Assembly: GCA_017551675.1 (NCBI GenBank)
Contig: JAFZLC010000007.1
Location: 62,001-126,000 of the forward strand
Direction of reading: 5' to 3'
From: Paludibacteraceae bacterium
Lineage (GTDB): Bacteria; Bacteroidota; Bacteroidia; Bacteroidales; Paludibacteraceae
Length of the DNA stretch: 64,000 nt
The notes under the pieces are model-generated. The model had not been told where the DNA came from and did not search any database. It saw nothing but the letters and a program-made list of their open reading frames with translations. The position numbers were made by a program, and so were the translations under genes. This document shows positions 1 through 64,000 of the stretch, piece by piece; position 1 is the stretch's first letter; every line of letters begins with the position of its first letter.

Positions 1-267
1 GCTGAGTATATCGATTCAATCATGTCTAAGATTACTTTACCAGGTTCTATTTTCTTAGCATTGATTGCTATCTTGCCTGCATTCATCAGTAAGGCTGGTG
101 TGACTGATCAATTCTCACATTTCTTTGGAGGTACATCTCTATTGATTATTGTGGGTGTTGTTTTGGATACATTACAACAAGTGGAGAGCCATTTGTTGAT
201 GCATCACTATGATGGCTTGATGGAGTCTGGTCATATTCAAGGACGTTCTGGTTTATCCGCTTATTGA
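1..267 (+). CDS. secY: Protein translocase subunit SecY, C-terminal end (partial)
   Basis: The frame is open from base 1 and gives the last 88 residues of SecY, the central channel subunit of the Sec translocon in the inner membrane. One hydrophobic segment (LPGSIFLALIAILPAF) is followed by a second around FFGGTSLLIIVGVVLDTLQQVES. The GGTSLLI-V-V-LDT--Q-ES pattern is typical of the SecY C-terminal region. It ends at a TGA just before map. Position ahead of map, infA and rpmJ matches the standard end of the spc ribosomal operon. The 5' part lies outside the window. Confidence 0.95.
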   Translation, partial: AEYIDSIMSKITLPGSIFLALIAILPAFISKAGVTDQFSHFFGGTSLLIIVGVVLDTLQQVESHLLMHHYDGLMESGHIQGRSGLSAY

Positions 268-275
268 TATTTGTG

Positions 276-1058
276 ATGATATATCTTAAAACAGACGAGG
301 AGATAGAGTTGTTGCGCATCAGTAATTTAATAGTTGCGCGCACATTGGCTGAAGTGGGAAAAGCCATCAAGCCAGGTGTTACAACATTAGCTCTTGATAA
401 GTTGGCGGAAGAGTTCATTCGTTCCAATGATGCAGTCCCAAGTTTTTTAGGATATGGAGGATTCCCTAATTCAATATGTACATCCGTTAATGATCAGATA
501 GTACACGGTATCCCTTCCAATTATGAATTGAAAGATGGCGATATTGTTTCGGTCGATTGCGGAGCATATAAGAATGGATTTCATGGAGATTCTTGCTACA
601 CATTTTGTGTGGGTGAGGTGTCTCCTGAGGTTCTTTCTCTACTTAAGACCACGAAAGAGGCTCTATACAAAGGTATAGAAGCAGCAAAAGTAGGTGGAAG
701 ATTAGGAGATATAGGAAGTGCAGTGCAAACACATTGTGAATCCAACGGATATTCGGTGGTTCGCGAATTTGTAGGTCATGGCGTAGGTCATGATATGCAT
801 GAAGAACCAATGGTACCCAATTATGGGAGACGAGGCAATGGACCGATGTTGAAAGACGGAATGGTCATAGCGATAGAGCCCATGATAAATCTAGGAAAGA
901 AGGATTGTTATTTAGAATCAGACGGATGGACGGCGGTTACATCGGATCATAAGTATGCAGCACATTATGAACATACAATAGCTATTCGTAAAGGTGGTGC
1001 AGATATCTTATCGTCGTTTGAGTATGTCGAGCAAGTTTTAGGAAATAAAGCGATATAG
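276..1058 (+). CDS. map: Methionine aminopeptidase, type I
   Basis: Removes the initiator methionine from nascent proteins in the cytosol. From the ATG at 276 the protein is 260 residues, normal for type I enzymes without an N-terminal extension. The metal ligands are visible: D94 (VDCG), D105 (HGDS), H168 (GHGVGHDMHEEP), E201 (IEPM) and E232 (HYEHT), with substrate-contacting H77. A TTG at 264 is in frame but would overlap the secY stop and add four residues unlike the family, so ATG 276 is preferred. The gene sits 8 nt after secY and 3 nt before infA and is surely co-transcribed with them. Confidence 0.95.
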   Translation: MIYLKTDEEIELLRISNLIVARTLAEVGKAIKPGVTTLALDKLAEEFIRSNDAVPSFLGYGGFPNSICTSVNDQIVHGIPSNYELKDGDIVSVDCGAYKNGFHGDSCYTFCVGEVSPEVLSLLKTTKEALYKGIEAAKVGGRLGDIGSAVQTHCESNGYSVVREFVGHGVGHDMHEEPMVPNYGRRGNGPMLKDGMVIAIEPMINLGKKDCYLESDGWTAVTSDHKYAAHYEHTIAIRKGGADILSSFEYVEQVLGNKAI

Positions 1059-1061
1059 TAT

Positions 1062-1280
1062 ATGGCTAAACAAGCAGCAATAGAGCAAGACGGAACAATA
1101 GTAGAGGCATTGTCGAATGCTATGTTTCGCGTTGAGTTAGAAAATGGACATGAGATAACTGCTCATATTTCTGGAAAAATGCGTATGCATTATATAAAAA
1201 TTCTTCCAGGAGATAAAGTAAGAGTCGAGATGTCTCCGTATGACTTGTCAAAAGGTCGTATTGCATTCAGATACAAATAA
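1062..1280 (+). CDS. infA: Translation initiation factor IF-1
   Basis: A 72-residue protein, the usual IF-1 length. It is a single S1/OB-fold protein that binds the 30S A site during initiation. The motif [20 protein letters not shown] and the ending [10 protein letters not shown] are characteristic. It starts 3 nt after the map stop and is followed by rpmJ, the order found across Bacteroidetes. No independent promoter is apparent. Confidence 0.97.
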
Positions 1281-1292
1281 TTAAGTACAGAT

Positions 1293-1409
1293 ATGAAAGT
1301 AAGAGCATCTTTAAAAAAACGTACCCCAGAGTGTAAAATTGTAAGAAGAAAGGGACGTTTGTATGTAATTAATAAGAAAAATCCTAAGTATAAGCAACGT
1401 CAAGGATAA
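1293..1409 (+). CDS. rpmJ: 50S ribosomal protein L36
   Basis: A 38-codon gene starting [20 protein letters not shown] and ending KYKQRQG, a textbook L36 sequence. It follows infA by 12 nt. Of the zinc-ribbon Cys/His positions of C+ L36 only one Cys (C14) is present, so this is a zinc-free (C-) form, which is common in this phylum. It is very short but the family match and position leave little doubt. Confidence 0.95.
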
Positions 1410-1419
1410 AAATTTTTAT

Positions 1420-1427
1420 TATCTTTG
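1420..1427 (+). promoter_or_regulatory. Candidate -7 box upstream of rpsM
   Basis: TATCTTTG fits the Bacteroidetes -7 consensus TAnnTTTG and lies 20 nt before the rpsM ATG, between rpmJ and rpsM. No TTTG is seen at the -33 position, so an internal promoter is possible but unproven; the operon could also be read through. Confidence 0.45.
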
Positions 1428-1446
1428 CAAAAATTTTAGTTTATAT

Positions 1447-1827
1447 ATGGCTATAAGAATTGTCGGAGTAGATTTGCCTCAGAATAAGAGAGGAGAAATC
1501 GGTTTAACCTATATTTATGGTATAGGTCGCAGTAGTGCAAATAAGATTCTTTCAAAAGCAGGTGTTGATAAAGACATCAAGGTAAAGGATTGGACAGATG
1601 ATCAAGCATCTAAAATTCGTGAGATTATAGGTGCAGAGTTCAAAGTCGAAGGAGATCTTCGTTCAGAAGTACAATTGAACATCAAGAGATTGATGGATGT
1701 TGGATGCTACAGAGGTATTCGTCATCGTATTGGATTGCCTTTGCGTGGACAAAGTACGAAAAACAATGCACGTACTCGTAAGGGTAAGAAGAAGACTGTT
1801 GCAAACAAGAAGAAAGCAACTAAGTAA
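1447..1827 (+). CDS. rpsM: 30S ribosomal protein S13
   Basis: A 126-residue protein of the small-subunit head that contacts tRNA and the intersubunit bridges. It shows the helix-two-turns-helix region ([16 protein letters not shown]), the conserved [15 protein letters not shown] segment and a Lys-rich C-terminal tail. It opens the rpsM-rpsK-rpsD-rpoA-rplQ group, the alpha operon order. A possible promoter box lies 20 nt upstream. Confidence 0.97.
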
Positions 1828-1859
1828 AAGTTAGCTAACGCTATTAATTAATAAAAGAT

Positions 1860-2249
1860 ATGGCAAAAAAAGCAGTAGCAACCAAAAAAAAGGTAGTAAA
1901 AGTTGACGCAATTGGACAATTGCATGTACATTCATCTTTTAACAATATCATAGTTTCATTAGCAAACTCTGAGGGTCAGATTATTTCATGGTCATCAGCT
2001 GGTAAGATGGGATTCCGTGGTTCAAAGAAGAACACTCCATATGCAGCACAGATGGCAGCTCAGGATTGTGCTAAAGCAGCCTATGATTTAGGTTTAAGGA
2101 AAGTTAAGGCATACGTAAAAGGTCCAGGTAATGGCCGTGAGTCTGCAATTCGTACCATCCATGGTGCAGGAATTGAGGTTATGGAAATTATCGACGTAAC
2201 ACCACTACCACATAATGGTTGTCGACCACCTAAAAAACGTAGAGTATAA
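1860..2249 (+). CDS. rpsK: 30S ribosomal protein S11
   Basis: A 129-residue S11, part of the 30S platform near the mRNA exit. Conserved segments include [15 protein letters not shown], the [13 protein letters not shown] block and the C-terminal [18 protein letters not shown]. The N-terminus has an extra Lys-rich stretch ([13 protein letters not shown]), as in other Bacteroidetes. It is 32 nt after rpsM. The gap to rpsD that follows is unusually long and structured. Confidence 0.97.
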
Positions 2250-2275
2250 TTTTATATTTATTACAAACAGCTTTC

Positions 2276-2335
2276 GAATCTCGCATTGTGAATGATTGCA
2301 ATTTAATCCTCTCTGCAATCGCGGCTGCACGGTTC
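2276..2335 (+). promoter_or_regulatory. Structured leader RNA upstream of rpsD
   Basis: The rpsK-rpsD gap is 113 nt, whereas most neighbouring gaps here are 5-37 nt. A nested structure can be drawn: an outer helix GAATC (2276-2280) with GGTTC (2331-2335, one G-U), an inner GCA (2283-2285) with TGC (2326-2328), and a perfect 7-bp hairpin GATTGCA (2294-2300) with TGCAATC (2314-2320) around a 13-nt loop. S4 is a known autoregulator of the alpha operon in other bacteria, and I recall a proposed rpsD leader motif from Bacteroidia. Regulation by S4 is inference. Confidence 0.6.
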
Positions 2336-2362
2336 AAGGTTTGGAATTAATAATTAAAAAAA

Positions 2363-2968
2363 ATGGCTAGATACACAGGTCCAAAAACTAAGATTGCGCG
2401 TCGTTTTGGAGAACCAATTTTCGGTCCAGATAAGATTTTGGCAAAAAGAAATTTTCCTCCCGGACAACATGGCGTAAATAGAAGAAAGAAGTCTTCTGAG
2501 TACGGTATTCAGTTGAACGAGAAGCAAAAGGCTAAATATACTTATGGCGTTTTAGAAAGACAATTCCGTAATTTGTTCGAGAAAGCTTCTGCAACAAAGG
2601 GTATTACCGGTGAGGTATTATTACAATTATTGGAGACTCGTCTTGATAATGTAGTTTATCGTTTAGGTATCGCTCCTACAAGAGCAGCAGCTCGTCAGTT
2701 AGTATCACACTGCCACATCGTTGTTGATGGTGAGGTAGTTAATATTCCTTCATACTCTGTTAAACCAGGTCAAGTTGTAGGTGTTCGTGAGAGATCTAAA
2801 TCTCTTGAGGTTATCGAAAATTCTTTGACAGGTTTCAATCATAGCAAATATGCATGGTTAGAGTGGGATGGATCTTCATTGTCTGGTAAATTCTTGCATC
2901 TTCCAGAAAGAGCAGATATTCCAGAGAATATTAAAGAACAATTGATCGTCGAACTTTACTCTAAATAA
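2363..2968 (+). CDS. rpsD: 30S ribosomal protein S4
   Basis: A 201-residue primary-binding 16S rRNA protein and 30S assembly initiator. The start [18 protein letters not shown], the [19 protein letters not shown] motif and the S4 RNA-binding domain ([34 protein letters not shown]) are clear. It has no zinc-binding Cys cluster at the N-terminus (C- form). It ends 10 nt before rpoA. Because S4 can bind mRNA as a repressor, the structured element just upstream is a natural target. Confidence 0.97.
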
Positions 2969-2978
2969 TAACTGATCC

Positions 2979-3968
2979 ATGGCAATTTTAGCATTTCAAA
3001 AACCTGATAAAGTAATAATGTTGGAAGCGGATAACTTTTACGGAAAGTTTGAGTTTCGTCCGCTAGAACCCGGTTATGGTATTACTGTTGGTAATGCTTT
3101 AAGGCGTATATTGCTCTCTTCTTTGGAAGGTTTTGCAATAACTTCCATTAAGATAGATGGTGTGGATCATGAGTTCTCTGTTATTCCTGGAGTTATTGAG
3201 GATGTTACTAACGTGATTCTTAATCTAAAACAAGTACGTTTTAAGCAGAAAGTTGAAGAATTTGATAGCGAAAAAGTAACTATTAATGTTTCTGGTACCG
3301 AATTTAAAGCAGGTGATATTGCTAAACATTTGTCCGGTTTCGATGTCCTCAATCCTGATTTTGTAATCTGTCGCTTGGATAAGAGCGCAAGCTTTAATAT
3401 CGAGATCACTATCGGTAAAGGTCGCGGTTACGTCCCTGCTGACGAAAACAAAATTCCTGGCTCTGAGATTGGCGTTCTTGCTATAGACTCTATCTATACG
3501 CCTATCCGTAACGTTAAATATGCGGTTGAAAATTATCGTGTAGAACAAAAAACTGACTACGAAAAGTTGGTGATTGAAATCTCTACCGATGGTTCTATCC
3601 ACCCTAAAGATGCTTTGAAAGAAGCTGCTAAAATTCTTATTTATCACTTTATGTTGTTCTCTGATGAAAAGATTACTCTTGATTCTACAGACGAAAGTGC
3701 TAATGAAGAGTTTGATGAGGAGGTTCTTCATATGCGTCAGTTGCTTAAAACTAAGTTGGTCGACATGGATCTTTCAGTTCGTGCGCTTAACTGCTTGAAA
3801 GCTGCTGATGTTGAAACTTTAGGTGAATTAGTCGTATTTAACAAGAGCGATTTGCTTAAGTTTAGAAACTTCGGTAAGAAGTCATTGACAGAGTTAGACC
3901 AATTGTTGGATACATTGAATCTTTCATTTGGTATGGATATCTCAAAGTATAAATTAGATAAAGATTAA
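2979..3968 (+). CDS. rpoA: DNA-directed RNA polymerase subunit alpha
   Basis: A 329-residue alpha subunit. The N-terminal dimerisation domain has [24 protein letters not shown] and the GRGYVPAD segment. An acidic linker ([12 protein letters not shown]) precedes the C-terminal helix-hairpin-helix domain ([20 protein letters not shown], then [15 protein letters not shown]), which binds UP elements and activators. It assembles with beta, beta' and omega. It lies between rpsD (10 nt) and rplQ (5 nt), the conserved context. Confidence 0.98.
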
Positions 3969-3973
3969 TTAAA

Positions 3974-4459
3974 ATGAGACATAATAAAAAATTCAACCAT
4001 CTTGGAAGACAAAAAGCTCACAGAGATGCGTTGCTTGCTAACTTGGCTATCTCTTTGATCATGCATAAGAGAATCAATACAACTACTGCTAAGGCTAAAG
4101 CTTTAAGAAAGTATGTTGAGCCATTATTGACAAAGGCAAAGGACGATTCTACTAACTCTCGTCGTGTTGTGTTTAGCTACTTGCAAAACAAACAGGCTGT
4201 TACTGAATTGTTCCGCGAAATTGCTCAAAAAATCGCTGATCGCCCAGGTGGTTACACTCGTATTATCAAAACTGGTTTCCGTTTGGATGATGCTGCTGAA
4301 ATGTGCTTCATCGAACTCGTTGACTACAACGATAACATGGCGAAGAATAAAACAGCTAAGAAGACCACTAGAACTCGTCGTTCTTCTAAAAAGAAGATTG
4401 AAGAGCCTGCTGCTCCTGCAGCTGAGCTTGAAGCTCCAAAAGCAGAGTCTGCTGAGTAA
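3974..4459 (+). CDS. rplQ: 50S ribosomal protein L17 with C-terminal tail
   Basis: The L17 core ([24 protein letters not shown] to [13 protein letters not shown]) occupies about residues 1-118. A low-complexity tail follows: a basic stretch ([18 protein letters not shown]) then an acidic Ala/Pro/Glu stretch to residue 161. Typical L17 is about 116-130 residues; tails of this kind are frequent in Bacteroidetes and are probably disordered. It is the last gene of the ribosomal cluster and is followed directly by an intrinsic terminator. Confidence 0.96.
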
Positions 4460-4480
4460 TTTTATTCACATATTTCATAA

Positions 4481-4511
4481 AAGCCACACTTTTGAGTGTG
4501 GCTTTTTTTTG
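4481..4511 (+). terminator. Intrinsic terminator of the rplQ operon
   Basis: A perfect 10-bp stem, AAGCCACACT / AGTGTGGCTT, with a TTTG tetraloop and a run of eight T. It begins 21 nt after the rplQ stop and closes the ribosomal protein operon. Its T-run also overlaps the proposed -33 box of the pyrH promoter. Confidence 0.92.
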
Positions 4512-4539
4512 TCGCCTTAAAAGATTATTTGTAGCTTTG
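4508..4539 (+). promoter_or_regulatory. pyrH promoter (Bacteroidetes type)
   Basis: TTTG at 4508-4511 and TAGCTTTG at 4532-4539 are separated by 20 nt, a full match to the -33/-7 promoter of this phylum. Transcription would start near 4545, leaving a 5' UTR of about 60 nt with a small CCATT/AATGG hairpin. The -33 element is embedded in the T-run of the upstream terminator. Confidence 0.75.
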
Positions 4540-4604
4540 CATTACTCCATTCCTTTCAATGGGGTATTCTTGTATGTTTTAAAGCAATTTATTTTTTTCC
4601 TACA

Positions 4605-5312
4605 ATGAAATATAATCGTATTCTATTAAAACTTAGTGGTGAATCGTTGATGGGTGCTCAGGGCTATGGTATCGACGAAAACAGATTGTCAGAATATGCT
4701 TCTCAGTTGAAAGAAATCGCTGAGATGGGTGTCCAAATTGGTATCGTAATCGGCGGTGGTAATATCTTCCGTGGTTTGTCTGGCGCTAAAAAAGGTTTCG
4801 ACCGCGTCAAGGGTGACCAAATGGGTATGCTGGCTACAGTTATCAATGCTTTGGCTCTTAATTCTGCTCTTTCTGCCATCAATGTGAAGTGTAAGGTGTT
4901 GACTGCTATTCGTATGGAACCTATTGGAGAGTTCTATACTAAGGATAGAGCGATAGATCTGTTGAATGCTGGTTATATCACTATTTTTGCTGCTGGTACA
5001 AGTTGCCCTTATTTTACAACAGATACGGGTTCTTCTCTTCGTGGCTTGGAAATCGAAGCTGACGCTATGTTTAAGGGTACTCGCGTAGATGGTATTTATA
5101 CTGCAGACCCTGAGAAAGATCCTTCTGCTACTAAATACGATGACATCTCTTATGATGAGATCCTTAATAAGAATCTGAAAGTTATGGATCTCTCCGCTAC
5201 TGTAATGTGCAGAGATAATAATTTACCAATCGTTGTCTTCAATATGGATAAAGTAGGTAACCTGAAAAAGGTTATTATGGGCGAAAATATTGGTACTTAT
5301 GTGCATCCGTAA
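4605..5312 (+). CDS. pyrH: Uridylate kinase (UMP kinase)
   Basis: Phosphorylates UMP to UDP with ATP, the first committed step to UTP/CTP after UMP. The 235-residue sequence begins MKYNRILLKLSGESLMG and carries the amino-acid-kinase-family glycine motif IGIVIGGGNIFRG, the GTSCPYFTTDT uridylate site and the DGIYTADPEKDPSA nucleotide site. In many bacteria frr follows pyrH; here the next genes are unrelated envelope proteins. It has its own strong promoter just after the rplQ terminator. Confidence 0.97.
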   Translation: MKYNRILLKLSGESLMGAQGYGIDENRLSEYASQLKEIAEMGVQIGIVIGGGNIFRGLSGAKKGFDRVKGDQMGMLATVINALALNSALSAINVKCKVLTAIRMEPIGEFYTKDRAIDLLNAGYITIFAAGTSCPYFTTDTGSSLRGLEIEADAMFKGTRVDGIYTADPEKDPSATKYDDISYDEILNKNLKVMDLSATVMCRDNNLPIVVFNMDKVGNLKKVIMGENIGTYVHP

Positions 5313-5364
5313 TCTTGTCTTATAGCCCAAACTCACATTGCATGTTCATTTAAATGTTAGATTT

Positions 5365-5976
5365 ATGCTGGGAAGAGACAAGTGTAAATATCTTCGAGAA
5401 ATACGTAGAAGAATTGCCAATGAGAATGATATCAAGTTGGTGACGCGCGAGTGTACGTTTAAAGGAGAGTGTAAAGGGACATGCCCGAAATGTGAAGCTG
5501 AGGTTCTGTATCTAGAGCGTGAGTTAGAGAAGAGACAAAAGTTGGGTAGAATTGTTACCATTGCGGGACTTTCTCTTGCTAGTTTGGCTTGTGGCTCTCT
5601 GCTTGCATCTTGTGATGAAAGAAATGGTGATGTGGATGATGGAAGTGTAAGTCTTTATGGTAGTCATGTTAGTGTAAGAGAAAAAGCAGAAAGAGAAGCT
5701 CTTCATAAAAATATCATTGAATATTTAAACAAAAACGGATATGTTGAATCGGAAGGACAAACAGATGTGTATAATTTCAACTTCACTGTGACTAAAGATG
5801 GTGAGATTCAGAATATTAAATTCTATCAAGAATACGCACCTCGTAAGGACTTCATTATCTCTTTACTCCAAAGTATGCCGAAAGAAGAGTTGAATACGTT
5901 ACAGAGTGATTGGAAGTTTAACGTAACCTATGTTGTGAAGTGGAGAAGAATAGAATTTAGCATTTATTATCGGTAA
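5365..5976 (+). CDS. Cys-motif membrane protein with TonB-like C-terminus, unknown function
   Basis: From ATG 5365 the protein has 203 residues; a TTG 27 nt upstream is in frame but less likely. Residues 1-62 are basic and charged, with four Cys in CTFKGECKGTCPKC (C30, C36, C40, C43), resembling a small metal-binding module, then a helix rich in E/R. A hydrophobic segment follows at about 63-82. The C-terminal 80 residues (FNFTVTKDGEIQNIKFYQEYAPRKDF) resemble the beta-rich C-terminal domain of TonB-type proteins, in which 'V-kdG-i-ni' is common. This Cys-rich N-terminal module is, from memory, found in Bacteroidetes TonB-like proteins. Function is not known. Confidence 0.6.
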   Translation: MLGRDKCKYLREIRRRIANENDIKLVTRECTFKGECKGTCPKCEAEVLYLERELEKRQKLGRIVTIAGLSLASLACGSLLASCDERNGDVDDGSVSLYGSHVSVREKAEREALHKNIIEYLNKNGYVESEGQTDVYNFNFTVTKDGEIQNIKFYQEYAPRKDFIISLLQSMPKEELNTLQSDWKFNVTYVVKWRRIEFSIYYR

Positions 5977-6004
5977 GTAAATGAAACCCATTAAAAATAT
6001 AAGG

Positions 6005-6664
6005 ATGAGAAAGATTATACTACTACTTATCTCTTTGTGCGCGATGAACTTATACGCACAGGATGAAGAAGTACAGGAGTCTAAAACTTCATATTATCCT
6101 AATGGGTTTAAGATGCGATTCGATAGAATTACATTTGGAATGAATTTGGAACGTGATTGGGATGAGGGTGGTAGATACCTAAAAGTTTCGAACGGCTTTG
6201 CAATAAACTTTGGGTACCAGCCTAACAAACATCTCTATTATGGTGTAGGAACTGAACTTAGATCGACATTAGACATATTCTATATTGATTTTGCTTTGCC
6301 TATTTATGCGAATGTTCAGTTTTGCGTTTCAGATAAAGTGACATCACCTTATATCGGATTAAAGTTTGGTGGGTGTGTCAGTTTGAGGGGTGAATGTAAT
6401 GCTAAATATAAACTGTTTCAAGGGGAGAATGGAAAGTGGTTTCATGAGGATTATCAAAGTAAAACCGACCAAAAAGGATTATACATTCATCCTGAAATAG
6501 GTGTTAGAATGGGAATTGTAGGTCTCGGTATCGGTGTACCAATAACTGAACATATAAGGAATACAACCATTTATAATAGTCAAACTAAAATAGAGGAAAA
6601 GAAAAGACTAAGAAGTTTTGACGTCGGAGCTAATTTGGTATTATCTTTCCGTGTCAATCTGTAA
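6005..6664 (+). CDS. Outer-membrane beta-barrel-like protein, unknown function
   Basis: A 219-residue secreted protein from ATG 6005, which gives a clean signal peptide (MRKIILLLISLCAMNLYA, cut before QDEE). ATG 5981 would add eight residues. The mature part is rich in alternating aromatic/glycine strands (FAINFGYQPNKHLYYGVGTELR; PYIGLKFGGCVSL; GVRMGIVGLGIGVPI) and ends with an aromatic strand, VLSFRVNL, fitting an outer-membrane barrel. It follows the Cys-motif protein by 28 nt and may share its transcript. I do not recognise a specific family. Confidence 0.55.
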   Translation: MRKIILLLISLCAMNLYAQDEEVQESKTSYYPNGFKMRFDRITFGMNLERDWDEGGRYLKVSNGFAINFGYQPNKHLYYGVGTELRSTLDIFYIDFALPIYANVQFCVSDKVTSPYIGLKFGGCVSLRGECNAKYKLFQGENGKWFHEDYQSKTDQKGLYIHPEIGVRMGIVGLGIGVPITEHIRNTTIYNSQTKIEEKKRLRSFDVGANLVLSFRVNL

Positions 6665-6680
6665 TTTTATTTTCTTAGAA

Positions 6681-6712
6681 TTTGGTGAATTAATAAAAAG
6701 CACATATATTTG
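6681..6712 (+). promoter_or_regulatory. Promoter of the leu/ile operon
   Basis: TTTG at 6681-6684 and TATATTTG at 6705-6712 with 20 nt between, a full Bacteroidetes -33/-7 match. Transcription should start close to 6719. The transcript would begin with a small hairpin, AAAGAGG (6721-6727) with CCTCTTT (6738-6744), and then enter the leader peptide and attenuator. Confidence 0.75.
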
Positions 6713-6765
6713 TCCCCGAAAAAGAGGTGCATAATATCCTCTTTCAGGAAAAAAAGAAAAATAGA

Positions 6766-6819
6766 ATGAATTTTATAATTAACATTAACATTATTTTCAT
6801 TATTCTCTTGCGTAGCTAG
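6766..6819 (+). CDS. Ile/Leu-rich attenuator leader peptide
   Basis: A short frame encoding MNFIINININIFIILLRS-like sequence of 17 residues; read codon by codon it is M-N-F-I-I-N-I-N-I-I-F-I-I-L-L-R-S, then TAG. Seven of 17 codons are Ile and two are Leu, arranged as clusters. It sits between the leu promoter and a terminator/antiterminator pair. By the classical attenuation model, ribosomes stall here when charged Ile-tRNA (or Leu-tRNA) is scarce, letting the antiterminator form. Translation is not shown directly, but composition and placement are hard to explain otherwise. The start is preceded by an A-rich tract, as usual in this phylum. Confidence 0.8.
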   Translation: MNFIININIIFIILLRS

Positions 6820-6820
6820 A

Positions 6821-6893
6821 GGAAGTGAGAATGTGTGTGTTATATTTAAAGATATTGAGCCTTTCTCACTTCCCGTGAGAAAGGCTTTTTTTT
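6821..6893 (+). terminator. Attenuator: antiterminator and intrinsic terminator of the leu operon
   Basis: The terminator is a perfect 12-bp stem AGCCTTTCTCAC (6858-6869) / GTGAGAAAGGCT (6875-6886) followed by eight T. A competing antiterminator is exact over 11 bp: GGAAGTGAGAA (6821-6831) pairs with TTCTCACTTCC (6863-6873). A third pairing, ATTCTC (6802-6807, the last Ile-Leu codons) with GAGAAT (6827-6832), provides the protector helix. A ribosome at the leader stop codon (6817-6819) would cover 6821-6831 and favour termination; one stalled at Ile codons would free it. Confidence 0.85.
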
Positions 6894-6918
6894 ATGATGT
6901 TTTTTAATTTATACATAT

Positions 6919-8421
6919 ATGAGCGATAGATTATTTATTTTTGACACAACGCTTCGAGATGGAGAACAAGTACCTGGTTGCCAGTTGAATACAGTTGAGA
7001 AGATTCAGGTGGCAAAACAGCTCGAAATTTTAGGAGTTGACGTGATTGAAGCAGGATTCCCAATTTCTAGTCCTGGCGATTTCAATTCGGTAATAGAAAT
7101 ATCTAAAGCAGTAACATGGCCTACGATTTGTGCTTTAACAAGAGCTGTAGAAAAGGACATTGATGTGGCAGTGGATGCTTTGAAGTATGCAAAACACAAG
7201 CGAATACATACGGGTATTGGAACATCTGATTTGCACATTAAGTATAAATTTAATTCAACACCGGATGAGATAATTGAAAGAGCTGTCTCAGCAGTAAAAT
7301 ATGCTAAGAAATTTGTTGAGGATGTCGAATTTTATGCGGAAGATGCAGGTAGAACAGACAATGAATATTTAGCTCGTGTGACGGAAGCGGTTATCAAAGC
7401 AGGTGCTACTGTGGTTAATATTCCTGATACCACAGGATTCCGTATTCCTTTTGAGTATGGAGAGAAGATAAAATATCTGATGGAACATGTGGATGCTTTA
7501 TCTGCAGGGAAAGCAATCTTATCTACTCATTGCCATAATGATTTAGGAATGGCTACGGCCAATACAGTTGCGGGTGTTTTGAATGGTGCTCGTCAGGTGG
7601 AGGTGACTATCAATGGAGTGGGTGAGCGAGCTGGAAACACTTCATTGGAAGAGGTTGCCATGATCTTTAAAACTCATCCTGATTTAAATATTGAGACCAA
7701 TATTAACACGACTAAGATATATCAGACAAGTCGAATGGTTTCAAGCTTAATGAATATGCCTGTTCAGCCGAATAAGGCAATCGTTGGTAAGAATGCGTTT
7801 GCTCATTCTTCTGGAATTCACCAAGATGGTGTTCTGAAAAATGCGGAAACCTATGAGATTATGGATCCTAAGGATGTCGGAATTGATGATAATGCAATTG
7901 TTTTAACTGCTAGAAGCGGACGTGCGGCATTAAAGCATCGCTTACATGTTTTAGGTGTTGATGTTGATGGAGAAAAACTCGATTCACTCTATGAGGAGTT
8001 CTTAAAATTAGCGGATAAGAAGAAGGAGTTGAATGATGATGATATCCTTATGCTTGCTGGTGTGGAAAGAACGAGAGACCATCATATCAAACTTGACTTC
8101 TTACAGGTTACAAGTGGTTTAGGTGTTCGTCCGGTTGCTAGTATCGGTCTGGACATTGCAGGAGAAAAATTTGTTGCTGCATCATCTGGAAATGGTCCTG
8201 TAGACGCTGCAATCAAGGCTCTGAAGGTGATTATAAAAAGAAATATGCTACTTAAGGAATTTACGATACAAGCCATTAATAAAGGAAGCGATGATATCGG
8301 AAAAGTTCACATGCAGGTTGAACATGATGGAGCTGTTTACTATGGATTTGGCGCAAACACTGATATCGTGACGGCTTCTGTGGAGGCATATATTGATTGT
8401 ATTAATAAGTTTAGAAAGTAG
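6919..8421 (+). CDS. leuA: 2-isopropylmalate synthase
   Basis: Condenses acetyl-CoA with 2-oxoisovalerate, the first step of leucine synthesis. The 500-residue protein has the TIM-barrel signature [12 protein letters not shown] near the N-terminus, the metal-binding [14 protein letters not shown] segment, [22 protein letters not shown], the [11 protein letters not shown] motif and a C-terminal LeuA allosteric domain (from about 375; [20 protein letters not shown]). It is the first gene after the attenuator. Among the two synthases of this operon this one looks like a conventional bacterial LeuA. Confidence 0.93.
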
Positions 8422-8444
8422 TCATTTCACTAAGATTCATATTT

Positions 8445-9842
8445 ATGGGAAAAACATTATTTGATAAAATATGGGATGCACATGTGGTGTCTCAGATTGA
8501 GGATGGTCCTACTATGTTGTACATAGACCGCCTTTACGGTCATGAGGTGACCACACCTCAGGCTTTTGACACTCTTAGAGACAAGGGTATAAAGGCTTTC
8601 CGTCCAGAACGTATCGTGGCAATGCCTGATCATAACACTCCATCAGACCAACAGGATGAAATTCATGATCCTGTGGGAAGAACTCAGGTGGAGACTTTGA
8701 AGGCAAATTGTCAAGAGTTCAATATTAAACACTTCCCTATGGGGTCGAAAGACAATGGAATTATCCATGTCGTTGGACCGGAAAAGGCACTCTCCCTTCC
8801 TGGAATGACTATTGTTTGTGGCGATTCTCACACCTCTACTCATGGAGCTGTTGGTGCGATTGCAATGGGTATCGGTACAAGTGAAGTGGCTCAAGTTTTG
8901 GCTTCTCAATGTATCCTTCAATCCAAACCTAAGACAATGCGTATTAACATAGAGGGTACTTTGAAACCTGGTGTGACAGCCAAGGACGTTGCTCTTTATA
9001 TCATGGCTAAAATGACAACATCTGGGGCAACTGGTTATGCGGTTGAGTATGCAGGTAGTACAATTCGTAATATGTCGATGGAAGGCCGTTTGACACTTTC
9101 CAACTTGTCAATCGAAATGGGCTCTCGTGCTGGATTGATTGCACCGGATGAAACCACTTTTGCCTATTTGAAAGGTAGAGAGTATGCGCCTAAAGGAGCG
9201 GAATGGGATAGTGCTGTTGAACGTTGGAAAATGTTGAAGAGCGATGAAGATGCGGTATTTGATAAAGAGGTCACTTATCGTGCGGAAGATATTGAACCTC
9301 GTATCACTTATGGTACGAATCCAGGCGCTGGTATCGCAATTAATGAGTCGATACCTACTTTGAATGAGATTCCATCTTCAGAAAAGACTCAGTTCGTGAA
9401 TATGTTGGAATATATGCAGTTCAAAGAGGGACAAAAATTGGAGGGTGTCCCCGTTGATTATGTATTCTTGGGTGCATGTACGAATGGTAGAATTGAAGAT
9501 TTCCGTGCCTTTGCTTCCATTGTTAAAGGAAGAAAGAAGGCTCCTAATGTGGTTGCATGGTTGGTACCAGGCTCATGGTTGGTTCGTCAGCAAATCATAG
9601 ACGAGGGAATTGACCTTATTTTGAAAGAGGCTGGCTTTGAACTGAGATTGCCATCATGTTCTTCTTGTTTGGCCATGAACCCAGATAAGGTACCGGCAGG
9701 TAAATTGGCTATTTCAACCAGCAACCGTAATTTCGTCGGACGTCAGGGGCCGGGTGCACGTACTGTTTTAGCTTCACCATTGGTGGTTGCGGCAAGTGCA
9801 ATTACGGGAAAAATCACAGATCCAAGAACATTTCTAAATTGA
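8445..9842 (+). CDS. leuC: 3-isopropylmalate dehydratase, large subunit
   Basis: Aconitase-family [4Fe-4S] enzyme that isomerises 2- to 3-isopropylmalate with LeuD; the same pair can act on citramalate. At 465 residues it is a typical LeuC. Visible are [25 protein letters not shown], the cluster cysteine in [14 protein letters not shown], and the C-terminal [14 protein letters not shown] with the other two cluster cysteines, then [14 protein letters not shown]. It lies 23 nt after leuA and 7 nt before leuD. Confidence 0.96.
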
Positions 9843-9849
9843 GAAGAAT

Positions 9850-10476
9850 ATGAACAAACAGAAATTTGATATAATACAGTCAACATGTATTCCTATTGGA
9901 ATAGACAATTGTAATACTGATTTGATTATCCCAGCTCGTTATTTGGCGAGTACGACCCGTGATCCTAAATTCTTCGGAGATGCTTTTATGCATGATCTTC
10001 GTTATGATGAAAATGGAAATGTTAAGTCGGATTTTGTAATGAACCATCCCGATTTTTCAGAGGCTCCACATGAGGGTGTTCATGAGATTATTGTCGGTGG
10101 ACAGAACTGGGGTTCGGGTTCAAGTCGAGAACATGCAGCATGGTCAATTGCAGGTTATGGCGTACGTGTGGTGATTTCCAATAGTTTTGCGGATATCCAC
10201 AGAAACAACCTTTTGAATTGCTTTGTGCTTCCGGTAGTTGTCAGTCGTGAGTTTCAACAGGAACTATTCAAAAGCATAGAAGAAAATCCTAAGATGCAAG
10301 TTAGGGTTGACGTGCCTAACCAAACAGTAACCAATCTGACTACAGGTCATAGTGAACATTTTGAAATTAATAGTTACAAGAAATATTGTTTGATGAATGC
10401 TTTGGATGATATCGATTTCTTGCTTGAGAATAAGAAAAAAATAGAGGAATGGGAACAGAAAAGGAAAGATATGTAA
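9850..10476 (+). CDS. leuD: 3-isopropylmalate dehydratase, small subunit
   Basis: Swivelling-domain partner of LeuC. The 208-residue sequence has the DLIIPARYLAST segment, the GGQNWGSGSSREHAAWSIAGYGVRVVIS motif that contacts the substrate, and SFADIHRNNLLNCFVLP. The last 28 nt overlap the start of the downstream synthase gene, implying translational coupling. Confidence 0.96.
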   Translation: MNKQKFDIIQSTCIPIGIDNCNTDLIIPARYLASTTRDPKFFGDAFMHDLRYDENGNVKSDFVMNHPDFSEAPHEGVHEIIVGGQNWGSGSSREHAAWSIAGYGVRVVISNSFADIHRNNLLNCFVLPVVVSREFQQELFKSIEENPKMQVRVDVPNQTVTNLTTGHSEHFEINSYKKYCLMNALDDIDFLLENKKKIEEWEQKRKDM

Positions 10477-12020
10477 CAATAATGGACACGACACTCCGAG
10501 ATGGTGAACAAACCAACGGTGTTAGTTTTGTCCCTCATGAAAAATTGATATTGGCTCGTACCCTTCTCTTGGATGCTAATGTGGATCGAATAGAGGTGGC
10601 ATCAGCTCGAGTTAGCGATGGAGAAAAAGAGGCCGTCTCAATGATCTGTAATTGGGCGAAGGGGGTAGGTTGCCTTCATCGTATCGAAGTGTTGGGCTTT
10701 GTTGATGGTACTTCAAGTATAGATTGGATTAAGGAGACGGGATGTCAGTGCGTTAATTTGCTTGTGAAAGGATCGCAAAGACATTGTACCGAGCAATTGA
10801 AAAAGAACCCAGAAGAACATCTCCATGATATTTTGGAGGCTCTCTCTTATGCGCAAAAATTAGGATTGCGTGTTAACCTCTATTTGGAGGATTGGAGTGG
10901 TGGTATAACAGATAGTACGGAGTATGTATTCTTTTTGATGGATCATCTTAAAGATCTGAAGATTGAACATTTCATGCTTCCAGATACGTTGGGCATACTG
11001 ACTCCAGATCAGACCTATCGTTGCGTAAAGTTGATGACCGATCGTTATCCTAATCTCTCATTCGACTTTCATGCGCATAATGATTATGATTTTGCTGTAG
11101 CTAATTCGATGGCAGCTGTGCAAGCTGGTGCCAATGGATTGCATACAACCATCAACGGATTGGGTGAACGCGCAGGTAATGCTCCTTTGGCAAGTGTTCA
11201 AGCTGCATTGAAAGACCATTATCACGTTCAAACTGGTATCAACGAATCTAAATTAATGGAGATATGCCATTTGGTCGAGTCGTATAGTTGCATTGCAATA
11301 CCACCTAATAGACCTGTTGTGGGTGAGAGTGTCTTTACACAAGTGGCTGGTGTTCATGCGGATGGTGATAACAAATCGGGATTGTATTGCAATGACTTGC
11401 TCCCTGAACGTTTTGGTAGAAAGCGTGAATATGCTTTGGGTAAAAATAGCGGAAGAGCTAATATCCTTAAAAACCTCGAGGAGTTGGGACTTGCCCTTAC
11501 ACCTGAACAGACTAAGGCTGTCACAAAACGAATCATCGAATTGGGTGATAAAAAGGAACTCGTCACGCAAGAAGATCTTCCTTATATAGTGGCCGACGTG
11601 GTTAAGCATTCTGCTCCTGATGATCATGTGAAGTTGGATAGCTATATGGTGAGTACGAGTTATGGTTTGAAACCATTGGCTAGTGTTCGTCTTGAAATCG
11701 GAGGAAAAAGTTATGAGGAGACTGCAACGGGTGACGGACAATACGATGCGTTCGTTCGTGCGGTAAGACATATCTATCGCGATAAACTGCAGCGCAAGTT
11801 CCCTTGGTTGACGAACTATGTTGTGAGTATTCCTCCTGGAGGTCGAACAGACGCTTTGGTGCAAACCAGTATTTCATGGACATTCGATGGGAAAAGTTAT
11901 CGAACAAGAGGACTGGATGCCGATCAGATGGAGGCAGCTATCAAAGCTACTTTTAAAATGTTGAACCTAATAGAAGACTTGTACACACAAGCGCCAGAGA
12001 GAACGAAAGAAAATAAATAA
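10449..12020 (+). CDS. 2-isopropylmalate/citramalate synthase family protein
   Basis: A second, divergent 523-residue member of the LeuA family. It has the barrel signature [12 protein letters not shown] (residues 13-24), metal-ligand segment FDFHAHNDYDFAVANS, INGLGERAGNAPLASV and a C-terminal LeuA-type regulatory domain (from about 380; LDSYMVSTSYGLKPLASVRL). Its active-site surroundings differ from leuA. In Bacteroides this position holds a second synthase; (R)-citramalate synthase (pyruvate + acetyl-CoA, leading to 2-oxobutyrate and isoleucine) is my preferred reading because the operon leader is Ile-rich, but this is inference. It overlaps leuD by 28 nt. Confidence 0.75.
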   Translation: MGTEKERYVTIMDTTLRDGEQTNGVSFVPHEKLILARTLLLDANVDRIEVASARVSDGEKEAVSMICNWAKGVGCLHRIEVLGFVDGTSSIDWIKETGCQCVNLLVKGSQRHCTEQLKKNPEEHLHDILEALSYAQKLGLRVNLYLEDWSGGITDSTEYVFFLMDHLKDLKIEHFMLPDTLGILTPDQTYRCVKLMTDRYPNLSFDFHAHNDYDFAVANSMAAVQAGANGLHTTINGLGERAGNAPLASVQAALKDHYHVQTGINESKLMEICHLVESYSCIAIPPNRPVVGESVFTQVAGVHADGDNKSGLYCNDLLPERFGRKREYALGKNSGRANILKNLEELGLALTPEQTKAVTKRIIELGDKKELVTQEDLPYIVADVVKHSAPDDHVKLDSYMVSTSYGLKPLASVRLEIGGKSYEETATGDGQYDAFVRAVRHIYRDKLQRKFPWLTNYVVSIPPGGRTDALVQTSISWTFDGKSYRTRGLDADQMEAAIKATFKMLNLIEDLYTQAPERTKENK

Positions 12021-12039
12021 CCGTTAATTTTTTATTAAT

Positions 12040-13101
12040 ATGAAATTGAAAATTGCTGTATTACCAGGAGACGGAATAGGTCCTGAGATCTCCGAACAGG
12101 GTGTGAATGTAATGTCTGCCGTCTGTGAAAAGTTTGGACATGAGGTGAGTTATACCTATGCTTTGTGTGGCGCAGATGCCATAGAAAAAGTGGTTGACCC
12201 ATTCCCAGATGATACATTTAAAATCTGTATGGATTCTGATGCCGTACTTTTTTCGGCAGTAGGAGATCCTAAGTATGATAATGACCCCACTTCAAAAGTT
12301 CGTCCTGAACAAGGATTGTTGGCTATGCGTAAAAAGCTAGGATTGTTCGCTAATATCCGTCCTATTCAAACCTTCGATTGCTTGGTTCATAAGAGTCCGT
12401 TGAAGGATGAATTGGTAAAAGGTGCTGATTTTATTTGCTTCCGTGAACTAACTGGAGGTATGTATTTTGGAGAAAAGAAGGAGGGTGAAGATTTCGCATA
12501 CGATACCAATGCATATAGTCGGATGGAAGTGGAACGCATATTGAAGGAGGCTTATAAATATGCAAGAATGCGGAAAAAACATCTGACAGTGGTCGATAAG
12601 GCAAATGTGTTGGCTTCGTCTCGTTTGTGGAGAAAAGTGGCACAGGATATGGCAGTCAATTATCCTGATGTGACCACCGATTTTATGTATGTTGACAATG
12701 CGTCTATGAGAATGATACAGGAGCCAACATTCTTTGATGTGATGGTGACGGAGAACACATTCGGTGATATCCTTACAGACGAAGGATCATGTATTACAGG
12801 ATCGATGGGCTTACTTCCTTCTGCATCAACGGGAGAGCACACACCAGTGTTCGAACCTGTTCATGGATCATGGCCTCAGGCAAAAGGATTGAACATAGCT
12901 AATCCATTGGCTCAGATTCTTTCCGTTGCCATGTTGTTTGAATATTTTGATTTAAAAGAAGAAGGAAGATTGGTTCGTGAGGCTGTTGATGCTTCTTTGG
13001 ATGCAAAAGTCCGTACACCAGAGATTCAGGTTGAAGGTGGCGCTAAATATGGTACCAAAGAGGTGGGTGCATGGATTGTTGATTATATTAAGAAGAAATA
13101 A
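12040..13101 (+). CDS. leuB: 3-isopropylmalate dehydrogenase
   Basis: NAD-dependent oxidative decarboxylase that gives 2-oxoisocaproate; homologues also act on 3-methylmalate in the citramalate route. The 353-residue sequence has [10 protein letters not shown] at the N-terminus, [21 protein letters not shown], the [10 protein letters not shown] substrate loop, [18 protein letters not shown] and [10 protein letters not shown], then [13 protein letters not shown] for NAD binding. It is the last gene of the operon and is followed by a strong terminator. Confidence 0.96.
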
Positions 13102-13136
13102 ACGGGACGAATAGAGAAGATTGAAAAGGTACTCAT

Positions 13137-13172
13137 AAGGACATGCTCAACAAGAGCGTGTCCTTTTGTTTT
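13137..13172 (+). terminator. Intrinsic terminator of the leu operon
   Basis: Stem AAGGACATGCTC (13137-13148) / GAGCGTGTCCTT (13154-13165), 12 bp with one G-U pair, loop AACAA, then TTGTTTT. It ends the leuB transcript just before the convergent gene on the minus strand. Confidence 0.88.
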
Positions 13173-13189
13173 ATGATAGCAGCAATGTT

Positions 13190-13963
13190 TTAAGGCTCTG
13201 TCTGTGTCTCTGTCACCACAACTATGGCAAGGTAGTTCCCATTAGGGTAGTGGCGGTAAAACGTTTTGTCGATTAAGTTTCCCTTTTTGTCATAGTGGTA
13301 TCTTATATAGATATTTCCATTTGAATCATATTGATATGTGTATCTGTAATCCAATGTCCCTGCTTTGTTATAGGCACATTCCTCAATCTCTTTCCCATTC
13401 AAATCATATTTATATGTATGTTTGCTGATGAGTTTGTATTGCTTGTATTCACATTTCTCCACAATACAACCCTTGGTATTGTATTTGTTTTTGAAAATTC
13501 TGGGGTATCCCTCCATTTGATATATATATGTCTCGATCTCTTTCCCATTAGCATCATAACGGAAATTAACTTCTTTCTGTTCAGGGTAAGGAATCCCCTG
13601 TCCGTGACTTATCTTCAACCATTTGTTCTTCTCCGCAGAACCGCTGTATTCTGTTGAAATACAATATTCATGATTGGATTCTGTTTCATATCTTTTGTAT
13701 CCAGCAGAATCATATTCCGTACTCACTTTGTTTAACAGAGACACCTCCTTTATCGAGTCTGATTCTATGATAACTTTATACGTTGTTTTGACGGTTCTCT
13801 TTGGTTGGCTATTTGATTCCAATGCGTTAGTACTATCCGCAGTTGGAATTATTTTCTCCATGAGTTTTGTTATGTCAATAGCTGATTGACCTAATACTGT
13901 TGCGGAAGTTGTCAGTAAACAAAGTAAGCCGATAAGCGTGTATGTGTGTTTGCGTGTTGCCAT
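13190..13963 (-). CDS. Secreted YD-repeat-like protein, unknown function
   Basis: A 257-residue protein from the ATG at 13963, which gives a signal peptide (MATRKHTYTLIGLLCLLTTSATVLG) and starts 2 nt after the stop of the NlpC/P60 gene; a longer frame inside that gene is rejected. The C-terminal half has repeats of the form YDANGKEIE-YIYQ, YDLNGKEIEECAY, YDSNGNIYIRYHYDKKGNLID, resembling YD/RHS-type repeats. There is no toxin domain or RHS core. Co-transcription with a cell-wall hydrolase suggests an envelope role; nothing more can be said. Confidence 0.6.
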   Translation of the reverse strand: MATRKHTYTLIGLLCLLTTSATVLGQSAIDITKLMEKIIPTADSTNALESNSQPKRTVKTTYKVIIESDSIKEVSLLNKVSTEYDSAGYKRYETESNHEYCISTEYSGSAEKNKWLKISHGQGIPYPEQKEVNFRYDANGKEIETYIYQMEGYPRIFKNKYNTKGCIVEKCEYKQYKLISKHTYKYDLNGKEIEECAYNKAGTLDYRYTYQYDSNGNIYIRYHYDKKGNLIDKTFYRHYPNGNYLAIVVVTETQTEP

Positions 13964-13965
13964 GA

Positions 13966-15096
13966 CTATCGTTTGATGATTAGTTGTTGCCCTATTCGCA
14001 GATTCGCATTTTTCATCTGATTCCACTTCATAATCTCCTCTGCTGTGCAACCATATTGCTTGCCGATTCGGTATAGCGTTTCCCCTTTCTTCACAATGTG
14101 AGTGGAGACTTCTTCTTTTTTCTCATCGCTGTTTCCGTTGTCTTCTTTCGTTTCATCTTTGATGACACTTTTTTCCTGATCAGAAGACTCTTTCTTCACG
14201 TCTGTGGAGTCAGAAGGTGCGGGAGATATCTCTTTCTTCTCATCTTTTGAATGATTTTCGATTGACTCTTTATCGTCGTTAGGTTGTGGAGCAGATGTGT
14301 CAGGATTGATGAGAAGTTTCTGACCAATCTTCAAGTTGTTGTTTTTTAGATTGTTCCATTGAATGATATCATCCACTTTACATCTGTATTGTTTGGAGAT
14401 GCGATAGAGATTATCACCTTTTTGAACAACATGAACAATGTTTGTTTCTTCTTTTTTAGTCTCCTTGTCTGTGATAAGCTCTTCTTTTTCAGTCTTCTTC
14501 TGAATCGTGTCAGTCGACGGAGTGTTTTTGTCGTCACGTTTTGGAGTAGGCTCAGCATCTTTCTTGTCAGTATCATCTTTTGGATTTGGTATGAATTCAT
14601 CAGAAGATTCTTCTTCTCCGATAATTCTCCGATAACCTATAAATCTTTTGTTGTAGTAGTCGAGCCCTGGGTAAAGATCGATTGTGACTCCCTTCTGGAC
14701 GGAAGCGTGAATGAAATAAACCGTGTCGCTATTTCCTTTGTGATCGACAACGATTCCGACGTGTCCGACGCTTTTGCTTTTCGCATTACTTCCTTTGAAA
14801 AAGATGAGGTCGCCTTTTTTTGTTCTTCCTTTTTTTATCTTATCTCCTTGAGTGTATTGGGAGGAGGAAGAACTGCTAAGAGAGTAACCAAAGTGACTGA
14901 ATACATAGCCAGTGAATCCAGAGCAATCGAAAGTCTTTGGACCTTTGCTTGCATATTTATATTTGCATCCAATATATTTCTTTGAATAGTTAACGAGAGA
15001 GTCTCTGAGTAAGTCATCTGTACGAGATCTTCCCCATGCATTAATGGATAAGAAACAAAAAAGTGAGATAAGAAATAAACTTTTGGTCTTCTTCAT
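13966..15096 (-). CDS. NlpC/P60 cell-wall hydrolase with two LysM domains
   Basis: A secreted peptidoglycan endopeptidase candidate, 376 residues. Signal peptide 1-20 (ending SINAWG), then an NlpC/P60 domain (about 30-160) with catalytic C58 (FDCSGF), H112 (GHVGIV) and H130 (FIHAS). Two LysM peptidoglycan-binding domains lie at about 221-264 and 332-375 (both V-KG-LYRI-KQY-C), joined by charged K/E/D/S-rich linkers. LysM at the C-terminus after the catalytic domain is less usual than the reverse. It is the first gene of a two-gene minus-strand operon with the YD-repeat-like protein. Confidence 0.9.
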   Translation of the reverse strand: MKKTKSLFLISLFCFLSINAWGRSRTDDLLRDSLVNYSKKYIGCKYKYASKGPKTFDCSGFTGYVFSHFGYSLSSSSSSQYTQGDKIKKGRTKKGDLIFFKGSNAKSKSVGHVGIVVDHKGNSDTVYFIHASVQKGVTIDLYPGLDYYNKRFIGYRRIIGEEESSDEFIPNPKDDTDKKDAEPTPKRDDKNTPSTDTIQKKTEKEELITDKETKKEETNIVHVVQKGDNLYRISKQYRCKVDDIIQWNNLKNNNLKIGQKLLINPDTSAPQPNDDKESIENHSKDEKKEISPAPSDSTDVKKESSDQEKSVIKDETKEDNGNSDEKKEEVSTHIVKKGETLYRIGKQYGCTAEEIMKWNQMKNANLRIGQQLIIKR

Positions 15097-15151
15097 TTCA
15101 GATTATGTTTCGGGAGAATATATAGTATTCACCTTAATTAACAGAACGTTG

Positions 15152-15159
15152 CAAAGGTA
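15152..15159 (-). promoter_or_regulatory. Candidate -7 box of the NlpC/P60 gene
   Basis: On the minus strand this reads TACCTTTG, matching TAnnTTTG, 56 nt upstream of the start codon. No clear TTTG lies 20 nt further upstream. Confidence 0.5.
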
Positions 15160-15280
15160 ACCATTATAATTGGAATTATAAATTTTATAGTTGACTTTAT
15201 GAAATAACCAGTTGGAATTTTGAAAAAAGCAAATAAATAATTATGTTTGCTTAAAGGAAGTTCTCGAAAAAAAATGAGGT

Positions 15281-16105
15281 ATGGTGGAGTTGAGTCATAA
15301 TCAAGAGAAGAAGGATAAGAAAGAGTGGGCCATTATCAATATGTTCCGTTCCAGTTACCCGTATTTCCCTATAGGTGAGTTGGAAAAATCCGAATCACCT
15401 GATTTTTTGTTGCGTTCAGGAGATAAACTGATAGGTATTGAACTGACGGAGTTGAAGTATGAAAGGGAGGACAAGCTATTTAATTTGCGTGCACATGAAG
15501 ACTTCCTTACATACATGATGGAAGATGCGCAACGAATAGTAGAGGAGAAATGTGATTATAAACTGATGGTGGAGGTCTTGTTTTCTGATGATATTAGTCC
15601 GACGGTTTTGATGGTGAATGAAGAGGCACGCTTGTTGGTTCGACAAGGGCTGGCAGAGTCGATAGCGAATGTCGTTTCTGAGAATATACCAGAATCCACA
15701 GGAACAAAATACAAAGTGGATAGGACCTCTAAATATGGACATCAGAAGTTGCATCCGAAGATTCAGTGTATCACCATCCTGAATGTGACGGGCAGATGGT
15801 ATGAAGGATTATGGTATGCAGCCATAGCTACGAAGGTGAAGCCTCTTTCCATCTCTAGTGTGTCGCAAAGATTGGTTGCGAAAAATTGTAAATTGCGGAA
15901 ATATAATTCATCCTGTGATGAACAATGGTTGGTGATTATACAGAATAGTTTCTTGATGTCAAGTTCGTATAATTCGTCGACCGCAGCAGAGGCGCTTGCC
16001 CATCATTATAAAAGTAATTTTGATAAAGTATTCGTCTTTGAGCGAAGTGAGGGGTTGGTGACACGCTTGGATATTGAAAAGTATGAGGATAAAAAGAAAA
16101 AATGA
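15281..16105 (+). CDS. Hypothetical protein, possible PD-(D/E)XK-like nuclease fold
   Basis: A 274-residue soluble protein with no signal peptide. The only suggestive motif is near the N-terminus: P40-D41 in SPDFLLRSGDKLIGIELTEL followed by E54-x-T56, which resembles the PD...(D/E)-x-K core of restriction-like nucleases with Thr in place of Lys. An upstream acidic residue (E15 or E33) could complete the site. It stands alone, without methylase, helicase or mobility genes. Upstream DNA (15160-15280) is AT-rich with no strong promoter. The family assignment is tentative. Confidence 0.45.
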   Translation: MVELSHNQEKKDKKEWAIINMFRSSYPYFPIGELEKSESPDFLLRSGDKLIGIELTELKYEREDKLFNLRAHEDFLTYMMEDAQRIVEEKCDYKLMVEVLFSDDISPTVLMVNEEARLLVRQGLAESIANVVSENIPESTGTKYKVDRTSKYGHQKLHPKIQCITILNVTGRWYEGLWYAAIATKVKPLSISSVSQRLVAKNCKLRKYNSSCDEQWLVIIQNSFLMSSSYNSSTAAEALAHHYKSNFDKVFVFERSEGLVTRLDIEKYEDKKKK

Positions 16106-16153
16106 AGATTTTAAAAACGGTTGATTGCTATTCTTGATGTTAAAAAATATTAA

Positions 16154-16161
16154 TATCTTTG
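16154..16161 (+). promoter_or_regulatory. Candidate -7 box of the lipoprotein gene
   Basis: TATCTTTG, matching TAnnTTTG, 15 nt before the ATG at 16176. A CTTG at 16133-16136 is 17 nt upstream, a weak -33 candidate. The 5' UTR would be very short. Confidence 0.5.
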
Positions 16162-16175
16162 TGCCGTAAATTAAA

Positions 16176-17327
16176 ATGCAAATGAATATAAAAAACATTT
16201 TGTTAGCATTTCCTGTAATGGCCTTCTCTTTGGTTGGATGTTTACAGGAAGAGCCGTTAGAATCGGAGGCAGACATTCTTCAATGCAAGTTGTCTGGTGA
16301 TAAAGAGTATCTTATTACGAAAGCCGACACGTTGATGGAGGTGACTAGTATAATGAATAACATCACAATATTTGTAAAGCAGGGTTGTAATTTAACTAAA
16401 AGAGCTCCAGAATTTGTCTTGACAAAGGGTGCCACAATATCACCTAAGAGTGGTTCTGTTCAAGATTTTTCGGATAATAAGGAGGTGATTTATACCGTTA
16501 CATCCGAGAGTGGAGAGTGGAAACGAATCTATCATGTGACCTATCGCTGTGCGGTGTCGTTGCCTACCCATTTCAGCTTTGAAAATTATATGTTGAATGA
16601 ATCTAACAAATACCATATCATATATGAAGTTGTGGATGGTGTAGATATTTTGTCATGGTGGAATACAGGAAATCCTGGATTCTGCTTGGCATCAAGTGTG
16701 GGACCAGAAGGATATCCAACGGTGGTCGTGGAAGATGGATATAAAGGGAAAGCTATTAAAATGACAACCCGTTTTGCAGGAAGTTTCGGAAAAGCAGCAG
16801 GTATGCCAATTGCACCAGGAAATTTGTTCTTGGGAACATTTAATGTACAACAGGCGTTGAAGTCGCCTTTGTCGGCAACACGTTTTGGTGTGCCATTCTT
16901 GCAAGAACCGGATTCCATAGTGGGTTGGTATAAATACAAACCAGGTCCGAAGATGACAGATGGCTCGTATCGTGAGATAGATGGAACGGACGATTTCAAT
17001 ATCTATGCTATTTTGTATGAAAACACAGATAAGGATGGTAATGCTGTGATGTTGGATGGAACCAATTCATTGAATAGTGAGCATCTGGTTCTGTTGGCAC
17101 AAATGCCAGCATCCGATCGGAAGAATACAGATAAGTGGCTTCGATTCTCCTTCCCATTCAAAGCAATGAATGGCAAGAAGGTAGATAAAGATAGATTGCA
17201 GAAGTATGGTTATAATTTTGGAATCGTCTTCTCATCCAGTTTGAAGGGTGATGATTTTACGGGAGCCGTCGGAAGTGAGTTGTATGTAGATGAAGTGGAG
17301 ATTGTGTGTAAGGAAACAGCTAAATAA
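16176..17327 (+). CDS. Surface lipoprotein, PCMD-like
   Basis: A 383-residue lipoprotein: hydrophobic signal then lipobox LVGC with Cys22. The N-terminal part (about 30-120) looks like a small beta domain ending in VTYRC; the rest (FSFENYMLNESNKYHIIYEV... to LYVDEVEIVCK) resembles the putative carbohydrate-metabolism domain (PCMD) of Bacteroidetes lipoproteins, which often form jelly-roll folds. The gene is 15 nt before a beta-barrel gene, and the pair probably works together at the outer membrane. The ligand is unknown. Confidence 0.6.
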   Translation: MQMNIKNILLAFPVMAFSLVGCLQEEPLESEADILQCKLSGDKEYLITKADTLMEVTSIMNNITIFVKQGCNLTKRAPEFVLTKGATISPKSGSVQDFSDNKEVIYTVTSESGEWKRIYHVTYRCAVSLPTHFSFENYMLNESNKYHIIYEVVDGVDILSWWNTGNPGFCLASSVGPEGYPTVVVEDGYKGKAIKMTTRFAGSFGKAAGMPIAPGNLFLGTFNVQQALKSPLSATRFGVPFLQEPDSIVGWYKYKPGPKMTDGSYREIDGTDDFNIYAILYENTDKDGNAVMLDGTNSLNSEHLVLLAQMPASDRKNTDKWLRFSFPFKAMNGKKVDKDRLQKYGYNFGIVFSSSLKGDDFTGAVGSELYVDEVEIVCKETAK

Positions 17328-17342
17328 AAGGGAGAACGAAAG

Positions 17343-18146
17343 ATGAGAAATAAGATTATTACATTATTGTTGCTGTTAGGATGTATGATGAGTGCTTTCT
17401 CTCAAACTGAGGTGGGGGAGAATGTGAAAAATAACGTCCAGTATGATACTGCACGTGTGAAGGCAGATCGTCCTCTTCCGTATTTTGAGTTTCGTCTTGG
17501 ATTTGAAGTAGGAGGAACTGTTCCTTTCCCATTGCCAGCACAGATTCGTAAGATTAATGGATTTGCTCCTTTGGGGAATTTCTCAGCTCAGGCTTTGTCT
17601 AATATGCCATTTAACAAAAGATGGGAGATGTTGTTGGGACTTCGTTTCGAGCGTAAAGGAATGACCACAAAGTCTACTGTAAAGGATTACAACATGTCTA
17701 TACAAGATGATGATGGAGGAACAATCATGGGAAGATGGACAGGAGATGTTACCATGTCAGCAGATCAATGGATGTTAACGCTTCCGGTTGCTGCCACATT
17801 TAATATAACAGAAAAGGGTAGGATTCGTTTGGGTTGTTATTATGGATATGTCTTCAAGGGATTGTTCTATGGAGAGGTGCAAAATGGTTATTTGAGAGAA
17901 GGAGACCCAACGGGTGCGAAGATAGAGGTGGGAGAAGAACCACAATCATTTGAGTTTAATGAGGATATGCGTCGTTTCCAGTGGGGATTGACCTTAGGAG
18001 GCGAGTGGAGTTTGGGTAAACGCTTTTCTGTCTTTGCCGATTTGGATTGGGGATTGAATAACATATTCGTACCAACGTTTGAAACCATCTCATTTGATAT
18101 GTATCCGATTTTTGGAACGCTGGGTATAGGTTATTCGTTTAAGTAA
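17343..18146 (+). CDS. Outer-membrane beta-barrel protein
   Basis: A 267-residue secreted protein: signal peptide MRNKIITLLLLLGCMMSAFS, cut before QTEVGE. The mature part is rich in amphipathic strands (FEFRLGFEVGGTVPF, WEMLLGLRFERKGM, GRIRLGCYYGYVF, FQWGLTLGGEWSLGKRFSVFADLDWGL) and ends in FGTLGIGYSFK, a typical C-terminal barrel strand ending aromatic. It belongs to the broad porin/PorT-like group. It lies 15 nt after the lipoprotein gene, forming a lipoprotein-barrel pair. Confidence 0.7.
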   Translation: MRNKIITLLLLLGCMMSAFSQTEVGENVKNNVQYDTARVKADRPLPYFEFRLGFEVGGTVPFPLPAQIRKINGFAPLGNFSAQALSNMPFNKRWEMLLGLRFERKGMTTKSTVKDYNMSIQDDDGGTIMGRWTGDVTMSADQWMLTLPVAATFNITEKGRIRLGCYYGYVFKGLFYGEVQNGYLREGDPTGAKIEVGEEPQSFEFNEDMRRFQWGLTLGGEWSLGKRFSVFADLDWGLNNIFVPTFETISFDMYPIFGTLGIGYSFK

Positions 18147-18198
18147 CACAAACTTAGGAATAGGTAGGTGTAATCTTTTCCATTTCTTATTTTTTTTA

Positions 18199-18206
18199 TA
18201 TTTTTG
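18199..18206 (+). promoter_or_regulatory. Candidate -7 box of porT
   Basis: TATTTTTG, matching TAnnTTTG, in the 125-nt gap between the barrel gene and porT, 65 nt before the start codon. No good -33 box is seen. Confidence 0.45.
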
Positions 18207-18271
18207 CATCGCTTTTAAAAATAAAAGGAGCTAGGTTCCGTTTGTTCTATAGGTTTTTATAATATTGAGTT

Positions 18272-19000
18272 TTGAAAAAAGTTGTTTTTAGCATATTATT
18301 GCTTGCGATGTCCTTGACCGCCTATTCGGCAGGTTCGGTGGGACGTATGAATAATTTGATAAATGCCGATAATCGTCTGTATCATTTTGGCTTCATTTTA
18401 GGATTGAACATGATGGATTTTAATCCTACGAATGCGGCAGTAGTATATCAAAAATCGCCAGATGCAGAGGAGGAAATCTGGTTTGGCGAGGATGTGAGAA
18501 TGTCGCCAGGATTTACGGTAGGTATCATTTCCGACTTGCGTATATTTAGTTGGTTGAATCTACGTTTTTGTCCGCAGCTCTATTTTAATGAAAGATGTTT
18601 GCAGTTTAGAGATTCAGAGGGAAATATTACGCCTAAAGGAGATTTCAGTATCCAGTCTAACATCATGGAGTTCCCGTTGGATTTGAAAATCAGAGGACAG
18701 AGAAAGAATAATTATCGACCATATTTATTAGCAGGAGTAGCTATGACATTGGATATGGGTCGAGATGCTGAAGCACCTATCATGTTAAAACAAATAGATT
18801 ATGGTGTGGAGTTTGGATTAGGATGTGATTTCTATTTGCCATATTTTAAATTGGCTCCAGAATTTAAGATCTATTTGGGCTTAGGCGATGTTTTGGAGCG
18901 TGACAGACCAGAGATTGCAGATTATACAGATTTGAAATATACGAATACATTATCTAAGTTGACATCACGTTTGTTTATATTGTCATTCAATTTCGAATAG
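18272..19000 (+). CDS. porT: Type IX secretion system protein PorT
   Basis: A 242-residue predicted outer-membrane barrel whose family is needed for T9SS function. The start (TTG at 18272) is fixed by an in-frame TGA six nucleotides upstream and gives a signal peptide MKKVVFSILLLAMSLTAYSA. Family features include the early YHFGFILGLNMMDFNP segment, FTVGIISDLRIFSWLNLRFCPQLYF, IMEFPLDLKIRG and the strand-rich C-terminus ending RLFILSFNFE. It lies directly upstream of a giant T9SS cargo gene, with its own terminator between. The exact function of PorT is not settled in the literature. Confidence 0.75.
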   Translation: MKKVVFSILLLAMSLTAYSAGSVGRMNNLINADNRLYHFGFILGLNMMDFNPTNAAVVYQKSPDAEEEIWFGEDVRMSPGFTVGIISDLRIFSWLNLRFCPQLYFNERCLQFRDSEGNITPKGDFSIQSNIMEFPLDLKIRGQRKNNYRPYLLAGVAMTLDMGRDAEAPIMLKQIDYGVEFGLGCDFYLPYFKLAPEFKIYLGLGDVLERDRPEIADYTDLKYTNTLSKLTSRLFILSFNFE

Positions 19001-19050
19001 TAGTGAAATTCTAATTGAGCTTTTCAGATCAATTAGTTATGATAAAAGAT

Positions 19051-19087
19051 AGATTCGAAGAACTTATGTTTTTCGAATCTTTTTTTT
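19051..19087 (+). terminator. Intrinsic terminator after porT
   Basis: Perfect 9-bp stem AGATTCGAA (19051-19059) / TTCGAATCT (19072-19080), 12-nt loop, then seven T. Located 50 nt after the porT stop; it separates porT from the giant cargo gene. Confidence 0.85.
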
Positions 19088-19318
19088 GTTCTGTAAATTC
19101 ATTTCGAGAGATTTTGAATTTGTCATGTAGTAAAAGAAGTTCGGAAAAGAGAGGGATAGACAGAACGGTGTTCCCGTTTGGAAAGATTTCTTTTTAATAA
19201 ATTTTTCTGTTTCAATATTTTGTCGTAAATTACGACGCGAATTATATTCGATTTTGTGTTTAATATAATAAATTGATACATAAGGCTTTACATTTTTGTT
19301 ATTTGTGTAAAATGAGGT
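19088..19318 (+). other. Upstream region of the giant cargo gene
   Basis: With the terminator this forms a 318-nt gap. It is AT-rich, with no convincing gene (a 60-codon frame at 19015 runs through the terminator). No clean TAnnTTTG box is present; TACATTTTTG at about 19289-19298 is the nearest approximation. Nothing else is seen. Confidence 0.4.
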
Positions 19319-22300
19319 ATGAAAACGAAAAAAATTAATAAAACGGATATGTATATGGGGTATAATGAAAAACACACGTGTCGATCTTGGGTAGGGTTGG
19401 CACTGGTAATGTTGTTCAATATTGGAAGTGCGTTGGCACAGTGCGTCGTCGGAGGAACTGAATTCGAGACGAGCAAGGTGTTATGTAATCCGCAATTGAG
19501 CAATGATGAAGATGGCTGGTTTAACGAGGATGTTGATGAATTGTTAGATGTTGAGACAGCTGGCTGTGATTACTATGAAGTGATAGGCAATGCCATTCAG
19601 ATGGGTATGCCTTCGAACACGATTACAACTCAATCATCTCTTTTTACGACTAAGGGTTGGGCTGATTTGCTGAAGACCAATGGATATTTGACCACGAATG
19701 ATGGCGGTTTTACTGCTATCACGGCTAATCCAAAGTTGATAGATCCAATTCTATCAGAGGGTAATGGTACCAATATGTTGGTCAATGCTGGAACGCGCCA
19801 TGATAAAGGTTATTTTATGGCCTATACAGTGAATGGTTTGAAGCCAGGTTCACAAGTTACGATGACTATGGATGTATATTATTTGATTGATGAAGCATCT
19901 ATGAAAGCATCGTTGACAGCATCAGGAAAGAATGAAATATCCATATTTGGAGGAAGTGTTCAGTATAGATCAAGTGGTGCTCAAACACCTGCTGCAGGAT
20001 TGAAAATTTCAACAGAATTGGATGCAAACGGATCTCCTAATACAACCACGCCAACTACTGTGGCTGCTAAAAAAGGTGCTCAGAAAGTTACAGTTAAGGG
20101 AACTGCAAATTCTGTAGGAACGGTTACTTTTTATGTAAGTAGAACTAGCCCGAATGCATTGCCTATTGGTATTGATAATATTGAAATTACAGGTAGCATC
20201 CAACCAGTGATTACAAGTGCAAAGATGATGCCTGTATGTCCTGAAAACCCTGTGATGCTTTATCTGAAACATACTTATCCAGAGGGAACCACCTATTCAT
20301 GGAGTATGCGGGGCTCTACAGAGACAAGTAATACGCAGTCTTTTGCTGTTACTCCGAAGGAAGCAGATAAAAAGTATAATGTGACTTGTACGGTAACACC
20401 TCCAGGATGTAGTGCAACATCAGCTACATTTACAATTGAAACTAAGACGTGTTGTACGATGAAAGATGCATCGGGAAATGAGCTTCCGATGGCGGAGACC
20501 AACATCTTCTATGATGATTTCGGTACTTTCCCAGATAACAAAACGTATGAGTATCGAGATGCAAAAGGTGCTGTACACTCAATTCCTGTTAACGGAGGAT
20601 TGTGGACGGATGTGACTCGTCCATTTACTACGCAATTCCAACCAGGTAGTGATATCAAGGGAGATAAATATTCTGGTAATGGTGATATCACATCTTGTAT
20701 TACGAATGTGAATCCTTATACTCCAGGTGTAAATGGAGATGCTTCTGGTACAGGACGTGGTGGTATGCTTATTTTTGATGTGGATAAAGCATTCGGAAAA
20801 GCTACAGGTTTGGCTAACACGGTGATTTATGAACGAGAGATCTGCGGATTGTGTAAAGGTAAAGAGATTACGTTTAGTGCATCATTCGGTGCCGTTAATA
20901 ATAATCCAGCAGGTGTGGGAGAGATGGCGATTATGCTTCGTAAAGGCTCTGCTACGGGAGAAGACTTGTTGCAAGGACAAGGAAAGTCTGGTATGTTATA
21001 CGGAAGCGAAGGTTGGCGTACAGTAGAGCAAAAATTCACAGTGCCAGATAATTCGTTTAACTGTGTTGTGCTCCAAGTGGTGAACATTACTGATAGCTAT
21101 AGCACAAGTCAGGGTGACTTCGCTATTGATGATATAGTATTTACTGTATGTACCCCTCCAGATGTGGCTGTGGATGCTGTGTTGAGTGGACATGCAAAGG
21201 ATTTGTTGGATCTTTGTGTGGATGATATTTTAACATTGGAGGCAGAAATATCAGATGTCGCAAAACAATTTTATGGTGCGAACATTGGTTATTTATTCCA
21301 ATATGCTTATCAAGATCCTACTGTAGTTGACGATGATAAAATCACATGGTATGATTTGAGTAGTATACAAAGTAGTGGCGAATTTGTCATTAAAGATCCT
21401 GCAACACACCCTGCTTTTGCAAAAATACAGGATGGAGAAGTCTTGAACGTCTATTTCCGCGTGGTGATAGGTGATGCTACTTATTTGACAAATGAAAGAG
21501 ATGAATGGGAACATATGAGTGCCTTGTCTCCTTGTCGTGCAATTTCAATCTCTTCAATTCCAATTGTTGCAGGTTTGAATTGTGCGAAATGTTCTGAACT
21601 TGACAAAACAAGAACCTTTACTGCTGATAAGGGTCGTTTGTCTGGTAAGAAATTGAATCTTTGTAAAGAGGATGGCGCTGCAACAATCGGATTAAAGAAC
21701 CCTGTTCATGGAATTGATAAGGATGAAAACGATTATTATGATTATGAAGTTACATGGTACAAGGATGAGGTGAAAGCTGGTAATATTGTTGGTAGCAAGA
21801 AAAAATGTACTGCTACTGATAACAAGGCTCCAGAAATCAGTGTGGATTGGTCGGATGTAAAAGAGGAGGGTACAAAATATATTATTTCCTTCCATGATTA
21901 CTTCGACCCTGCAATGTCAACAACTCCTTGTGATTTGACGGATACAATTATTGTATATGCAGATCCTGCTCCGAAAGAGACGTTGACAGATCCAGATCCG
22001 TTCTGCGAGGGAACTCTTACTTCAGAACCTACAAAGACCATCGCTGGTTATAATATAATATGGTACGCGGATGCGGATACTACATCGAAGATGGCGACTG
22101 CTCCTTCTGTAGCTTCTACATTGGCTGCAGATTCACCATCCACAAGCTACTATGTTTTGGTGAATACAACGACAGGTTGTCGTGGTGATGCAAACCCTTA
22201 CAAAATAGTGGTTAACCCTATACCAGAGGAGGCTTTGGAGACTATCCCTGAGTTCTGTCAAGGCGACGAGACAGCAAAACTTCCTACTTCAGCTTCTTAT

Positions 22301-25300
22301 GAGGTGAATTGGTATAATGATGGAAATGCCACATCGGCAGCTGCCACAAATTTGTCATCATTACAGGGTAAAACCACTCCATACATCTATTATTATACTT
22401 TGACAGATAAGAGCAATACTCCTAATTGTACGAGCAAGCCTGAAAAGTATGATTTTACAGTGAAACCAACTGCAGAGGTTACGGTGACTGTCACTCCTGC
22501 TTGTGACGTAACAACCGTCACAACACAGACTGTCCCTGCTACTGCAACGGTGAATTGGACTATCGATGGAACAACGACAGTGTCTGATGCTTCATCTATA
22601 ACAGTTGACAATGTAACGTATAAGGCTGGTCAATATGAAGCAATCGCTTCTGCTGATGGATATTGCGATAGCAAGCCAGACGCTAAGGCTGTTACGTTCA
22701 ATTCTACACCATCTGCTATTAATGCTTCTATTGAGGAGTATTTGAAGGCAGACGGAACACCTGATTATTCAAAAATTGATGCTAAGATAGCTTCTCTTAA
22801 GTCTGCAGATTCTGATGTGAGTGTTTATTGGTCGGGCGTGATTGGTTCTACTAAGGAAGACCAATCTTCTTCCATGACAGCACCTACAAGTGGATACTCT
22901 ACAACGAGGGCAAATCCAAATCCAGATTTGTCATCAACAGAGGATGAGTTCTTCTACTATTGGATCTATCAGGAACTGAAGAATTCGGAAGTTACTTGTC
23001 CGAGTGAAACAACAATCGTTGTTGTGCCTATCTTGGGTGCTCCTGCTCCAATTGTTCACGATACTATCTATTGCTTGAACAGTACGGCTGTAGCAGCATT
23101 GAGCGAAAACGTGAAGATCAATCAGGCAAAACCTGATGTTACATACGAGTTAGTATGGAAGGATGGCGTGGATGAGACCACAGTTCCTCCAGTAAGTGCA
23201 GTTGGTAAATTCACCTACGAGGTGGCACAGCGTGATAAAAACAATCCAAATAACGTCAGTGCTTATCGTAAGATTACAATCGATGTACGTGGTGTGAAGG
23301 TTCCTGATGTTGCAGCTAATAAACTTGCTTATTGTGCGGAAGATGCAGCTCAGACCCTTTCTGTAACGAAAGTCGAAGACAATGCGAACAACTATTACGC
23401 AACTGGTTTCGAATGGTTCTTGGATGGCTCTCCTCAGGCATCCACTCCGACACCTAACACATCTGTTTCTACGACAACGTCCTACCATTATGGCGTTCGT
23501 CAGACATACACAGTGCCTACTTCCGGCGAGGTTTGTTACGGTGATACGGCTACTTTTGATGTGAAGGTTACATTCGTACCTCAGTTGCAAACAACTCAGG
23601 TTACTTACTTGAAGGCAAAAGCAAATGGTGCTGGTACTTTTGATAAGAATGTGAAGGAACAAGAACCTTCAGCATATACGGGTGATGATGCAGGTGCTAC
23701 GATTAACTGGTACGAAAGTGATGGAACCTCTTGCGGAACACCATTGGTTGGAACACCAACACCTACTGTAGATCCTTCTGTTCAGCCTGGTAAAGATCAA
23801 ACGGTATACTATTGCGTTTCTCAAACAGTTGATAACTGTGAAGGAAAAACAAATATCGTAAAAGTGGTTATCAGTGATTCTCCAAATCCAATTGTGGCAC
23901 CAGTTTCCTATTGTGAAGGCGAGACTACAAGCCCATTGACTGCTCAAATCAATGAGTTGACCAATCCTGCTTCTGCTTATCAATTGATTTGGTATGATGA
24001 GAACCATTCTAAGATTACTGATGGTCCTACGGGTCCAACTCCAACAGCTGTTATGCGTGCTGGTGAGACATTGACGAGCACATATAAATATTATGTGACT
24101 CAGCAGTTGACTGCTACGGGTGCAGAAAGTACGGAAAGTGAAATCATAGTGACTGTCTATGCTAATCCAGTATTGTCAATCGCTAACCCTCCTGCTATCT
24201 GTGAGACAAATGTTGATTTGGCTCCTACTGTAACTTTGACTAATACAGTGGCTGGACAAATCTACACTAAGGAGTACTTCTCCGATGCGGCTGGTTCAAC
24301 TACATTGCCTCTTGGCTCTATCGTAACGGAATCAGGTACTTATTATGTAAGATATTCTTACAATGCGAATGTGACATCTGGTGCGACTTGCGTCTCAACG
24401 GTTGATCCAATCGTTGTTGTCATCGATACTTTGAATGTTATCACTCCAGATACTGTTCCTACATGTCCTGCTATGACTGCCACTCTTTCTTCTATAGTGG
24501 AGAAAAACACATCAAGTGCAAGTTATGCATGGGCAGGTGATGGCGAGACTGGTACGACTGTCGAGAAGTTTACTACACATGCCTTCCCAGGTAATTATGG
24601 CGACGAGTATCCATACACGTTGACAGTAACTGCTGGAACTTGTGTTGAAACGAAGACGATAATTGTTAAGTTGGGTGAGGGTCCTTTGAATGGTACTTTG
24701 ACATTGTCTGACCCAACGAAGACAACTGACGCTGTGGTTGTTTATAAGGATGGTATGACTACTGATCCATTCTACTATTGTGGTGGAATCGTAACGATAA
24801 CTCCTAATTATGAGGGTAGTGGTGATTATAAGTTAACTTCACCTTCTGGCTCCAGTGTTCCTGGAACGTCATTCCCTGTGTCGGGTGCAGGTCAGTACAG
24901 ACTTGACTTTACGAACGGTTGTCCTACTAAATTGTTCTTCAACTTGGTTAACGCAGAGATTAGTTTGACAAATACAACACCTGAATTGACCATGTGTGAA
25001 AAGGACAAGTTCACTTCTACTGTGAATGTGACCCCTGCAGGACTTGACTATTCATTGGTATGGAAGAAAGACAATGAGGTGATTTCTGGTCAGACGTCAG
25101 AAACTTATACCATTGAGACTACAGAACCTGCTAACAGTGGTAATTATGTGGTTGAGGCTGATCGATTTGGTTGCCCTGCCACTACGACAATTGGTGACTT
25201 GAAAGTTAAACCATACATAAAAGTGGTTGAAGATAAAGATCCTTACATTGTACCAAGAGGAAAATCACAGGATTTGTCAATCAAATTCTTGGAACCTACT

Positions 25301-26752
25301 GATGGTAGTATCTTAAGTGATGTTAAATGGGTAGACAAAGGTGATACTGTAGCTAATGCTGTTTCTTATACAGTAAACGATGTGCAGACAGATCACAAAT
25401 ACACTATCTTGATGCATGATGATGATTATTGCGATGCAGTGACAGAAATGAATGTATGGGTGGATGCCGTAATTAAAATGGCTACTTCATTGGCTGATGT
25501 GCAATGTTATAACATGAAATATGAGTTGAGAATTGACACAACAGGAACTGGTCCATTCAGACAAGAAAATGTCTCTCATGAAGTAACGGTGAAACGTACG
25601 ATGAATGGTGTCACTACAGATATGACAGACCAGTTGAAATTGGTGAACAATATTCTCGTGTTGGAGGTGACGGCTATAGAAGATGCTTCATACGCAATTA
25701 ATTTCACGTATGGCACACAAGTGATAGATTCAATTGAAAAGGCTGAAGTAATCCCAGCAATCAGTGTCACATTGCCTGCTACTCGAACCATCTGTGAGGG
25801 TGAGGAGATCGACCTTGTAGTAACAGATGTACAACCTGCAGGAACGACGGTAACTTGGGATTCAGATAATACAATTCAAGGAACAAACCTTGGTGAAACA
25901 ATTACTGTGAAACCGAAGTTTGTAGCTGGCACAGGTCATCAATCAGTATATTCTTACTATTTGGAAGCATACAATGAGGCATGCGACAACAAAGAGACAT
26001 ATACAGTGAAGGTGAATGTGGATGAACCTTTGACAGGTGAGATTGTCGGTGATTCTCCTATTTGTGAGACGAAGAGCTCATCTATTTCAGCTGCATCTTA
26101 TGACGCTAGCACATATGTATGGACAATGGGAGGAAGTACAGAGGTTGCCACTTCTTCAAATATTGTGGTGACTCCGTTGGAAACAACAACATATGTAGTG
26201 GATATGACACGCGGAACATGTACTGCACAAGATCAGTTTACGGTGGTTGTAACATCTAATCCGAAGATCTTGTCTATGGATTCCGTAGGTATTCGTGATC
26301 GTCAAGTAATCACTGATCAGGAGAGAGGTACGGGAGTCTTCACTTACTGGTTGGATGAGAACAAATCGACATCAACAACGTCAGATATAATTAAGAATTT
26401 GACATTTGGAGCTCACGTGATTAGTGTTATAGATGACAATGGATGTACATCATCTTTCAGATTCTCATTGGATCCACCTGAAGTTATCATTCCAGAATTC
26501 TTCACACCAAATGGCGATGGAATTCATGACACATGGATCGTTGGTAAATTGGCAGAGGTTTATCCAAATGCTATTGTAAACATCTATGATAGATTTGGAA
26601 AATTGGTGGCACAGTTCCTTGGTGATGATAATGATGGTTGGGATGGATCTTACAATGGTGTTGCTCTACCATCCACCGACTATTGGTATATGATTGATAT
26701 CGCAGAGATTGAAAAACAATATACCGGACACTTTACGTTGATTAGACGTTAA
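19319..26752 (+). CDS. Giant T9SS type B cargo with Ig-like domains (adhesin-like)
   Basis: A 2477-residue secreted surface protein. The N-terminus has a long basic n-region and a hydrophobic signal (GLALVMLFNIGSALAQ). The body is Thr/Ser/Pro-rich and built of many Ig/PKD-like beta domains with recurring Cys near domain starts (FCEGT, FCQGD, YCEGE, ICEG), with two lectin-like or jelly-roll-like regions before residue 700. The last 85-90 residues (FTPNGDGIHDTW near 2394, then NIYDRFGKLV and DGWDGSYNG) are the gliding-motility-associated (CHU) C-terminal domain, a type B T9SS sorting signal. No catalytic motif is seen; an adhesin role is inferred. It is monocistronic between two terminators. 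Confidence 0.85.
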   Translation: MKTKKINKTDMYMGYNEKHTCRSWVGLALVMLFNIGSALAQCVVGGTEFETSKVLCNPQLSNDEDGWFNEDVDELLDVETAGCDYYEVIGNAIQMGMPSNTITTQSSLFTTKGWADLLKTNGYLTTNDGGFTAITANPKLIDPILSEGNGTNMLVNAGTRHDKGYFMAYTVNGLKPGSQVTMTMDVYYLIDEASMKASLTASGKNEISIFGGSVQYRSSGAQTPAAGLKISTELDANGSPNTTTPTTVAAKKGAQKVTVKGTANSVGTVTFYVSRTSPNALPIGIDNIEITGSIQPVITSAKMMPVCPENPVMLYLKHTYPEGTTYSWSMRGSTETSNTQSFAVTPKEADKKYNVTCTVTPPGCSATSATFTIETKTCCTMKDASGNELPMAETNIFYDDFGTFPDNKTYEYRDAKGAVHSIPVNGGLWTDVTRPFTTQFQPGSDIKGDKYSGNGDITSCITNVNPYTPGVNGDASGTGRGGMLIFDVDKAFGKATGLANTVIYEREICGLCKGKEITFSASFGAVNNNPAGVGEMAIMLRKGSATGEDLLQGQGKSGMLYGSEGWRTVEQKFTVPDNSFNCVVLQVVNITDSYSTSQGDFAIDDIVFTVCTPPDVAVDAVLSGHAKDLLDLCVDDILTLEAEISDVAKQFYGANIGYLFQYAYQDPTVVDDDKITWYDLSSIQSSGEFVIKDPATHPAFAKIQDGEVLNVYFRVVIGDATYLTNERDEWEHMSALSPCRAISISSIPIVAGLNCAKCSELDKTRTFTADKGRLSGKKLNLCKEDGAATIGLKNPVHGIDKDENDYYDYEVTWYKDEVKAGNIVGSKKKCTATDNKAPEISVDWSDVKEEGTKYIISFHDYFDPAMSTTPCDLTDTIIVYADPAPKETLTDPDPFCEGTLTSEPTKTIAGYNIIWYADADTTSKMATAPSVASTLAADSPSTSYYVLVNTTTGCRGDANPYKIVVNPIPEEALETIPEFCQGDETAKLPTSASYEVNWYNDGNATSAAATNLSSLQGKTTPYIYYYTLTDKSNTPNCTSKPEKYDFTVKPTAEVTVTVTPACDVTTVTTQTVPATATVNWTIDGTTTVSDASSITVDNVTYKAGQYEAIASADGYCDSKPDAKAVTFNSTPSAINASIEEYLKADGTPDYSKIDAKIASLKSADSDVSVYWSGVIGSTKEDQSSSMTAPTSGYSTTRANPNPDLSSTEDEFFYYWIYQELKNSEVTCPSETTIVVVPILGAPAPIVHDTIYCLNSTAVAALSENVKINQAKPDVTYELVWKDGVDETTVPPVSAVGKFTYEVAQRDKNNPNNVSAYRKITIDVRGVKVPDVAANKLAYCAEDAAQTLSVTKVEDNANNYYATGFEWFLDGSPQASTPTPNTSVSTTTSYHYGVRQTYTVPTSGEVCYGDTATFDVKVTFVPQLQTTQVTYLKAKANGAGTFDKNVKEQEPSAYTGDDAGATINWYESDGTSCGTPLVGTPTPTVDPSVQPGKDQTVYYCVSQTVDNCEGKTNIVKVVISDSPNPIVAPVSYCEGETTSPLTAQINELTNPASAYQLIWYDENHSKITDGPTGPTPTAVMRAGETLTSTYKYYVTQQLTATGAESTESEIIVTVYANPVLSIANPPAICETNVDLAPTVTLTNTVAGQIYTKEYFSDAAGSTTLPLGSIVTESGTYYVRYSYNANVTSGATCVSTVDPIVVVIDTLNVITPDTVPTCPAMTATLSSIVEKNTSSASYAWAGDGETGTTVEKFTTHAFPGNYGDEYPYTLTVTAGTCVETKTIIVKLGEGPLNGTLTLSDPTKTTDAVVVYKDGMTTDPFYYCGGIVTITPNYEGSGDYKLTSPSGSSVPGTSFPVSGAGQYRLDFTNGCPTKLFFNLVNAEISLTNTTPELTMCEKDKFTSTVNVTPAGLDYSLVWKKDNEVISGQTSETYTIETTEPANSGNYVVEADRFGCPATTTIGDLKVKPYIKVVEDKDPYIVPRGKSQDLSIKFLEPTDGSILSDVKWVDKGDTVANAVSYTVNDVQTDHKYTILMHDDDYCDAVTEMNVWVDAVIKMATSLADVQCYNMKYELRIDTTGTGPFRQENVSHEVTVKRTMNGVTTDMTDQLKLVNNILVLEVTAIEDASYAINFTYGTQVIDSIEKAEVIPAISVTLPATRTICEGEEIDLVVTDVQPAGTTVTWDSDNTIQGTNLGETITVKPKFVAGTGHQSVYSYYLEAYNEACDNKETYTVKVNVDEPLTGEIVGDSPICETKSSSISAASYDASTYVWTMGGSTEVATSSNIVVTPLETTTYVVDMTRGTCTAQDQFTVVVTSNPKILSMDSVGIRDRQVITDQERGTGVFTYWLDENKSTSTTSDIIKNLTFGAHVISVIDDNGCTSSFRFSLDPPEVIIPEFFTPNGDGIHDTWIVGKLAEVYPNAIVNIYDRFGKLVAQFLGDDNDGWDGSYNGVALPSTDYWYMIDIAEIEKQYTGHFTLIRR

Positions 26753-26776
26753 TATTTTGAAACAAATAAATTAGAG

Positions 26777-26806
26777 AAAGTGAGGCGCCATCGTCTCACT
26801 TTTTCT
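26777..26806 (+). terminator. Intrinsic terminator after the giant cargo gene
   Basis: Stem AAAGTGAG (26777-26784) / CTCACTTT (26795-26802) with a GC-containing 10-nt loop and a T-rich tail, 24 nt after the stop codon. Confidence 0.8.
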
Positions 26807-26842
26807 TGAATGAATCTATAGGTAATAAAAAACAGTCCGTTT

Positions 26843-29449
26843 ATGAAGCGCGTATTCATCTTACTTTTTTTATCTCTTCATCTGATGCAGGGGTATGCCG
26901 TACTTAGTGAGCAGAGTTTGGAGCAGACAATCTCCGTTCTTCGTGCCGAGTTGGAATATTACAAACAAGAGCAGAATTCGACGATAAAAAGTACAGATTC
27001 AATACGTGATCGTCAACATGAAAAAGTTGTTAGAATTATGAAGGAGAGCGAACAGGTCTCCTTGATGCTCTATTCACAAAAACAGGACCATACATTTGAC
27101 CTTGCATATGCATGTCACGAGGCTACCTCTATGTATGAGGAATTTTCCTCTCATCAGATTCCTTACAATAAGATCTTGTCAAATTTCCAACATGAGATTG
27201 ATCGATACAATAATCTGATAGATGTTTTGGAACTATTGCCTCCAAGATTGAAAAGAATGGTGAGTCAGGAGCAACTGGACTCAATCCGTAGTCAGGTCCG
27301 TGTCCGTATGGATGAAGATGGCGAGTTGGATTCCTTGTCGTTCGATGAGTTTATCCGACAAACTCTTGCAAACATGGACACAACAAAGATGAAGCAGAAA
27401 AATGGGCTCTTCAAACTTAGTGGAGCTGCACAGGTGGATAGAGACTCCTGTATTGCAATTGCTAAGGAGATAAAGGCCAGTTTGATAGATATGTATAACA
27501 GTGTGTCGGAAGAGAGTGAACACTACACTTTCCTATCACAACGCCTTAAGAAGTTAAATGATTATGCATTGGAACGATACAATGATATCAAGCAATTGAT
27601 ATTTAAAAACGGAGGGGAAAATTATTTTGTGATTATGAAGAATTTCCCTCGCTATTGGAGGGTGGCAAAAAGGGATATCAGAGAAAAATATTACCAGCCG
27701 AAGGACAAAAGAGTGAAGTCTGAATGGCGTGGTCCAATCGTTTTGGCCTTGTCTTTGTTTATCGTGTTCTATGTACTCATAGCAATGGCTCTTAGTAACG
27801 TGATTGTCCGTTTTTGTGTTCCTGATAAATTCAAGGGACATACATTCCAGCAAAAGAAATTCTACTATATCTTGGCAGCTGCTGTAATCTTATTTGCAGT
27901 TGTCGTATTGGTGATGAGAGGAGTGATGACACACCATTTCTTCCTGATGGCAAGTTCCCTTTTGATAGAATATGCAACGCTAGTCGGTGCTGTGTTATTT
28001 TCCCTCTTGATTCGTGTGAATGGAAGTCAGATCAGAAGTAGTTTTGCCGTTTATCTTCCTATCTTGTTGATGGGATTTGTCATTATTGTATTCCGAATTG
28101 TCTTCATTAGTAATAGTGTTGTGAATGTGATTTTTCCTCCTTTGTTGTTGATCATCACCATTTGGCAGTGGATTTCGATTCGCAGACACAAGGGAAACAT
28201 ACAATTTAGTGATATAGCATACGCATATATCTCATTGCTTGTCATTGTTGTTTCTTGTATTGCAAGTTGGATGGGTTATACCTTATTGGCAGTTCAAATC
28301 TTTATTTGGTGGTTATTCCAATTGACGGCAATTCAAGCGATAACATGTGTCAGAGACCTTTTGAAACGTTATGAATTCAGGTTCCTGACCACTCGTATCA
28401 TGAAGAAAAATGGAGTAGAGGATATGGGTAAAGCAGCGCGTAAGGCTGTTTCACTGATGAATCCGACCAAGAAGGAGAAAGGTAACAATTTTGAGATTAC
28501 TTGGTTTTATGATTTGACACGTATCACGTTGATACCTGTTGCGGTAGTCTTGTCTTTATTCCTTTGTGTCTATTTTTCTGCGGGCATATTTGATTTGACG
28601 GAGTCTGTTGAGTCGGTTTTCTCTGTTAATTTTATCAATGTGGAGGGAGTCTGCCAATTGTCAGTTCAGAAACTAATGATTGTGGCCTTGCTTTTCTTCT
28701 CATTCCGTTTTGTGGATTATATAGCAAAATCGGCTTATAAGAAATATCGCATGAAATATGCGTCTGATAACAGAGATGCGAATATCACATTGGCAAACAA
28801 TATCATTTCCATTTTAATATGGGGTATCTTTATCATCTTTGTATTGGTGATGTTACGCATTCCAAAATCGGGTATTTCAATTGTGACAGCAGGTTTGGCA
28901 ACGGGTCTTGGTTTCGCCATGAAGGATGTCTTGGAGAACTTTATCTACGGACTCTCTTTAATGACGGGACGTGTCCGTGTCGGTGATTATATAGAATGTG
29001 ATGGCGTTCGTGGTCGAGTAGATTCCATCACGTATCAAAGTACTCAGATCATCACGTTGGATGGTTGTGTGATAGCGTTCCTGAACACCTCTTTGTTTAA
29101 TAAGAATTTCAAGAATCTGACACGTAACCATGGATTTGAATTTACGAAGTTGAGTGTTGGTGTTGCGTATGGTACGGATATTGAAAAAGTAAGAGGTTTG
29201 TTGAAGGAGTCTATGACGAAGTTATATGATTATGAGCGCAATGGACTACCTTCAGTGGACAAAGATAAAGGCATAGGTGTTTTCTTGAATGAGTTTGGAA
29301 GTAGTTCGGTGGAGTTATATGTCACTATTTGGGCTTCCGTAGAGGATAAATTCCGCATAACGGGAGTGGCAAAGGAGATTATTTACCAAACGTTACGTGA
29401 AAATAACATAGAGATTCCATTCCCTCAAAGAACAGTTCATATTGTGTAA
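26843..29449 (+). CDS. MscS-family mechanosensitive ion channel, large form
   Basis: An 868-residue inner-membrane channel of the large MscS/MscK-like type. A signal-like segment (1-20) and a charged, probably helical periplasmic domain (about 21-290) precede roughly eight to ten membrane segments from about 295 on. The MscS core is at about 650-860: pore helix with SIVTAGLATGLGFAMKDVLENFIYG, then the beta domain GRVRVGDYIECDGVRGRVDSITYQST and the C-terminal vestibule. The family releases solutes on hypo-osmotic shock. It lies between two surface cargo genes, but its link to them is unknown. No clear promoter box is seen in the 90-nt gap. Confidence 0.88.
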   Translation: MKRVFILLFLSLHLMQGYAVLSEQSLEQTISVLRAELEYYKQEQNSTIKSTDSIRDRQHEKVVRIMKESEQVSLMLYSQKQDHTFDLAYACHEATSMYEEFSSHQIPYNKILSNFQHEIDRYNNLIDVLELLPPRLKRMVSQEQLDSIRSQVRVRMDEDGELDSLSFDEFIRQTLANMDTTKMKQKNGLFKLSGAAQVDRDSCIAIAKEIKASLIDMYNSVSEESEHYTFLSQRLKKLNDYALERYNDIKQLIFKNGGENYFVIMKNFPRYWRVAKRDIREKYYQPKDKRVKSEWRGPIVLALSLFIVFYVLIAMALSNVIVRFCVPDKFKGHTFQQKKFYYILAAAVILFAVVVLVMRGVMTHHFFLMASSLLIEYATLVGAVLFSLLIRVNGSQIRSSFAVYLPILLMGFVIIVFRIVFISNSVVNVIFPPLLLIITIWQWISIRRHKGNIQFSDIAYAYISLLVIVVSCIASWMGYTLLAVQIFIWWLFQLTAIQAITCVRDLLKRYEFRFLTTRIMKKNGVEDMGKAARKAVSLMNPTKKEKGNNFEITWFYDLTRITLIPVAVVLSLFLCVYFSAGIFDLTESVESVFSVNFINVEGVCQLSVQKLMIVALLFFSFRFVDYIAKSAYKKYRMKYASDNRDANITLANNIISILIWGIFIIFVLVMLRIPKSGISIVTAGLATGLGFAMKDVLENFIYGLSLMTGRVRVGDYIECDGVRGRVDSITYQSTQIITLDGCVIAFLNTSLFNKNFKNLTRNHGFEFTKLSVGVAYGTDIEKVRGLLKESMTKLYDYERNGLPSVDKDKGIGVFLNEFGSSSVELYVTIWASVEDKFRITGVAKEIIYQTLRENNIEIPFPQRTVHIV

Positions 29450-29696
29450 GGAGAAGATTTTATTCTTTTCTGCGAAAAGGTTTTCTAATAATAATTTTGT
29501 TTTTTTTTGTTAAAACCTTATATTCGTACTTCAAATATAGACTATTTAGAATAAATACATAAAAATAAGACGAAGAACTGACTGATTAGATGCTGTTTAG
29601 AGGGTTAAATGAGGATGGTTTCATGAACTAATTATTTGTTAGATAATGATTTCCTTGAGATTGTGTTGGTTTTTCGTTCTAGAAAAGAAGTAGCTT

Positions 29697-31889
29697 ATGG
29701 ATACGTCAAATTATGGATGGAATGGATCCTCTTATGTACGGTGGAATAATATGAAACAACGAGACAAAAAGAAAATAATACTGATTGCGGCAATAGCTGT
29801 TGTAGCTTTGCTGGCATTTGTCTACTGGGCAAAGTTTTATCATAAGGTTGCTTATTATGAGGAGGTCGTTTTCCGTTATGAATGGCCAGAAGGTATTAAT
29901 AAGCTATCAAAGTCGGAGGCGAAAAAACGTCATATTTCATATATGTTGGAGAAGGATGGTGCTTTAAGTTCTCATTGGACGAAGGTATCTGCTGTCGATG
30001 GCAAATTGGAGATGAATAAATATAATACCTCCAATACTTTCAACAAGGTCTTTTTATATCCAAGTTTTTCCATAGGTGATAGTCATGCATCCCGTCTTGC
30101 TGCACGTTTGAATGATGTGTGCAGTTGGGAATTTGTGGCAGATGAGAGTAATGAACATGTTATTCAACAAAAAGCGTTTGATGATAAAGGATCTCTGATT
30201 TACAACTTCTCCTATTCAGGATATACAGACAGTACTTATAGTGCTATTTATACGAGTCCAGGAGGTATACCTATTCGAGCATCACAGCATGGAGCAATCA
30301 TCGTTAGAATAACATTGGATAAGAATGGACATCGTTCATTGGTTGAGTTTTTCGATGCATGGGGTAATCGTAGTAAAGATAGAAACAAGGTCTATGCATA
30401 TCGTTATGAATATGATAATGATGGATTGTTGAAACGTAAGGGCGCGGTAGACATAACCGGCAATTATGTATATGATGCCCAGGGTGTATCGTCGATTGAA
30501 AATCAACATGAAAAGGGAAGAGTCGTTAGTCGTACATATTTAAATCCAGAAGGAACACCAATTAAGAATATGCGAGGCTATTCATCTGAAAAACTTTCAT
30601 ATGACAAGTTAGGACGACTCTCATCTGTAGAATATTTTGGTGAAAATGGCGAACCGGTTTCAATCATTGACTATGATGATGTTTGTCATCGTATTGAGTA
30701 TGAGTATGATGATAATGGTTATCTCATTAAGTGTTTATGTAAAGATGATTCAGATGTGATTGTGGGTGAAAGAGGATACGGTATATGTTCCGAAGGATAT
30801 GTGTGTGAATGTGATATGGATAGTGCCATGTATGTCAAGCCAGTGTATAACGAACAGAATCGGTTGATTGCCCTTTGGGGATATCGGGATGATAGCATTG
30901 TTGCAGATAAAAAAGGTGTGGCTGGAGTTCTGTATGAATATGATGAGCGTGATAATTTGGTAAAAAAATCCTACGTAGGAAAGGACAAACAACCTGTTGC
31001 TATTGAAGGATCTGTCTATTCAATTACATACGACTATGATGATTTTAACAATTGCACGAAAGTTTCTTTCCGAGATAGTAATGGTGTGAATGTGAAGAAT
31101 ATGCTGCAAATCGTTTATACATATAATCCGTATGGAAATGTGACATCCATTGAATGTTATTCAAGCGATGGCAAAAAGCCTATCAACGGAACTGGAGGTT
31201 GGTGTTGTTGCGAATACGTTTATGATGAAAATCGATTTAAGAAAGAAACAGTTTACTATGATGTTTCGGGCTATGTGGTTTATACTCCTAAGAAGAAATA
31301 TGCGATAGAACGTTTAAAGAACGATGCTTATGGAAGACCTATATGCCGCTACTATCTAGATGACAATAAAAATCCAATGACGGTCGATGGTTGTAGTTGG
31401 GATTCGCTGATCTACGAAGGTCCAAATTTGGTTAGGGAGATTGCATTCGATGCAAAATCCAATCCTCTGTTCTCTATAGAATATAAGTATGATTCTTATC
31501 GTCGATTGATAGAGGAGTCTTTCCTTGATAATAAAGGCAATCTCTGTATGAAAAAGGGTTATGCAAAGAAACAGACGGAATATCAAAGAGGTGGAAAGTC
31601 CATCACTTCTTATATGGATATCGCAGGAAAAGTGTTGCGTAAGGATTCCGTTTTGTCGGAAAAAGAGGTGTTTGGAAAAAATATCCAAGACAATCAGGTG
31701 AAGTATAGAAGTGTTAGAACACGAAATTGGAAATATGAGGGATACATGAAAAATGGAATGCCTTTTGGAGAGGGTCGTTTCACATGGATTCCTACAGGAT
31801 TTTTTATAGAAGGCTCATTTAATGGATGGTCTACAATGATTAATTCTTGGAATTGTAACGAAGTTTATTGGAATGAAAGACATGACTAA
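29697..31889 (+). CDS. Membrane-anchored YD-repeat-like protein with MORN-like C-terminus
   Basis: A 730-residue protein. A short basic N-terminus is followed by one membrane segment (about 27-44), so the bulk is likely periplasmic or exposed. From about 230 to 660 it has repeats such as YRYEYDNDGLLKRKG, YDKLGRLSSVEYFGENGEP, IEYEYDDNGYLIK and YEYDERDNLVKKSY, resembling YD/RHS repeats at 40-50-residue spacing. The end has a MORN-like unit (YEGYMKNGMPFGEGRFTW). No RHS core or toxin tip is present. A TAATTTTG box at 29492-29499 lies in the 247-nt upstream gap. It overlaps the next gene by 17 nt, so the two are coupled. ATG 29751 is an alternative start. Confidence 0.65.
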   Translation: MDTSNYGWNGSSYVRWNNMKQRDKKKIILIAAIAVVALLAFVYWAKFYHKVAYYEEVVFRYEWPEGINKLSKSEAKKRHISYMLEKDGALSSHWTKVSAVDGKLEMNKYNTSNTFNKVFLYPSFSIGDSHASRLAARLNDVCSWEFVADESNEHVIQQKAFDDKGSLIYNFSYSGYTDSTYSAIYTSPGGIPIRASQHGAIIVRITLDKNGHRSLVEFFDAWGNRSKDRNKVYAYRYEYDNDGLLKRKGAVDITGNYVYDAQGVSSIENQHEKGRVVSRTYLNPEGTPIKNMRGYSSEKLSYDKLGRLSSVEYFGENGEPVSIIDYDDVCHRIEYEYDDNGYLIKCLCKDDSDVIVGERGYGICSEGYVCECDMDSAMYVKPVYNEQNRLIALWGYRDDSIVADKKGVAGVLYEYDERDNLVKKSYVGKDKQPVAIEGSVYSITYDYDDFNNCTKVSFRDSNGVNVKNMLQIVYTYNPYGNVTSIECYSSDGKKPINGTGGWCCCEYVYDENRFKKETVYYDVSGYVVYTPKKKYAIERLKNDAYGRPICRYYLDDNKNPMTVDGCSWDSLIYEGPNLVREIAFDAKSNPLFSIEYKYDSYRRLIEESFLDNKGNLCMKKGYAKKQTEYQRGGKSITSYMDIAGKVLRKDSVLSEKEVFGKNIQDNQVKYRSVRTRNWKYEGYMKNGMPFGEGRFTWIPTGFFIEGSFNGWSTMINSWNCNEVYWNERHD

Positions 31890-34800
31890 ATATATAATAT
31901 GTTGCATCTCTCTGTTGTTTAGCGTTACCGCTATGGCAGATAGTTGGACGGATGTGATTGTTGCGAAGCCAGACTCTTACATTGAGAGAAATGATACAAT
32001 CTTTTTGAATGACAATCGGGCGGTTGCTTGGGTTGCATCGGTTAGTAATGGTTTGAACGGAGCACGTAAATCCACGTTTGCAGGTAAAACCATCTTTTTG
32101 GTTAGAGATGTAAACATGGCTGAGCATACGTTCCCTATGTTTATATCCACATTTGAAGGTGTCTTTGATGGTAATGGGAAAAGCATTACCAGTATGGTTG
32201 ATTCAAGTTGCACCTTCTGTAAAGTGAATAAGGGCGTTATCAAAAACTTAAAACGAAATGATGGCGTTATTGGTCAGTGGGTGGAACAATACAAAGACAA
32301 TTCTTTTTCTTCGTTTGTTGTCGACAACTATGGAACAGTGCAGAATTGTAGTGCAACATTCTCGGAGATGTCATATATCTCTTCATCGGAAATTTCTGTA
32401 GGATGTGTTGTGGCTAACAATTATGGCGTGGTGGATGGTTGTAGAATCGGTGGAAAATGGATTTTGTCGGGAAATGTACTAGATAACAGTTATTATGGAG
32501 GTATCGTTTCTTACAACTATGGTACCGTTAAGAATTGTGTTAACAAGGCTACCATCGATGGCTATTGTCAGAGCATGGGAGGAATTGTTGCCATGAACTA
32601 TGGAGTGGTGATGAATTGTGCCTCCACAGGTGTTATAAGAGGTGGTTCGATCTGTTGTGGTGGAATCGTTGGTACGATGATAACAGACGATTCAAAGTTG
32701 ATAAATAGTTACTGTATTGCCTCTGTGGATGGAACTGGTTTGGTGGGTATGATGAAAGAGGGTTCCGTTCAGAATTGCTATTCTGCATCCTCTCATATCA
32801 CGTTAGGCGAGGGTAGTACAGCCTCCAATAATTCTTATGTCTATGCATGTTTGGATAGCATTTCGTCTTTGGCTATGGCAGATTATGGATTCCGTGGAAA
32901 GGGTAGAAAATGTGCACTTGTTGATATGGTCTATGATACCTATGACTTCCCAACCGCTTTGAATGCTTGGGTGAAATCCCAATCATCGAAAGATTTGGCA
33001 ACATGGATTACAGATACGGAGAATGAAAATAAGGGCTATCCGAAATTGCTTATTGCAATGGATGATGGAGAAAATCAACATTCGAAACCGACAATCAGAT
33101 GGGTTGACGTGGTGAAGGAACGTCCAAGAACATATATGGAAGAAGGTAACACCATCCTGTTGTTGGATAATAAGGCATTGACTTGGATGATATCTGTTAC
33201 AAACGGATTGAATGGCGCTCGTCAGAGTTCGTTAAAAGATAAAGAGGTGTACTTGATGGCAGATGTGGACATGGGAGAATACAAGTGGACTCCAATGAAG
33301 AACTTCCAAGGTACATTTGATGGAAAGGAAAAGTCGATAAAAGGCTTGTTTATGGAAGACACGTCAGCTCATGCCGGACTTGTGATTAATAACAACGGAA
33401 TCATTAAGAATCTAAAAATAAAAAACACATACTTCTATGTATATGCGCTGAAAGATATACAAGCAGGTATGATGGCAGTTGTGAATAATGGAGAGATCTC
33501 TAATTCTAGTTGTGACGGAGCCATCTATCTGGATGGTGTTTCTGAAGATTGTTCATCATTATACATGGGAGGTATCGTTGGAATTAACAAGGGTTCCATT
33601 AGTGGATGTCGAACGAGTGGAATTGTATATCTGGATTATTGGGATTACAAAGAAAACAAGACTGCGGAAACGTATGTAGGAGGAGTGGTTGGCGACAACT
33701 TCGGATTAGTGGATGCTTGTGTGAATGAGGCGGAAGTAAATGGATTCTGTGCTGCTGCAGGAGGTATTGTTGGATGCTTGAGTTCGAATAAAGCTAAGGT
33801 GATAAATTGTGCTAATAGAGGATATGTGACGTTGTTAGATGCTCCTGCCTCTGCACATGGAGGTGGATTGATAGGTTATTTGAAAGAAGCGGGAGTCTTG
33901 GCTAATTCGTATAACACCGCCTACGTGGATGTGATGAGTGTTGTTGGTTATCAGGAAGCGGGAAGAGTTTATAATTGCTATAAAACATGTAGTCAACCTA
34001 CCATGTCTGATGACGGATTGCCTACGTATGGATTCTTATATTCATGTGCGGATAGCATAACTGCGGAAGGCCTGGAGAATGCTACGTTTACAGGTTCTGG
34101 AAGGAATTGTGTATTGACTAAGCCAGTATATGAAACAACCGATTTTGTTGAGGCTCTAAATGGATGGGTGGATGGACAGAATAATCCATCTTATTTGAAG
34201 TGGACGGTAGATAAGAAAGGAGAGAATAATGGATATCCAATCTTGCGATATTCAATAAAGAAAGATACCATATTCTATGTTTGTCCGAATATGGATTACT
34301 ACGGCAATGTGTTTACATCCGCCGATGATTCAACTAAGAAACAGTTGTTGTGGAACGATACGTTGTATGAGAATGCAACCATCATATTGAATACAAATTT
34401 TGATGATTTGACAATCAATAGGAAGGATTCGTTCTATGTGGGTGAAGTGTTGACGATAACACTCATTCCGCCTTCTCCAAATTCAGTATGGAGGTTGGAT
34501 GATGGAACCATTCGTTATGGAACAACGGTGGCATTCCCTATCGATATCTCATATAAAGAGGGTCATCCATTAAAGATTTCCATTACAAGAGATGGATGTT
34601 CTCATCAAATGTATGATACATTGATTGCCGCTAAAACAGGATATGATACAGTATTGTATGTATGTCCGGAGACGGTATATGAAGGAAATGTATTTACGCC
34701 AGAAGATAATGGTACGATTCAGACTTTGAAGTGGAAAGACTCAACGGAGATTGTCGCTAAAATTGTTGTGAAAGCGGATTATCGCAAGATCCATTATGAG

Positions 34801-35511
34801 GCACCTGAATTTTTCTGTGCAAATGAAACATTGAAGGTGGAGATGTCGGGTGCTACTCATTATACATGGATTATCAACTCTGACACGTTAAAAGAGGATG
34901 GCGTAATTTATAGAGAACCATCTTATTGGAGGTTCATTCCATCGGAGTCTGATGGTTTCGTGCTGGAAGTGTTAGCCTCTTTGAATGGATGTGAACGTAG
35001 GATAGTGGATACACTGGTTCCTAAGCATTCTGAAATTATCGAAATGGTAGGATGGGGAGATGTGTTGGCTATTGCTAACCCAGATTCAGAGTATGAATCC
35101 TATCAATGGTATTATAATGGACAAAGACAAGAGTATGAAACAAATCAATACTTGTATTGTCCAGAAGGATTGAAGCCTGGTGCTTATTCAGCCAAGGCAT
35201 ATAGAGTGGATGGATCTTATGAGACCTTCTGCCCATTGTTCATAAAGAAGGCTGTAACAAGAAGTTCATCAAGAAGTGTTTCTGTTACACCAAATCCAGT
35301 TTCAGCGGACGATGAGATTCATGTCGATTTGCATAATTTCAATGGCGATTCTGTAAAGTCGATATATATTTCTGATAATTATGGTAGAGTATTACTTCAT
35401 GTGGATGACTTAAAGAAACTAGATGTTTCTTCATTACAACCAGGATGGTATATACTTTATGTAGAATTGTACGATGATGATATTCTTGGCACTAAATTTT
35501 CTGTAAAATGA
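31873..35511 (+). CDS. Large T9SS type A cargo with duplicated GLUG-like region
   Basis: A 1212-residue secreted protein, signal peptide MKDMTKYIICCISLLFSVTAMA. Two homologous halves (about 24-400 and 405-770) each start W-DV---P--Y-E and NGLNGAR, then G-FDG----I--, with many short GG-V--N-G-V--C repeats, resembling GLUG/right-handed beta-helix adhesins. Then come PKD/Ig-like domains, and the last about 75 residues (VTPNPVSADDEIHVDL to ILGTKFSVK, with VSSLQPGWYILYVE) are a type A T9SS sorting domain. It overlaps both neighbours (17 nt upstream, 4 nt downstream), forming a tightly coupled trio. Confidence 0.8.
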   Translation: MKDMTKYIICCISLLFSVTAMADSWTDVIVAKPDSYIERNDTIFLNDNRAVAWVASVSNGLNGARKSTFAGKTIFLVRDVNMAEHTFPMFISTFEGVFDGNGKSITSMVDSSCTFCKVNKGVIKNLKRNDGVIGQWVEQYKDNSFSSFVVDNYGTVQNCSATFSEMSYISSSEISVGCVVANNYGVVDGCRIGGKWILSGNVLDNSYYGGIVSYNYGTVKNCVNKATIDGYCQSMGGIVAMNYGVVMNCASTGVIRGGSICCGGIVGTMITDDSKLINSYCIASVDGTGLVGMMKEGSVQNCYSASSHITLGEGSTASNNSYVYACLDSISSLAMADYGFRGKGRKCALVDMVYDTYDFPTALNAWVKSQSSKDLATWITDTENENKGYPKLLIAMDDGENQHSKPTIRWVDVVKERPRTYMEEGNTILLLDNKALTWMISVTNGLNGARQSSLKDKEVYLMADVDMGEYKWTPMKNFQGTFDGKEKSIKGLFMEDTSAHAGLVINNNGIIKNLKIKNTYFYVYALKDIQAGMMAVVNNGEISNSSCDGAIYLDGVSEDCSSLYMGGIVGINKGSISGCRTSGIVYLDYWDYKENKTAETYVGGVVGDNFGLVDACVNEAEVNGFCAAAGGIVGCLSSNKAKVINCANRGYVTLLDAPASAHGGGLIGYLKEAGVLANSYNTAYVDVMSVVGYQEAGRVYNCYKTCSQPTMSDDGLPTYGFLYSCADSITAEGLENATFTGSGRNCVLTKPVYETTDFVEALNGWVDGQNNPSYLKWTVDKKGENNGYPILRYSIKKDTIFYVCPNMDYYGNVFTSADDSTKKQLLWNDTLYENATIILNTNFDDLTINRKDSFYVGEVLTITLIPPSPNSVWRLDDGTIRYGTTVAFPIDISYKEGHPLKISITRDGCSHQMYDTLIAAKTGYDTVLYVCPETVYEGNVFTPEDNGTIQTLKWKDSTEIVAKIVVKADYRKIHYEAPEFFCANETLKVEMSGATHYTWIINSDTLKEDGVIYREPSYWRFIPSESDGFVLEVLASLNGCERRIVDTLVPKHSEIIEMVGWGDVLAIANPDSEYESYQWYYNGQRQEYETNQYLYCPEGLKPGAYSAKAYRVDGSYETFCPLFIKKAVTRSSSRSVSVTPNPVSADDEIHVDLHNFNGDSVKSIYISDNYGRVLLHVDDLKKLDVSSLQPGWYILYVELYDDDILGTKFSVK

Positions 35512-37088
35512 AGAAGATTATTTACATAATATGTTCGGTTGTCATCTTCTTCTTGAATATGTCACAACTCAATGCGCAAATAGATGGTTCCCACCTGATG
35601 TTCGACATGGGTGGCGGAGTTCATACCATGCTATATAATCCTAACTGGGGAGAGAATAAGATAGGAATGGGTGGTAAAATAGGATTGAATTACGCCTATT
35701 ATTTCCATAAAAACTTTGGTGCTGGAATAGGTGCCTATTGCAATCTCTATACTTCGAGATATAAGTTGCCAGAATATGAATTGGCAGATGGAAAAAAACA
35801 GACGGACGAATCGAATTATAATTATACTTATATTTTATACGTTAAGGATCACCTAAATGAAACCCAAAGAGTAGCTTCGGTATCTATACCGATCTCATTT
35901 AGAACACAGTTCCAACTAGGATGGTATTGGGATATGAGAGTTAATGTGGGAGCTGCTGTGGAGATACCAATATTGCATAAGTATTATTCGGAAGGAAATC
36001 TGACCACAACTGCTTATTATGAGGAGTTGAACGTCTTATTCCATGATATGCCAAATCACGGATTCAAGAAAGATAGGTACAATGTGAATGATGAGTTCGC
36101 TTGTAAGAAAGTTGGTATTTCCCCTTTTGCGGAAATTGGTTTTTCTCGCATGATTGATAATCATTGGCGTTTCTATTTAGGAGTATACGCCTCTTTGAGT
36201 GCTACTAATTTCATAGCTCAGAATGAGAATGACGTCTTTTATGATTCTACATCGGATAAGTATCCTCAGAATAGTTTCTCTTCTGATTTGAGTGATAAAA
36301 TGCGTTTGTTCAAAGCAGGTGCCACATTAGGCTTTGTCTATCAGTTTAGATCTGATGATAGAGGAAAGTTGGTACAGGCTGTTCAGTTTGATTTGGATAC
36401 TCTTATCACTCCAGAACCTGAGGTGGTGGAGGAGGAAGAAGCACCAAAAGTTGTGGTGGTTCCTGTTGATACTACTTGTGAGGATGTTATCGACATCAAC
36501 TATAAATGGCTTGCCGATTCTACGGCTAAGGCAGATGGTTTGAAGAACTGGACACCTTCTACAAATAGCAAGAAGAGTCAGCCAGCAAGTGTGAAGAGTC
36601 AGTCCTCATCCAAATCGAACACATCTTCTAATTCTAATAATGCCAGTACATCTTCGGCTACTAAGCCGCAAACGGTGCAGAAACAAGAGCAGACGAGTGC
36701 GGGATCTGTAGGAACAGAGCCAGTTGTAGCAAAGGAGGAGAAATCAAATCTTCAGATTGAGTCTGACATACCAGCACAAAAGATTGGTTCGGTGACTGTC
36801 CGTAAAAAGCAGATTAAGGCTCGATGCTCTAATGGTTACTTTATCACGTTAGAGTTTAAAGATCCAGGAGAGGTTGAATTTACACCTGCTATGCAAAGTG
36901 ATTTACAGAACATAGCAAAATATCTGAAAAGTAACCCTAAAGCAAAGGTGACACTGGAGAATGTAACGCCAAATTCGGGTAAAAGTAAATATCTCATAAA
37001 GAAAAATATGGTTTATTTCTCTAAAATAAAGAACCAACTGATTTCTTATGGGGTACGACCAGATCAGGTGGTCTATTCAGGTAATTAA
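35508..37088 (+). CDS. Outer-membrane beta-barrel with degenerate OmpA-like C-terminus
   Basis: A 526-residue protein with signal peptide ending MSQLNA. Residues about 25-295 form a barrel-like region (GGGVHTMLYNPNWG, KIGLNYAYYFHKNFGAGIGAYC, GATLGFVYQFRSD). A Glu/Val and then Ser/Asn/Gln-rich linker leads to a C-terminal OmpA-like domain (about 425-526: FTPAMQSDLQNIAKYLKSNPKAKVTLENV, then FSKIKNQLISYGVRPDQVVYSG). The Asp and Arg that hold peptidoglycan diaminopimelate in OmpA are not at their usual places. The start overlaps the upstream cargo stop (ATGA), suggesting it helps to anchor or export that cargo. Confidence 0.7.
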   Translation: MKKIIYIICSVVIFFLNMSQLNAQIDGSHLMFDMGGGVHTMLYNPNWGENKIGMGGKIGLNYAYYFHKNFGAGIGAYCNLYTSRYKLPEYELADGKKQTDESNYNYTYILYVKDHLNETQRVASVSIPISFRTQFQLGWYWDMRVNVGAAVEIPILHKYYSEGNLTTTAYYEELNVLFHDMPNHGFKKDRYNVNDEFACKKVGISPFAEIGFSRMIDNHWRFYLGVYASLSATNFIAQNENDVFYDSTSDKYPQNSFSSDLSDKMRLFKAGATLGFVYQFRSDDRGKLVQAVQFDLDTLITPEPEVVEEEEAPKVVVVPVDTTCEDVIDINYKWLADSTAKADGLKNWTPSTNSKKSQPASVKSQSSSKSNTSSNSNNASTSSATKPQTVQKQEQTSAGSVGTEPVVAKEEKSNLQIESDIPAQKIGSVTVRKKQIKARCSNGYFITLEFKDPGEVEFTPAMQSDLQNIAKYLKSNPKAKVTLENVTPNSGKSKYLIKKNMVYFSKIKNQLISYGVRPDQVVYSGN

Positions 37089-37169
37089 ACATGAAATATT
37101 ACGTTCCGAACAAAAGAAGACCTAGAATAGGTTGAAGTAGAAACGTGAAAAAAAGTAAAAAAGGATAAG

Positions 37170-37208
37170 AAAGCAGAGACGTAGGACACAACGTCTCTGC
37201 TTTGTTTT
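37170..37208 (+). terminator. Intrinsic terminator of the YD/GLUG/OmpA operon
   Basis: Stem AAAGCAGAGACGT (37170-37182) / ACGTCTCTGCTTT (37191-37203), 13 bp, 8-nt loop, then a T-rich tail (TTTGTTTT). It is 81 nt after the stop. Its AGAGACG/CGTCTCT core is shared with the palindrome at 44746. Confidence 0.8.
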
Positions 37209-37473
37209 AAAAGAAAGGGAAACAGGGTAGTATATGTCAAAATCCAAAGTAAGGGTAATTTTTTTTCGTTGTAAAAAAATGGTCGTTCGTTGAATTTCAA
37301 ATATTTTTTTTCACATTTATTATGAAATGAGAAATAAAAATCTCATCTTTGCAGATGATGAGTAATAGGGAAAATTAAAAAGTATGAGGTTGTAAATTGT
37401 TCATTACTTTTTATTTTAGACAAGGTGATAGAGATTTTACATCGTGAATTTTTTAGTGAAAGCAGATATATTT
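37209..37473 (+). other. Upstream region of the repeat adhesin gene
   Basis: Together with the terminator this is a 385-nt gap between the OmpA-like gene and the adhesin. It is very AT-rich with no gene. CATCTTTG at 37344-37351 is one base off the TAnnTTTG box and would give a 5' UTR of about 115 nt. Nothing else is recognised. Confidence 0.35.
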
Positions 37474-40400
37474 ATGTCCTTAAATCTAATTATTGGTTCA
37501 ACCAACAAATGTAAATATTGGATGGCAATGTTGGTGCCGTTCATTATGGTGGTAAGTGCCTATTCGCAGATAGATAGATCGAACATAGACACTCCGAATC
37601 TTAGTTTTGAAAATGGTAATTTCGATGGATGGGAGTGTTATACGGGTGGATTCTATTTTGATACGTCGGACAGCACATACAAGTTTGATAGATGGAATCC
37701 AGCAGGTGCTGAAATGGGTGCGGAAAACAGAAGACATTTCAGTATAAAGAACAATGCACAGGATGTACCTGATGACAACATGCGTTGTTATTTAACATCT
37801 ACAAATCCAGAAGGAAAGATGACAGCTCGAATTGGTTCTATGGAAGCTGCTGAGAATCAAGGAGTGAAAAATGCAATGGCTGAGAGAATGGTGTATAAGT
37901 TTGTTGTAACGGAAAACACTACGCTTTTGACGTATCGTTATGCTGTTGTTATGCACTGTCCTGACTTGGTGGGTACTGGTACGGCTCGTACAGAACATAC
38001 TGGAGATCAATATCCTACATTCCAAATGAATGTAAGTTTGTATAATCCAGCTACGGGTGTTAGTTCCCTTTTGCAGTGCGGTAACTTTAAAGTAAACGCA
38101 TCTGGAACGAATAAAGTGGCCTTGAAATTGGCTGCAGACGAGGGCCAATGTCCTTCTTCTCCATTGCATAGAAATGGCGACCTCTATGAGTTCGCATACG
38201 TTCCATGGACGTATGGAAACTTTGATTTGTCTAATCACATCGGTGAGGAGGTGACCATCGAGATTATCAACCGTGACTGTTTGAGTTCCAAAACAAATAA
38301 CGCGGGTGGTGAAACCATATCAGGTGGTAAGCACCGTTCGTATGGTTATTTCTGGGCAGAGACTAGAAAATTGGAGTTGACAGTGAAAAACTGTATCAAC
38401 GAAGATGCTGTGTTCTATGCTCCAAAAGGATTTAGTAAATATGAATGGAAAAGTAAAAACAATGTTAATATAAGTGTTGACCCTAATGACCCTTCTGTTG
38501 CAACAATTGCCAACGATTTGAAGGTGCCTGGTGATGAGATCCAATGTACAATCTACAATTCTGATGATTGTAAGTCAGAAGTGAAGTTGACCGCTATTTT
38601 GGAAGAGATGAACGCCACTTTGGATTTTGATTTCGAAAATGATTGTGAGGGTCTTGTTCACTTTAAAAACATCAAGGATGACATTGTGGGAGATGAGATC
38701 TCAGGTTATTTTTGGGACTTTGGTAACGGAAAGACCTCTGCTGTGAGGGAACCGGATGCCATGTATATGGATCCAAAGGATTATAACGTGTCATTGACAG
38801 TGCAGACGGTTTTGGGATGTACTGCATCTATAGAGAAAATCGTTGATGTGCGCTATTTCCCTAAATTGAACATTTCATCTGAAAGTAGTGTGTGTCGAGG
38901 CGATACCATTAACTTGATTGCCATCGGTGCTTCTAATAAGAGTAAATATAAATGGGATACAGGCGATACGACGATGCAAATCAGAAAGAGAATAGATGCA
39001 TCGCAAGTCTTTGTGGTGGAAGTTATTGATGAGTTCTTGTGTTCCTACAAAGCAAATTTCCGTGTGTCAGTAAAGGAGAGCCCGATGTTGCTGATCAAAG
39101 GTGATGATGAGGTCTGCTTAGGTGATACGGCAACATTGACTGCCATTGAATATGGAAACACAACAGGTGAGACTGTATCCTTCATTTGGGATATTGGTAC
39201 CACTGATGCACAGATGAGGGCTCGTCCATTGCAAGATAATACAGTCTATACAGTTACGGCATCTTATAGCAATGGTTGCTATTCGGAAATGTCTAAGACC
39301 ATAAGGGTAAATCCACTTCCAGAGGTTAATATTACCGGAGATGGTTTGATTTGCCAAAATGATCCTGCTAACCTGCAGGCGAATGTCTTGTCTTCCAATG
39401 GTAGTGTGACGTATGTATGGAAAGACTTGTTTAATGGTCCTTCACGAACAGTTTATCCTGACACGACAACAGAATATTCGGTTACATGCGTGGATGAGAA
39501 AAACTGTATATCAAGACCTGCAGAGTTTACTGTAAAGGTAAAGGATTTACCTGAGGTTAAAATCACAGGTGACTCGGCTATATGCGAGGGAAAGAGCACA
39601 ACTCTGACTGTGACGGGTGTTGGCTCGAATGTGACTTGGTATGATGGCACTTCGGGACAAACAACCATTGTGCGTACGCCTACGCAAGATACAATCTATT
39701 GGGTGGAGGGTATCTCCAACAACTGTAAGGGACGTGCGGAATTTAAAGTAAAATTGTTGAATGTTCCTACCGTTTGGATTGAAGGTAACACAACTATCTG
39801 TCAGGGTGATACGACTCGATTGTATGCAAGAGGTGCTGACACTTATAGTTGGAACACTTCTGATAATACAGACTCTATTGATGTTCACCCTTATTCTATG
39901 TCAGATTATTTTGTGACAGGAACAACCACCAATGGAGGTTGTGTGGGTACGGCTTCAATAAAGGTCAATGTTAATGAGCCTCCATCAATTACAATCAGTG
40001 GTGATAGAGAGGTCTGTGATGGCGATGACGCCCAAGTATCGGTTACGGGTGCTTCTGAGTATTTCTGGAGTAACAGTGCATATGGACCGAAAATCACATT
40101 GAAAATTACTAAGGATGATACCTTGACGGTTCGTTGCATTGATGATAACTTATGCGAATCCACAGCAAAATGGACTATTAAGAAGAAAGAACTTCCAGTC
40201 CTTTCATATACTGGAGAAACTGCTGTTTGTGCAGGCCAAATTTTGACGATCACAGCATCGGGTGCCAACACATACGAATGGCAGGATGGTTCTGGAACTT
40301 CCGTCTTTAGTAAGGTCATTGAAAATGATATGGAGTTGAAGGTGAAAGGATTTATCAACGGATGTTCTTCTTCCATGTTGATCCCTGTTAGCATATTGCC

Positions 40401-42063
40401 AGTTCCTTCTTTGTGGGTATCGGGTAGTGGTGTGACGGGTGTCTGTGCAGGCGACTCTGCTTCTTTGATCGGACATGGTGCAGATTTCTATCAATGGAGT
40501 AATGGACAGAAGACAGATACAATCACGATTTATCCATCTAACTCTACAGAATATTCATTGTATGGATATACGGAGAAGGGTTGTGAGGTGATGATTCCTG
40601 TTCCTGTAAAGGTAAATCCAAACCCAATGGTTTATACAAAGGGTGATTTGAAGGCATGTAAAGGAACGTTAGCCTCTATAGAGGCAATAGATGCCAATGG
40701 AGAAACGGCAGGCTTCTCATGGAGCAGCGGAAATATCGGTTCTGTTATCACTCCGATGATTATGACTGATACCACCTTTACTGTTACTGCGGAAAACAAG
40801 TATGGATGTAAGGCAACAGCGGTACATGAGGTGGCATTGACAGAGTTGCCTGAATTGACCTATGCAGGTAAGACGACTGTGTGTCAGGGAGAGTCCACCA
40901 CAATACAAGGAGGTGGTGCCCTTACGTATAGTTGGAGTGATGGTGTGAATGAGTATAGCGGTTCTTCTATCAATATCACGCCACAAGCTAATACATTGAT
41001 TCGTATGACGGGAAGTAACGTAAGTAACTGTCCTGCTTCGATAGATATCCAAATTATCGTTCAATCATTGCCATCTATCTTTATATCGGGAGACTCGGCA
41101 GTATGTTTGGGTGAAGAGTTCTCTTTGTATGCCTCTGGTGCAGATACATACAAGTGGAATACGGGAGATGAGACATCATCCATAACGTATAATACAAGTT
41201 CCCCTGCAGAATATACTGTATATGGTACGAATGCACAAGGATGTACATCCAAGGCTAGTAAGGTGGTTCAGGTACGTCCGTCACCTGTTGTTACTATCGA
41301 AAAGGGACCACAGTCAGGTTGCCCTGGTTTGCCAGACACAGTACACTTGTATGCAAGAGGTGCAGATGTTTATAGATGGACAAGTGAGCCTTACAGCGCA
41401 AGTGTTGCATTGAATGGATTGACGGCCAACTTGGCTGCAACCATCGATGGACCAACACAAATGATTGTGGAAGGTACGGATGCATTTGGATGTAAAGGTA
41501 CAGCTAAGGTGGATGTGGATTTGATACCACGTCGTGATATAGAATTCTCTGTTTCCCCTGATTTCGTAGAAGAGGGTAGTTCGAATGTTCGATTCAATGG
41601 TGTGTATCCTAAGACCTCTAAGTGGTTCTGGGAAACAGGTGATAACATGATTGAGGAGAAGGGAGTCAATACCTCTCACTTCTATGATCCAAATGCTGCA
41701 GACTCATTTATGGTGAAGGTTCGTGCGATAGATCAATTCGGATGTGAATATACAGGAAAGGCTACTATATACACATGGCTTGATTTCTGGGCTGCGGAAG
41801 GCTTTACACCTAATGCGGATGAGTTGAACGATCGATTCAAGTTCTATGGAGGAGAGTTTATAGATGAGTTCTCGTACATCATCTTCAATAGATTGGGTGA
41901 GGTAGTCTTTGAAGGCCAAAGTATCAATGATGAGTGGGATGGAACCTTCGAGGGTAAGCCTTGTCCATGGGGAGTGTACGGCTGGTATTGTAAGTATAAG
42001 AGTGGTTATAAAGGTATCAACAAAGAGGGAGAGAGACGAGGATTTGTTTCTCTGATTAGATAA
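37474..42063 (+). CDS. T9SS type B adhesin with about twelve Ig/PKD-like repeats
   Basis: From ATG 37474 the protein has 1529 residues and a signal peptide ending VVSAYS before QIDRSN; GTG 37444 would add ten residues. Residues about 30-310 form a beta-sandwich-like N-terminal domain (LSFENGNFDGWECYTGG), followed by a PKD domain (YFWDFGNGKTSAVREP). About 463-1352 is a tandem array of Ig/PKD-like units. After one more PKD-like domain comes the CHU/gliding-type C-terminal domain (GFTPNADELNDRFKF near 1441, IIFNRLGEVVFEG, DEWDGTFEG), the type B T9SS sorting signal. It is followed by its probable partner, a PorP/SprF protein. An SprB-like adhesin role is inferred. Confidence 0.85.
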   Translation: MSLNLIIGSTNKCKYWMAMLVPFIMVVSAYSQIDRSNIDTPNLSFENGNFDGWECYTGGFYFDTSDSTYKFDRWNPAGAEMGAENRRHFSIKNNAQDVPDDNMRCYLTSTNPEGKMTARIGSMEAAENQGVKNAMAERMVYKFVVTENTTLLTYRYAVVMHCPDLVGTGTARTEHTGDQYPTFQMNVSLYNPATGVSSLLQCGNFKVNASGTNKVALKLAADEGQCPSSPLHRNGDLYEFAYVPWTYGNFDLSNHIGEEVTIEIINRDCLSSKTNNAGGETISGGKHRSYGYFWAETRKLELTVKNCINEDAVFYAPKGFSKYEWKSKNNVNISVDPNDPSVATIANDLKVPGDEIQCTIYNSDDCKSEVKLTAILEEMNATLDFDFENDCEGLVHFKNIKDDIVGDEISGYFWDFGNGKTSAVREPDAMYMDPKDYNVSLTVQTVLGCTASIEKIVDVRYFPKLNISSESSVCRGDTINLIAIGASNKSKYKWDTGDTTMQIRKRIDASQVFVVEVIDEFLCSYKANFRVSVKESPMLLIKGDDEVCLGDTATLTAIEYGNTTGETVSFIWDIGTTDAQMRARPLQDNTVYTVTASYSNGCYSEMSKTIRVNPLPEVNITGDGLICQNDPANLQANVLSSNGSVTYVWKDLFNGPSRTVYPDTTTEYSVTCVDEKNCISRPAEFTVKVKDLPEVKITGDSAICEGKSTTLTVTGVGSNVTWYDGTSGQTTIVRTPTQDTIYWVEGISNNCKGRAEFKVKLLNVPTVWIEGNTTICQGDTTRLYARGADTYSWNTSDNTDSIDVHPYSMSDYFVTGTTTNGGCVGTASIKVNVNEPPSITISGDREVCDGDDAQVSVTGASEYFWSNSAYGPKITLKITKDDTLTVRCIDDNLCESTAKWTIKKKELPVLSYTGETAVCAGQILTITASGANTYEWQDGSGTSVFSKVIENDMELKVKGFINGCSSSMLIPVSILPVPSLWVSGSGVTGVCAGDSASLIGHGADFYQWSNGQKTDTITIYPSNSTEYSLYGYTEKGCEVMIPVPVKVNPNPMVYTKGDLKACKGTLASIEAIDANGETAGFSWSSGNIGSVITPMIMTDTTFTVTAENKYGCKATAVHEVALTELPELTYAGKTTVCQGESTTIQGGGALTYSWSDGVNEYSGSSINITPQANTLIRMTGSNVSNCPASIDIQIIVQSLPSIFISGDSAVCLGEEFSLYASGADTYKWNTGDETSSITYNTSSPAEYTVYGTNAQGCTSKASKVVQVRPSPVVTIEKGPQSGCPGLPDTVHLYARGADVYRWTSEPYSASVALNGLTANLAATIDGPTQMIVEGTDAFGCKGTAKVDVDLIPRRDIEFSVSPDFVEEGSSNVRFNGVYPKTSKWFWETGDNMIEEKGVNTSHFYDPNAADSFMVKVRAIDQFGCEYTGKATIYTWLDFWAAEGFTPNADELNDRFKFYGGEFIDEFSYIIFNRLGEVVFEGQSINDEWDGTFEGKPCPWGVYGWYCKYKSGYKGINKEGERRGFVSLIR
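38862..41531 (+). repeat. Tandem array of twelve Ig/PKD-like coding repeats
   Basis: Twelve units of about 68-78 residues lie inside the adhesin. Each starts with a P-(V/I)-I-G pattern and a Cys (for example ITGDSAICEG, IEGNTTICQGD, ISGDSAVCLGE), has a central Y-W (GADTYSWNT, GANTYEWQD, GADTYKWNT) and ends with a second Cys before the last strand (NNCKG, GGCVG, QGCTS). The two Cys probably pair. Protein similarity is moderate and the DNA copies are not identical, so this is an old duplication. Confidence 0.8.
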
Positions 42064-42075
42064 AGTTGAAGAGTG

Positions 42076-43053
42076 ATGAGAAAAATTGTATTGTTTTTGT
42101 GGGCATTATGCCTCTTCGCAACAGTTCAAGCTCAGGATTATACTTTGGTTGGACATAATCTGACGCCGTTTTGCCTTAACCCTTCGTTGGCGGGTAATGC
42201 GAACGATATACGTTTTGGCCTTAGTTACAGACAGCAGTGGTTGGCTTTAGGAAATCATTATCATACAATCAGAATGTCATATGATCAGAGTTTCCATAAG
42301 AGAATCTGTTCAGTGGGTTTTGCTTATGCTTTTGATAATATGGCAAGTTCTGTGTATGCAGTGAATGAGTTTTCTCCAACTTATGCACACACATTACAAG
42401 TAAAGGAGAACCAGTTTATCCGCTTAGGTTTGCAAGGTTCTTTGTATCTCAACCATTTGTCATGGGATAAGGTTAAGTATGGAGATCAGTATGATATGAA
42501 TACTAGACGTCCGACATTAAACACCTTGGAGGAGTTTGATGATGATACTCGTGCTCATTTCGATTTCTCCGTAGGTTTATCTTATATGATTGAGAACCGT
42601 TTGACAGTGGGTGCGGCTGTATATCATGTTACAGAACCAAACAATGGCTTTATGGAGTTGAAGGATAATGTCTTGCATCGAAAATATGTCGGACATATCA
42701 ATTTCATACAAGACTTGCAATACAGTAATGGATTGTGGGGAAGAGAAAGCCTTTCTGGTAAGTATCTGTTCTTGAATGGTGCGTATCAACGTCAAGCCGA
42801 TTATCAGATGTTGAATGTGGGAGTTGGTTTGGCTTGGGATCCATTAGTGTTTGGTGTGTCTGATAAAAACAATTTGGATGGAGTGAACGTAATAGGTTTG
42901 ATGGCGGGTGGTCATTATAAAGGTGTTCAGTTCTTCTATGTGTATGATTTGTTCACCTCAAAGAAGAAGAATGGCTCATGGTCTCATGAATTTACCTTCA
43001 TCTATATAATCAAACATGTAGAGAAGTATCCTTGTCCTGTTGTATACTGGTAA
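42076..43053 (+). CDS. Type IX secretion system PorP/SprF family membrane protein
   Basis: A 325-residue outer-membrane barrel with signal peptide MRKIVLFLWALCLFATVQA. Family marks are the early YTLVGHNLTPFCLNPSLAGNANDIRFGLSYRQQW segment (N-P---G with RxQW) and HFDFSVGLSYMIENRLTVGAAVYHVTEPN. SprF of Flavobacterium is needed to export its adjacent adhesin SprB; the same arrangement here, 12 nt after a type B cargo, makes this the likely dedicated export or attachment partner. A GTG directly before the ATG is an alternative start. Confidence 0.88.
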   Translation: MRKIVLFLWALCLFATVQAQDYTLVGHNLTPFCLNPSLAGNANDIRFGLSYRQQWLALGNHYHTIRMSYDQSFHKRICSVGFAYAFDNMASSVYAVNEFSPTYAHTLQVKENQFIRLGLQGSLYLNHLSWDKVKYGDQYDMNTRRPTLNTLEEFDDDTRAHFDFSVGLSYMIENRLTVGAAVYHVTEPNNGFMELKDNVLHRKYVGHINFIQDLQYSNGLWGRESLSGKYLFLNGAYQRQADYQMLNVGVGLAWDPLVFGVSDKNNLDGVNVIGLMAGGHYKGVQFFYVYDLFTSKKKNGSWSHEFTFIYIIKHVEKYPCPVVYW

Positions 43054-43117
43054 TTCTTTGCAAACAATAGAGGTTTTCTAGGGTAAAACGCCCTCTTAGA
43101 TTCATAATAAAAAAGAG

Positions 43118-43158
43118 AAAAGGCATATACATTCTTGCTGCGATGTATATGCCTTTTT
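43118..43158. terminator. Bidirectional terminator between SprF-like gene and pfk
   Basis: Perfect 15-bp stem AAAAGGCATATACAT (43118-43132) / ATGTATATGCCTTTT (43143-43157) with a 10-nt loop. It has T-runs on both strands, so it can end both convergent transcripts. Confidence 0.88.
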
Positions 43159-43195
43159 GTTTTGCTGAATATTCAGAGAGTCCCTTTTGCCCTGA

Positions 43196-44527
43196 TTAGT
43201 TAGAGGACTTCATGTTTCTCATTTCCATTGGTTGCCCGGTCGCTTCTACAACACTCCACCAGAATTCACTTTCAAGATTGACCTTCTTGCGTTGTGATGT
43301 GGCAGTTGTGATTGGCAACAAGGTGAATGAGTTGTTCCAGTTACCTACCACAAAATCAGTACGTCCAGCCATAGCTGCATGTACCGCATTCTGGGTTAAT
43401 TGCTCACAGAACTTGCTGTCATTGGCATTAGCTGGAATGCTTCGGATAATGTAACTAGGATCAAAATATTTAACGCTAATAGGAATGTTTTTCTTGCCGA
43501 AGTAGTCGATGATTTGATTCTTCATAAAGATACCGATATCCTCATGCAATACATTGCCTGATGCATCTACCTTTCGTTCTCCTGTCATGAATTGTTGACC
43601 AGCACCTTCTGCCACCACGACAACTGCGTGCTTCTTGCTCATCAAACGTCTTTCCAAACAGTTCAAGAATCCAGTCTGACTGTCATTTTCCAAATCAAAA
43701 TTCATTTCAGGAATCAAGCAGAAGTTCACATCAGGAACCGCCAATGCAACATTGGCAGCAATAAAGCCTGAATCACGTCCCATCAACTTGATTAAAGCCA
43801 CACCGTTCTGAGCACCTTTCGCTTCGTAATGAGCATTCAAGATGATGTTTTGAGCTGAAGTGAACGCAGATTCAAATCCGAAAGACTTATCAATATAACT
43901 AATATCGTTGTCGATTGTCTTAGGAACACAAGCAATGCTGATTTTCAAACCTCTACGCTCAATCTCCTCGTAGATGTCGTGAGCTCCTCGTAGGGTACCG
44001 TCTCCTCCAACGCAGAATAGGATGTTGATGTTATTCTTTTCCAAAGTGTCAACAATCACTTCGCTTGGTTGGTTACCACGAGAAGAGGCTAACATAGATC
44101 CTCCATCTTTATGAATGTCATCCACTAAATCGGGATCTAAATTTATAAATGGCATCTGATTGACTGGATTTAAACCAGCAAAACCATATTGTACACCAAC
44201 GATGTTCTTTACACCATAACGATTCCACAAATGACATACTAGTCCGCGAATCACGTTGTTGAGGCCAGGACAAAGTCCACCGCATGTTACAATAGCAACT
44301 TTAGTTTTGGCAGGCTCAAAATAGATGAATTCTTTTGGACCAGGTTTTTCAAACGATCTTAGTTCAACTCCGTTCTTTATTGCTGTCATTACTTCCTGTA
44401 ATGAAGATGAATAAAGAACACGTTCTCCATCCTCTACGAAATCATAAATACCATCTCCTTTTACTTTCGATAATTTCAATGGAGATTTAATCTTGCATTT
44501 TCCTAAGTTTTTAACTATAAAATCCAT
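43196..44527 (-). CDS. 6-phosphofructokinase, plant/TP0108-like long form
   Basis: Phosphorylates fructose 6-phosphate in glycolysis. The 443-residue protein has CGGLCPGLNNVIRG, GGDGT (174-178), PKTIDND (202-208) and MGRDSGFIA (249-257). In this superfamily the residue after GGD distinguishes donors: Gly fits ATP, Asp fits pyrophosphate; the Lys of PKTIDND is found in PPi enzymes and in long ATP enzymes. The combination here points to an ATP-dependent long-form enzyme, but the donor is inferred. It is monocistronic with a good promoter. Confidence 0.88.
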   Translation of the reverse strand: MDFIVKNLGKCKIKSPLKLSKVKGDGIYDFVEDGERVLYSSSLQEVMTAIKNGVELRSFEKPGPKEFIYFEPAKTKVAIVTCGGLCPGLNNVIRGLVCHLWNRYGVKNIVGVQYGFAGLNPVNQMPFINLDPDLVDDIHKDGGSMLASSRGNQPSEVIVDTLEKNNINILFCVGGDGTLRGAHDIYEEIERRGLKISIACVPKTIDNDISYIDKSFGFESAFTSAQNIILNAHYEAKGAQNGVALIKLMGRDSGFIAANVALAVPDVNFCLIPEMNFDLENDSQTGFLNCLERRLMSKKHAVVVVAEGAGQQFMTGERKVDASGNVLHEDIGIFMKNQIIDYFGKKNIPISVKYFDPSYIIRSIPANANDSKFCEQLTQNAVHAAMAGRTDFVVGNWNNSFTLLPITTATSQRKKVNLESEFWWSVVEATGQPMEMRNMKSSN

Positions 44528-44554
44528 ATTCTAATCTAATTTTCCACGTCTATT

Positions 44555-44567
44555 TATAGAATTCACC
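44555..44567 (-). promoter_or_regulatory. Half copy of a recurring 5'-UTR palindrome (pfk)
   Basis: On the minus strand this reads GGTGAATTCTATA, the same as the left arm and centre of the full palindrome upstream of fabD (48325-48345) and of the glycosyltransferase (61450-61471). Its other arm is degenerate. It lies between the predicted transcription start and the start codon of pfk. Confidence 0.45.
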
Positions 44568-44579
44568 TATAATCAAATG

Positions 44580-44611
44580 CAAAGTTAAATTCCTTGCTCG
44601 ACATGAGCAAA
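44580..44611 (-). promoter_or_regulatory. pfk promoter with overlapping dyad
   Basis: On the minus strand TTTG (44608-44611) and TAACTTTG (44580-44587) with 20 nt between, a full Bacteroidetes promoter match. A perfect dyad TTGCTC-N5-GAGCAA (44594-44610) overlaps the -33 box and could be an operator; no regulator gene is adjacent. Confidence 0.7.
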
Positions 44612-44745
44612 TGATAGTTTCCTTAATTTAATGATGTGTTCTATAAAATCACTGTTTTAAAACAAATTGTATGAATTAAGGGATGATGAAATTCCTGCAT
44701 GTTCCTGGTTTCTTCAGTTTTCTTGCAATTTGTTAAACTGGCGTC

Positions 44746-44773
44746 GTAGAGACGCGGCGTGCCACGTCTCCAC
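44746..44773. repeat. GTAGAGACG-type palindromic repeat
   Basis: An imperfect 28-nt palindrome with arms GTAGAGACGCGGC and GCCACGTCTCCAC. It lies in the gap between divergent pfk and hydrolase genes with no T-run, so it is not an obvious terminator. Palindromes with GAGACG/CGTCTC cores recur between genes in many bacterial genomes. The whole gap (44528-44849) otherwise holds only promoter signals. Confidence 0.5.
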
Positions 44774-44824
44774 AAAAATGGGAACCAAAATAAATTCAAA
44801 ACAATGAATTTTGGATTTGTTTTT

Positions 44825-44832
44825 TAATTTTG
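44825..44832 (+). promoter_or_regulatory. Candidate -7 box of the hydrolase gene
   Basis: TAATTTTG, matching TAnnTTTG, 18 nt before the ATG at 44850. The -33 position has no TTTG. Confidence 0.45.
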
Positions 44833-44849
44833 TATTTAGGAACAAGATA

Positions 44850-45542
44850 ATGATTAGAATGGCAGATATATTACATTATTACATAGAACAGGGAACAGGG
44901 TTTCCTTTGATCCTTCTTCATGGTAACGGTGAAGACCATACTTATTTCGTCAATCAGATTTCTGCATTTGCACAAAACTATCATGTTTATGCGGTGGATA
45001 CCCGCGGACATGGGAAGACTCCCAGGGGAGACGCTCCATTCACTATTCGACAGTTTGCAGATGACTTATCTGCATTTATGGATAGACTACATATTGAGAA
45101 GGCTAATATCTTAGGATTTTCTGATGGTGCTAATATTGCAATGATATTTGCCCTTAAGTATTCCTCCAAAGTGAATAAACTTATTTTAAATGGGGGTAAT
45201 CTTGATGCTGGAGGTATTAAACGAACGGTTCAGTTGCCGATAGAGCTGGGATATAGAGTGGCTCGTATCTTTGCGAATAAGAGTCCTGAGGCAAAAGCTC
45301 ATGCAGAGATGTTAGGTCTGATGGTCAATGACCCTGCTATTGCTGTTGAGGAATTAGCAAAAATAGATGTCCCTACGCTTGTTATCGCAGGGACAAATGA
45401 TATGGTAAAAGAATCTCATACGCGTCTTATTGCTGATCATATAAAAAACGCAAAGTTGTGTTTGATTCACGGGAACCATTTTATTGCGAACAAGAAACCG
45501 AATGATTTTAATGTTGCAGTACTAACATTCCTTCAGACATAA
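44850..45542 (+). CDS. Alpha/beta-hydrolase, substrate unknown
   Basis: A 230-residue cytosolic hydrolase from ATG 44850 (ATG 44859 is also possible; a TTG at 44811 would place the -7 box inside the gene). The oxyanion motif is LLHGNGED, the nucleophile S91 sits in GFSDGAN, the acid D184 in AGTNDMV and the base H210 in HGNHF, a full catalytic triad. The length is minimal, with a short cap (about 115-160). Neighbours give no clue to the substrate. Confidence 0.85.
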   Translation: MIRMADILHYYIEQGTGFPLILLHGNGEDHTYFVNQISAFAQNYHVYAVDTRGHGKTPRGDAPFTIRQFADDLSAFMDRLHIEKANILGFSDGANIAMIFALKYSSKVNKLILNGGNLDAGGIKRTVQLPIELGYRVARIFANKSPEAKAHAEMLGLMVNDPAIAVEELAKIDVPTLVIAGTNDMVKESHTRLIADHIKNAKLCLIHGNHFIANKKPNDFNVAVLTFLQT

Positions 45543-45591
45543 ACGGACGAAGAATGTTTCGTTATTGATGTTGAGATTCGGAGTTGTTTTA

Positions 45592-45599
45592 TATTTTTG
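45592..45599 (+). promoter_or_regulatory. Candidate -7 box of the lipoprotein gene
   Basis: TATTTTTG, matching TAnnTTTG, 63 nt before the ATG at 45663; a TTG at 45571-45573 is 18 nt upstream. Confidence 0.5.
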
Positions 45600-45662
45600 T
45601 ATGCGAGGACATGACAAATAATTATTACTCTCTCAACTCAACTTTAATGAAATTTAATAGAT

Positions 45663-47042
45663 ATGGCACATTGGTATAAATATTTCATTCTGTTGCTTAT
45701 CCCAATCGTTTTCGGATGTGGTTCCAATTCCTCTGATAACACACAGGATGATACGGAGTACGTAGGTTTTCAAATCTCTAACGTGGGAGATATAAATGGA
45801 GATGGCATTCAAGATTCTGTCGTGTTAGAAATAACGACTGTTACAAATACGGGTTCTGTTGGTGGCGATGACTATCATGATAATGAAAACAGATGCGGTT
45901 TTTTATTTTCCCTTTATCTGGGTAAGGGGAACAATCAATATGAGCAGATAAAACAGTGCAATATACCCCTAGCGTCAACTGAAACTTCCATAACGATTCC
46001 AGAGAAAGGTAGATTAGTGATTGATATTGAAAATACTGTCTTCGAATACGCCTTCCGAAATAATGAACTGTATCTTGAGAAATATGCATGGTATAATGAG
46101 GGAGATCCTTATTTGGGCCTTGATTTTACAAAGGGTGAACTTAGGACGGAGTTGCTTTTAGATTCTTTTTTTTATACCACAATACCTATTCCTGAAGATA
46201 GACGCCCCACTCTCATGGAAACAACCATAGAGCGGTCGATGACATCGATGTTTATGGGGAAATATTTGTACTCTTATAACGAGGCGTTTTATGATTCGTT
46301 AACAAACACTTACAGACAGAAGTCGGATTCAATAAAAGAAGCGTATCGGCAGGAGTTAAATACTGTTAGAATGAGCATTATAGACAATGATACGTTGTTG
46401 AATATGAAGGGCGAGATGGGAGAATCCGCTAAGATAGGGATGTATTTTTTGAGGAAAGGATTGTCGCAAGAAGTATGTGAAGCGATAGAACGGGATTTCC
46501 TAAGATTGAATAGCAAATACTCTTATGCGTCATCGGGTGCTACCAGTTTTGAGGAGGCTTTTAATAAAAGCAAAGGAACTTGGGAAGAAGAGAATACCAT
46601 GGATGAAAATGGGAATTATCCAGGGCCAACACAGGGGGAGAGTAGTGAAATGTTCCTAATTAAACCTATTTATGAGAACGACCACCTTATCACTTATTTT
46701 TTTGAGTACTTTAGTGGCAATTGCAGGGATTGTTATTATTTATATGTCATCACATACGACAAGGAGACAGCTAAGTCGTTCAGTTGGGATATGATTCGAA
46801 AGAATGATGAATTTCTTGCTTTGTTGAAAGCATATATATTAGAGTCAAGGCCAGATATTAACGAGGAAAGAATCAAATATTCTGAATGTCCACCCTTTAT
46901 TGAAAATGATTCCTTGGGGATAACTTACCAGTATTATGAGATTACAGATGCCCATGTCGATGGTCGTCCGGGTGCAACCATCCCGCTTGACGAAGTAGAA
47001 CCGTTTCTGACGGAAGAGGGGAAACGATTTTTGCATAGGTGA
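45663..47042 (+). CDS. Lipoprotein with FG-GAP-like N-terminus, unknown function
   Basis: A 459-residue lipoprotein: signal with lipobox VFGC (Cys19). Residues about 37-175 start NVGDINGDGIQDSVVLEI, a calcium-binding FG-GAP-like motif, followed by beta-rich sequence (CGFLFSLYLGKGNNQY). About 205-300 is helical and includes YRQKSDSIKEAYRQEL. The C-terminal part (LITYFFEYFSGNCRDCYYLYVITYDK) contains a C-x2-C pair. I do not recognise the family. It is followed by the REP-like repeat pair rather than a terminator. Confidence 0.55.
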   Translation: MAHWYKYFILLLIPIVFGCGSNSSDNTQDDTEYVGFQISNVGDINGDGIQDSVVLEITTVTNTGSVGGDDYHDNENRCGFLFSLYLGKGNNQYEQIKQCNIPLASTETSITIPEKGRLVIDIENTVFEYAFRNNELYLEKYAWYNEGDPYLGLDFTKGELRTELLLDSFFYTTIPIPEDRRPTLMETTIERSMTSMFMGKYLYSYNEAFYDSLTNTYRQKSDSIKEAYRQELNTVRMSIIDNDTLLNMKGEMGESAKIGMYFLRKGLSQEVCEAIERDFLRLNSKYSYASSGATSFEEAFNKSKGTWEEENTMDENGNYPGPTQGESSEMFLIKPIYENDHLITYFFEYFSGNCRDCYYLYVITYDKETAKSFSWDMIRKNDEFLALLKAYILESRPDINEERIKYSECPPFIENDSLGITYQYYEITDAHVDGRPGATIPLDEVEPFLTEEGKRFLHR

Positions 47043-47075
47043 AAAAGTGTGGGAAGTATACTGAGATGCCCCAAT

Positions 47076-47160
47076 CCCGAAGGGATGCCACAACACAGAC
47101 AGGGGTGTTAACCCCTGGACGGAATGGGGGTGCGGCCGAGGAACCCCAAAGGGGTGATAC
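47076..47160 (+). repeat. REP-like palindromic repeat, left copy
   Basis: Contains short palindromes CCCGAAGGG, CAGGGGTGTTAACCCCTG (47100-47117) and ACCCCAAAGGGGT in series. The central 18-mer recurs in inverted orientation at 47277-47294. Base composition is far more GC-rich than the surroundings. Such GGGGTTAACCCC-containing arrays recur in Bacteroidetes genomes. This region and the right copy fill most of the 367-nt gap (47043-47409); no gene is present. Confidence 0.65.
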
Positions 47161-47234
47161 GAGAAGATAACAATACCATGTGGTACGGCATGGTTTATGC
47201 CTCCTGAATTGATCTCCAAATTAACAGATAATTG

Positions 47235-47333
47235 TGTCGTCCCTTCAGGACTCTAAAATTCTATACCTTGCCTAAACAGGGGTTAACACCCCTGCCTGTA
47301 ATATGTCGCCCCTTTGGGGCTGGTGGCGACACG
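47235..47333 (-). repeat. REP-like palindromic repeat, right copy (inverted)
   Basis: Reverse orientation of the left copy. CAGGGGTTAACACCCCTG (47277-47294) is the exact reverse complement of 47100-47117, flanked by GTCGTCCCTTCAGGAC and GTCGCCCCTTTGGGGC. The two copies are separated by about 75 nt of ordinary AT-rich DNA, giving a REPIN-like arrangement. Confidence 0.65.
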
Positions 47334-47360
47334 TTATGGATGGGGAAATACCCACACAAA

Positions 47361-47390
47361 AAAGGCGTTCAGAAACTGAACGCCCTTTGT
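47361..47390. terminator. Intrinsic terminator after fabD
   Basis: Perfect 9-bp stem GGCGTTCAG (47364-47372) / CTGAACGCC (47376-47384) with loop AAA. On the minus strand it is followed by a seven-T run, so it serves fabD; the plus strand has only a short T-run. Confidence 0.85.
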
Positions 47391-47409
47391 ATCTTATATT
47401 TGCGGAATC

Positions 47410-48303
47410 TTAATTAACCCCATTCACCGCAATCTCCGGTTCTATCCCTTTCGTGATTTTCTTAATCATTCCTTGAAGAACAGCTCCTGGTCCTACCTCT
47501 GTGAATGAAGTGGCTCCTGCTGCTATCATGTTCTGAACGGATTGTGTCCACTTAACTGGAGCAGTCAGTTGCTTGATGAGATTCTTCTTGATGACTTCAG
47601 GGTCGGTTTCTCCCTGAGTGGTGACGTTTTGGTATATCGGACACTTAGGAGTCTTGAATTGAGTAGCTTGAATAGCTGCTTCCAATTCAACTTTCGCAGG
47701 TTCCATCAATGGAGAGTGAAATGCACCTCCCACCACTAATTTGAGAGCTCGCTTAGCTCCTGCTTCTGTCATTAACTGACAAGCTTTGTCTATTCCTTCG
47801 ATTGTTCCTGATATCACCAATTGACCAGGACAGTTGTAGTTGGCTGGTACCACAACTTCATCTTTTATGATAGCACAAATCTCTTCTACTTTTTCGTCTG
47901 GTAACCCAAGGATGGCAGCCATGGTTGATGGTTGCTTCTCACATGCTTTCTGCATAGCCATTGCTCTTTTGGAAACCAATACCAAGCCGTCTTTGAAATC
48001 AATGGCACCACTGGCTACTAGTGCGGAAAATTCTCCTAATGAGTGTCCAGCCACCATGTCGGGCTGAAAATCATTACCCAATGATTTAGCTAATAAAACA
48101 GAGTGAAGAAATACTGCAGGTTGTGTTACTTTTGTTTGTTTTAGGTCTTCAGCACTTCCTTCAAACATCACGTCTGTGATGCGGAAACCTAAGATGTCGT
48201 TTGCTTGTTCCAATAGCTCCTTTGCCATTGGCAAATTGTCGTACAAATCTTTGGCCATTCCTGTGAATTGAGAACCTTGGCCGGGGAAAACAAATGCTTT
48301 CAT
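47410..48303 (-). CDS. fabD: Malonyl-CoA:ACP transacylase
   Basis: Loads malonate from CoA onto acyl carrier protein to start fatty-acid elongation. The 297-residue protein has FPGQGSQ (6-12), nucleophile S88 in GHSLG (86-90), and H196 in GAFHSPLM; the arginine R113 follows in VSKRAM, as expected for malonyl binding. It is last on a minus-strand run (DUF4783, nadC, nuclease, fabD) but is 75 nt from the gene before it, with a palindrome in between, so it may have its own control. Confidence 0.95.
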   Translation of the reverse strand: MKAFVFPGQGSQFTGMAKDLYDNLPMAKELLEQANDILGFRITDVMFEGSAEDLKQTKVTQPAVFLHSVLLAKSLGNDFQPDMVAGHSLGEFSALVASGAIDFKDGLVLVSKRAMAMQKACEKQPSTMAAILGLPDEKVEEICAIIKDEVVVPANYNCPGQLVISGTIEGIDKACQLMTEAGAKRALKLVVGGAFHSPLMEPAKVELEAAIQATQFKTPKCPIYQNVTTQGETDPEVIKKNLIKQLTAPVKWTQSVQNMIAAGATSFTEVGPGAVLQGMIKKITKGIEPEIAVNGVN

Positions 48304-48324
48304 ATTTTACTGTTTTGTTTAAAT

Positions 48325-48345
48325 GGTGAATTGATAGAATTCACC
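48325..48345 (-). promoter_or_regulatory. Palindromic 5' element upstream of fabD
   Basis: A perfect palindrome: arms GGTGAATT and AATTCACC around a 5-nt centre (CTATC on the minus strand), 22 nt upstream of the fabD start. The same element precedes the glycosyltransferase (61450-61471), and a half copy precedes pfk. It could be a 5'-UTR hairpin or a protein-binding site. No TAnnTTTG box is seen in the gap. Confidence 0.5.
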
Positions 48346-48378
48346 TTTACTCATGAATGCAACTTCATGAGGTTTAGG

Positions 48379-49290
48379 TTATTGGTTATTGTACTTGTTA
48401 TTTATGTAAATGAATTTTTTCCAAGCGTCTACATTGATCTGGCTTTCTAACTCAGATTGTCTTTCTTTCGGAAGATTATGAAAGAAATCGATGCCAGTCT
48501 CTTCCTCTATTTTGTCAACTGTGACAGCATAGTCGAAGATGCTTCCGTGTGCTCCTTCGTGAGGAACGATAAAACCAATCATTTTCTCTTTTCCTTTGTA
48601 AGAGAAATCGTAGACGATTTTGTAAAAATATTTTGGAATTGTAATCTTGCTATTCTCTTTCTCACCTCGGTTGTTGGTGTAGCTAATCTTCTCACAGTCC
48701 TTGGAGAGAATAGGCCCTGTGACCACATACACAGTGCTAAACACCTGTGCCCAATGACGAACTTGCATCTCAAGCGTGTTCCAGATACCCGCATTGAATT
48801 TCTGTTTCTGCGGAGAAATGTTGCTTGTATAGAAACACTCCGTCATGGCTGTGTTATCAAACTTCATGTCAGCCGCAGGAGCAAGATGACCTCTTGTGTA
48901 ACCACATTGCCTGTATTCGTAGGGATGAGCCGACTCGGTAGTAACGATAGGGTCTTCTTCGAAAGTGCCTTTTCGTTGTAGTTTGCCCTTTGTCTCTTCT
49001 CTTGTCAACTCATAGCCTACCCATTCCGATTGTTCATCCTCTTCAGAATAGGAGAACGAATAATTTTCATGGTGATATAGCTTTCCTTTTTTTGTGGAGT
49101 GAGTATAAATGACATCTCCTTTTTGCGTTTGAGTGACGTTTTGCGAAAAGGTTTGCTCATTTTGATTCGTTGTTGTTTGTTGGTATAAAGAGACATTCTC
49201 GTTTTGTTGAGATTGTTGAGAATTATCTTTTATGCCTGTGCAACCGCATAAAAGGAGAGAAGCAATGAGTATGTTTAATGGAATTCTCAT
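48379..49290 (-). CDS. DNA/RNA non-specific endonuclease (NUC1 family) lipoprotein
   Basis: A 303-residue exported nuclease: lipobox LCGC with Cys17, a Gln/Asn-rich spacer to about 55, then the nuclease domain. The catalytic segment is TRGHLAPAAD (132-141) with general base H135; N166 (FNAGIW) would bind magnesium and E173 follows. Enzymes of this family degrade RNA and DNA outside the cytoplasm. In the motif the usual Asp before RGH is Thr. It overlaps nadC by 4 nt (ATGA), so the two are translationally coupled despite unrelated roles. Confidence 0.88.
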   Translation of the reverse strand: MRIPLNILIASLLLCGCTGIKDNSQQSQQNENVSLYQQTTTNQNEQTFSQNVTQTQKGDVIYTHSTKKGKLYHHENYSFSYSEEDEQSEWVGYELTREETKGKLQRKGTFEEDPIVTTESAHPYEYRQCGYTRGHLAPAADMKFDNTAMTECFYTSNISPQKQKFNAGIWNTLEMQVRHWAQVFSTVYVVTGPILSKDCEKISYTNNRGEKENSKITIPKYFYKIVYDFSYKGKEKMIGFIVPHEGAHGSIFDYAVTVDKIEEETGIDFFHNLPKERQSELESQINVDAWKKFIYINNKYNNQ

Positions 49291-50138
49291 TTTACAGCTT
49301 TTAGACTCATGTCTAATCCTTTGACAGAGTGGGTGAGTGCTCCTACAGAGATGTAATCAACGCCACATTCAGCATAGCTGCGAAGTGTGTCGAAAGTGAT
49401 ACCACCAGATGATTCTGTCTCAAATCTGTGGTTGATGCGGCGAACAGCCTCTTTGGTGTCGGCTGTGCTGAAATTGTCTAGCATGATACGATCCACGCCA
49501 CCGATTTGTAGCACCTCTTCCAATTCGTCAAAATTACGAACTTCAATCTCTATCTTAAGGTTCTTGCCTTTCTCTTTCAAATACTCTTTTGCTTTGTTGA
49601 TGGCATTTTTGATGCCTCCAGCAAAGTCGATATGATTGTCTTTGAGTAGAATCATGTCGAAGAGACCGATACGATGGTTTACACCACCACCGATCTTTAC
49701 TGCTTGTTTCTCAAGGATTCGAAGTCCTGGAGTTGTTTTTCTTGTATCGAGCACTTTTGTATGAAGACCGTCGAGCAGGCGAGCATAACGGTTCGTTTGT
49801 GTGGCGATACCGCTCATGCGTTGCATGATGTTCAATACAATACGCTCTGTTTGAAGTAAAGATTGCTCTTTGCCAGTTACATAGAATGCAATGTCGCCTT
49901 TCTTCACTTGTGTGCCATCATTGAGTAGCACCTCCACCTGCATGTCAGGGTCGAATTTGTGAAACACCTTTTTGGCAATTTCAACGCCAGCCAAGATACC
50001 ATCTTCTTTGATGAGCAATTTGGCTTTCCCTATTTTGTCAGATGGAATGCAACATAATGTCGTATGATCTCCGTCTCCTATATCTTCAGCAAATGCTAAA
50101 TCAAGGAGGTCTTCTATTAAATCATTTTCGTTTCTCAT
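49287..50138 (-). CDS. nadC: Nicotinate-nucleotide pyrophosphorylase (carboxylating)
   Basis: Converts quinolinate and PRPP to nicotinate mononucleotide in NAD synthesis. The 283-residue sequence has the early EDIGDGDHTT, ERIVLNIMQRMSGIAT, DTRKTTPGLRILEKQAVKIGGGVNHRIGLFDMILLKDNH and the C-terminal ESSGGITFDTLRSYAECGVDYISVGALTHS, all typical. nadA and nadB are not in the window. It lies 19 nt after a DUF4783 gene, a common pairing in this phylum. Confidence 0.96.
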   Translation of the reverse strand: MRNENDLIEDLLDLAFAEDIGDGDHTTLCCIPSDKIGKAKLLIKEDGILAGVEIAKKVFHKFDPDMQVEVLLNDGTQVKKGDIAFYVTGKEQSLLQTERIVLNIMQRMSGIATQTNRYARLLDGLHTKVLDTRKTTPGLRILEKQAVKIGGGVNHRIGLFDMILLKDNHIDFAGGIKNAINKAKEYLKEKGKNLKIEIEVRNFDELEEVLQIGGVDRIMLDNFSTADTKEAVRRINHRFETESSGGITFDTLRSYAECGVDYISVGALTHSVKGLDMSLKAVK

Positions 50139-50157
50139 ATATTTTCGGGTAAAATAC

Positions 50158-50544
50158 TTACTTCTGTTGTGTGATTTTTACTTGGTATATAAGATCTTTG
50201 TTCGAATCCTTTTGTGTGAGAATGAACAAAGTGTACTCGCCACTGCTAGTATACAGTTTTCCAAGTATGATGGCTGATTTGCCTTTTTCTGTTTTATTTG
50301 TTAGTGAATAATTCGTAGGTCTATTTTTGCGGAAAAACTCGTTAAGTAAAGTCTTTGCATGATCCCTATCGCATGAGTTGGAGTTCTTTTCGATCGTAAT
50401 ATCAACACTATTATTTAAGTATGATTCGATTTTAGAAATGTTTCCACTCGCAAAAGCTTGCGTTATTTCCGTAGGATTGGCGTGCAGACTAAAGCCTAAA
50501 AACGAGGTGACCAAAGAAAGTACAGCAATTTTTATATTCCTCAT
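50158..50544 (-). CDS. DUF4783 family secreted protein
   Basis: A 128-residue exported protein: signal peptide MRNIKIAVLSLVTSFLGFSLHA, then a small NTF2-like alpha+beta domain (ITQAFASGNISKIESYLNNSVDITIE, LLNEFFRKNRP, GEYTLFILTQKDSNKDLIYQVKI). The DUF4783 family is found in Bacteroidetes, often next to nadC, as here. Its function is unknown. It is the first gene of the nadC operon. Confidence 0.8.
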   Translation of the reverse strand: MRNIKIAVLSLVTSFLGFSLHANPTEITQAFASGNISKIESYLNNSVDITIEKNSNSCDRDHAKTLLNEFFRKNRPTNYSLTNKTEKGKSAIILGKLYTSSGEYTLFILTQKDSNKDLIYQVKITQQK

Positions 50545-50590
50545 AACGTATTCTCAATTAATAGTTTTATGCCACTACAAAATTTATCTG

Positions 50591-50598
50591 CAAAAATA
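50591..50598 (-). promoter_or_regulatory. Candidate -7 box of the DUF4783-nadC operon
   Basis: TATTTTTG on the minus strand, 47 nt upstream of the DUF4783 start. No clear -33 box. It is close to, and divergent from, the rlmH box at 50623. Confidence 0.45.
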
Positions 50599-50622
50599 AT
50601 GCAAAAAATCGCTTTTTGTTAC

Positions 50623-50630
50623 TATTTTTG
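50623..50630 (+). promoter_or_regulatory. Candidate -7 box of rlmH
   Basis: TATTTTTG, matching TAnnTTTG, 19 nt before the rlmH ATG at 50649. The -33 position has no TTTG. Confidence 0.45.
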
Positions 50631-50648
50631 TAGTAAATGTTGTTTAGC

Positions 50649-51122
50649 ATGAAAATTACACTCATAACCGTTGGCAAAACTAATAATTTAAATTTTAAAA
50701 ATGCAATAACTGAGTATCAAAAGCGTTTAAAATTTTATATTTCCTTCGAAATAGAGGAACTGCCCGACATAAAAAATACGAAAAATCTGACAGAAGAGGT
50801 TCAAAAACAAAAAGAAGGCGAAATGCTACTCAAGTCTTTTCAGGAGAGTGATGAGGTTATTTTATTGGATGATAAGGGTGTGGAGTACACCTCTGTTGCT
50901 TTTTCCTCCTTCATAGAGAAGAAATCCGTGGCGGGTTTGAAACGTTTGGTCTTTGTTGTGGGTGGTCCTTATGGCTTTTCTCAGGATGTCTATGCCAGAG
51001 CCAATGGTAAGGTATCTTTGTCTAAAATGACATTTTCGCATCAAATGGTGAGACTTATATTTGTAGAACAGCTCTATCGCGCTATGACAATACTGCAAGG
51101 AGAACCCTATCATCATGAGTGA
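50649..51122 (+). CDS. rlmH: 23S rRNA (pseudouridine1915-N3)-methyltransferase
   Basis: A 157-residue SPOUT-fold methyltransferase that modifies helix 69 of 23S rRNA. It begins MKITLITVGKT at ATG 50649; an in-frame ATG at 50637 adds four residues and is less likely. The knotted SAM-binding region LVFVVGGPYGFSQDV and the C-terminal LSKMTFSHQMVRLIFVEQLYRAMTILQGEPYHHE are diagnostic. It is divergent from the DUF4783-nadC operon. Confidence 0.96.
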   Translation: MKITLITVGKTNNLNFKNAITEYQKRLKFYISFEIEELPDIKNTKNLTEEVQKQKEGEMLLKSFQESDEVILLDDKGVEYTSVAFSSFIEKKSVAGLKRLVFVVGGPYGFSQDVYARANGKVSLSKMTFSHQMVRLIFVEQLYRAMTILQGEPYHHE

Positions 51123-51166
51123 TTTTGCTCTGATTTTATGGGGTTTTTGGCACGTTATTTGCTCTG

Positions 51167-54100
51167 ATGTTAACAAATGATTGGCATATAAAAGTGAAAA
51201 GAACATTCCGGTATTTTCGGTTGAAACTTGTTAGAAAGATAACCTCTTTCAAGAGAGGCGTTATCTTTACATCTCTTTTTTATTTGCTCGTTTTCGGACT
51301 TCTTTTTTTCATTTTTGAAAATCTCTTCTATTCTACTTCTGTTTTTCAGGTTAATCAAGAGGAATTTTACAAAACTTTACAGGAGAAGGAGACTTATGCC
51401 GAGGAGACAATTAGTCGTATAAAAGAGGTGCTTGGAAACGAGGATATCACGGCACTTTATCAGATGAAAGAACTGTATGAAGAGTCGGAGAGGAGAGAGG
51501 TGTCATTTCATATCTATCAAGGAGATCAATTGGAGTTCTGGACAAGTAATGATATCGCTTTGCAGGGCGTTTCTGATTTTAATTTTGCCAGTGAATTTTA
51601 TTATGTGACGGATAATGCTCATGTGGTGGTTCTTCAATCATTCTTTCGTGAATACAGGTGCGTCGCCTTAATAAAAATAAAAGATAACATCTTCCCTCGA
51701 AAAAATAGTCTGAACAATCATTATGCGGAAGATTTTCACTTGCCGGGCTCTGTCATCATCTCTTCTGAAAAAGGAACGGATGATGATGTCATCTCATTTT
51801 CATCGAAAGAGGGGAATTATCTTTTCTCATTGTCAAACACCACGATTCATCACGAAAATAATGTCTATTTGGTATTGTCCATTATCTGTTGGTTAGTCGT
51901 TCTGTTTTCGTTCCTTCTCATTCTTAATGCTTGCCTGACGTATGTGGAAAAATGGCATCCTTCAAGATACAAGCTTGTTATGATTGGAAGCTTTTTGGCT
52001 TGGTTCTTAGTCATCTTCTTAATCTCCTTTTTCCAATACCCTACGCTATGGTTCGAAAACGACTTTATGGCAACAATGTCCTATCATTCTACGTTTGCCC
52101 CTACCATATCACACCTGTTTATTTATGCTATATTCTTGTATGGATTGTTGTACCTATATCGAAATAGAATCCCTAGCAAGGTGATTAACCCTGACACCAT
52201 GCCTCCTTTGTATGCGAGAATGATGATTCTGATATTGAAGACAATCACCTTCTTGTTGCTGATTTATATATTTGAGCTCATCAAAGACTTGGTATACCAT
52301 TCTAATATGAACGTTGCTGTCTCCTTTATTCAGGAGGTGCGTGTAGAGACGTTCTTGCTACTGCTTTTGGAATTGGTGGGTGTATATCTCTACTATTGGT
52401 TCGTCTCTCGTGTGAAAAAATTCTATCAAGACAAGCGAAACACGAGGACAATCGTTTACATCCATTTGATTCTGACTGTCGCATGTGTGTGCTTTTATGC
52501 TTTATGGGGATCATGGCTCGAGGTTGTCTTGTTTCTCCTTGTCTCTTGTGTGATCCTGTTCATCGACTTGTATGAAACCTATTATCCTATCAGTGGATTC
52601 CTCTATTCTGCTCCGATTTCCTTTATCTTCATCAATTTGATAGTCGGTTTGTCATACCACTATTCGACATTGAAAATGGAATCGCAATACAAGCAAATGG
52701 CGAATCAGATTAGTGTAGATAATTGTGTTTATCAGGATGAAATAGCGGAGTCGATCTTGAAAGATAAAAATCTATTTCTCATAACAGATTCACGTCTAAT
52801 ACGATGGGTGCGATTGAACAGTTCGGAGACGGAGGATTTGGTGGAAACTTATTTGTGGGATGCCTACTTCAAAATCTTTGAAGACAAATATGATTTCGAA
52901 GTTCAGATTTGTTCGCCAACAGATTCGTTGTATCTGCGGAAACCTAATTTCGAGAAAGCTGTTTATGCAGATTTCAATTCAATTGCTCCGATGATGAGGC
53001 AACTGGATGTGACTAGGTTCTATGCCAATCAAAATGAGAAGTTGGCCATCTCTTACTTGGGATATGTGCAGATGGATTCGATTTCTGTTTATTTGAAGTT
53101 TTATCGTAAAACCACCTATGATAGGGTGAGCTTGTTGGAGCAATCCATCCGTCAAACAAAGGTCTTCGAAAATCTTTCAAAAGCTAAATACCTAAATGGC
53201 GAATTGAGTTATTCGGATGGAGAATTCCATTATCCAATCTTTATGTCATGGCTTAATCCAGAGGAAAATGATTCGGAGGATTACCAAATCTTCTTGAATT
53301 ATTACACTCATTATGTTCATGTGTTCGATTCGGGTAAAAGTGTAGCGGTCGTGAGTGTGCCGGAACGAAAAAGCTATATATACGTGATTTTAACCACCTA
53401 CCTGTTTGCAGCGTATGTGCTAACCGCAATTATCTATTTCTCGTTAAGGGAGATTCGGAAAAACTTGATGAAGAAAAACAAATCGCTGTTGACGCGGATG
53501 CAGTTGTTGTTCGTCATTCCGATTATCTCTGCCTTTATGGTCCTTGCAGTTGCTACTTTCCCATTCTTTATGGATCAATACGAGAAATCCCAGTTCTCGG
53601 AGATAAAAGAGAATGCCATTGCAGTTCAGCAGAATGTGCAAGCTGTGGTTGGACTGTCAGACAACTTGTCGGATCAGAGGATGACATTGTTCAGTAAGAT
53701 AAAGGAACTCTCCAATCTGTTTCAATTAGATGTGGTGTTGTACGACGTGAATGGACGTCTACAAGCCTCTTCTCGTCCGTTGGTGATGTATGCGGATAAA
53801 CGACAGTCGCATCTGGTATATCCAGTGATTAAATTCCAAACCTTACCAGAACTGTTTAGGAAGGAGACGGTCCGTTCCATCGATTGCTATTCTCATTATG
53901 TGAAGGCATATAACTTACAAAATAAATGTGTCGGTTATATTCGTTTGATGTCTCATAAAGCCTACTATCAGGTTCAAAATGAGATATTTAACATCCTTGT
54001 TGTGGTGGTAGATATCTATATGTTTATCTCTATCATCTCTATTTTTATTATATGGTTACTAAATAAAAGGACAACTAAGCCGTTAGTATTATTGTCAGAG

Positions 54101-54931
54101 CGATTCACGCAGGTCAGACTGACGGGTGAAAATTCATTGATTGATTATCAAGAGAATGATGAGATTGGTGATTTGGTTAAACAATATAATAAAATGGTGC
54201 TGGAGTTGCAGGATAGTGCTGACCGGTTGGCCCGATCTGAGCGTGAATTTGCATGGCGTGAGATGGCTCGTCGTATAGCCCACGAGATAAAGAATCCACT
54301 GACGCCGATGAAGTTGAGCGTGCAGCAATGTATGCGGAAAAGAGTGCTGGATCCGGATAATTTTGATGAGTATTTTCAGAAGACCTCTAAAATATTAATC
54401 GATCAGATTGATAATTTATCCAATATTGCTTCTGAATTTTCCTCTTTTGCCAAAGCTTCTGAAGCACGTTATTCAGCAGTGGATATTGTGGACAAATTAC
54501 AGTCGACCGTAGAGCTCTTTGCCAATAATTCGGAGGATGTCTCATTCCATTTGAATTTAAATGGATACGAGCATGAATTCATCTGGATGGATGATAAACA
54601 GTTGTTGCAGATATTCAATAATTTGTTTAGAAATGCAATTCAGTCGATACCATCCAATCGAGAAGGTCGTGTTGATGTCTCTTTTTATGAAAAAGAAGAT
54701 TCTGCATTTGTCGAGATAACAGATAATGGATGTGGTATTTCTCCGGAAAATAGAGCAAAAATGTTCCAACCAAATTTCACCACAAAAACGAGCGGAATGG
54801 GATTAGGACTTGCCATTGTAAAGAATATTTTATTGTCGTCAGGCGGAGACATTTGGTTTGATTCGGAATTGAATAAAGGAACTACTTTTTTTGTGAAGAT
54901 TCCGATTTATCAGGCGAAAGATATCGAATAA
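51167..54931 (+). CDS. Orphan NtrY-like membrane sensor histidine kinase
   Basis: A very large (1254-residue) sensor kinase. TM segment about 32-52, an extracytoplasmic domain to about 225, then a cluster of membrane helices (about 230-510), another extracytoplasmic region (about 515-735), two more helices (about 740-765 and 778-800), a third sensing region, and a helix near 945-965 leading into HAMP (about 965-1020). The H-box ARRIAHEIKNPLTPMKL holds H1039, followed by the ATPase N-box NLFRNAIQSIP, DNGCGIS and GMGLGLAIVKN. The H-box 'HEIKNPLTP' is NtrY-like. No response regulator lies nearby, so its partner is unknown. Confidence 0.88.
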   Translation: MLTNDWHIKVKRTFRYFRLKLVRKITSFKRGVIFTSLFYLLVFGLLFFIFENLFYSTSVFQVNQEEFYKTLQEKETYAEETISRIKEVLGNEDITALYQMKELYEESERREVSFHIYQGDQLEFWTSNDIALQGVSDFNFASEFYYVTDNAHVVVLQSFFREYRCVALIKIKDNIFPRKNSLNNHYAEDFHLPGSVIISSEKGTDDDVISFSSKEGNYLFSLSNTTIHHENNVYLVLSIICWLVVLFSFLLILNACLTYVEKWHPSRYKLVMIGSFLAWFLVIFLISFFQYPTLWFENDFMATMSYHSTFAPTISHLFIYAIFLYGLLYLYRNRIPSKVINPDTMPPLYARMMILILKTITFLLLIYIFELIKDLVYHSNMNVAVSFIQEVRVETFLLLLLELVGVYLYYWFVSRVKKFYQDKRNTRTIVYIHLILTVACVCFYALWGSWLEVVLFLLVSCVILFIDLYETYYPISGFLYSAPISFIFINLIVGLSYHYSTLKMESQYKQMANQISVDNCVYQDEIAESILKDKNLFLITDSRLIRWVRLNSSETEDLVETYLWDAYFKIFEDKYDFEVQICSPTDSLYLRKPNFEKAVYADFNSIAPMMRQLDVTRFYANQNEKLAISYLGYVQMDSISVYLKFYRKTTYDRVSLLEQSIRQTKVFENLSKAKYLNGELSYSDGEFHYPIFMSWLNPEENDSEDYQIFLNYYTHYVHVFDSGKSVAVVSVPERKSYIYVILTTYLFAAYVLTAIIYFSLREIRKNLMKKNKSLLTRMQLLFVIPIISAFMVLAVATFPFFMDQYEKSQFSEIKENAIAVQQNVQAVVGLSDNLSDQRMTLFSKIKELSNLFQLDVVLYDVNGRLQASSRPLVMYADKRQSHLVYPVIKFQTLPELFRKETVRSIDCYSHYVKAYNLQNKCVGYIRLMSHKAYYQVQNEIFNILVVVVDIYMFISIISIFIIWLLNKRTTKPLVLLSERFTQVRLTGENSLIDYQENDEIGDLVKQYNKMVLELQDSADRLARSEREFAWREMARRIAHEIKNPLTPMKLSVQQCMRKRVLDPDNFDEYFQKTSKILIDQIDNLSNIASEFSSFAKASEARYSAVDIVDKLQSTVELFANNSEDVSFHLNLNGYEHEFIWMDDKQLLQIFNNLFRNAIQSIPSNREGRVDVSFYEKEDSAFVEITDNGCGISPENRAKMFQPNFTTKTSGMGLGLAIVKNILLSSGGDIWFDSELNKGTTFFVKIPIYQAKDIE

Positions 54932-54946
54932 AGGAAAGAAAAATGT

Positions 54947-54954
54947 TATATTTG
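54947..54954 (+). promoter_or_regulatory. Candidate -7 box of the porQ operon
   Basis: TATATTTG, matching TAnnTTTG, about 75 nt before the porQ start. No TTTG at -33. Confidence 0.5.
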
Positions 54955-55027
54955 GAGCGGAAATGTGGAACCGTTTTTTAATCGCAACTTTTCATGTTTT
55001 CATCCTTAATTTTTATTGAGAATGTGT

Positions 55028-56083
55028 ATGATTCGAGTTTGTATTAAGTCGTTTTTGATAGTGGCTTTAACCCTGCTGTCTATAGGTAGTGTGAATGCGA
55101 ATGCGGGTGGGGGAGTCTATCGCTTTTTGAATTTACCGTTTAATGCTAAGTTGGCAGGTTTGGGCGGAGAAAACGTTTCGGTTCAGTCGGATGACGTGAA
55201 TCAGTTTTACACGAATCCTGCTCTTCTTTCTTCTTCATTGAATAGTAAGATTTCATTAAGCTATGTGAATTACTTGGCGGATGCTAACGGTGGAATGGCT
55301 TCTTACTCTTATGCATTGGATAGCTTGAATTATTTTGGTTTCAATTTCTTGTTTATGGGGTATGGCGATTTGGATGGATATGACCGCTATGGCAATGAAA
55401 CAGAAGAATTCTCGGCTGGTGATTTCGCATGGAATTTAGTATATGCAAGATACTTGGGTGCTAATTTCACAATGGGATTGGCAATGAAACCGGTTTACTC
55501 TCATATAGAGTCTTATAGTAGTTTCGGTTTGGGATTTGATGTGGGTGCTAACTATTATCGAAAAGACTGGGATTTTTCAGTTGGTTTGTCTGTTCGTAAT
55601 TTTGGTTTCCGTTTTACTGACTACTATGATGAACAGGGTACAGAACGATTGCCATGGAACATCCAAATGGGTATTACCAAGGGCTTGGAGCATGCTCCAT
55701 TCCGATTCTCTGTTACGTATGACCATTTGAATGATTGGTCGCTCGATTACAAGAGACCAGAGAAAAGCAATTCCTTGTTGTCATTAGAGGATACGGAGAA
55801 AGATCAGAATGAGATAAAATTTGCAGATATGTTGTTCCGCCATCTTGTGTTTGGCGTGGAGGTGTTGATAGGTAAAAACTTCCATTTTGATATGGCTTAT
55901 AATCACCGCCGTAATCGAGAGTATGCTTTGAGTCAGGCTCGTGGCATGAATGGTTTCTCGTTTGGCGCAGGATTGAAAGTATATAAGTTTAATTTAGACG
56001 CGGCGTATGCTAAATATGCACCTTCAGGAGGTACATTCACATTGTCGTTGTCATCATCAATAGATTCTTTTAAGAAAAAATGA
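55028..56083 (+). CDS. porQ: Type IX secretion system protein PorQ
   Basis: A 351-residue outer-membrane barrel of the PorV/FadL-like group. The start is uncertain among TTG 55016, ATG 55022 and ATG 55028; the last gives the cleanest signal peptide ([24 protein letters not shown]). Family features are the [25 protein letters not shown] and FYTNPALL segments near the N-terminus and [26 protein letters not shown] at the C-terminus. porQ-cmk-ispH is the gene order in Porphyromonas gingivalis, where PorQ acts in T9SS. It overlaps cmk by 4 nt. Confidence 0.85.
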
Positions 56084-56766
56084 AAAAGATAATTATTGCC
56101 ATTGATGGGTTCTCTTCTTGTGGTAAGAGCACAATGGCTAAAGATTTGGCTAAGAGTGTCGGTTATGCGTATGTTGATACAGGCGCTATGTATCGCTCCG
56201 TCACCTTGTATTGCTTGAGAAACAATTGGATAAACGATGGTGTTGTTGACGAGGAGAAATTGAAGGAGGCAATTCCATCGATTAAAATAGATTTCAGATA
56301 TAATCCAGAAAAACAGATTAATGAAACGTATTTGAATGATGAAAATGTGGAGAGCGAGATACGTTCATTGAAAGTTTCCAATTCTGTAAGTATTGTTAGT
56401 GCCATCGGTTTTGTTCGTCGTGCAATGGTTGCTCAACAGCAGGCGTATAGCGTGGATCGTGGTGTGGTGATGGATGGACGTGATATCGGTACGGTGGTCT
56501 TCCCAGATGCTGAATTGAAAATCTTTCTTACTGCATCCCCTGAAATACGTGCGCAACGCAGGTATGATGAGTTGAAGGCAAAGGGAGAGAATGTCTCTTT
56601 TGATGAGGTGCTGGAGAATGTGAAACAGCGCGATTTCATAGATCAGAATCGAGAGGAGAGTCCGCTTCGTAAGGCAGATGATGCAATAGAATTGGATAAT
56701 AGTTATATGACAATCCAAGAACAGAAAGAGTGGCTACTACAACGTTTTGAGGAGAAGACCAAATGA
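56080..56766 (+). CDS. cmk: Cytidylate kinase
   Basis: Phosphorylates CMP and dCMP. The 228-residue enzyme has the P-loop GFSSCGKST (10-18), [35 protein letters not shown] and the lid [13 protein letters not shown], then [19 protein letters not shown]. It overlaps porQ upstream and ispH downstream by 4 nt each (ATGA junctions), so all three are translated as one coupled unit. Confidence 0.97.
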
Positions 56767-57629
56767 TTATTGAGATAGATTCAAATTCAGGATTTTGTTT
56801 TGGTGTCGTAACGGCCATCAATAAGGCAGAGGAGGAACTGGCAAAGTCGGACCGACTTCACTGCTTGGGCGCTATTGTCCATAATAGCATGGAGGTGCGT
56901 CGACTGGAACAGAAAGGACTGATAACGATAGATAGAGATGCCTTTGACCATTTGAAAGGACAAAAGATTCTTTTCAGAGCTCATGGCGAACCTCCAACTA
57001 CCTATCAGCAAGCTCGTGCTAATGATCTCACCATCATTGATGCTACTTGTCCTGTGGTTCTGAATTTGCAAAAAAGAATTAGAAAAGCATACGAACAATC
57101 AGATCCAAACAACACGCAAGTGGTGATCTATGGGAAAAAAGCTCATGCGGAGGTCAACGGGTTGGTTGGTCAAACGGATGGTAATGCAATCGTCATAGAA
57201 GGATTGGAGGATCTCTCTAAATTGGATTATGCTAAAAATATTCGTTTGTTCTCCCAAACAACAAAATCCATAGAGGGGTTCAATAAGATTGTGGAGGAGA
57301 TTAAAAAGCGAATGAAGCCTCAAGGTACGTTTGAGTATAATGATACTATTTGTCGTCAAGTGGCTAATAGAATACCTCAGATTATCAATTTTGTGGCTCA
57401 TCATGAACTAATCCTTTTCGTGAGTGGAAAGGAGAGTTCGAATGGAAAGGTATTGTTCGATGAATGTAGAAAAGTAAACAATAACATCTATATGATTTCA
57501 GATTTGGAAGAGGTGGATTACACTATCTTCGAAGGTGTGAAATCTGTTGGTATTTGTGGTGCCACATCAACGCCGAAATGGTTGATGGAGGAATTAAAGC
57601 AAAAGATCGAACAGAATGTTATCTTATAA
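56763..57629 (+). CDS. ispH: 4-hydroxy-3-methylbut-2-enyl diphosphate reductase
   Basis: Last step of the MEP isoprenoid pathway, an iron-sulfur enzyme making IPP and DMAPP. The 288-residue sequence has the three cluster cysteines C12 (GFCFGV), C96 (DATCPVV) and C197 ([10 protein letters not shown]), and catalytic elements GAIVHN, RAHGEPP and [16 protein letters not shown]. It starts inside the cmk stop. Confidence 0.97.
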
Positions 57630-57652
57630 TTAGCAACGAAAATTTTATCAAT

Positions 57653-58267
57653 ATGCGTTATCGTCTCATATATCTTCTTTTCTTCATTCCGACATGTATG
57701 TTCGGACAGAAGGCGGGTTCAAAGGCTGAGACACTTGCATATATAGAGAAGTTTTACAAGATAGCAATACGTGAGATGTATGAATATAGAATCCCTGCCA
57801 GCATAACATTGGCACAGGGAATCTTGGAATCGGGAAGTGGACAGAGCGACTTGGCTCAGATTGCCAATAATCATTTTGGTATTAAGTGTACCAGTGATTA
57901 TGTGGGCGATACGTTCCTTAAGGATGATGACAAGAAGGATGATTGCTTTCGAGTTTATTTGGATGCAGAATCATCCTATCGAGATCACTCTCTTTTTTTG
58001 GTGAATCGTAGTCGCTATTCCTTTTTGTTCACTTATTGGATTAGGGATTATAAGGCATGGGCCATTGGATTGAAGAAGGCCGGATATGCAACAAATCCCA
58101 ATTATCCTAAATTGTTGATTGATGTGATTGAACAATATGAGTTGTATGAATATGATAGGCATCCGGAACGATATGTTTTAAAATCATCTACATCTGTTTC
58201 TCCTATTGATGTGGTTAAAAATGCTTTTCAAAACAATACGACTGTTGATAATAATGACGAAAAATAA
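57653..58267 (+). CDS. Glucosaminidase-domain peptidoglycan hydrolase
   Basis: A 204-residue secreted FlgJ-type glucosaminidase. ATG 57653 is chosen because it gives a signal peptide (MRYRLIYLLFFIPTCMFG); a longer frame would run back into ispH. The domain has YRIPASITLAQGILESGSGQSDLA with catalytic E59, NNHFGIKCTSDYVGD and FRVYLDAESSYRDHSLFL, then GLKKAGYATNPNYP. It probably cuts glycan strands in the periplasm. It is 23 nt after ispH and its stop overlaps the next start by 1 nt. Confidence 0.9.
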   Translation: MRYRLIYLLFFIPTCMFGQKAGSKAETLAYIEKFYKIAIREMYEYRIPASITLAQGILESGSGQSDLAQIANNHFGIKCTSDYVGDTFLKDDDKKDDCFRVYLDAESSYRDHSLFLVNRSRYSFLFTYWIRDYKAWAIGLKKAGYATNPNYPKLLIDVIEQYELYEYDRHPERYVLKSSTSVSPIDVVKNAFQNNTTVDNNDEK

Positions 58268-58974
58268 TGGTAAAGAAAATTTGGTTAATCATATCTGTTC
58301 TTCTCAATGTTGCCTTGGTGACAGCTTGTATTTTATTATATCGACATCAGTCGACTGCTGACAATCCAGAATCGAAGGATAGAAATGTGAAAACAGACAT
58401 GCTTTTTTCCACTTCTTATCAGGATGGAAACATTGTATTTATTGGAGAAGAGCGAATGCAGATGTGTAACTGGAAATCACTCTTTGGTACAAATAAAATA
58501 GCCAACTTGGCAATGTACAAGAATACGATAAAAGATGAGATAGAAAGAGCTTCTTTTATTTTTGATAATAATACCCCTTCTCAGATAGTCTTAATGTTGG
58601 GTGTTCAAGACTTGCAGTTGGAAATTCCTATTAATGAGATTTATAACGATTTTGTTTCGTATGTGGAACTGTTGCAATCTAAATTGCCACAAACAGAGAT
58701 CATCGTCATTCCAGTTTTGCCAGTGACCCCGGAGGATAATACAATATACCCTGCGATTACAATAAATAACATAAAGGCACTTAATACGTTGATTAAGGTT
58801 TATTCTTTGGATAAAGGTCTTACATACGTGAATCTATTCACTGATTTTTATATCGAACGATTTGATTGCATGAAGGCTGATTTTAACATCGGTGATGGTT
58901 TCCATTTTTCACAGAAGGGATATTTTGTTTTCAGAGAGAGACTAAGACCTTATTTGCGATTGGATGAAGAGTGA
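58267..58974 (+). CDS. SGNH-hydrolase-like protein lacking the nucleophile
   Basis: A 235-residue protein with an N-terminal membrane anchor (about 4-25). The rest matches the SGNH/GDSL fold: block I is VFIGEERM (57-64), where the family has GDSIT, so Asp is E61 and the catalytic Ser is E62; block III is LGVQDLQ (Gln for the usual Asn); block V keeps D210 and H213 (GDGFHFSQKGY). Two catalytic residues are replaced, suggesting a non-catalytic or altered role. Translational coupling to a glucosaminidase hints at a cell-wall function. It ends the porQ operon before a terminator. Confidence 0.7.
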   Translation: MVKKIWLIISVLLNVALVTACILLYRHQSTADNPESKDRNVKTDMLFSTSYQDGNIVFIGEERMQMCNWKSLFGTNKIANLAMYKNTIKDEIERASFIFDNNTPSQIVLMLGVQDLQLEIPINEIYNDFVSYVELLQSKLPQTEIIVIPVLPVTPEDNTIYPAITINNIKALNTLIKVYSLDKGLTYVNLFTDFYIERFDCMKADFNIGDGFHFSQKGYFVFRERLRPYLRLDEE

Positions 58975-58997
58975 TTGAATGAATGATATCGAAATAA

Positions 58998-59040
58998 AAA
59001 ACGCCCCTCGAAAACTGATTCGTCTTTCGAGGGGCGTTTT
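58998..59040. terminator. Bidirectional terminator between the porQ operon and DUF4922
   Basis: Perfect 16-bp stem AAAACGCCCCTCGAAA (58998-59013) / TTTCGAGGGGCGTTTT (59025-59040) with an 11-nt loop and T/A-runs on both sides. It serves both convergent transcripts. Confidence 0.92.
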
Positions 59041-59051
59041 CTATTGCTCGT

Positions 59052-59936
59052 TTAATAGCATACTTGAGAGAATACATCTTCAATCACCTCTTTGGTGAGT
59101 TCATCAAAATCATTCTTTCTTGGTAGCACAAGGATGCCTGCCACGTCGATGGCACCAGGACTAATCATCTTATACTTTTCACCCTCCTCAAAAAACTGAG
59201 TGGGTCTGTGTTTCTTCCTTGGAAACACGAATAGATGCCACTCGCCAGCTTCATAGAATCCAAACAGATTCATTAGTGGTTCGTCATCTGTCCCTGCTAA
59301 CATCTGCAACTGCTTGTAGAGTTGCTCGAAATAGGATTGCGTCAATGAGGCTTTTGTACTTTTTATGTGAATGCATTTCCTTCCATAGTTGAGGAACTCT
59401 TCCATCGAGCCATCTTTACTCTCTGACAATGTTCTGACTTCAACACTCTTTAATTCTTCCTCAAAAGGTAATTGCCCTTTTAATACGGCTTGGAAATGCA
59501 TGTGGTCGGGAGCTGATGCTCCACATTTGGGTCCATTGTATAGTAACGTGTGGGATGGCAATTCCTTGCAGAAGGAGATGAAGGATGCAATGTGCGGAAG
59601 AATCTGTTGTTCTTCGTGATCTTTGATAGGTATGGTCATGTGTCCTTTCAGAATAGGAAAAGGATTGACCAAAAGAGTGAACTTTTCATTCAATTGGATT
59701 CCTTCTTGTATAGATGGACGATTGCATTCGCAGAGAAAACATTTCCTGTTGGCAATGGTTTTTGCATCCAGCTTGGCTCCTGAAGATACAGCTCTTGCTG
59801 GGTTGTACTGTGCATATATGCTATATGTGCCCATGTCAAATTTGCGGAGTTCGACAGTGTCTAATTGACTGACACGATTTCGAAAATCATCCCAAACTTT
59901 TAATTGATCGTCATATAGTTTTTTATAGTCAATCAT
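59052..59936 (-). CDS. DUF4922 / HIT-like phosphorylase family protein
   Basis: A 294-residue cytosolic protein of the HIT superfamily. The catalytic-like motif is GASAPDHMHFQ with HMHFQ at 145-149, close to the H-x-H-x-Q of GDP-hexose phosphorylases. A C66-x2-C69 pair precedes the core (KCFLCECNRP), and WHLFVFPRKKHRPTQF lies toward the C-terminus. It directly follows a glycosyltransferase gene (4 nt), so a role in nucleotide-sugar handling is plausible, but this is inference. Confidence 0.75.
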   Translation of the reverse strand: MIDYKKLYDDQLKVWDDFRNRVSQLDTVELRKFDMGTYSIYAQYNPARAVSSGAKLDAKTIANRKCFLCECNRPSIQEGIQLNEKFTLLVNPFPILKGHMTIPIKDHEEQQILPHIASFISFCKELPSHTLLYNGPKCGASAPDHMHFQAVLKGQLPFEEELKSVEVRTLSESKDGSMEEFLNYGRKCIHIKSTKASLTQSYFEQLYKQLQMLAGTDDEPLMNLFGFYEAGEWHLFVFPRKKHRPTQFFEEGEKYKMISPGAIDVAGILVLPRKNDFDELTKEVIEDVFSQVCY

Positions 59937-59940
59937 TTCT

Positions 59941-61419
59941 TTACTTTTTGGGTTTGAACGATAAGTTTTTCTTGGAATTCATCTTTATTCGGTTAAGAAT
60001 CTCCATCGTTCTCAAATTGTCTTTGTATTGGTTGTTTTTGTTTTGTTTGATGATGTCTAAAGAGGCATCAGAGTTATCCTCCCATCTTCTGCATAGGTAA
60101 AGGGAATCGAAGATTCTTCCTATCTGGTAGTCGTGCGAGATAGTGAGTCCTAATGCGTAATCCTCTCCGTAGCTTGTGTTTGGTACATGAATTTTGCGTA
60201 GGATAGGGGTGTAGAACGCACGAGGTGCTCCAAGTCCGTTGATACGTAACGCATTGTTACGTCCGTTTCGTGGTGTCCATTCTTTATGATCAATCAATCC
60301 GGGGGGAATTGTGTTCATTTGAAAATCGGTGATGGTGTAACTTCCGATTACCATAGCACATTTCTGCTCGTAGAACGCATCGACAATGGTCTGCAACGTG
60401 TTCTCTGTCTGATAGACATCGTCGCTATCTAACTGAACGGCAAACTTACCGCAGTCGGGATGCTCAACGCCTTCGTTCCAACAACCACCAATACCTAAAT
60501 CTTGGCGAGTAGGAATAATGTGAATAACGCGATTGTCTTTTTTTGCATATTGATCAATGATGTCGCTGGTTCCATCTGTGGAGTGATTGTCGATGATGAT
60601 GAGGTTGAATGGGAAGTTTGTCTTTTGACTCAATACGGATTGTATCGCATCGGCAATGGTTCTAGCTCTGTTTCGAACGGGAATGATAACACTCGCTTCG
60701 TTTTTGAACGATTCTTCATCGAAATTGACACTCTTAAATTCTGGTTCCAGATAAGCATTGATCTCTTTTAAATGGCTGAGACATGCTCTTTCTTTCTCTA
60801 TCTGAGTCTCTCTGTTGCGAGGATCTACATAGTCAAACTGACCATTTCCAGCTATTGATTCATCCTCGATGAGTGTGTAGAGGTATTCGTTGATGTGAAA
60901 GGCTGGTTGCTGCGAAGTAATTGCCAATCGTGAACGGTACCATCCTGCTGTGCGGTAGTTCTCTTTGTTGTGAGAGGACTCTCTCTGTAATAGTTTTTGA
61001 TTGATAAGGACAATCGGTCCAAAGTTAAAATCGTCTCGAACACTACCAATCTGATAGTCGATAGTAGGGTATTCCTCTCGCTTTCCTGCTTTCTCTACGT
61101 AATAGTTGGAGTAGATGATGCTGGCATGCGTGAAGGATGCAATTTGGTTGAGGCGTTCCAACCCATGCTGCCCCCAAGTAATCTTGGCAGGTTTGGGACA
61201 AAACAAAATATACTCGCTCTTAGACATTAGCGTGATGAGTCGGATGGTGCGAGAATTCTCCGGATGGGTGGTCGTAATGGTGCGGACTCCCAATTGAGGA
61301 GTTGGTACTTGCTCGGGAACAAGTAAGATAATCTCTCCGACACAACGCTCTTGTTTAAGTTCTTTTATTGCTTGCGATGTGACCTCATCGTTGATGTATG
61401 GAATGAAACAATCAATCAT
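59941..61419 (-). CDS. Glycosyltransferase family 2 protein
   Basis: A 492-residue GT-A fold enzyme. The C-terminal half (about 242-460) is a typical GT2 domain: ASVIIPVRNRARTIADAIQSVLSQ, IIDNHSTDGTSDI, GGCWNEGVEHPDCGKFAVQLDSDD with the metal-binding DSDD at 331-334, and GEDYALGL. The N-terminal 240 residues (MIDCFIPYINDEVTSQAIKEL, then ILLVPEQ) look like a second, weaker GT-like region without a DxD. Its acceptor is unknown. A full palindrome and a promoter box lie upstream. Confidence 0.88.
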   Translation of the reverse strand: MIDCFIPYINDEVTSQAIKELKQERCVGEIILLVPEQVPTPQLGVRTITTTHPENSRTIRLITLMSKSEYILFCPKPAKITWGQHGLERLNQIASFTHASIIYSNYYVEKAGKREEYPTIDYQIGSVRDDFNFGPIVLINQKLLQRESSHNKENYRTAGWYRSRLAITSQQPAFHINEYLYTLIEDESIAGNGQFDYVDPRNRETQIEKERACLSHLKEINAYLEPEFKSVNFDEESFKNEASVIIPVRNRARTIADAIQSVLSQKTNFPFNLIIIDNHSTDGTSDIIDQYAKKDNRVIHIIPTRQDLGIGGCWNEGVEHPDCGKFAVQLDSDDVYQTENTLQTIVDAFYEQKCAMVIGSYTITDFQMNTIPPGLIDHKEWTPRNGRNNALRINGLGAPRAFYTPILRKIHVPNTSYGEDYALGLTISHDYQIGRIFDSLYLCRRWEDNSDASLDIIKQNKNNQYKDNLRTMEILNRIKMNSKKNLSFKPKK

Positions 61420-61449
61420 AAGTGAAAATTCAAATTAATATTGCAAAAG

Positions 61450-61471
61450 GGTGAATTCATAGAAACTCACC
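61450..61471 (-). promoter_or_regulatory. Palindromic 5' element upstream of the glycosyltransferase
   Basis: Arms GGTGA-GTTT and GAATTCACC around CTAT on the minus strand, a near-perfect match to the fabD element (48325-48345). It lies between the predicted promoter and the start codon, so it would be in the 5' UTR. Confidence 0.5.
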
Positions 61472-61487
61472 GAATCAAATCGTATCA

Positions 61488-61518
61488 CAAAGGTATGAAA
61501 TTTCAGCCTATTCCACAA
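61488..61518 (-). promoter_or_regulatory. Glycosyltransferase promoter
   Basis: On the minus strand TACCTTTG (61488-61495) matches TAnnTTTG, with TTG (61516-61518) 20 nt upstream as a partial -33 box. The UTR would include the palindrome at 61450. Confidence 0.6.
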
Positions 61519-61557
61519 TGTTGCATTATCAACTTGAATGGCATTTTGCTTTCTATT

Positions 61558-63423
61558 TTACTCGACAGAAACCTCTATTTTAGATTTGATCATATAAGAG
61601 AATTTCAACTCCTTTTTCTCTCCTGGTTTTAATGTGAGTTTCCAAGTGAGTTTTCCCTCTATTGGATCAATCTCAGCACCACTGCTTTCAGTAAGTTCCA
61701 CTTTGACTTCATCTGTTGTGGAGATTGGATATTGGTCTTCAACAGTGATCTTTACAGACTCTGCTTTGTTGTTTTTAACGGTGATTTGCCATATCTTCTC
61801 CGTTTTATCTGTTGTCTTCGTCAGATTTTTAGATGAGTAGTTTTTCAATTCCTTACGATCAACAGCCAAGTCTCTATCCTTTCCTATGGAGAGGTGTAGC
61901 GTGTCTTCTGTCTGTCTAGCATTGATGAAACTTTCTCCCATGTACATGTTGTTGAGGTAGAGTTTCACTTTTCCATCTAGCAAGTCCAGTTTCTTCCAAT
62001 CAGGAATGGATGCAACCAGATAAACATCCTTTGATATTTTAGGAACAGCAAAATAGTTGTATTCCGCATTGATGGACATATCTTTTACAATAATCTCATG
62101 GTCGGCAGCATCGTCAGGGATCGTGTTTTTACCTGCAATGTCGGATATGTAGTTACGAATGACCATTTGTGGTATGTTGGCCTCCATGTCGCTGGTTTGA
62201 CTCTTGGTTTTATTAATTTGGATTTTGTTTTGAGATGCGTAATCCATGAACAGATTGCTCTCAATGGTATTGCTTAATTTAGAATAAGCACCTAATTCCA
62301 CGTTTCTGACGGCTACGTTTTGTCCCCCTGCTGAGGTTGTGAAGGTTTGGTATCCAATGAATTCATATTTGACACGAGCATTGATTGGAACCAAAATCTC
62401 GTAGTATCCGTTTTCATCAGATTCTGTTTTGAAATCTTCTCCGCAAGAGATTAGTACACCTTTCAATGGATTTTCTTTATCTCGCACGATACCCAAAACC
62501 TTTATGTACTCATTCTCATTGAATGGTTTGTTGAATGTCCTTGTATAGTTTTGATAACCATTAGGGATGATATACTTTGTTAGCTCAGGTTTCTCATTGC
62601 TGACTGTTGGGTCGTTTTGAGATAGCGAGAGTTTCACATCTTTCCAATTCTCTTTGCTTCCTTGACTGACGTATGCTTTTTGAATTAGATGAAGGTGTTT
62701 GTCCGCTTTGGAAATTCTTGTTTCATAGAAAGGCATCCAGGATGCGTTTCTTACGAAGTATTGAATGTTGATATCGCAGTTGGTTCCCATGCGAGCGTTT
62801 AACGTGAGTTTTAGGAAACTCTTAGGCTCGATCTGTTTGTCATATAGAAGATTGACCTTTTGCTCATTGTCGGTCAACTCCTTTTGAAGTTGGTCAATCT
62901 TCTTTTGGTTCTTGTATTCAAGTGTGGCAATCTCATTTAGATCTTTGCGTACGTAGGATGCGATACCTTGCAGTGTTGCTGCGGTGAATCCGTTATCACC
63001 ACCGATGTTGTCACTTTTAAGTAACAATTCCCGTTCTTTTTTCAATACGCTGTTCTTATCCTTTAACATGTCGATTGAATCACGAAGAATACCAGCTCTT
63101 TTGTTCAGCACATTGGCCTCTTTGGTGATTTGTTTGCTGTTGGGAACCTCCACATCGTAATCGACCGACACAAGCGTTACGTCCCCTCTCTTTATACCTA
63201 CCTGAATAGATTTCTTATCCAGCAAAGGAGTTATTAACGGAATCTTTACCTCCGACTGTCCAGATTTCACATTGACGTTGGCCACACGACTAACCATGGC
63301 TCCCTGTGGATAGACCATGACGTTGGTTATTTTTGATGTCGCTTCTTGTGCAGCGAATGTAGATAAGCAGCAGAGTGAAACACAGCCTGCTAATATTGTT
63401 TTGATTATATATTGTGTCTTCAT
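61558..63423 (-). CDS. DUF4139 protein with inserted carboxypeptidase-regulatory-like domain
   Basis: A 621-residue secreted protein from ATG 63423 (signal peptide MKTQYIIKTILAGCVSLCCLSTFA); ATG 63441 would overlap the upstream stop. The N-terminal region has the DUF4140 pattern (ITNVMVYPQGAMVSRVANVNV), a coiled coil about 85-185, then DUF4139 (TLNARMGTNCDINIQYFVRNASWMPFYETRIS). A carboxypeptidase-regulatory-like beta domain is inserted about 320-390 (VLGIVRDKENPLKGVLIS, then DENGYYEILVP). The C-terminus (KLTWKLTLKPGEKKELKFSYMIKSK) is the DUF4139 end. It is a tandem paralogue of the upstream gene. Function unknown. Confidence 0.8.
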   Translation of the reverse strand: MKTQYIIKTILAGCVSLCCLSTFAAQEATSKITNVMVYPQGAMVSRVANVNVKSGQSEVKIPLITPLLDKKSIQVGIKRGDVTLVSVDYDVEVPNSKQITKEANVLNKRAGILRDSIDMLKDKNSVLKKERELLLKSDNIGGDNGFTAATLQGIASYVRKDLNEIATLEYKNQKKIDQLQKELTDNEQKVNLLYDKQIEPKSFLKLTLNARMGTNCDINIQYFVRNASWMPFYETRISKADKHLHLIQKAYVSQGSKENWKDVKLSLSQNDPTVSNEKPELTKYIIPNGYQNYTRTFNKPFNENEYIKVLGIVRDKENPLKGVLISCGEDFKTESDENGYYEILVPINARVKYEFIGYQTFTTSAGGQNVAVRNVELGAYSKLSNTIESNLFMDYASQNKIQINKTKSQTSDMEANIPQMVIRNYISDIAGKNTIPDDAADHEIIVKDMSINAEYNYFAVPKISKDVYLVASIPDWKKLDLLDGKVKLYLNNMYMGESFINARQTEDTLHLSIGKDRDLAVDRKELKNYSSKNLTKTTDKTEKIWQITVKNNKAESVKITVEDQYPISTTDEVKVELTESSGAEIDPIEGKLTWKLTLKPGEKKELKFSYMIKSKIEVSVE

Positions 63424-63427
63424 ATAA

Positions 63428-64000
63428 TTATAAATTTTCATCGGTTATTAATTTGTCATAAACGGAACTATCTTTGATTGTCACTTCGTATATGAATTTT
63501 ATCTCTTTCTTCTCACCTGGAGCTAATTTTAACTTCCATGTCAGTTTGCCTTCCGATTCGTTTAATGAGGCTCCTCCATTGTCAATAAGGTTTACTTTTA
63601 CGGCATCATTTTGGGCGACAGGAATCTGATCCTCTACTGTGATGTCAATGTTTACTTCTTTGTTGTTTTTCACAGTGATGAGCCATTCTCTTCTGATTTT
63701 ATCTTTTGTGTTGAAAAGATTTTTCTTTTGTTTGGTGACTTGTAATTGTCTCTCTATTCCTACGTTTTTATCAACACCCAGTGAGAAGTGAAGTGTATCT
63801 TCAATCTCTTTTGGATCCCAGTAGGATTCGCCAGTATAAGTGTTGTCGGTGAAGACTCTCAGTTTGCCTGGTAAAAACTGGAAATCTTTCCAACGTGGAA
63901 TTTCAGCCAACATATATACGTTAGGTGTGATTTTGGGTGCTGCATAGTAGGTGTAGTGGACAGATATCTCTTCTTGTTGCAATGCAGCTTCATGTTCCGC
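63428..64000 (-). CDS. DUF4139 protein, C-terminal part (partial)
   Basis: The frame is open through base 64000, so only the last 190 residues are seen. They align with the end of the downstream gene: YAAPKITPNVYMLAEIPRW, LRVFTDNTYTGESY, WLITVKNNKEVNIDITVEDQIPV and EGKLTWKLKLAPGEKKEIKFIYEV. The gene is 4 nt before its paralogue, so the two are a tandem duplication in one operon. The N-terminus, and whether it also carries an inserted domain, lies outside the window. Confidence 0.85.
   Translation of the reverse strand, partial: AEHEAALQQEEISVHYTYYAAPKITPNVYMLAEIPRWKDFQFLPGKLRVFTDNTYTGESYWDPKEIEDTLHFSLGVDKNVGIERQLQVTKQKKNLFNTKDKIRREWLITVKNNKEVNIDITVEDQIPVAQNDAVKVNLIDNGGASLNESEGKLTWKLKLAPGEKKEIKFIYEVTIKDSSVYDKLITDENL

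Follow-up and report, generated by a model that had tools for sequence, protein, structure and literature searches.

Positions 6681–6893 of the window, the 64,000-nt stretch of Paludibacteraceae DNA analyzed here, read with a probability of about 0.93 as a classical ribosome-mediated transcription attenuator that tunes the leuA-leuC-leuD-cimA-leuB operon to how well tRNA-Ile and tRNA-Leu are charged. This reading builds on the parts, their conservation, the alternative helices and the operon content, all taken from sequence. From these we infer leader translation, ribosome stalling, termination in the cell and the CimA activity. An earlier note on this DNA had proposed an Ile/Leu attenuator of the leu operon, and the proposal is supported by the conservation, the covariation of both alternative helices and the simulated ribosome positions.

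The source genome of the window amounts to 3.3 Mb in 58 contigs. By the LeuA sequence, its closest named relatives are Bacteroidales, Bacteroidaceae and Prevotellaceae records. The features of the leader and the operon are collected in Table 1. Upstream of the promoter ends a gene of the same strand without an NCBIfam match (5981–6664, +).

Table 1. Leader and operon features, in window coordinates
Feature	Position	Strand	Details
Promoter	6681..6712	+	TTTG 6681-6684 and TATATTTG 6705-6712
5' hairpin of the leader RNA, 7 bp	6721..6744	+	From the fold; outside the conserved core
Leader peptide ORF	6766..6819	+	MNFIININIIFIILLRS; 17 residues, 7 Ile and 2 Leu; stop TAG 6817-6819
Protector	6802..6832	+	ATTCTC 6802-6807 pairs with GAGAAT 6827-6832, 6 bp
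Antiterminator 5' strand	6821..6831	+	GGAAGTGAGAA; pairs with 6863-6873, 11/11 Watson-Crick
GTGTG segment	6833..6840	+	3' of the antiterminator strand; pairs with upstream leader codons in the window fold
Intrinsic terminator	6857..6893	+	Stem 6858-6886 of 12 bp and one outer G-T pair; loop TTCCC; eight T 6886-6893
leuA, 2-isopropylmalate synthase	6919..8421	+	NCBIfam NF002086 and TIGR00973 above cut-off
leuC, isopropylmalate dehydratase large subunit	8445..9842	+	TIGR00170 above cut-off
leuD, isopropylmalate dehydratase small subunit	9850..10476	+	TIGR00171 above cut-off
cimA-like, (R)-citramalate synthase homologue, fourth gene of the operon	10449..12020	+	Best NCBIfam family NF042433 CimA; 3ble
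leuB, 3-isopropylmalate dehydrogenase	12040..13101	+	TIGR00169 above cut-off
Terminator-like hairpin 3' of leuB, likely operon end	13137..13165	+	–

The full promoter claimed before lies where it was placed, and its TATATTTG fits the TAnnTTTG -7 box that a passage of PMC9723704 gives for the phylum. Transcription would start at about 6718–6720. A generic -35/-10 scan gave sites no more numerous than in shuffles. The hairpin at 6721–6744 was considered as an attenuator part and set aside. Among 13 relatives checked, only L004 and L005 share it, and it is absent from L003 and the others. Elsewhere in the window, at 2294–2327, Rfam reports the S4-Bacteroidia ribosomal protein leader (RF03139, 48.7 bits).

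The peptide, 12-bp terminator and exact 11-bp competing antiterminator of the earlier note are all confirmed, the terminator with an outer G-T pair in addition. The control codons of the peptide run from Ile4 to Leu15 (6775–6810). Among the 1167 short ATG ORFs of 10–40 aa on both strands of the window, none but the leader ORF reaches an Ile fraction of 7/17. The antiterminator partner sits within the terminator 5' arm and loop. Three of the five features that define a leader-peptide attenuator are found, namely the ORF rich in control codons, the terminator and the antiterminator that excludes it.

The strands of the 6-bp protector are complementary in sequence, but the minimum-energy fold replaces the pairing by a longer imperfect helix that covers most of the leader ORF. 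A protector helix does form in the window fold and decides the outcome of the ribosome simulation, while the RNAalifold consensus of 48 aligned leaders shows the terminator alone. The whole leader folds at -51.8 kcal/mol versus -30.8 (sd 3.7) for its shuffles (z -5.7; 0/200 shuffles as good), and the terminator alone has a z of -7.05 versus shuffles. The GTGTG segment recurs across genera in the alignment, though the terminator and the antiterminator could each form without it.

We folded the transcript with a ribosome-sized block that reaches, counted from the first base of the A-site codon, 17 nt upstream and 14 nt downstream, a size taken from the E. coli ribosome as an assumption. The transcript ended at 6875, the point where the antiterminator can form and the terminator cannot yet. 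The antiterminator probability there is 0.04 without a ribosome and 0.00 with one at the stop codon. It rises to 0.95 for stalls at Ile4 and Ile7 and to 0.99 at Ile10, Ile13 and Leu14, and is 0.78 at Leu15. From Ile4 to Leu14, every codon tested thus frees the antiterminator to nearly the same degree when the ribosome stalls there. In this model, the ribosome positions reproduce the classical attenuator logic, including the termination without ribosome loading. In the full-length equilibrium fold, the terminator is favored in all eight cases (0.72 for Ile10, 0.91 for Ile13 and 0.97–0.99 elsewhere), so the choice would have to be made kinetically during transcription.

The proposed course of events is as follows. 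RNA polymerase would start near 6719, and a ribosome would follow and translate the leader peptide. When Ile or Leu is scarce, the ribosome would stall on the Ile-Leu run and break the protector, and the freed 6821–6831 would pair with 6863–6873, block the terminator and let the operon be transcribed. When both are ample, the ribosome would reach the stop at 6817–6819 and cover 6821–6831, the terminator would form and transcription would end near 6893. With no ribosome loaded, the protector would stay and transcription would likewise end.

The comparison of leaders and stems in relatives, which the earlier note had suggested, finds the device before leuA in many Bacteroidales, so the absence that would have counted against the proposal does not hold; it is also missing from many relatives. 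The leuA loci were drawn from relatives (30 loci; 42 of the 61 genomes gave a match) and, as the best 80, from named genomes, two sets that may overlap in species. By script, a terminator with a competing antiterminator occurs in 68 of 108 upstream regions, and in 61 after the removal of seven without a homologous leader (L108, L067, L087, L055, L040, L041 and L052). Forty-eight representatives were aligned by sequence, with near-duplicates removed and L002 in place of L003.

In this alignment, the terminator has 93.4% of its cells paired and changes on both sides in 9 of 13 pairs, and the antiterminator 78.5% and 7 of 11. On five measures, the observed terminator values are reached by 0, 0, 0, 2 and 0 of 500 shuffles and the antiterminator values by 0, 14, 0, 26 and 0. 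The antiterminator exceeds every slid control on the cells paired, the pairs changed on both sides and the pair types. It falls below a slid control on the covariation score (0.175 versus 0.186 at slide -1) and on the changed cells (19 versus 20 at slide +1). When antiterminator arms are swapped between sequences, the own pairing is better than the mean of the differing swaps in 40/48 and in the top tenth in 19/48; since the arms are highly conserved, this test is only moderately discriminating, and we rely on the covariation counts above.

A covariance model built from 33 of the 48 has a single strong hit in the window's genome (E 3e-10), and the next two have E values of 0.06 (the same site on the other strand) and 0.29. 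Of 150 genomes of the family, 95 have a match at E ≤0.01, some of which are in the model. A further 100 stretches extend the leader picture across the order. Several other families retain the architecture, but their sequences have diverged to forms such as GTGAGAATGGT/ACCATTCTCAC. Over 6660–6930, Rfam has no family at its gathering score. Below threshold, the lowest E value there belongs to IR_84 (26 bits versus 51), and the sole amino-acid leader is Phe_leader (17.3 versus 55).

The fourth gene of the operon likely explains why a leu operon carries Ile codons. CimA catalyzes the first step of the threonine-independent isoleucine synthesis, and citramalate passes through LeuC, LeuD and LeuB to 2-oxobutyrate, the Ile precursor. 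The protein encoded at 10449–12020 aligns to positions 2–510 of the 514 of NF042433 with 620.9 bits, below the cut-off of 950, and its best solved relative is the Leptospira citramalate synthase (3ble, E 5e-111). The residues Leu81, Leu104 and Tyr144, which line the pyruvate pocket of the Leptospira enzyme, are identical in this protein when its alignment to 3ble is read by eye with a 12-residue chain offset inferred from Arg16/Asp17.

Given this CimA homologue, the operon probably serves both Leu and Ile, and Ile would be sensed for that reason. The threonine ammonia-lyase models TIGR02079 and TIGR01127 have no match at cut-off in the window's genome and nine weak matches each. Of three weak matches inspected, one is TrpB, one is TrpB-like and one is closest to cysteine/cystathionine beta-synthases. 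IlvA and CimA are alternative first steps in a passage of a gut-genome survey (PMC9026213). With the CimA homologue present and no threonine ammonia-lyase at cut-off by the two models, the leu operon may be the main route to Ile in this genome. The earlier note had found the Ile dominance at odds with the name of the operon; the peptide is indeed Ile-rich, but the citramalate synthase homologue had been overlooked as its likely cause.

The link was surveyed in 181 leuA loci. L107 was excluded for too little upstream DNA, and the script called 91 leaders in the other 180. We dropped L052, L067, L087 and L117 as false and also L150, leader-like with one Ile, because a contig end cuts its operon. 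For L089, another ORF was chosen manually, and the peptides of nine loci were assigned by eye (L126, L158, L167, L180, L182, L190, L195, L202 and L207), two of which, L180 and L182, are also script calls. The final set has 93 leaders, 67 with cimA in the operon, 20 without and 6 unknown, hence 87 of known operon type. L158 and L167, which have no leuC behind leuA, and L035, with cimA 3.2 kb off, count as without cimA.

No leader was counted in the other 87 of the 180 upstream regions, about 34 of which were read by eye and the rest by script. They include L209, a cimA operon of the same genus as the window, and L204 (= L010), which may hold a weak leader. Several rumen genomes read by eye show a promoter-like site close to leuA and no leader. 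L184 and L186, without cimA, were left out, as no clean terminator was seen. L184 (G278) has a 43-codon ORF upstream of leuA that includes one or more Ile codons and then finishes in long stretches of Leu codons. Its genome has no clear CimA match, and the ORF is possibly another mode of control. In L187 (G135), leuA-leuC-leuD-leuB is followed by the threonine ammonia-lyase gene ilvA, not cimA, and no leader was found.

The 67 leaders with cimA have on average 4.63 Ile (range 2–8) and 4.45 Leu codons versus 1.00 Ile (0–4) and 6.00 Leu in the 20 without. In a phylogenetic regression (PGLS), cimA adds 3.5–3.6 Ile codons (p 4e-13 with lambda set to 0.8, p 8e-7 with lambda set to 1) and goes with about 1.6 fewer Leu codons. 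On a quick LeuA tree of the 87, made with no mixture model, the cimA status changes 8 times and the state of at least three Ile codons 10 times. The contrasts are fewer than the rows, because much of the set without cimA is one group of related rumen genomes. Five well-supported independent pairs give on average 4.5 concordant, 0 opposite and 0.5 without difference, with a median sign-test p of 0.0625, where 0.05 is unreachable with fewer than six pairs.

A CimA search in 11 genomes turned up nothing beyond LeuA and short weak matches in five of them (G061, G236, G044, G278 and G149). Leader Ile codons number 0 in G061, 1 in G236 and 0 in G044, and no leader was counted in G149. An exception is L190, which has no cimA or leuB in its operon and yet four Ile codons; its genome has a cimA-like match with one in-frame stop on another contig. 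In L035 and L049, which belong to a group with Leu-rich leaders, cimA lies close by but is not part of the operon, and the leaders have 0 and 1 Ile codons, respectively. These two suggest that cimA in the operon fits better than cimA in the genome.

The hairpin might only terminate the upstream gene or make a small RNA, with the peptide incidental. That gene does end on the same strand at 6664, and a terminated transcript of about 175 nt would resemble a small RNA, but a promoter-like site separates the gene from the hairpin, and TAnnTTTG lies within 75 nt 5' of the leader ATG in 76 of the 87 leaders versus a shuffled mean of 5.4 and maximum of 13. The leader peptide, the rare Leu codons and the covarying antiterminator moreover recur 5' of leuA in relatives, and we regard this explanation as very improbable. 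We give equally little weight to direct binding of a ligand, tRNA or protein by the leader RNA, as in a riboswitch, a T-box or with a Leu-responsive protein, which would make peptide translation unneeded. The GTGTG segment, conserved in many relatives, could serve as the contact site for such binding. However, no Rfam family reaches its gathering score in the leader region, and the Ile, Leu and Val codon content varies with the operon type.

Somewhat less remote, though still unlikely, is that the attenuator mainly senses Leu charging as the enterobacterial leuL does, with Ile codons that largely serve as hydrophobic filler. In its favor, each of the 87 leaders has two or more Leu codons and eight have no Ile, in a set for which the script favored Leu-rich ORFs. 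CTA makes up 128/418 of the leader Leu codons (31%) versus 56/2826 (2%) in leuA of the same loci, its share being higher in the leader in 70/87 loci and lower in 11/87, though the two of the window are CTC and TTG. Against it, the run in the window is of Ile with the two Leu at its end only, the modeled antiterminator probability from the Leu15 stall is lower than those from the Ile stalls, and the Ile number tracks cimA in the PGLS. The Ile-tRNA charging, the main signal in the earlier note, would be a plausible one, but the simulated stalls from Ile4 to Leu14 differ little in their effect. Leader Ile codons are ATT in 244/330 versus 1359/3482 in leuA, and some of the leader codon bias may stem from base pairs that the ORF forms. 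Ile+Leu is highest in frame in 85/87 leaders, partly by construction, since the script chose the ATG ORF with the most Leu.

Beyond leuA, we hand-picked 20 further model sites in other genera of the family among the matches listed (L244–L263), 15 of which precede ilvD, 4 leuA and 1 was not assigned. The 15 ilvD leaders have on average 4.33 Val, 4.20 Leu and 2.33 Ile codons, whereas the 67 leu-cimA leaders have 0.85 Val. By script, ilvD of the window's genome has no such leader within 350 nt. Upstream of its hisG (L213, G000:C7), the short ORF MFNMKHHHNHHHYQR, likely a his leader, is followed by a terminator and a matching antiterminator. This genome thus probably relies on peptide attenuation at more than one operon.

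Among known systems, the E. coli ilvGMEDA and ilvBN leaders each sense more than one branched-chain amino acid, and a paper on the former is titled 'Multivalent translational control ... ilvGEDA'. The window leader would be similarly multivalent, but Val is rare in the leu-cimA leaders. E. coli leuL uses the rare CUA codon, and Bacteroid-trp is a trp leader. Vitreschak et al. in 2004 reportedly listed candidate attenuators of branched-chain operons, some in Bacteroidetes/Chlorobi, which may cover this leader class. Like leuL of leuLABCD, the window has a control-codon peptide, a terminator and a competing antiterminator. Unlike the E. coli system, its leader is Ile-dominated with a Bacteroidota promoter, the order is leuA-C-D-cimA-B and no Rfam leader family matches.

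The leuL peptide has four adjacent regulatory leucine codons, as a passage of PMC3783181 states. Going by title and start of the abstract, PMC5794164 describes a leucine-rich attenuator peptide of the branched-chain synthesis in Staphylococcus aureus, hence a peptide of the same kind in another phylum. Attenuation had been called less documented in this phylum, but it is not without precedent there. Strong transcriptome-based clues for leader-peptide attenuation before amino-acid operons come from Flavobacterium psychrophilum, where phylum and mechanism are shared; leu operons, Ile codons and a cimA link go unmentioned in the passage concerned (PMC9723704). Short ORFs reminiscent of leader peptides appear in a passage on Bacteroides (PMC7366714). 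Bacteroid-trp (RF01692), listed for Bacteroidetes in a passage of PMC2864571, belongs to a different operon and has no match in the window leader. Our literature search, with most subscription papers beyond its reach, found no title on this leader or on the Ile codon-cimA link.

Attenuation in Bacteroidota is thus not new, and what appears new from these sequence comparisons is the retuning of the control codons to the operon content, a modest finding. It comes with a full peptide-attenuator anatomy in Bacteroidales and with an alignment and a covariance model for a leader that Rfam does not match at threshold. We consider it fairly probable that the Bacteroidales carry a single family of homologous branched-chain attenuators and that evolution has retuned its control codons to Ile and Leu with leu-cimA, to Leu alone without cimA and to Val and Leu before ilvD.

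The link of the Ile codons with cimA is a natural experiment on sensor specificity that follows operon content. The leader could serve as a simple predictor of whether a leu operon also serves isoleucine. If the family is as proposed, the leader codons would record which amino acids the operon serves and which route to Ile the bacterium uses.
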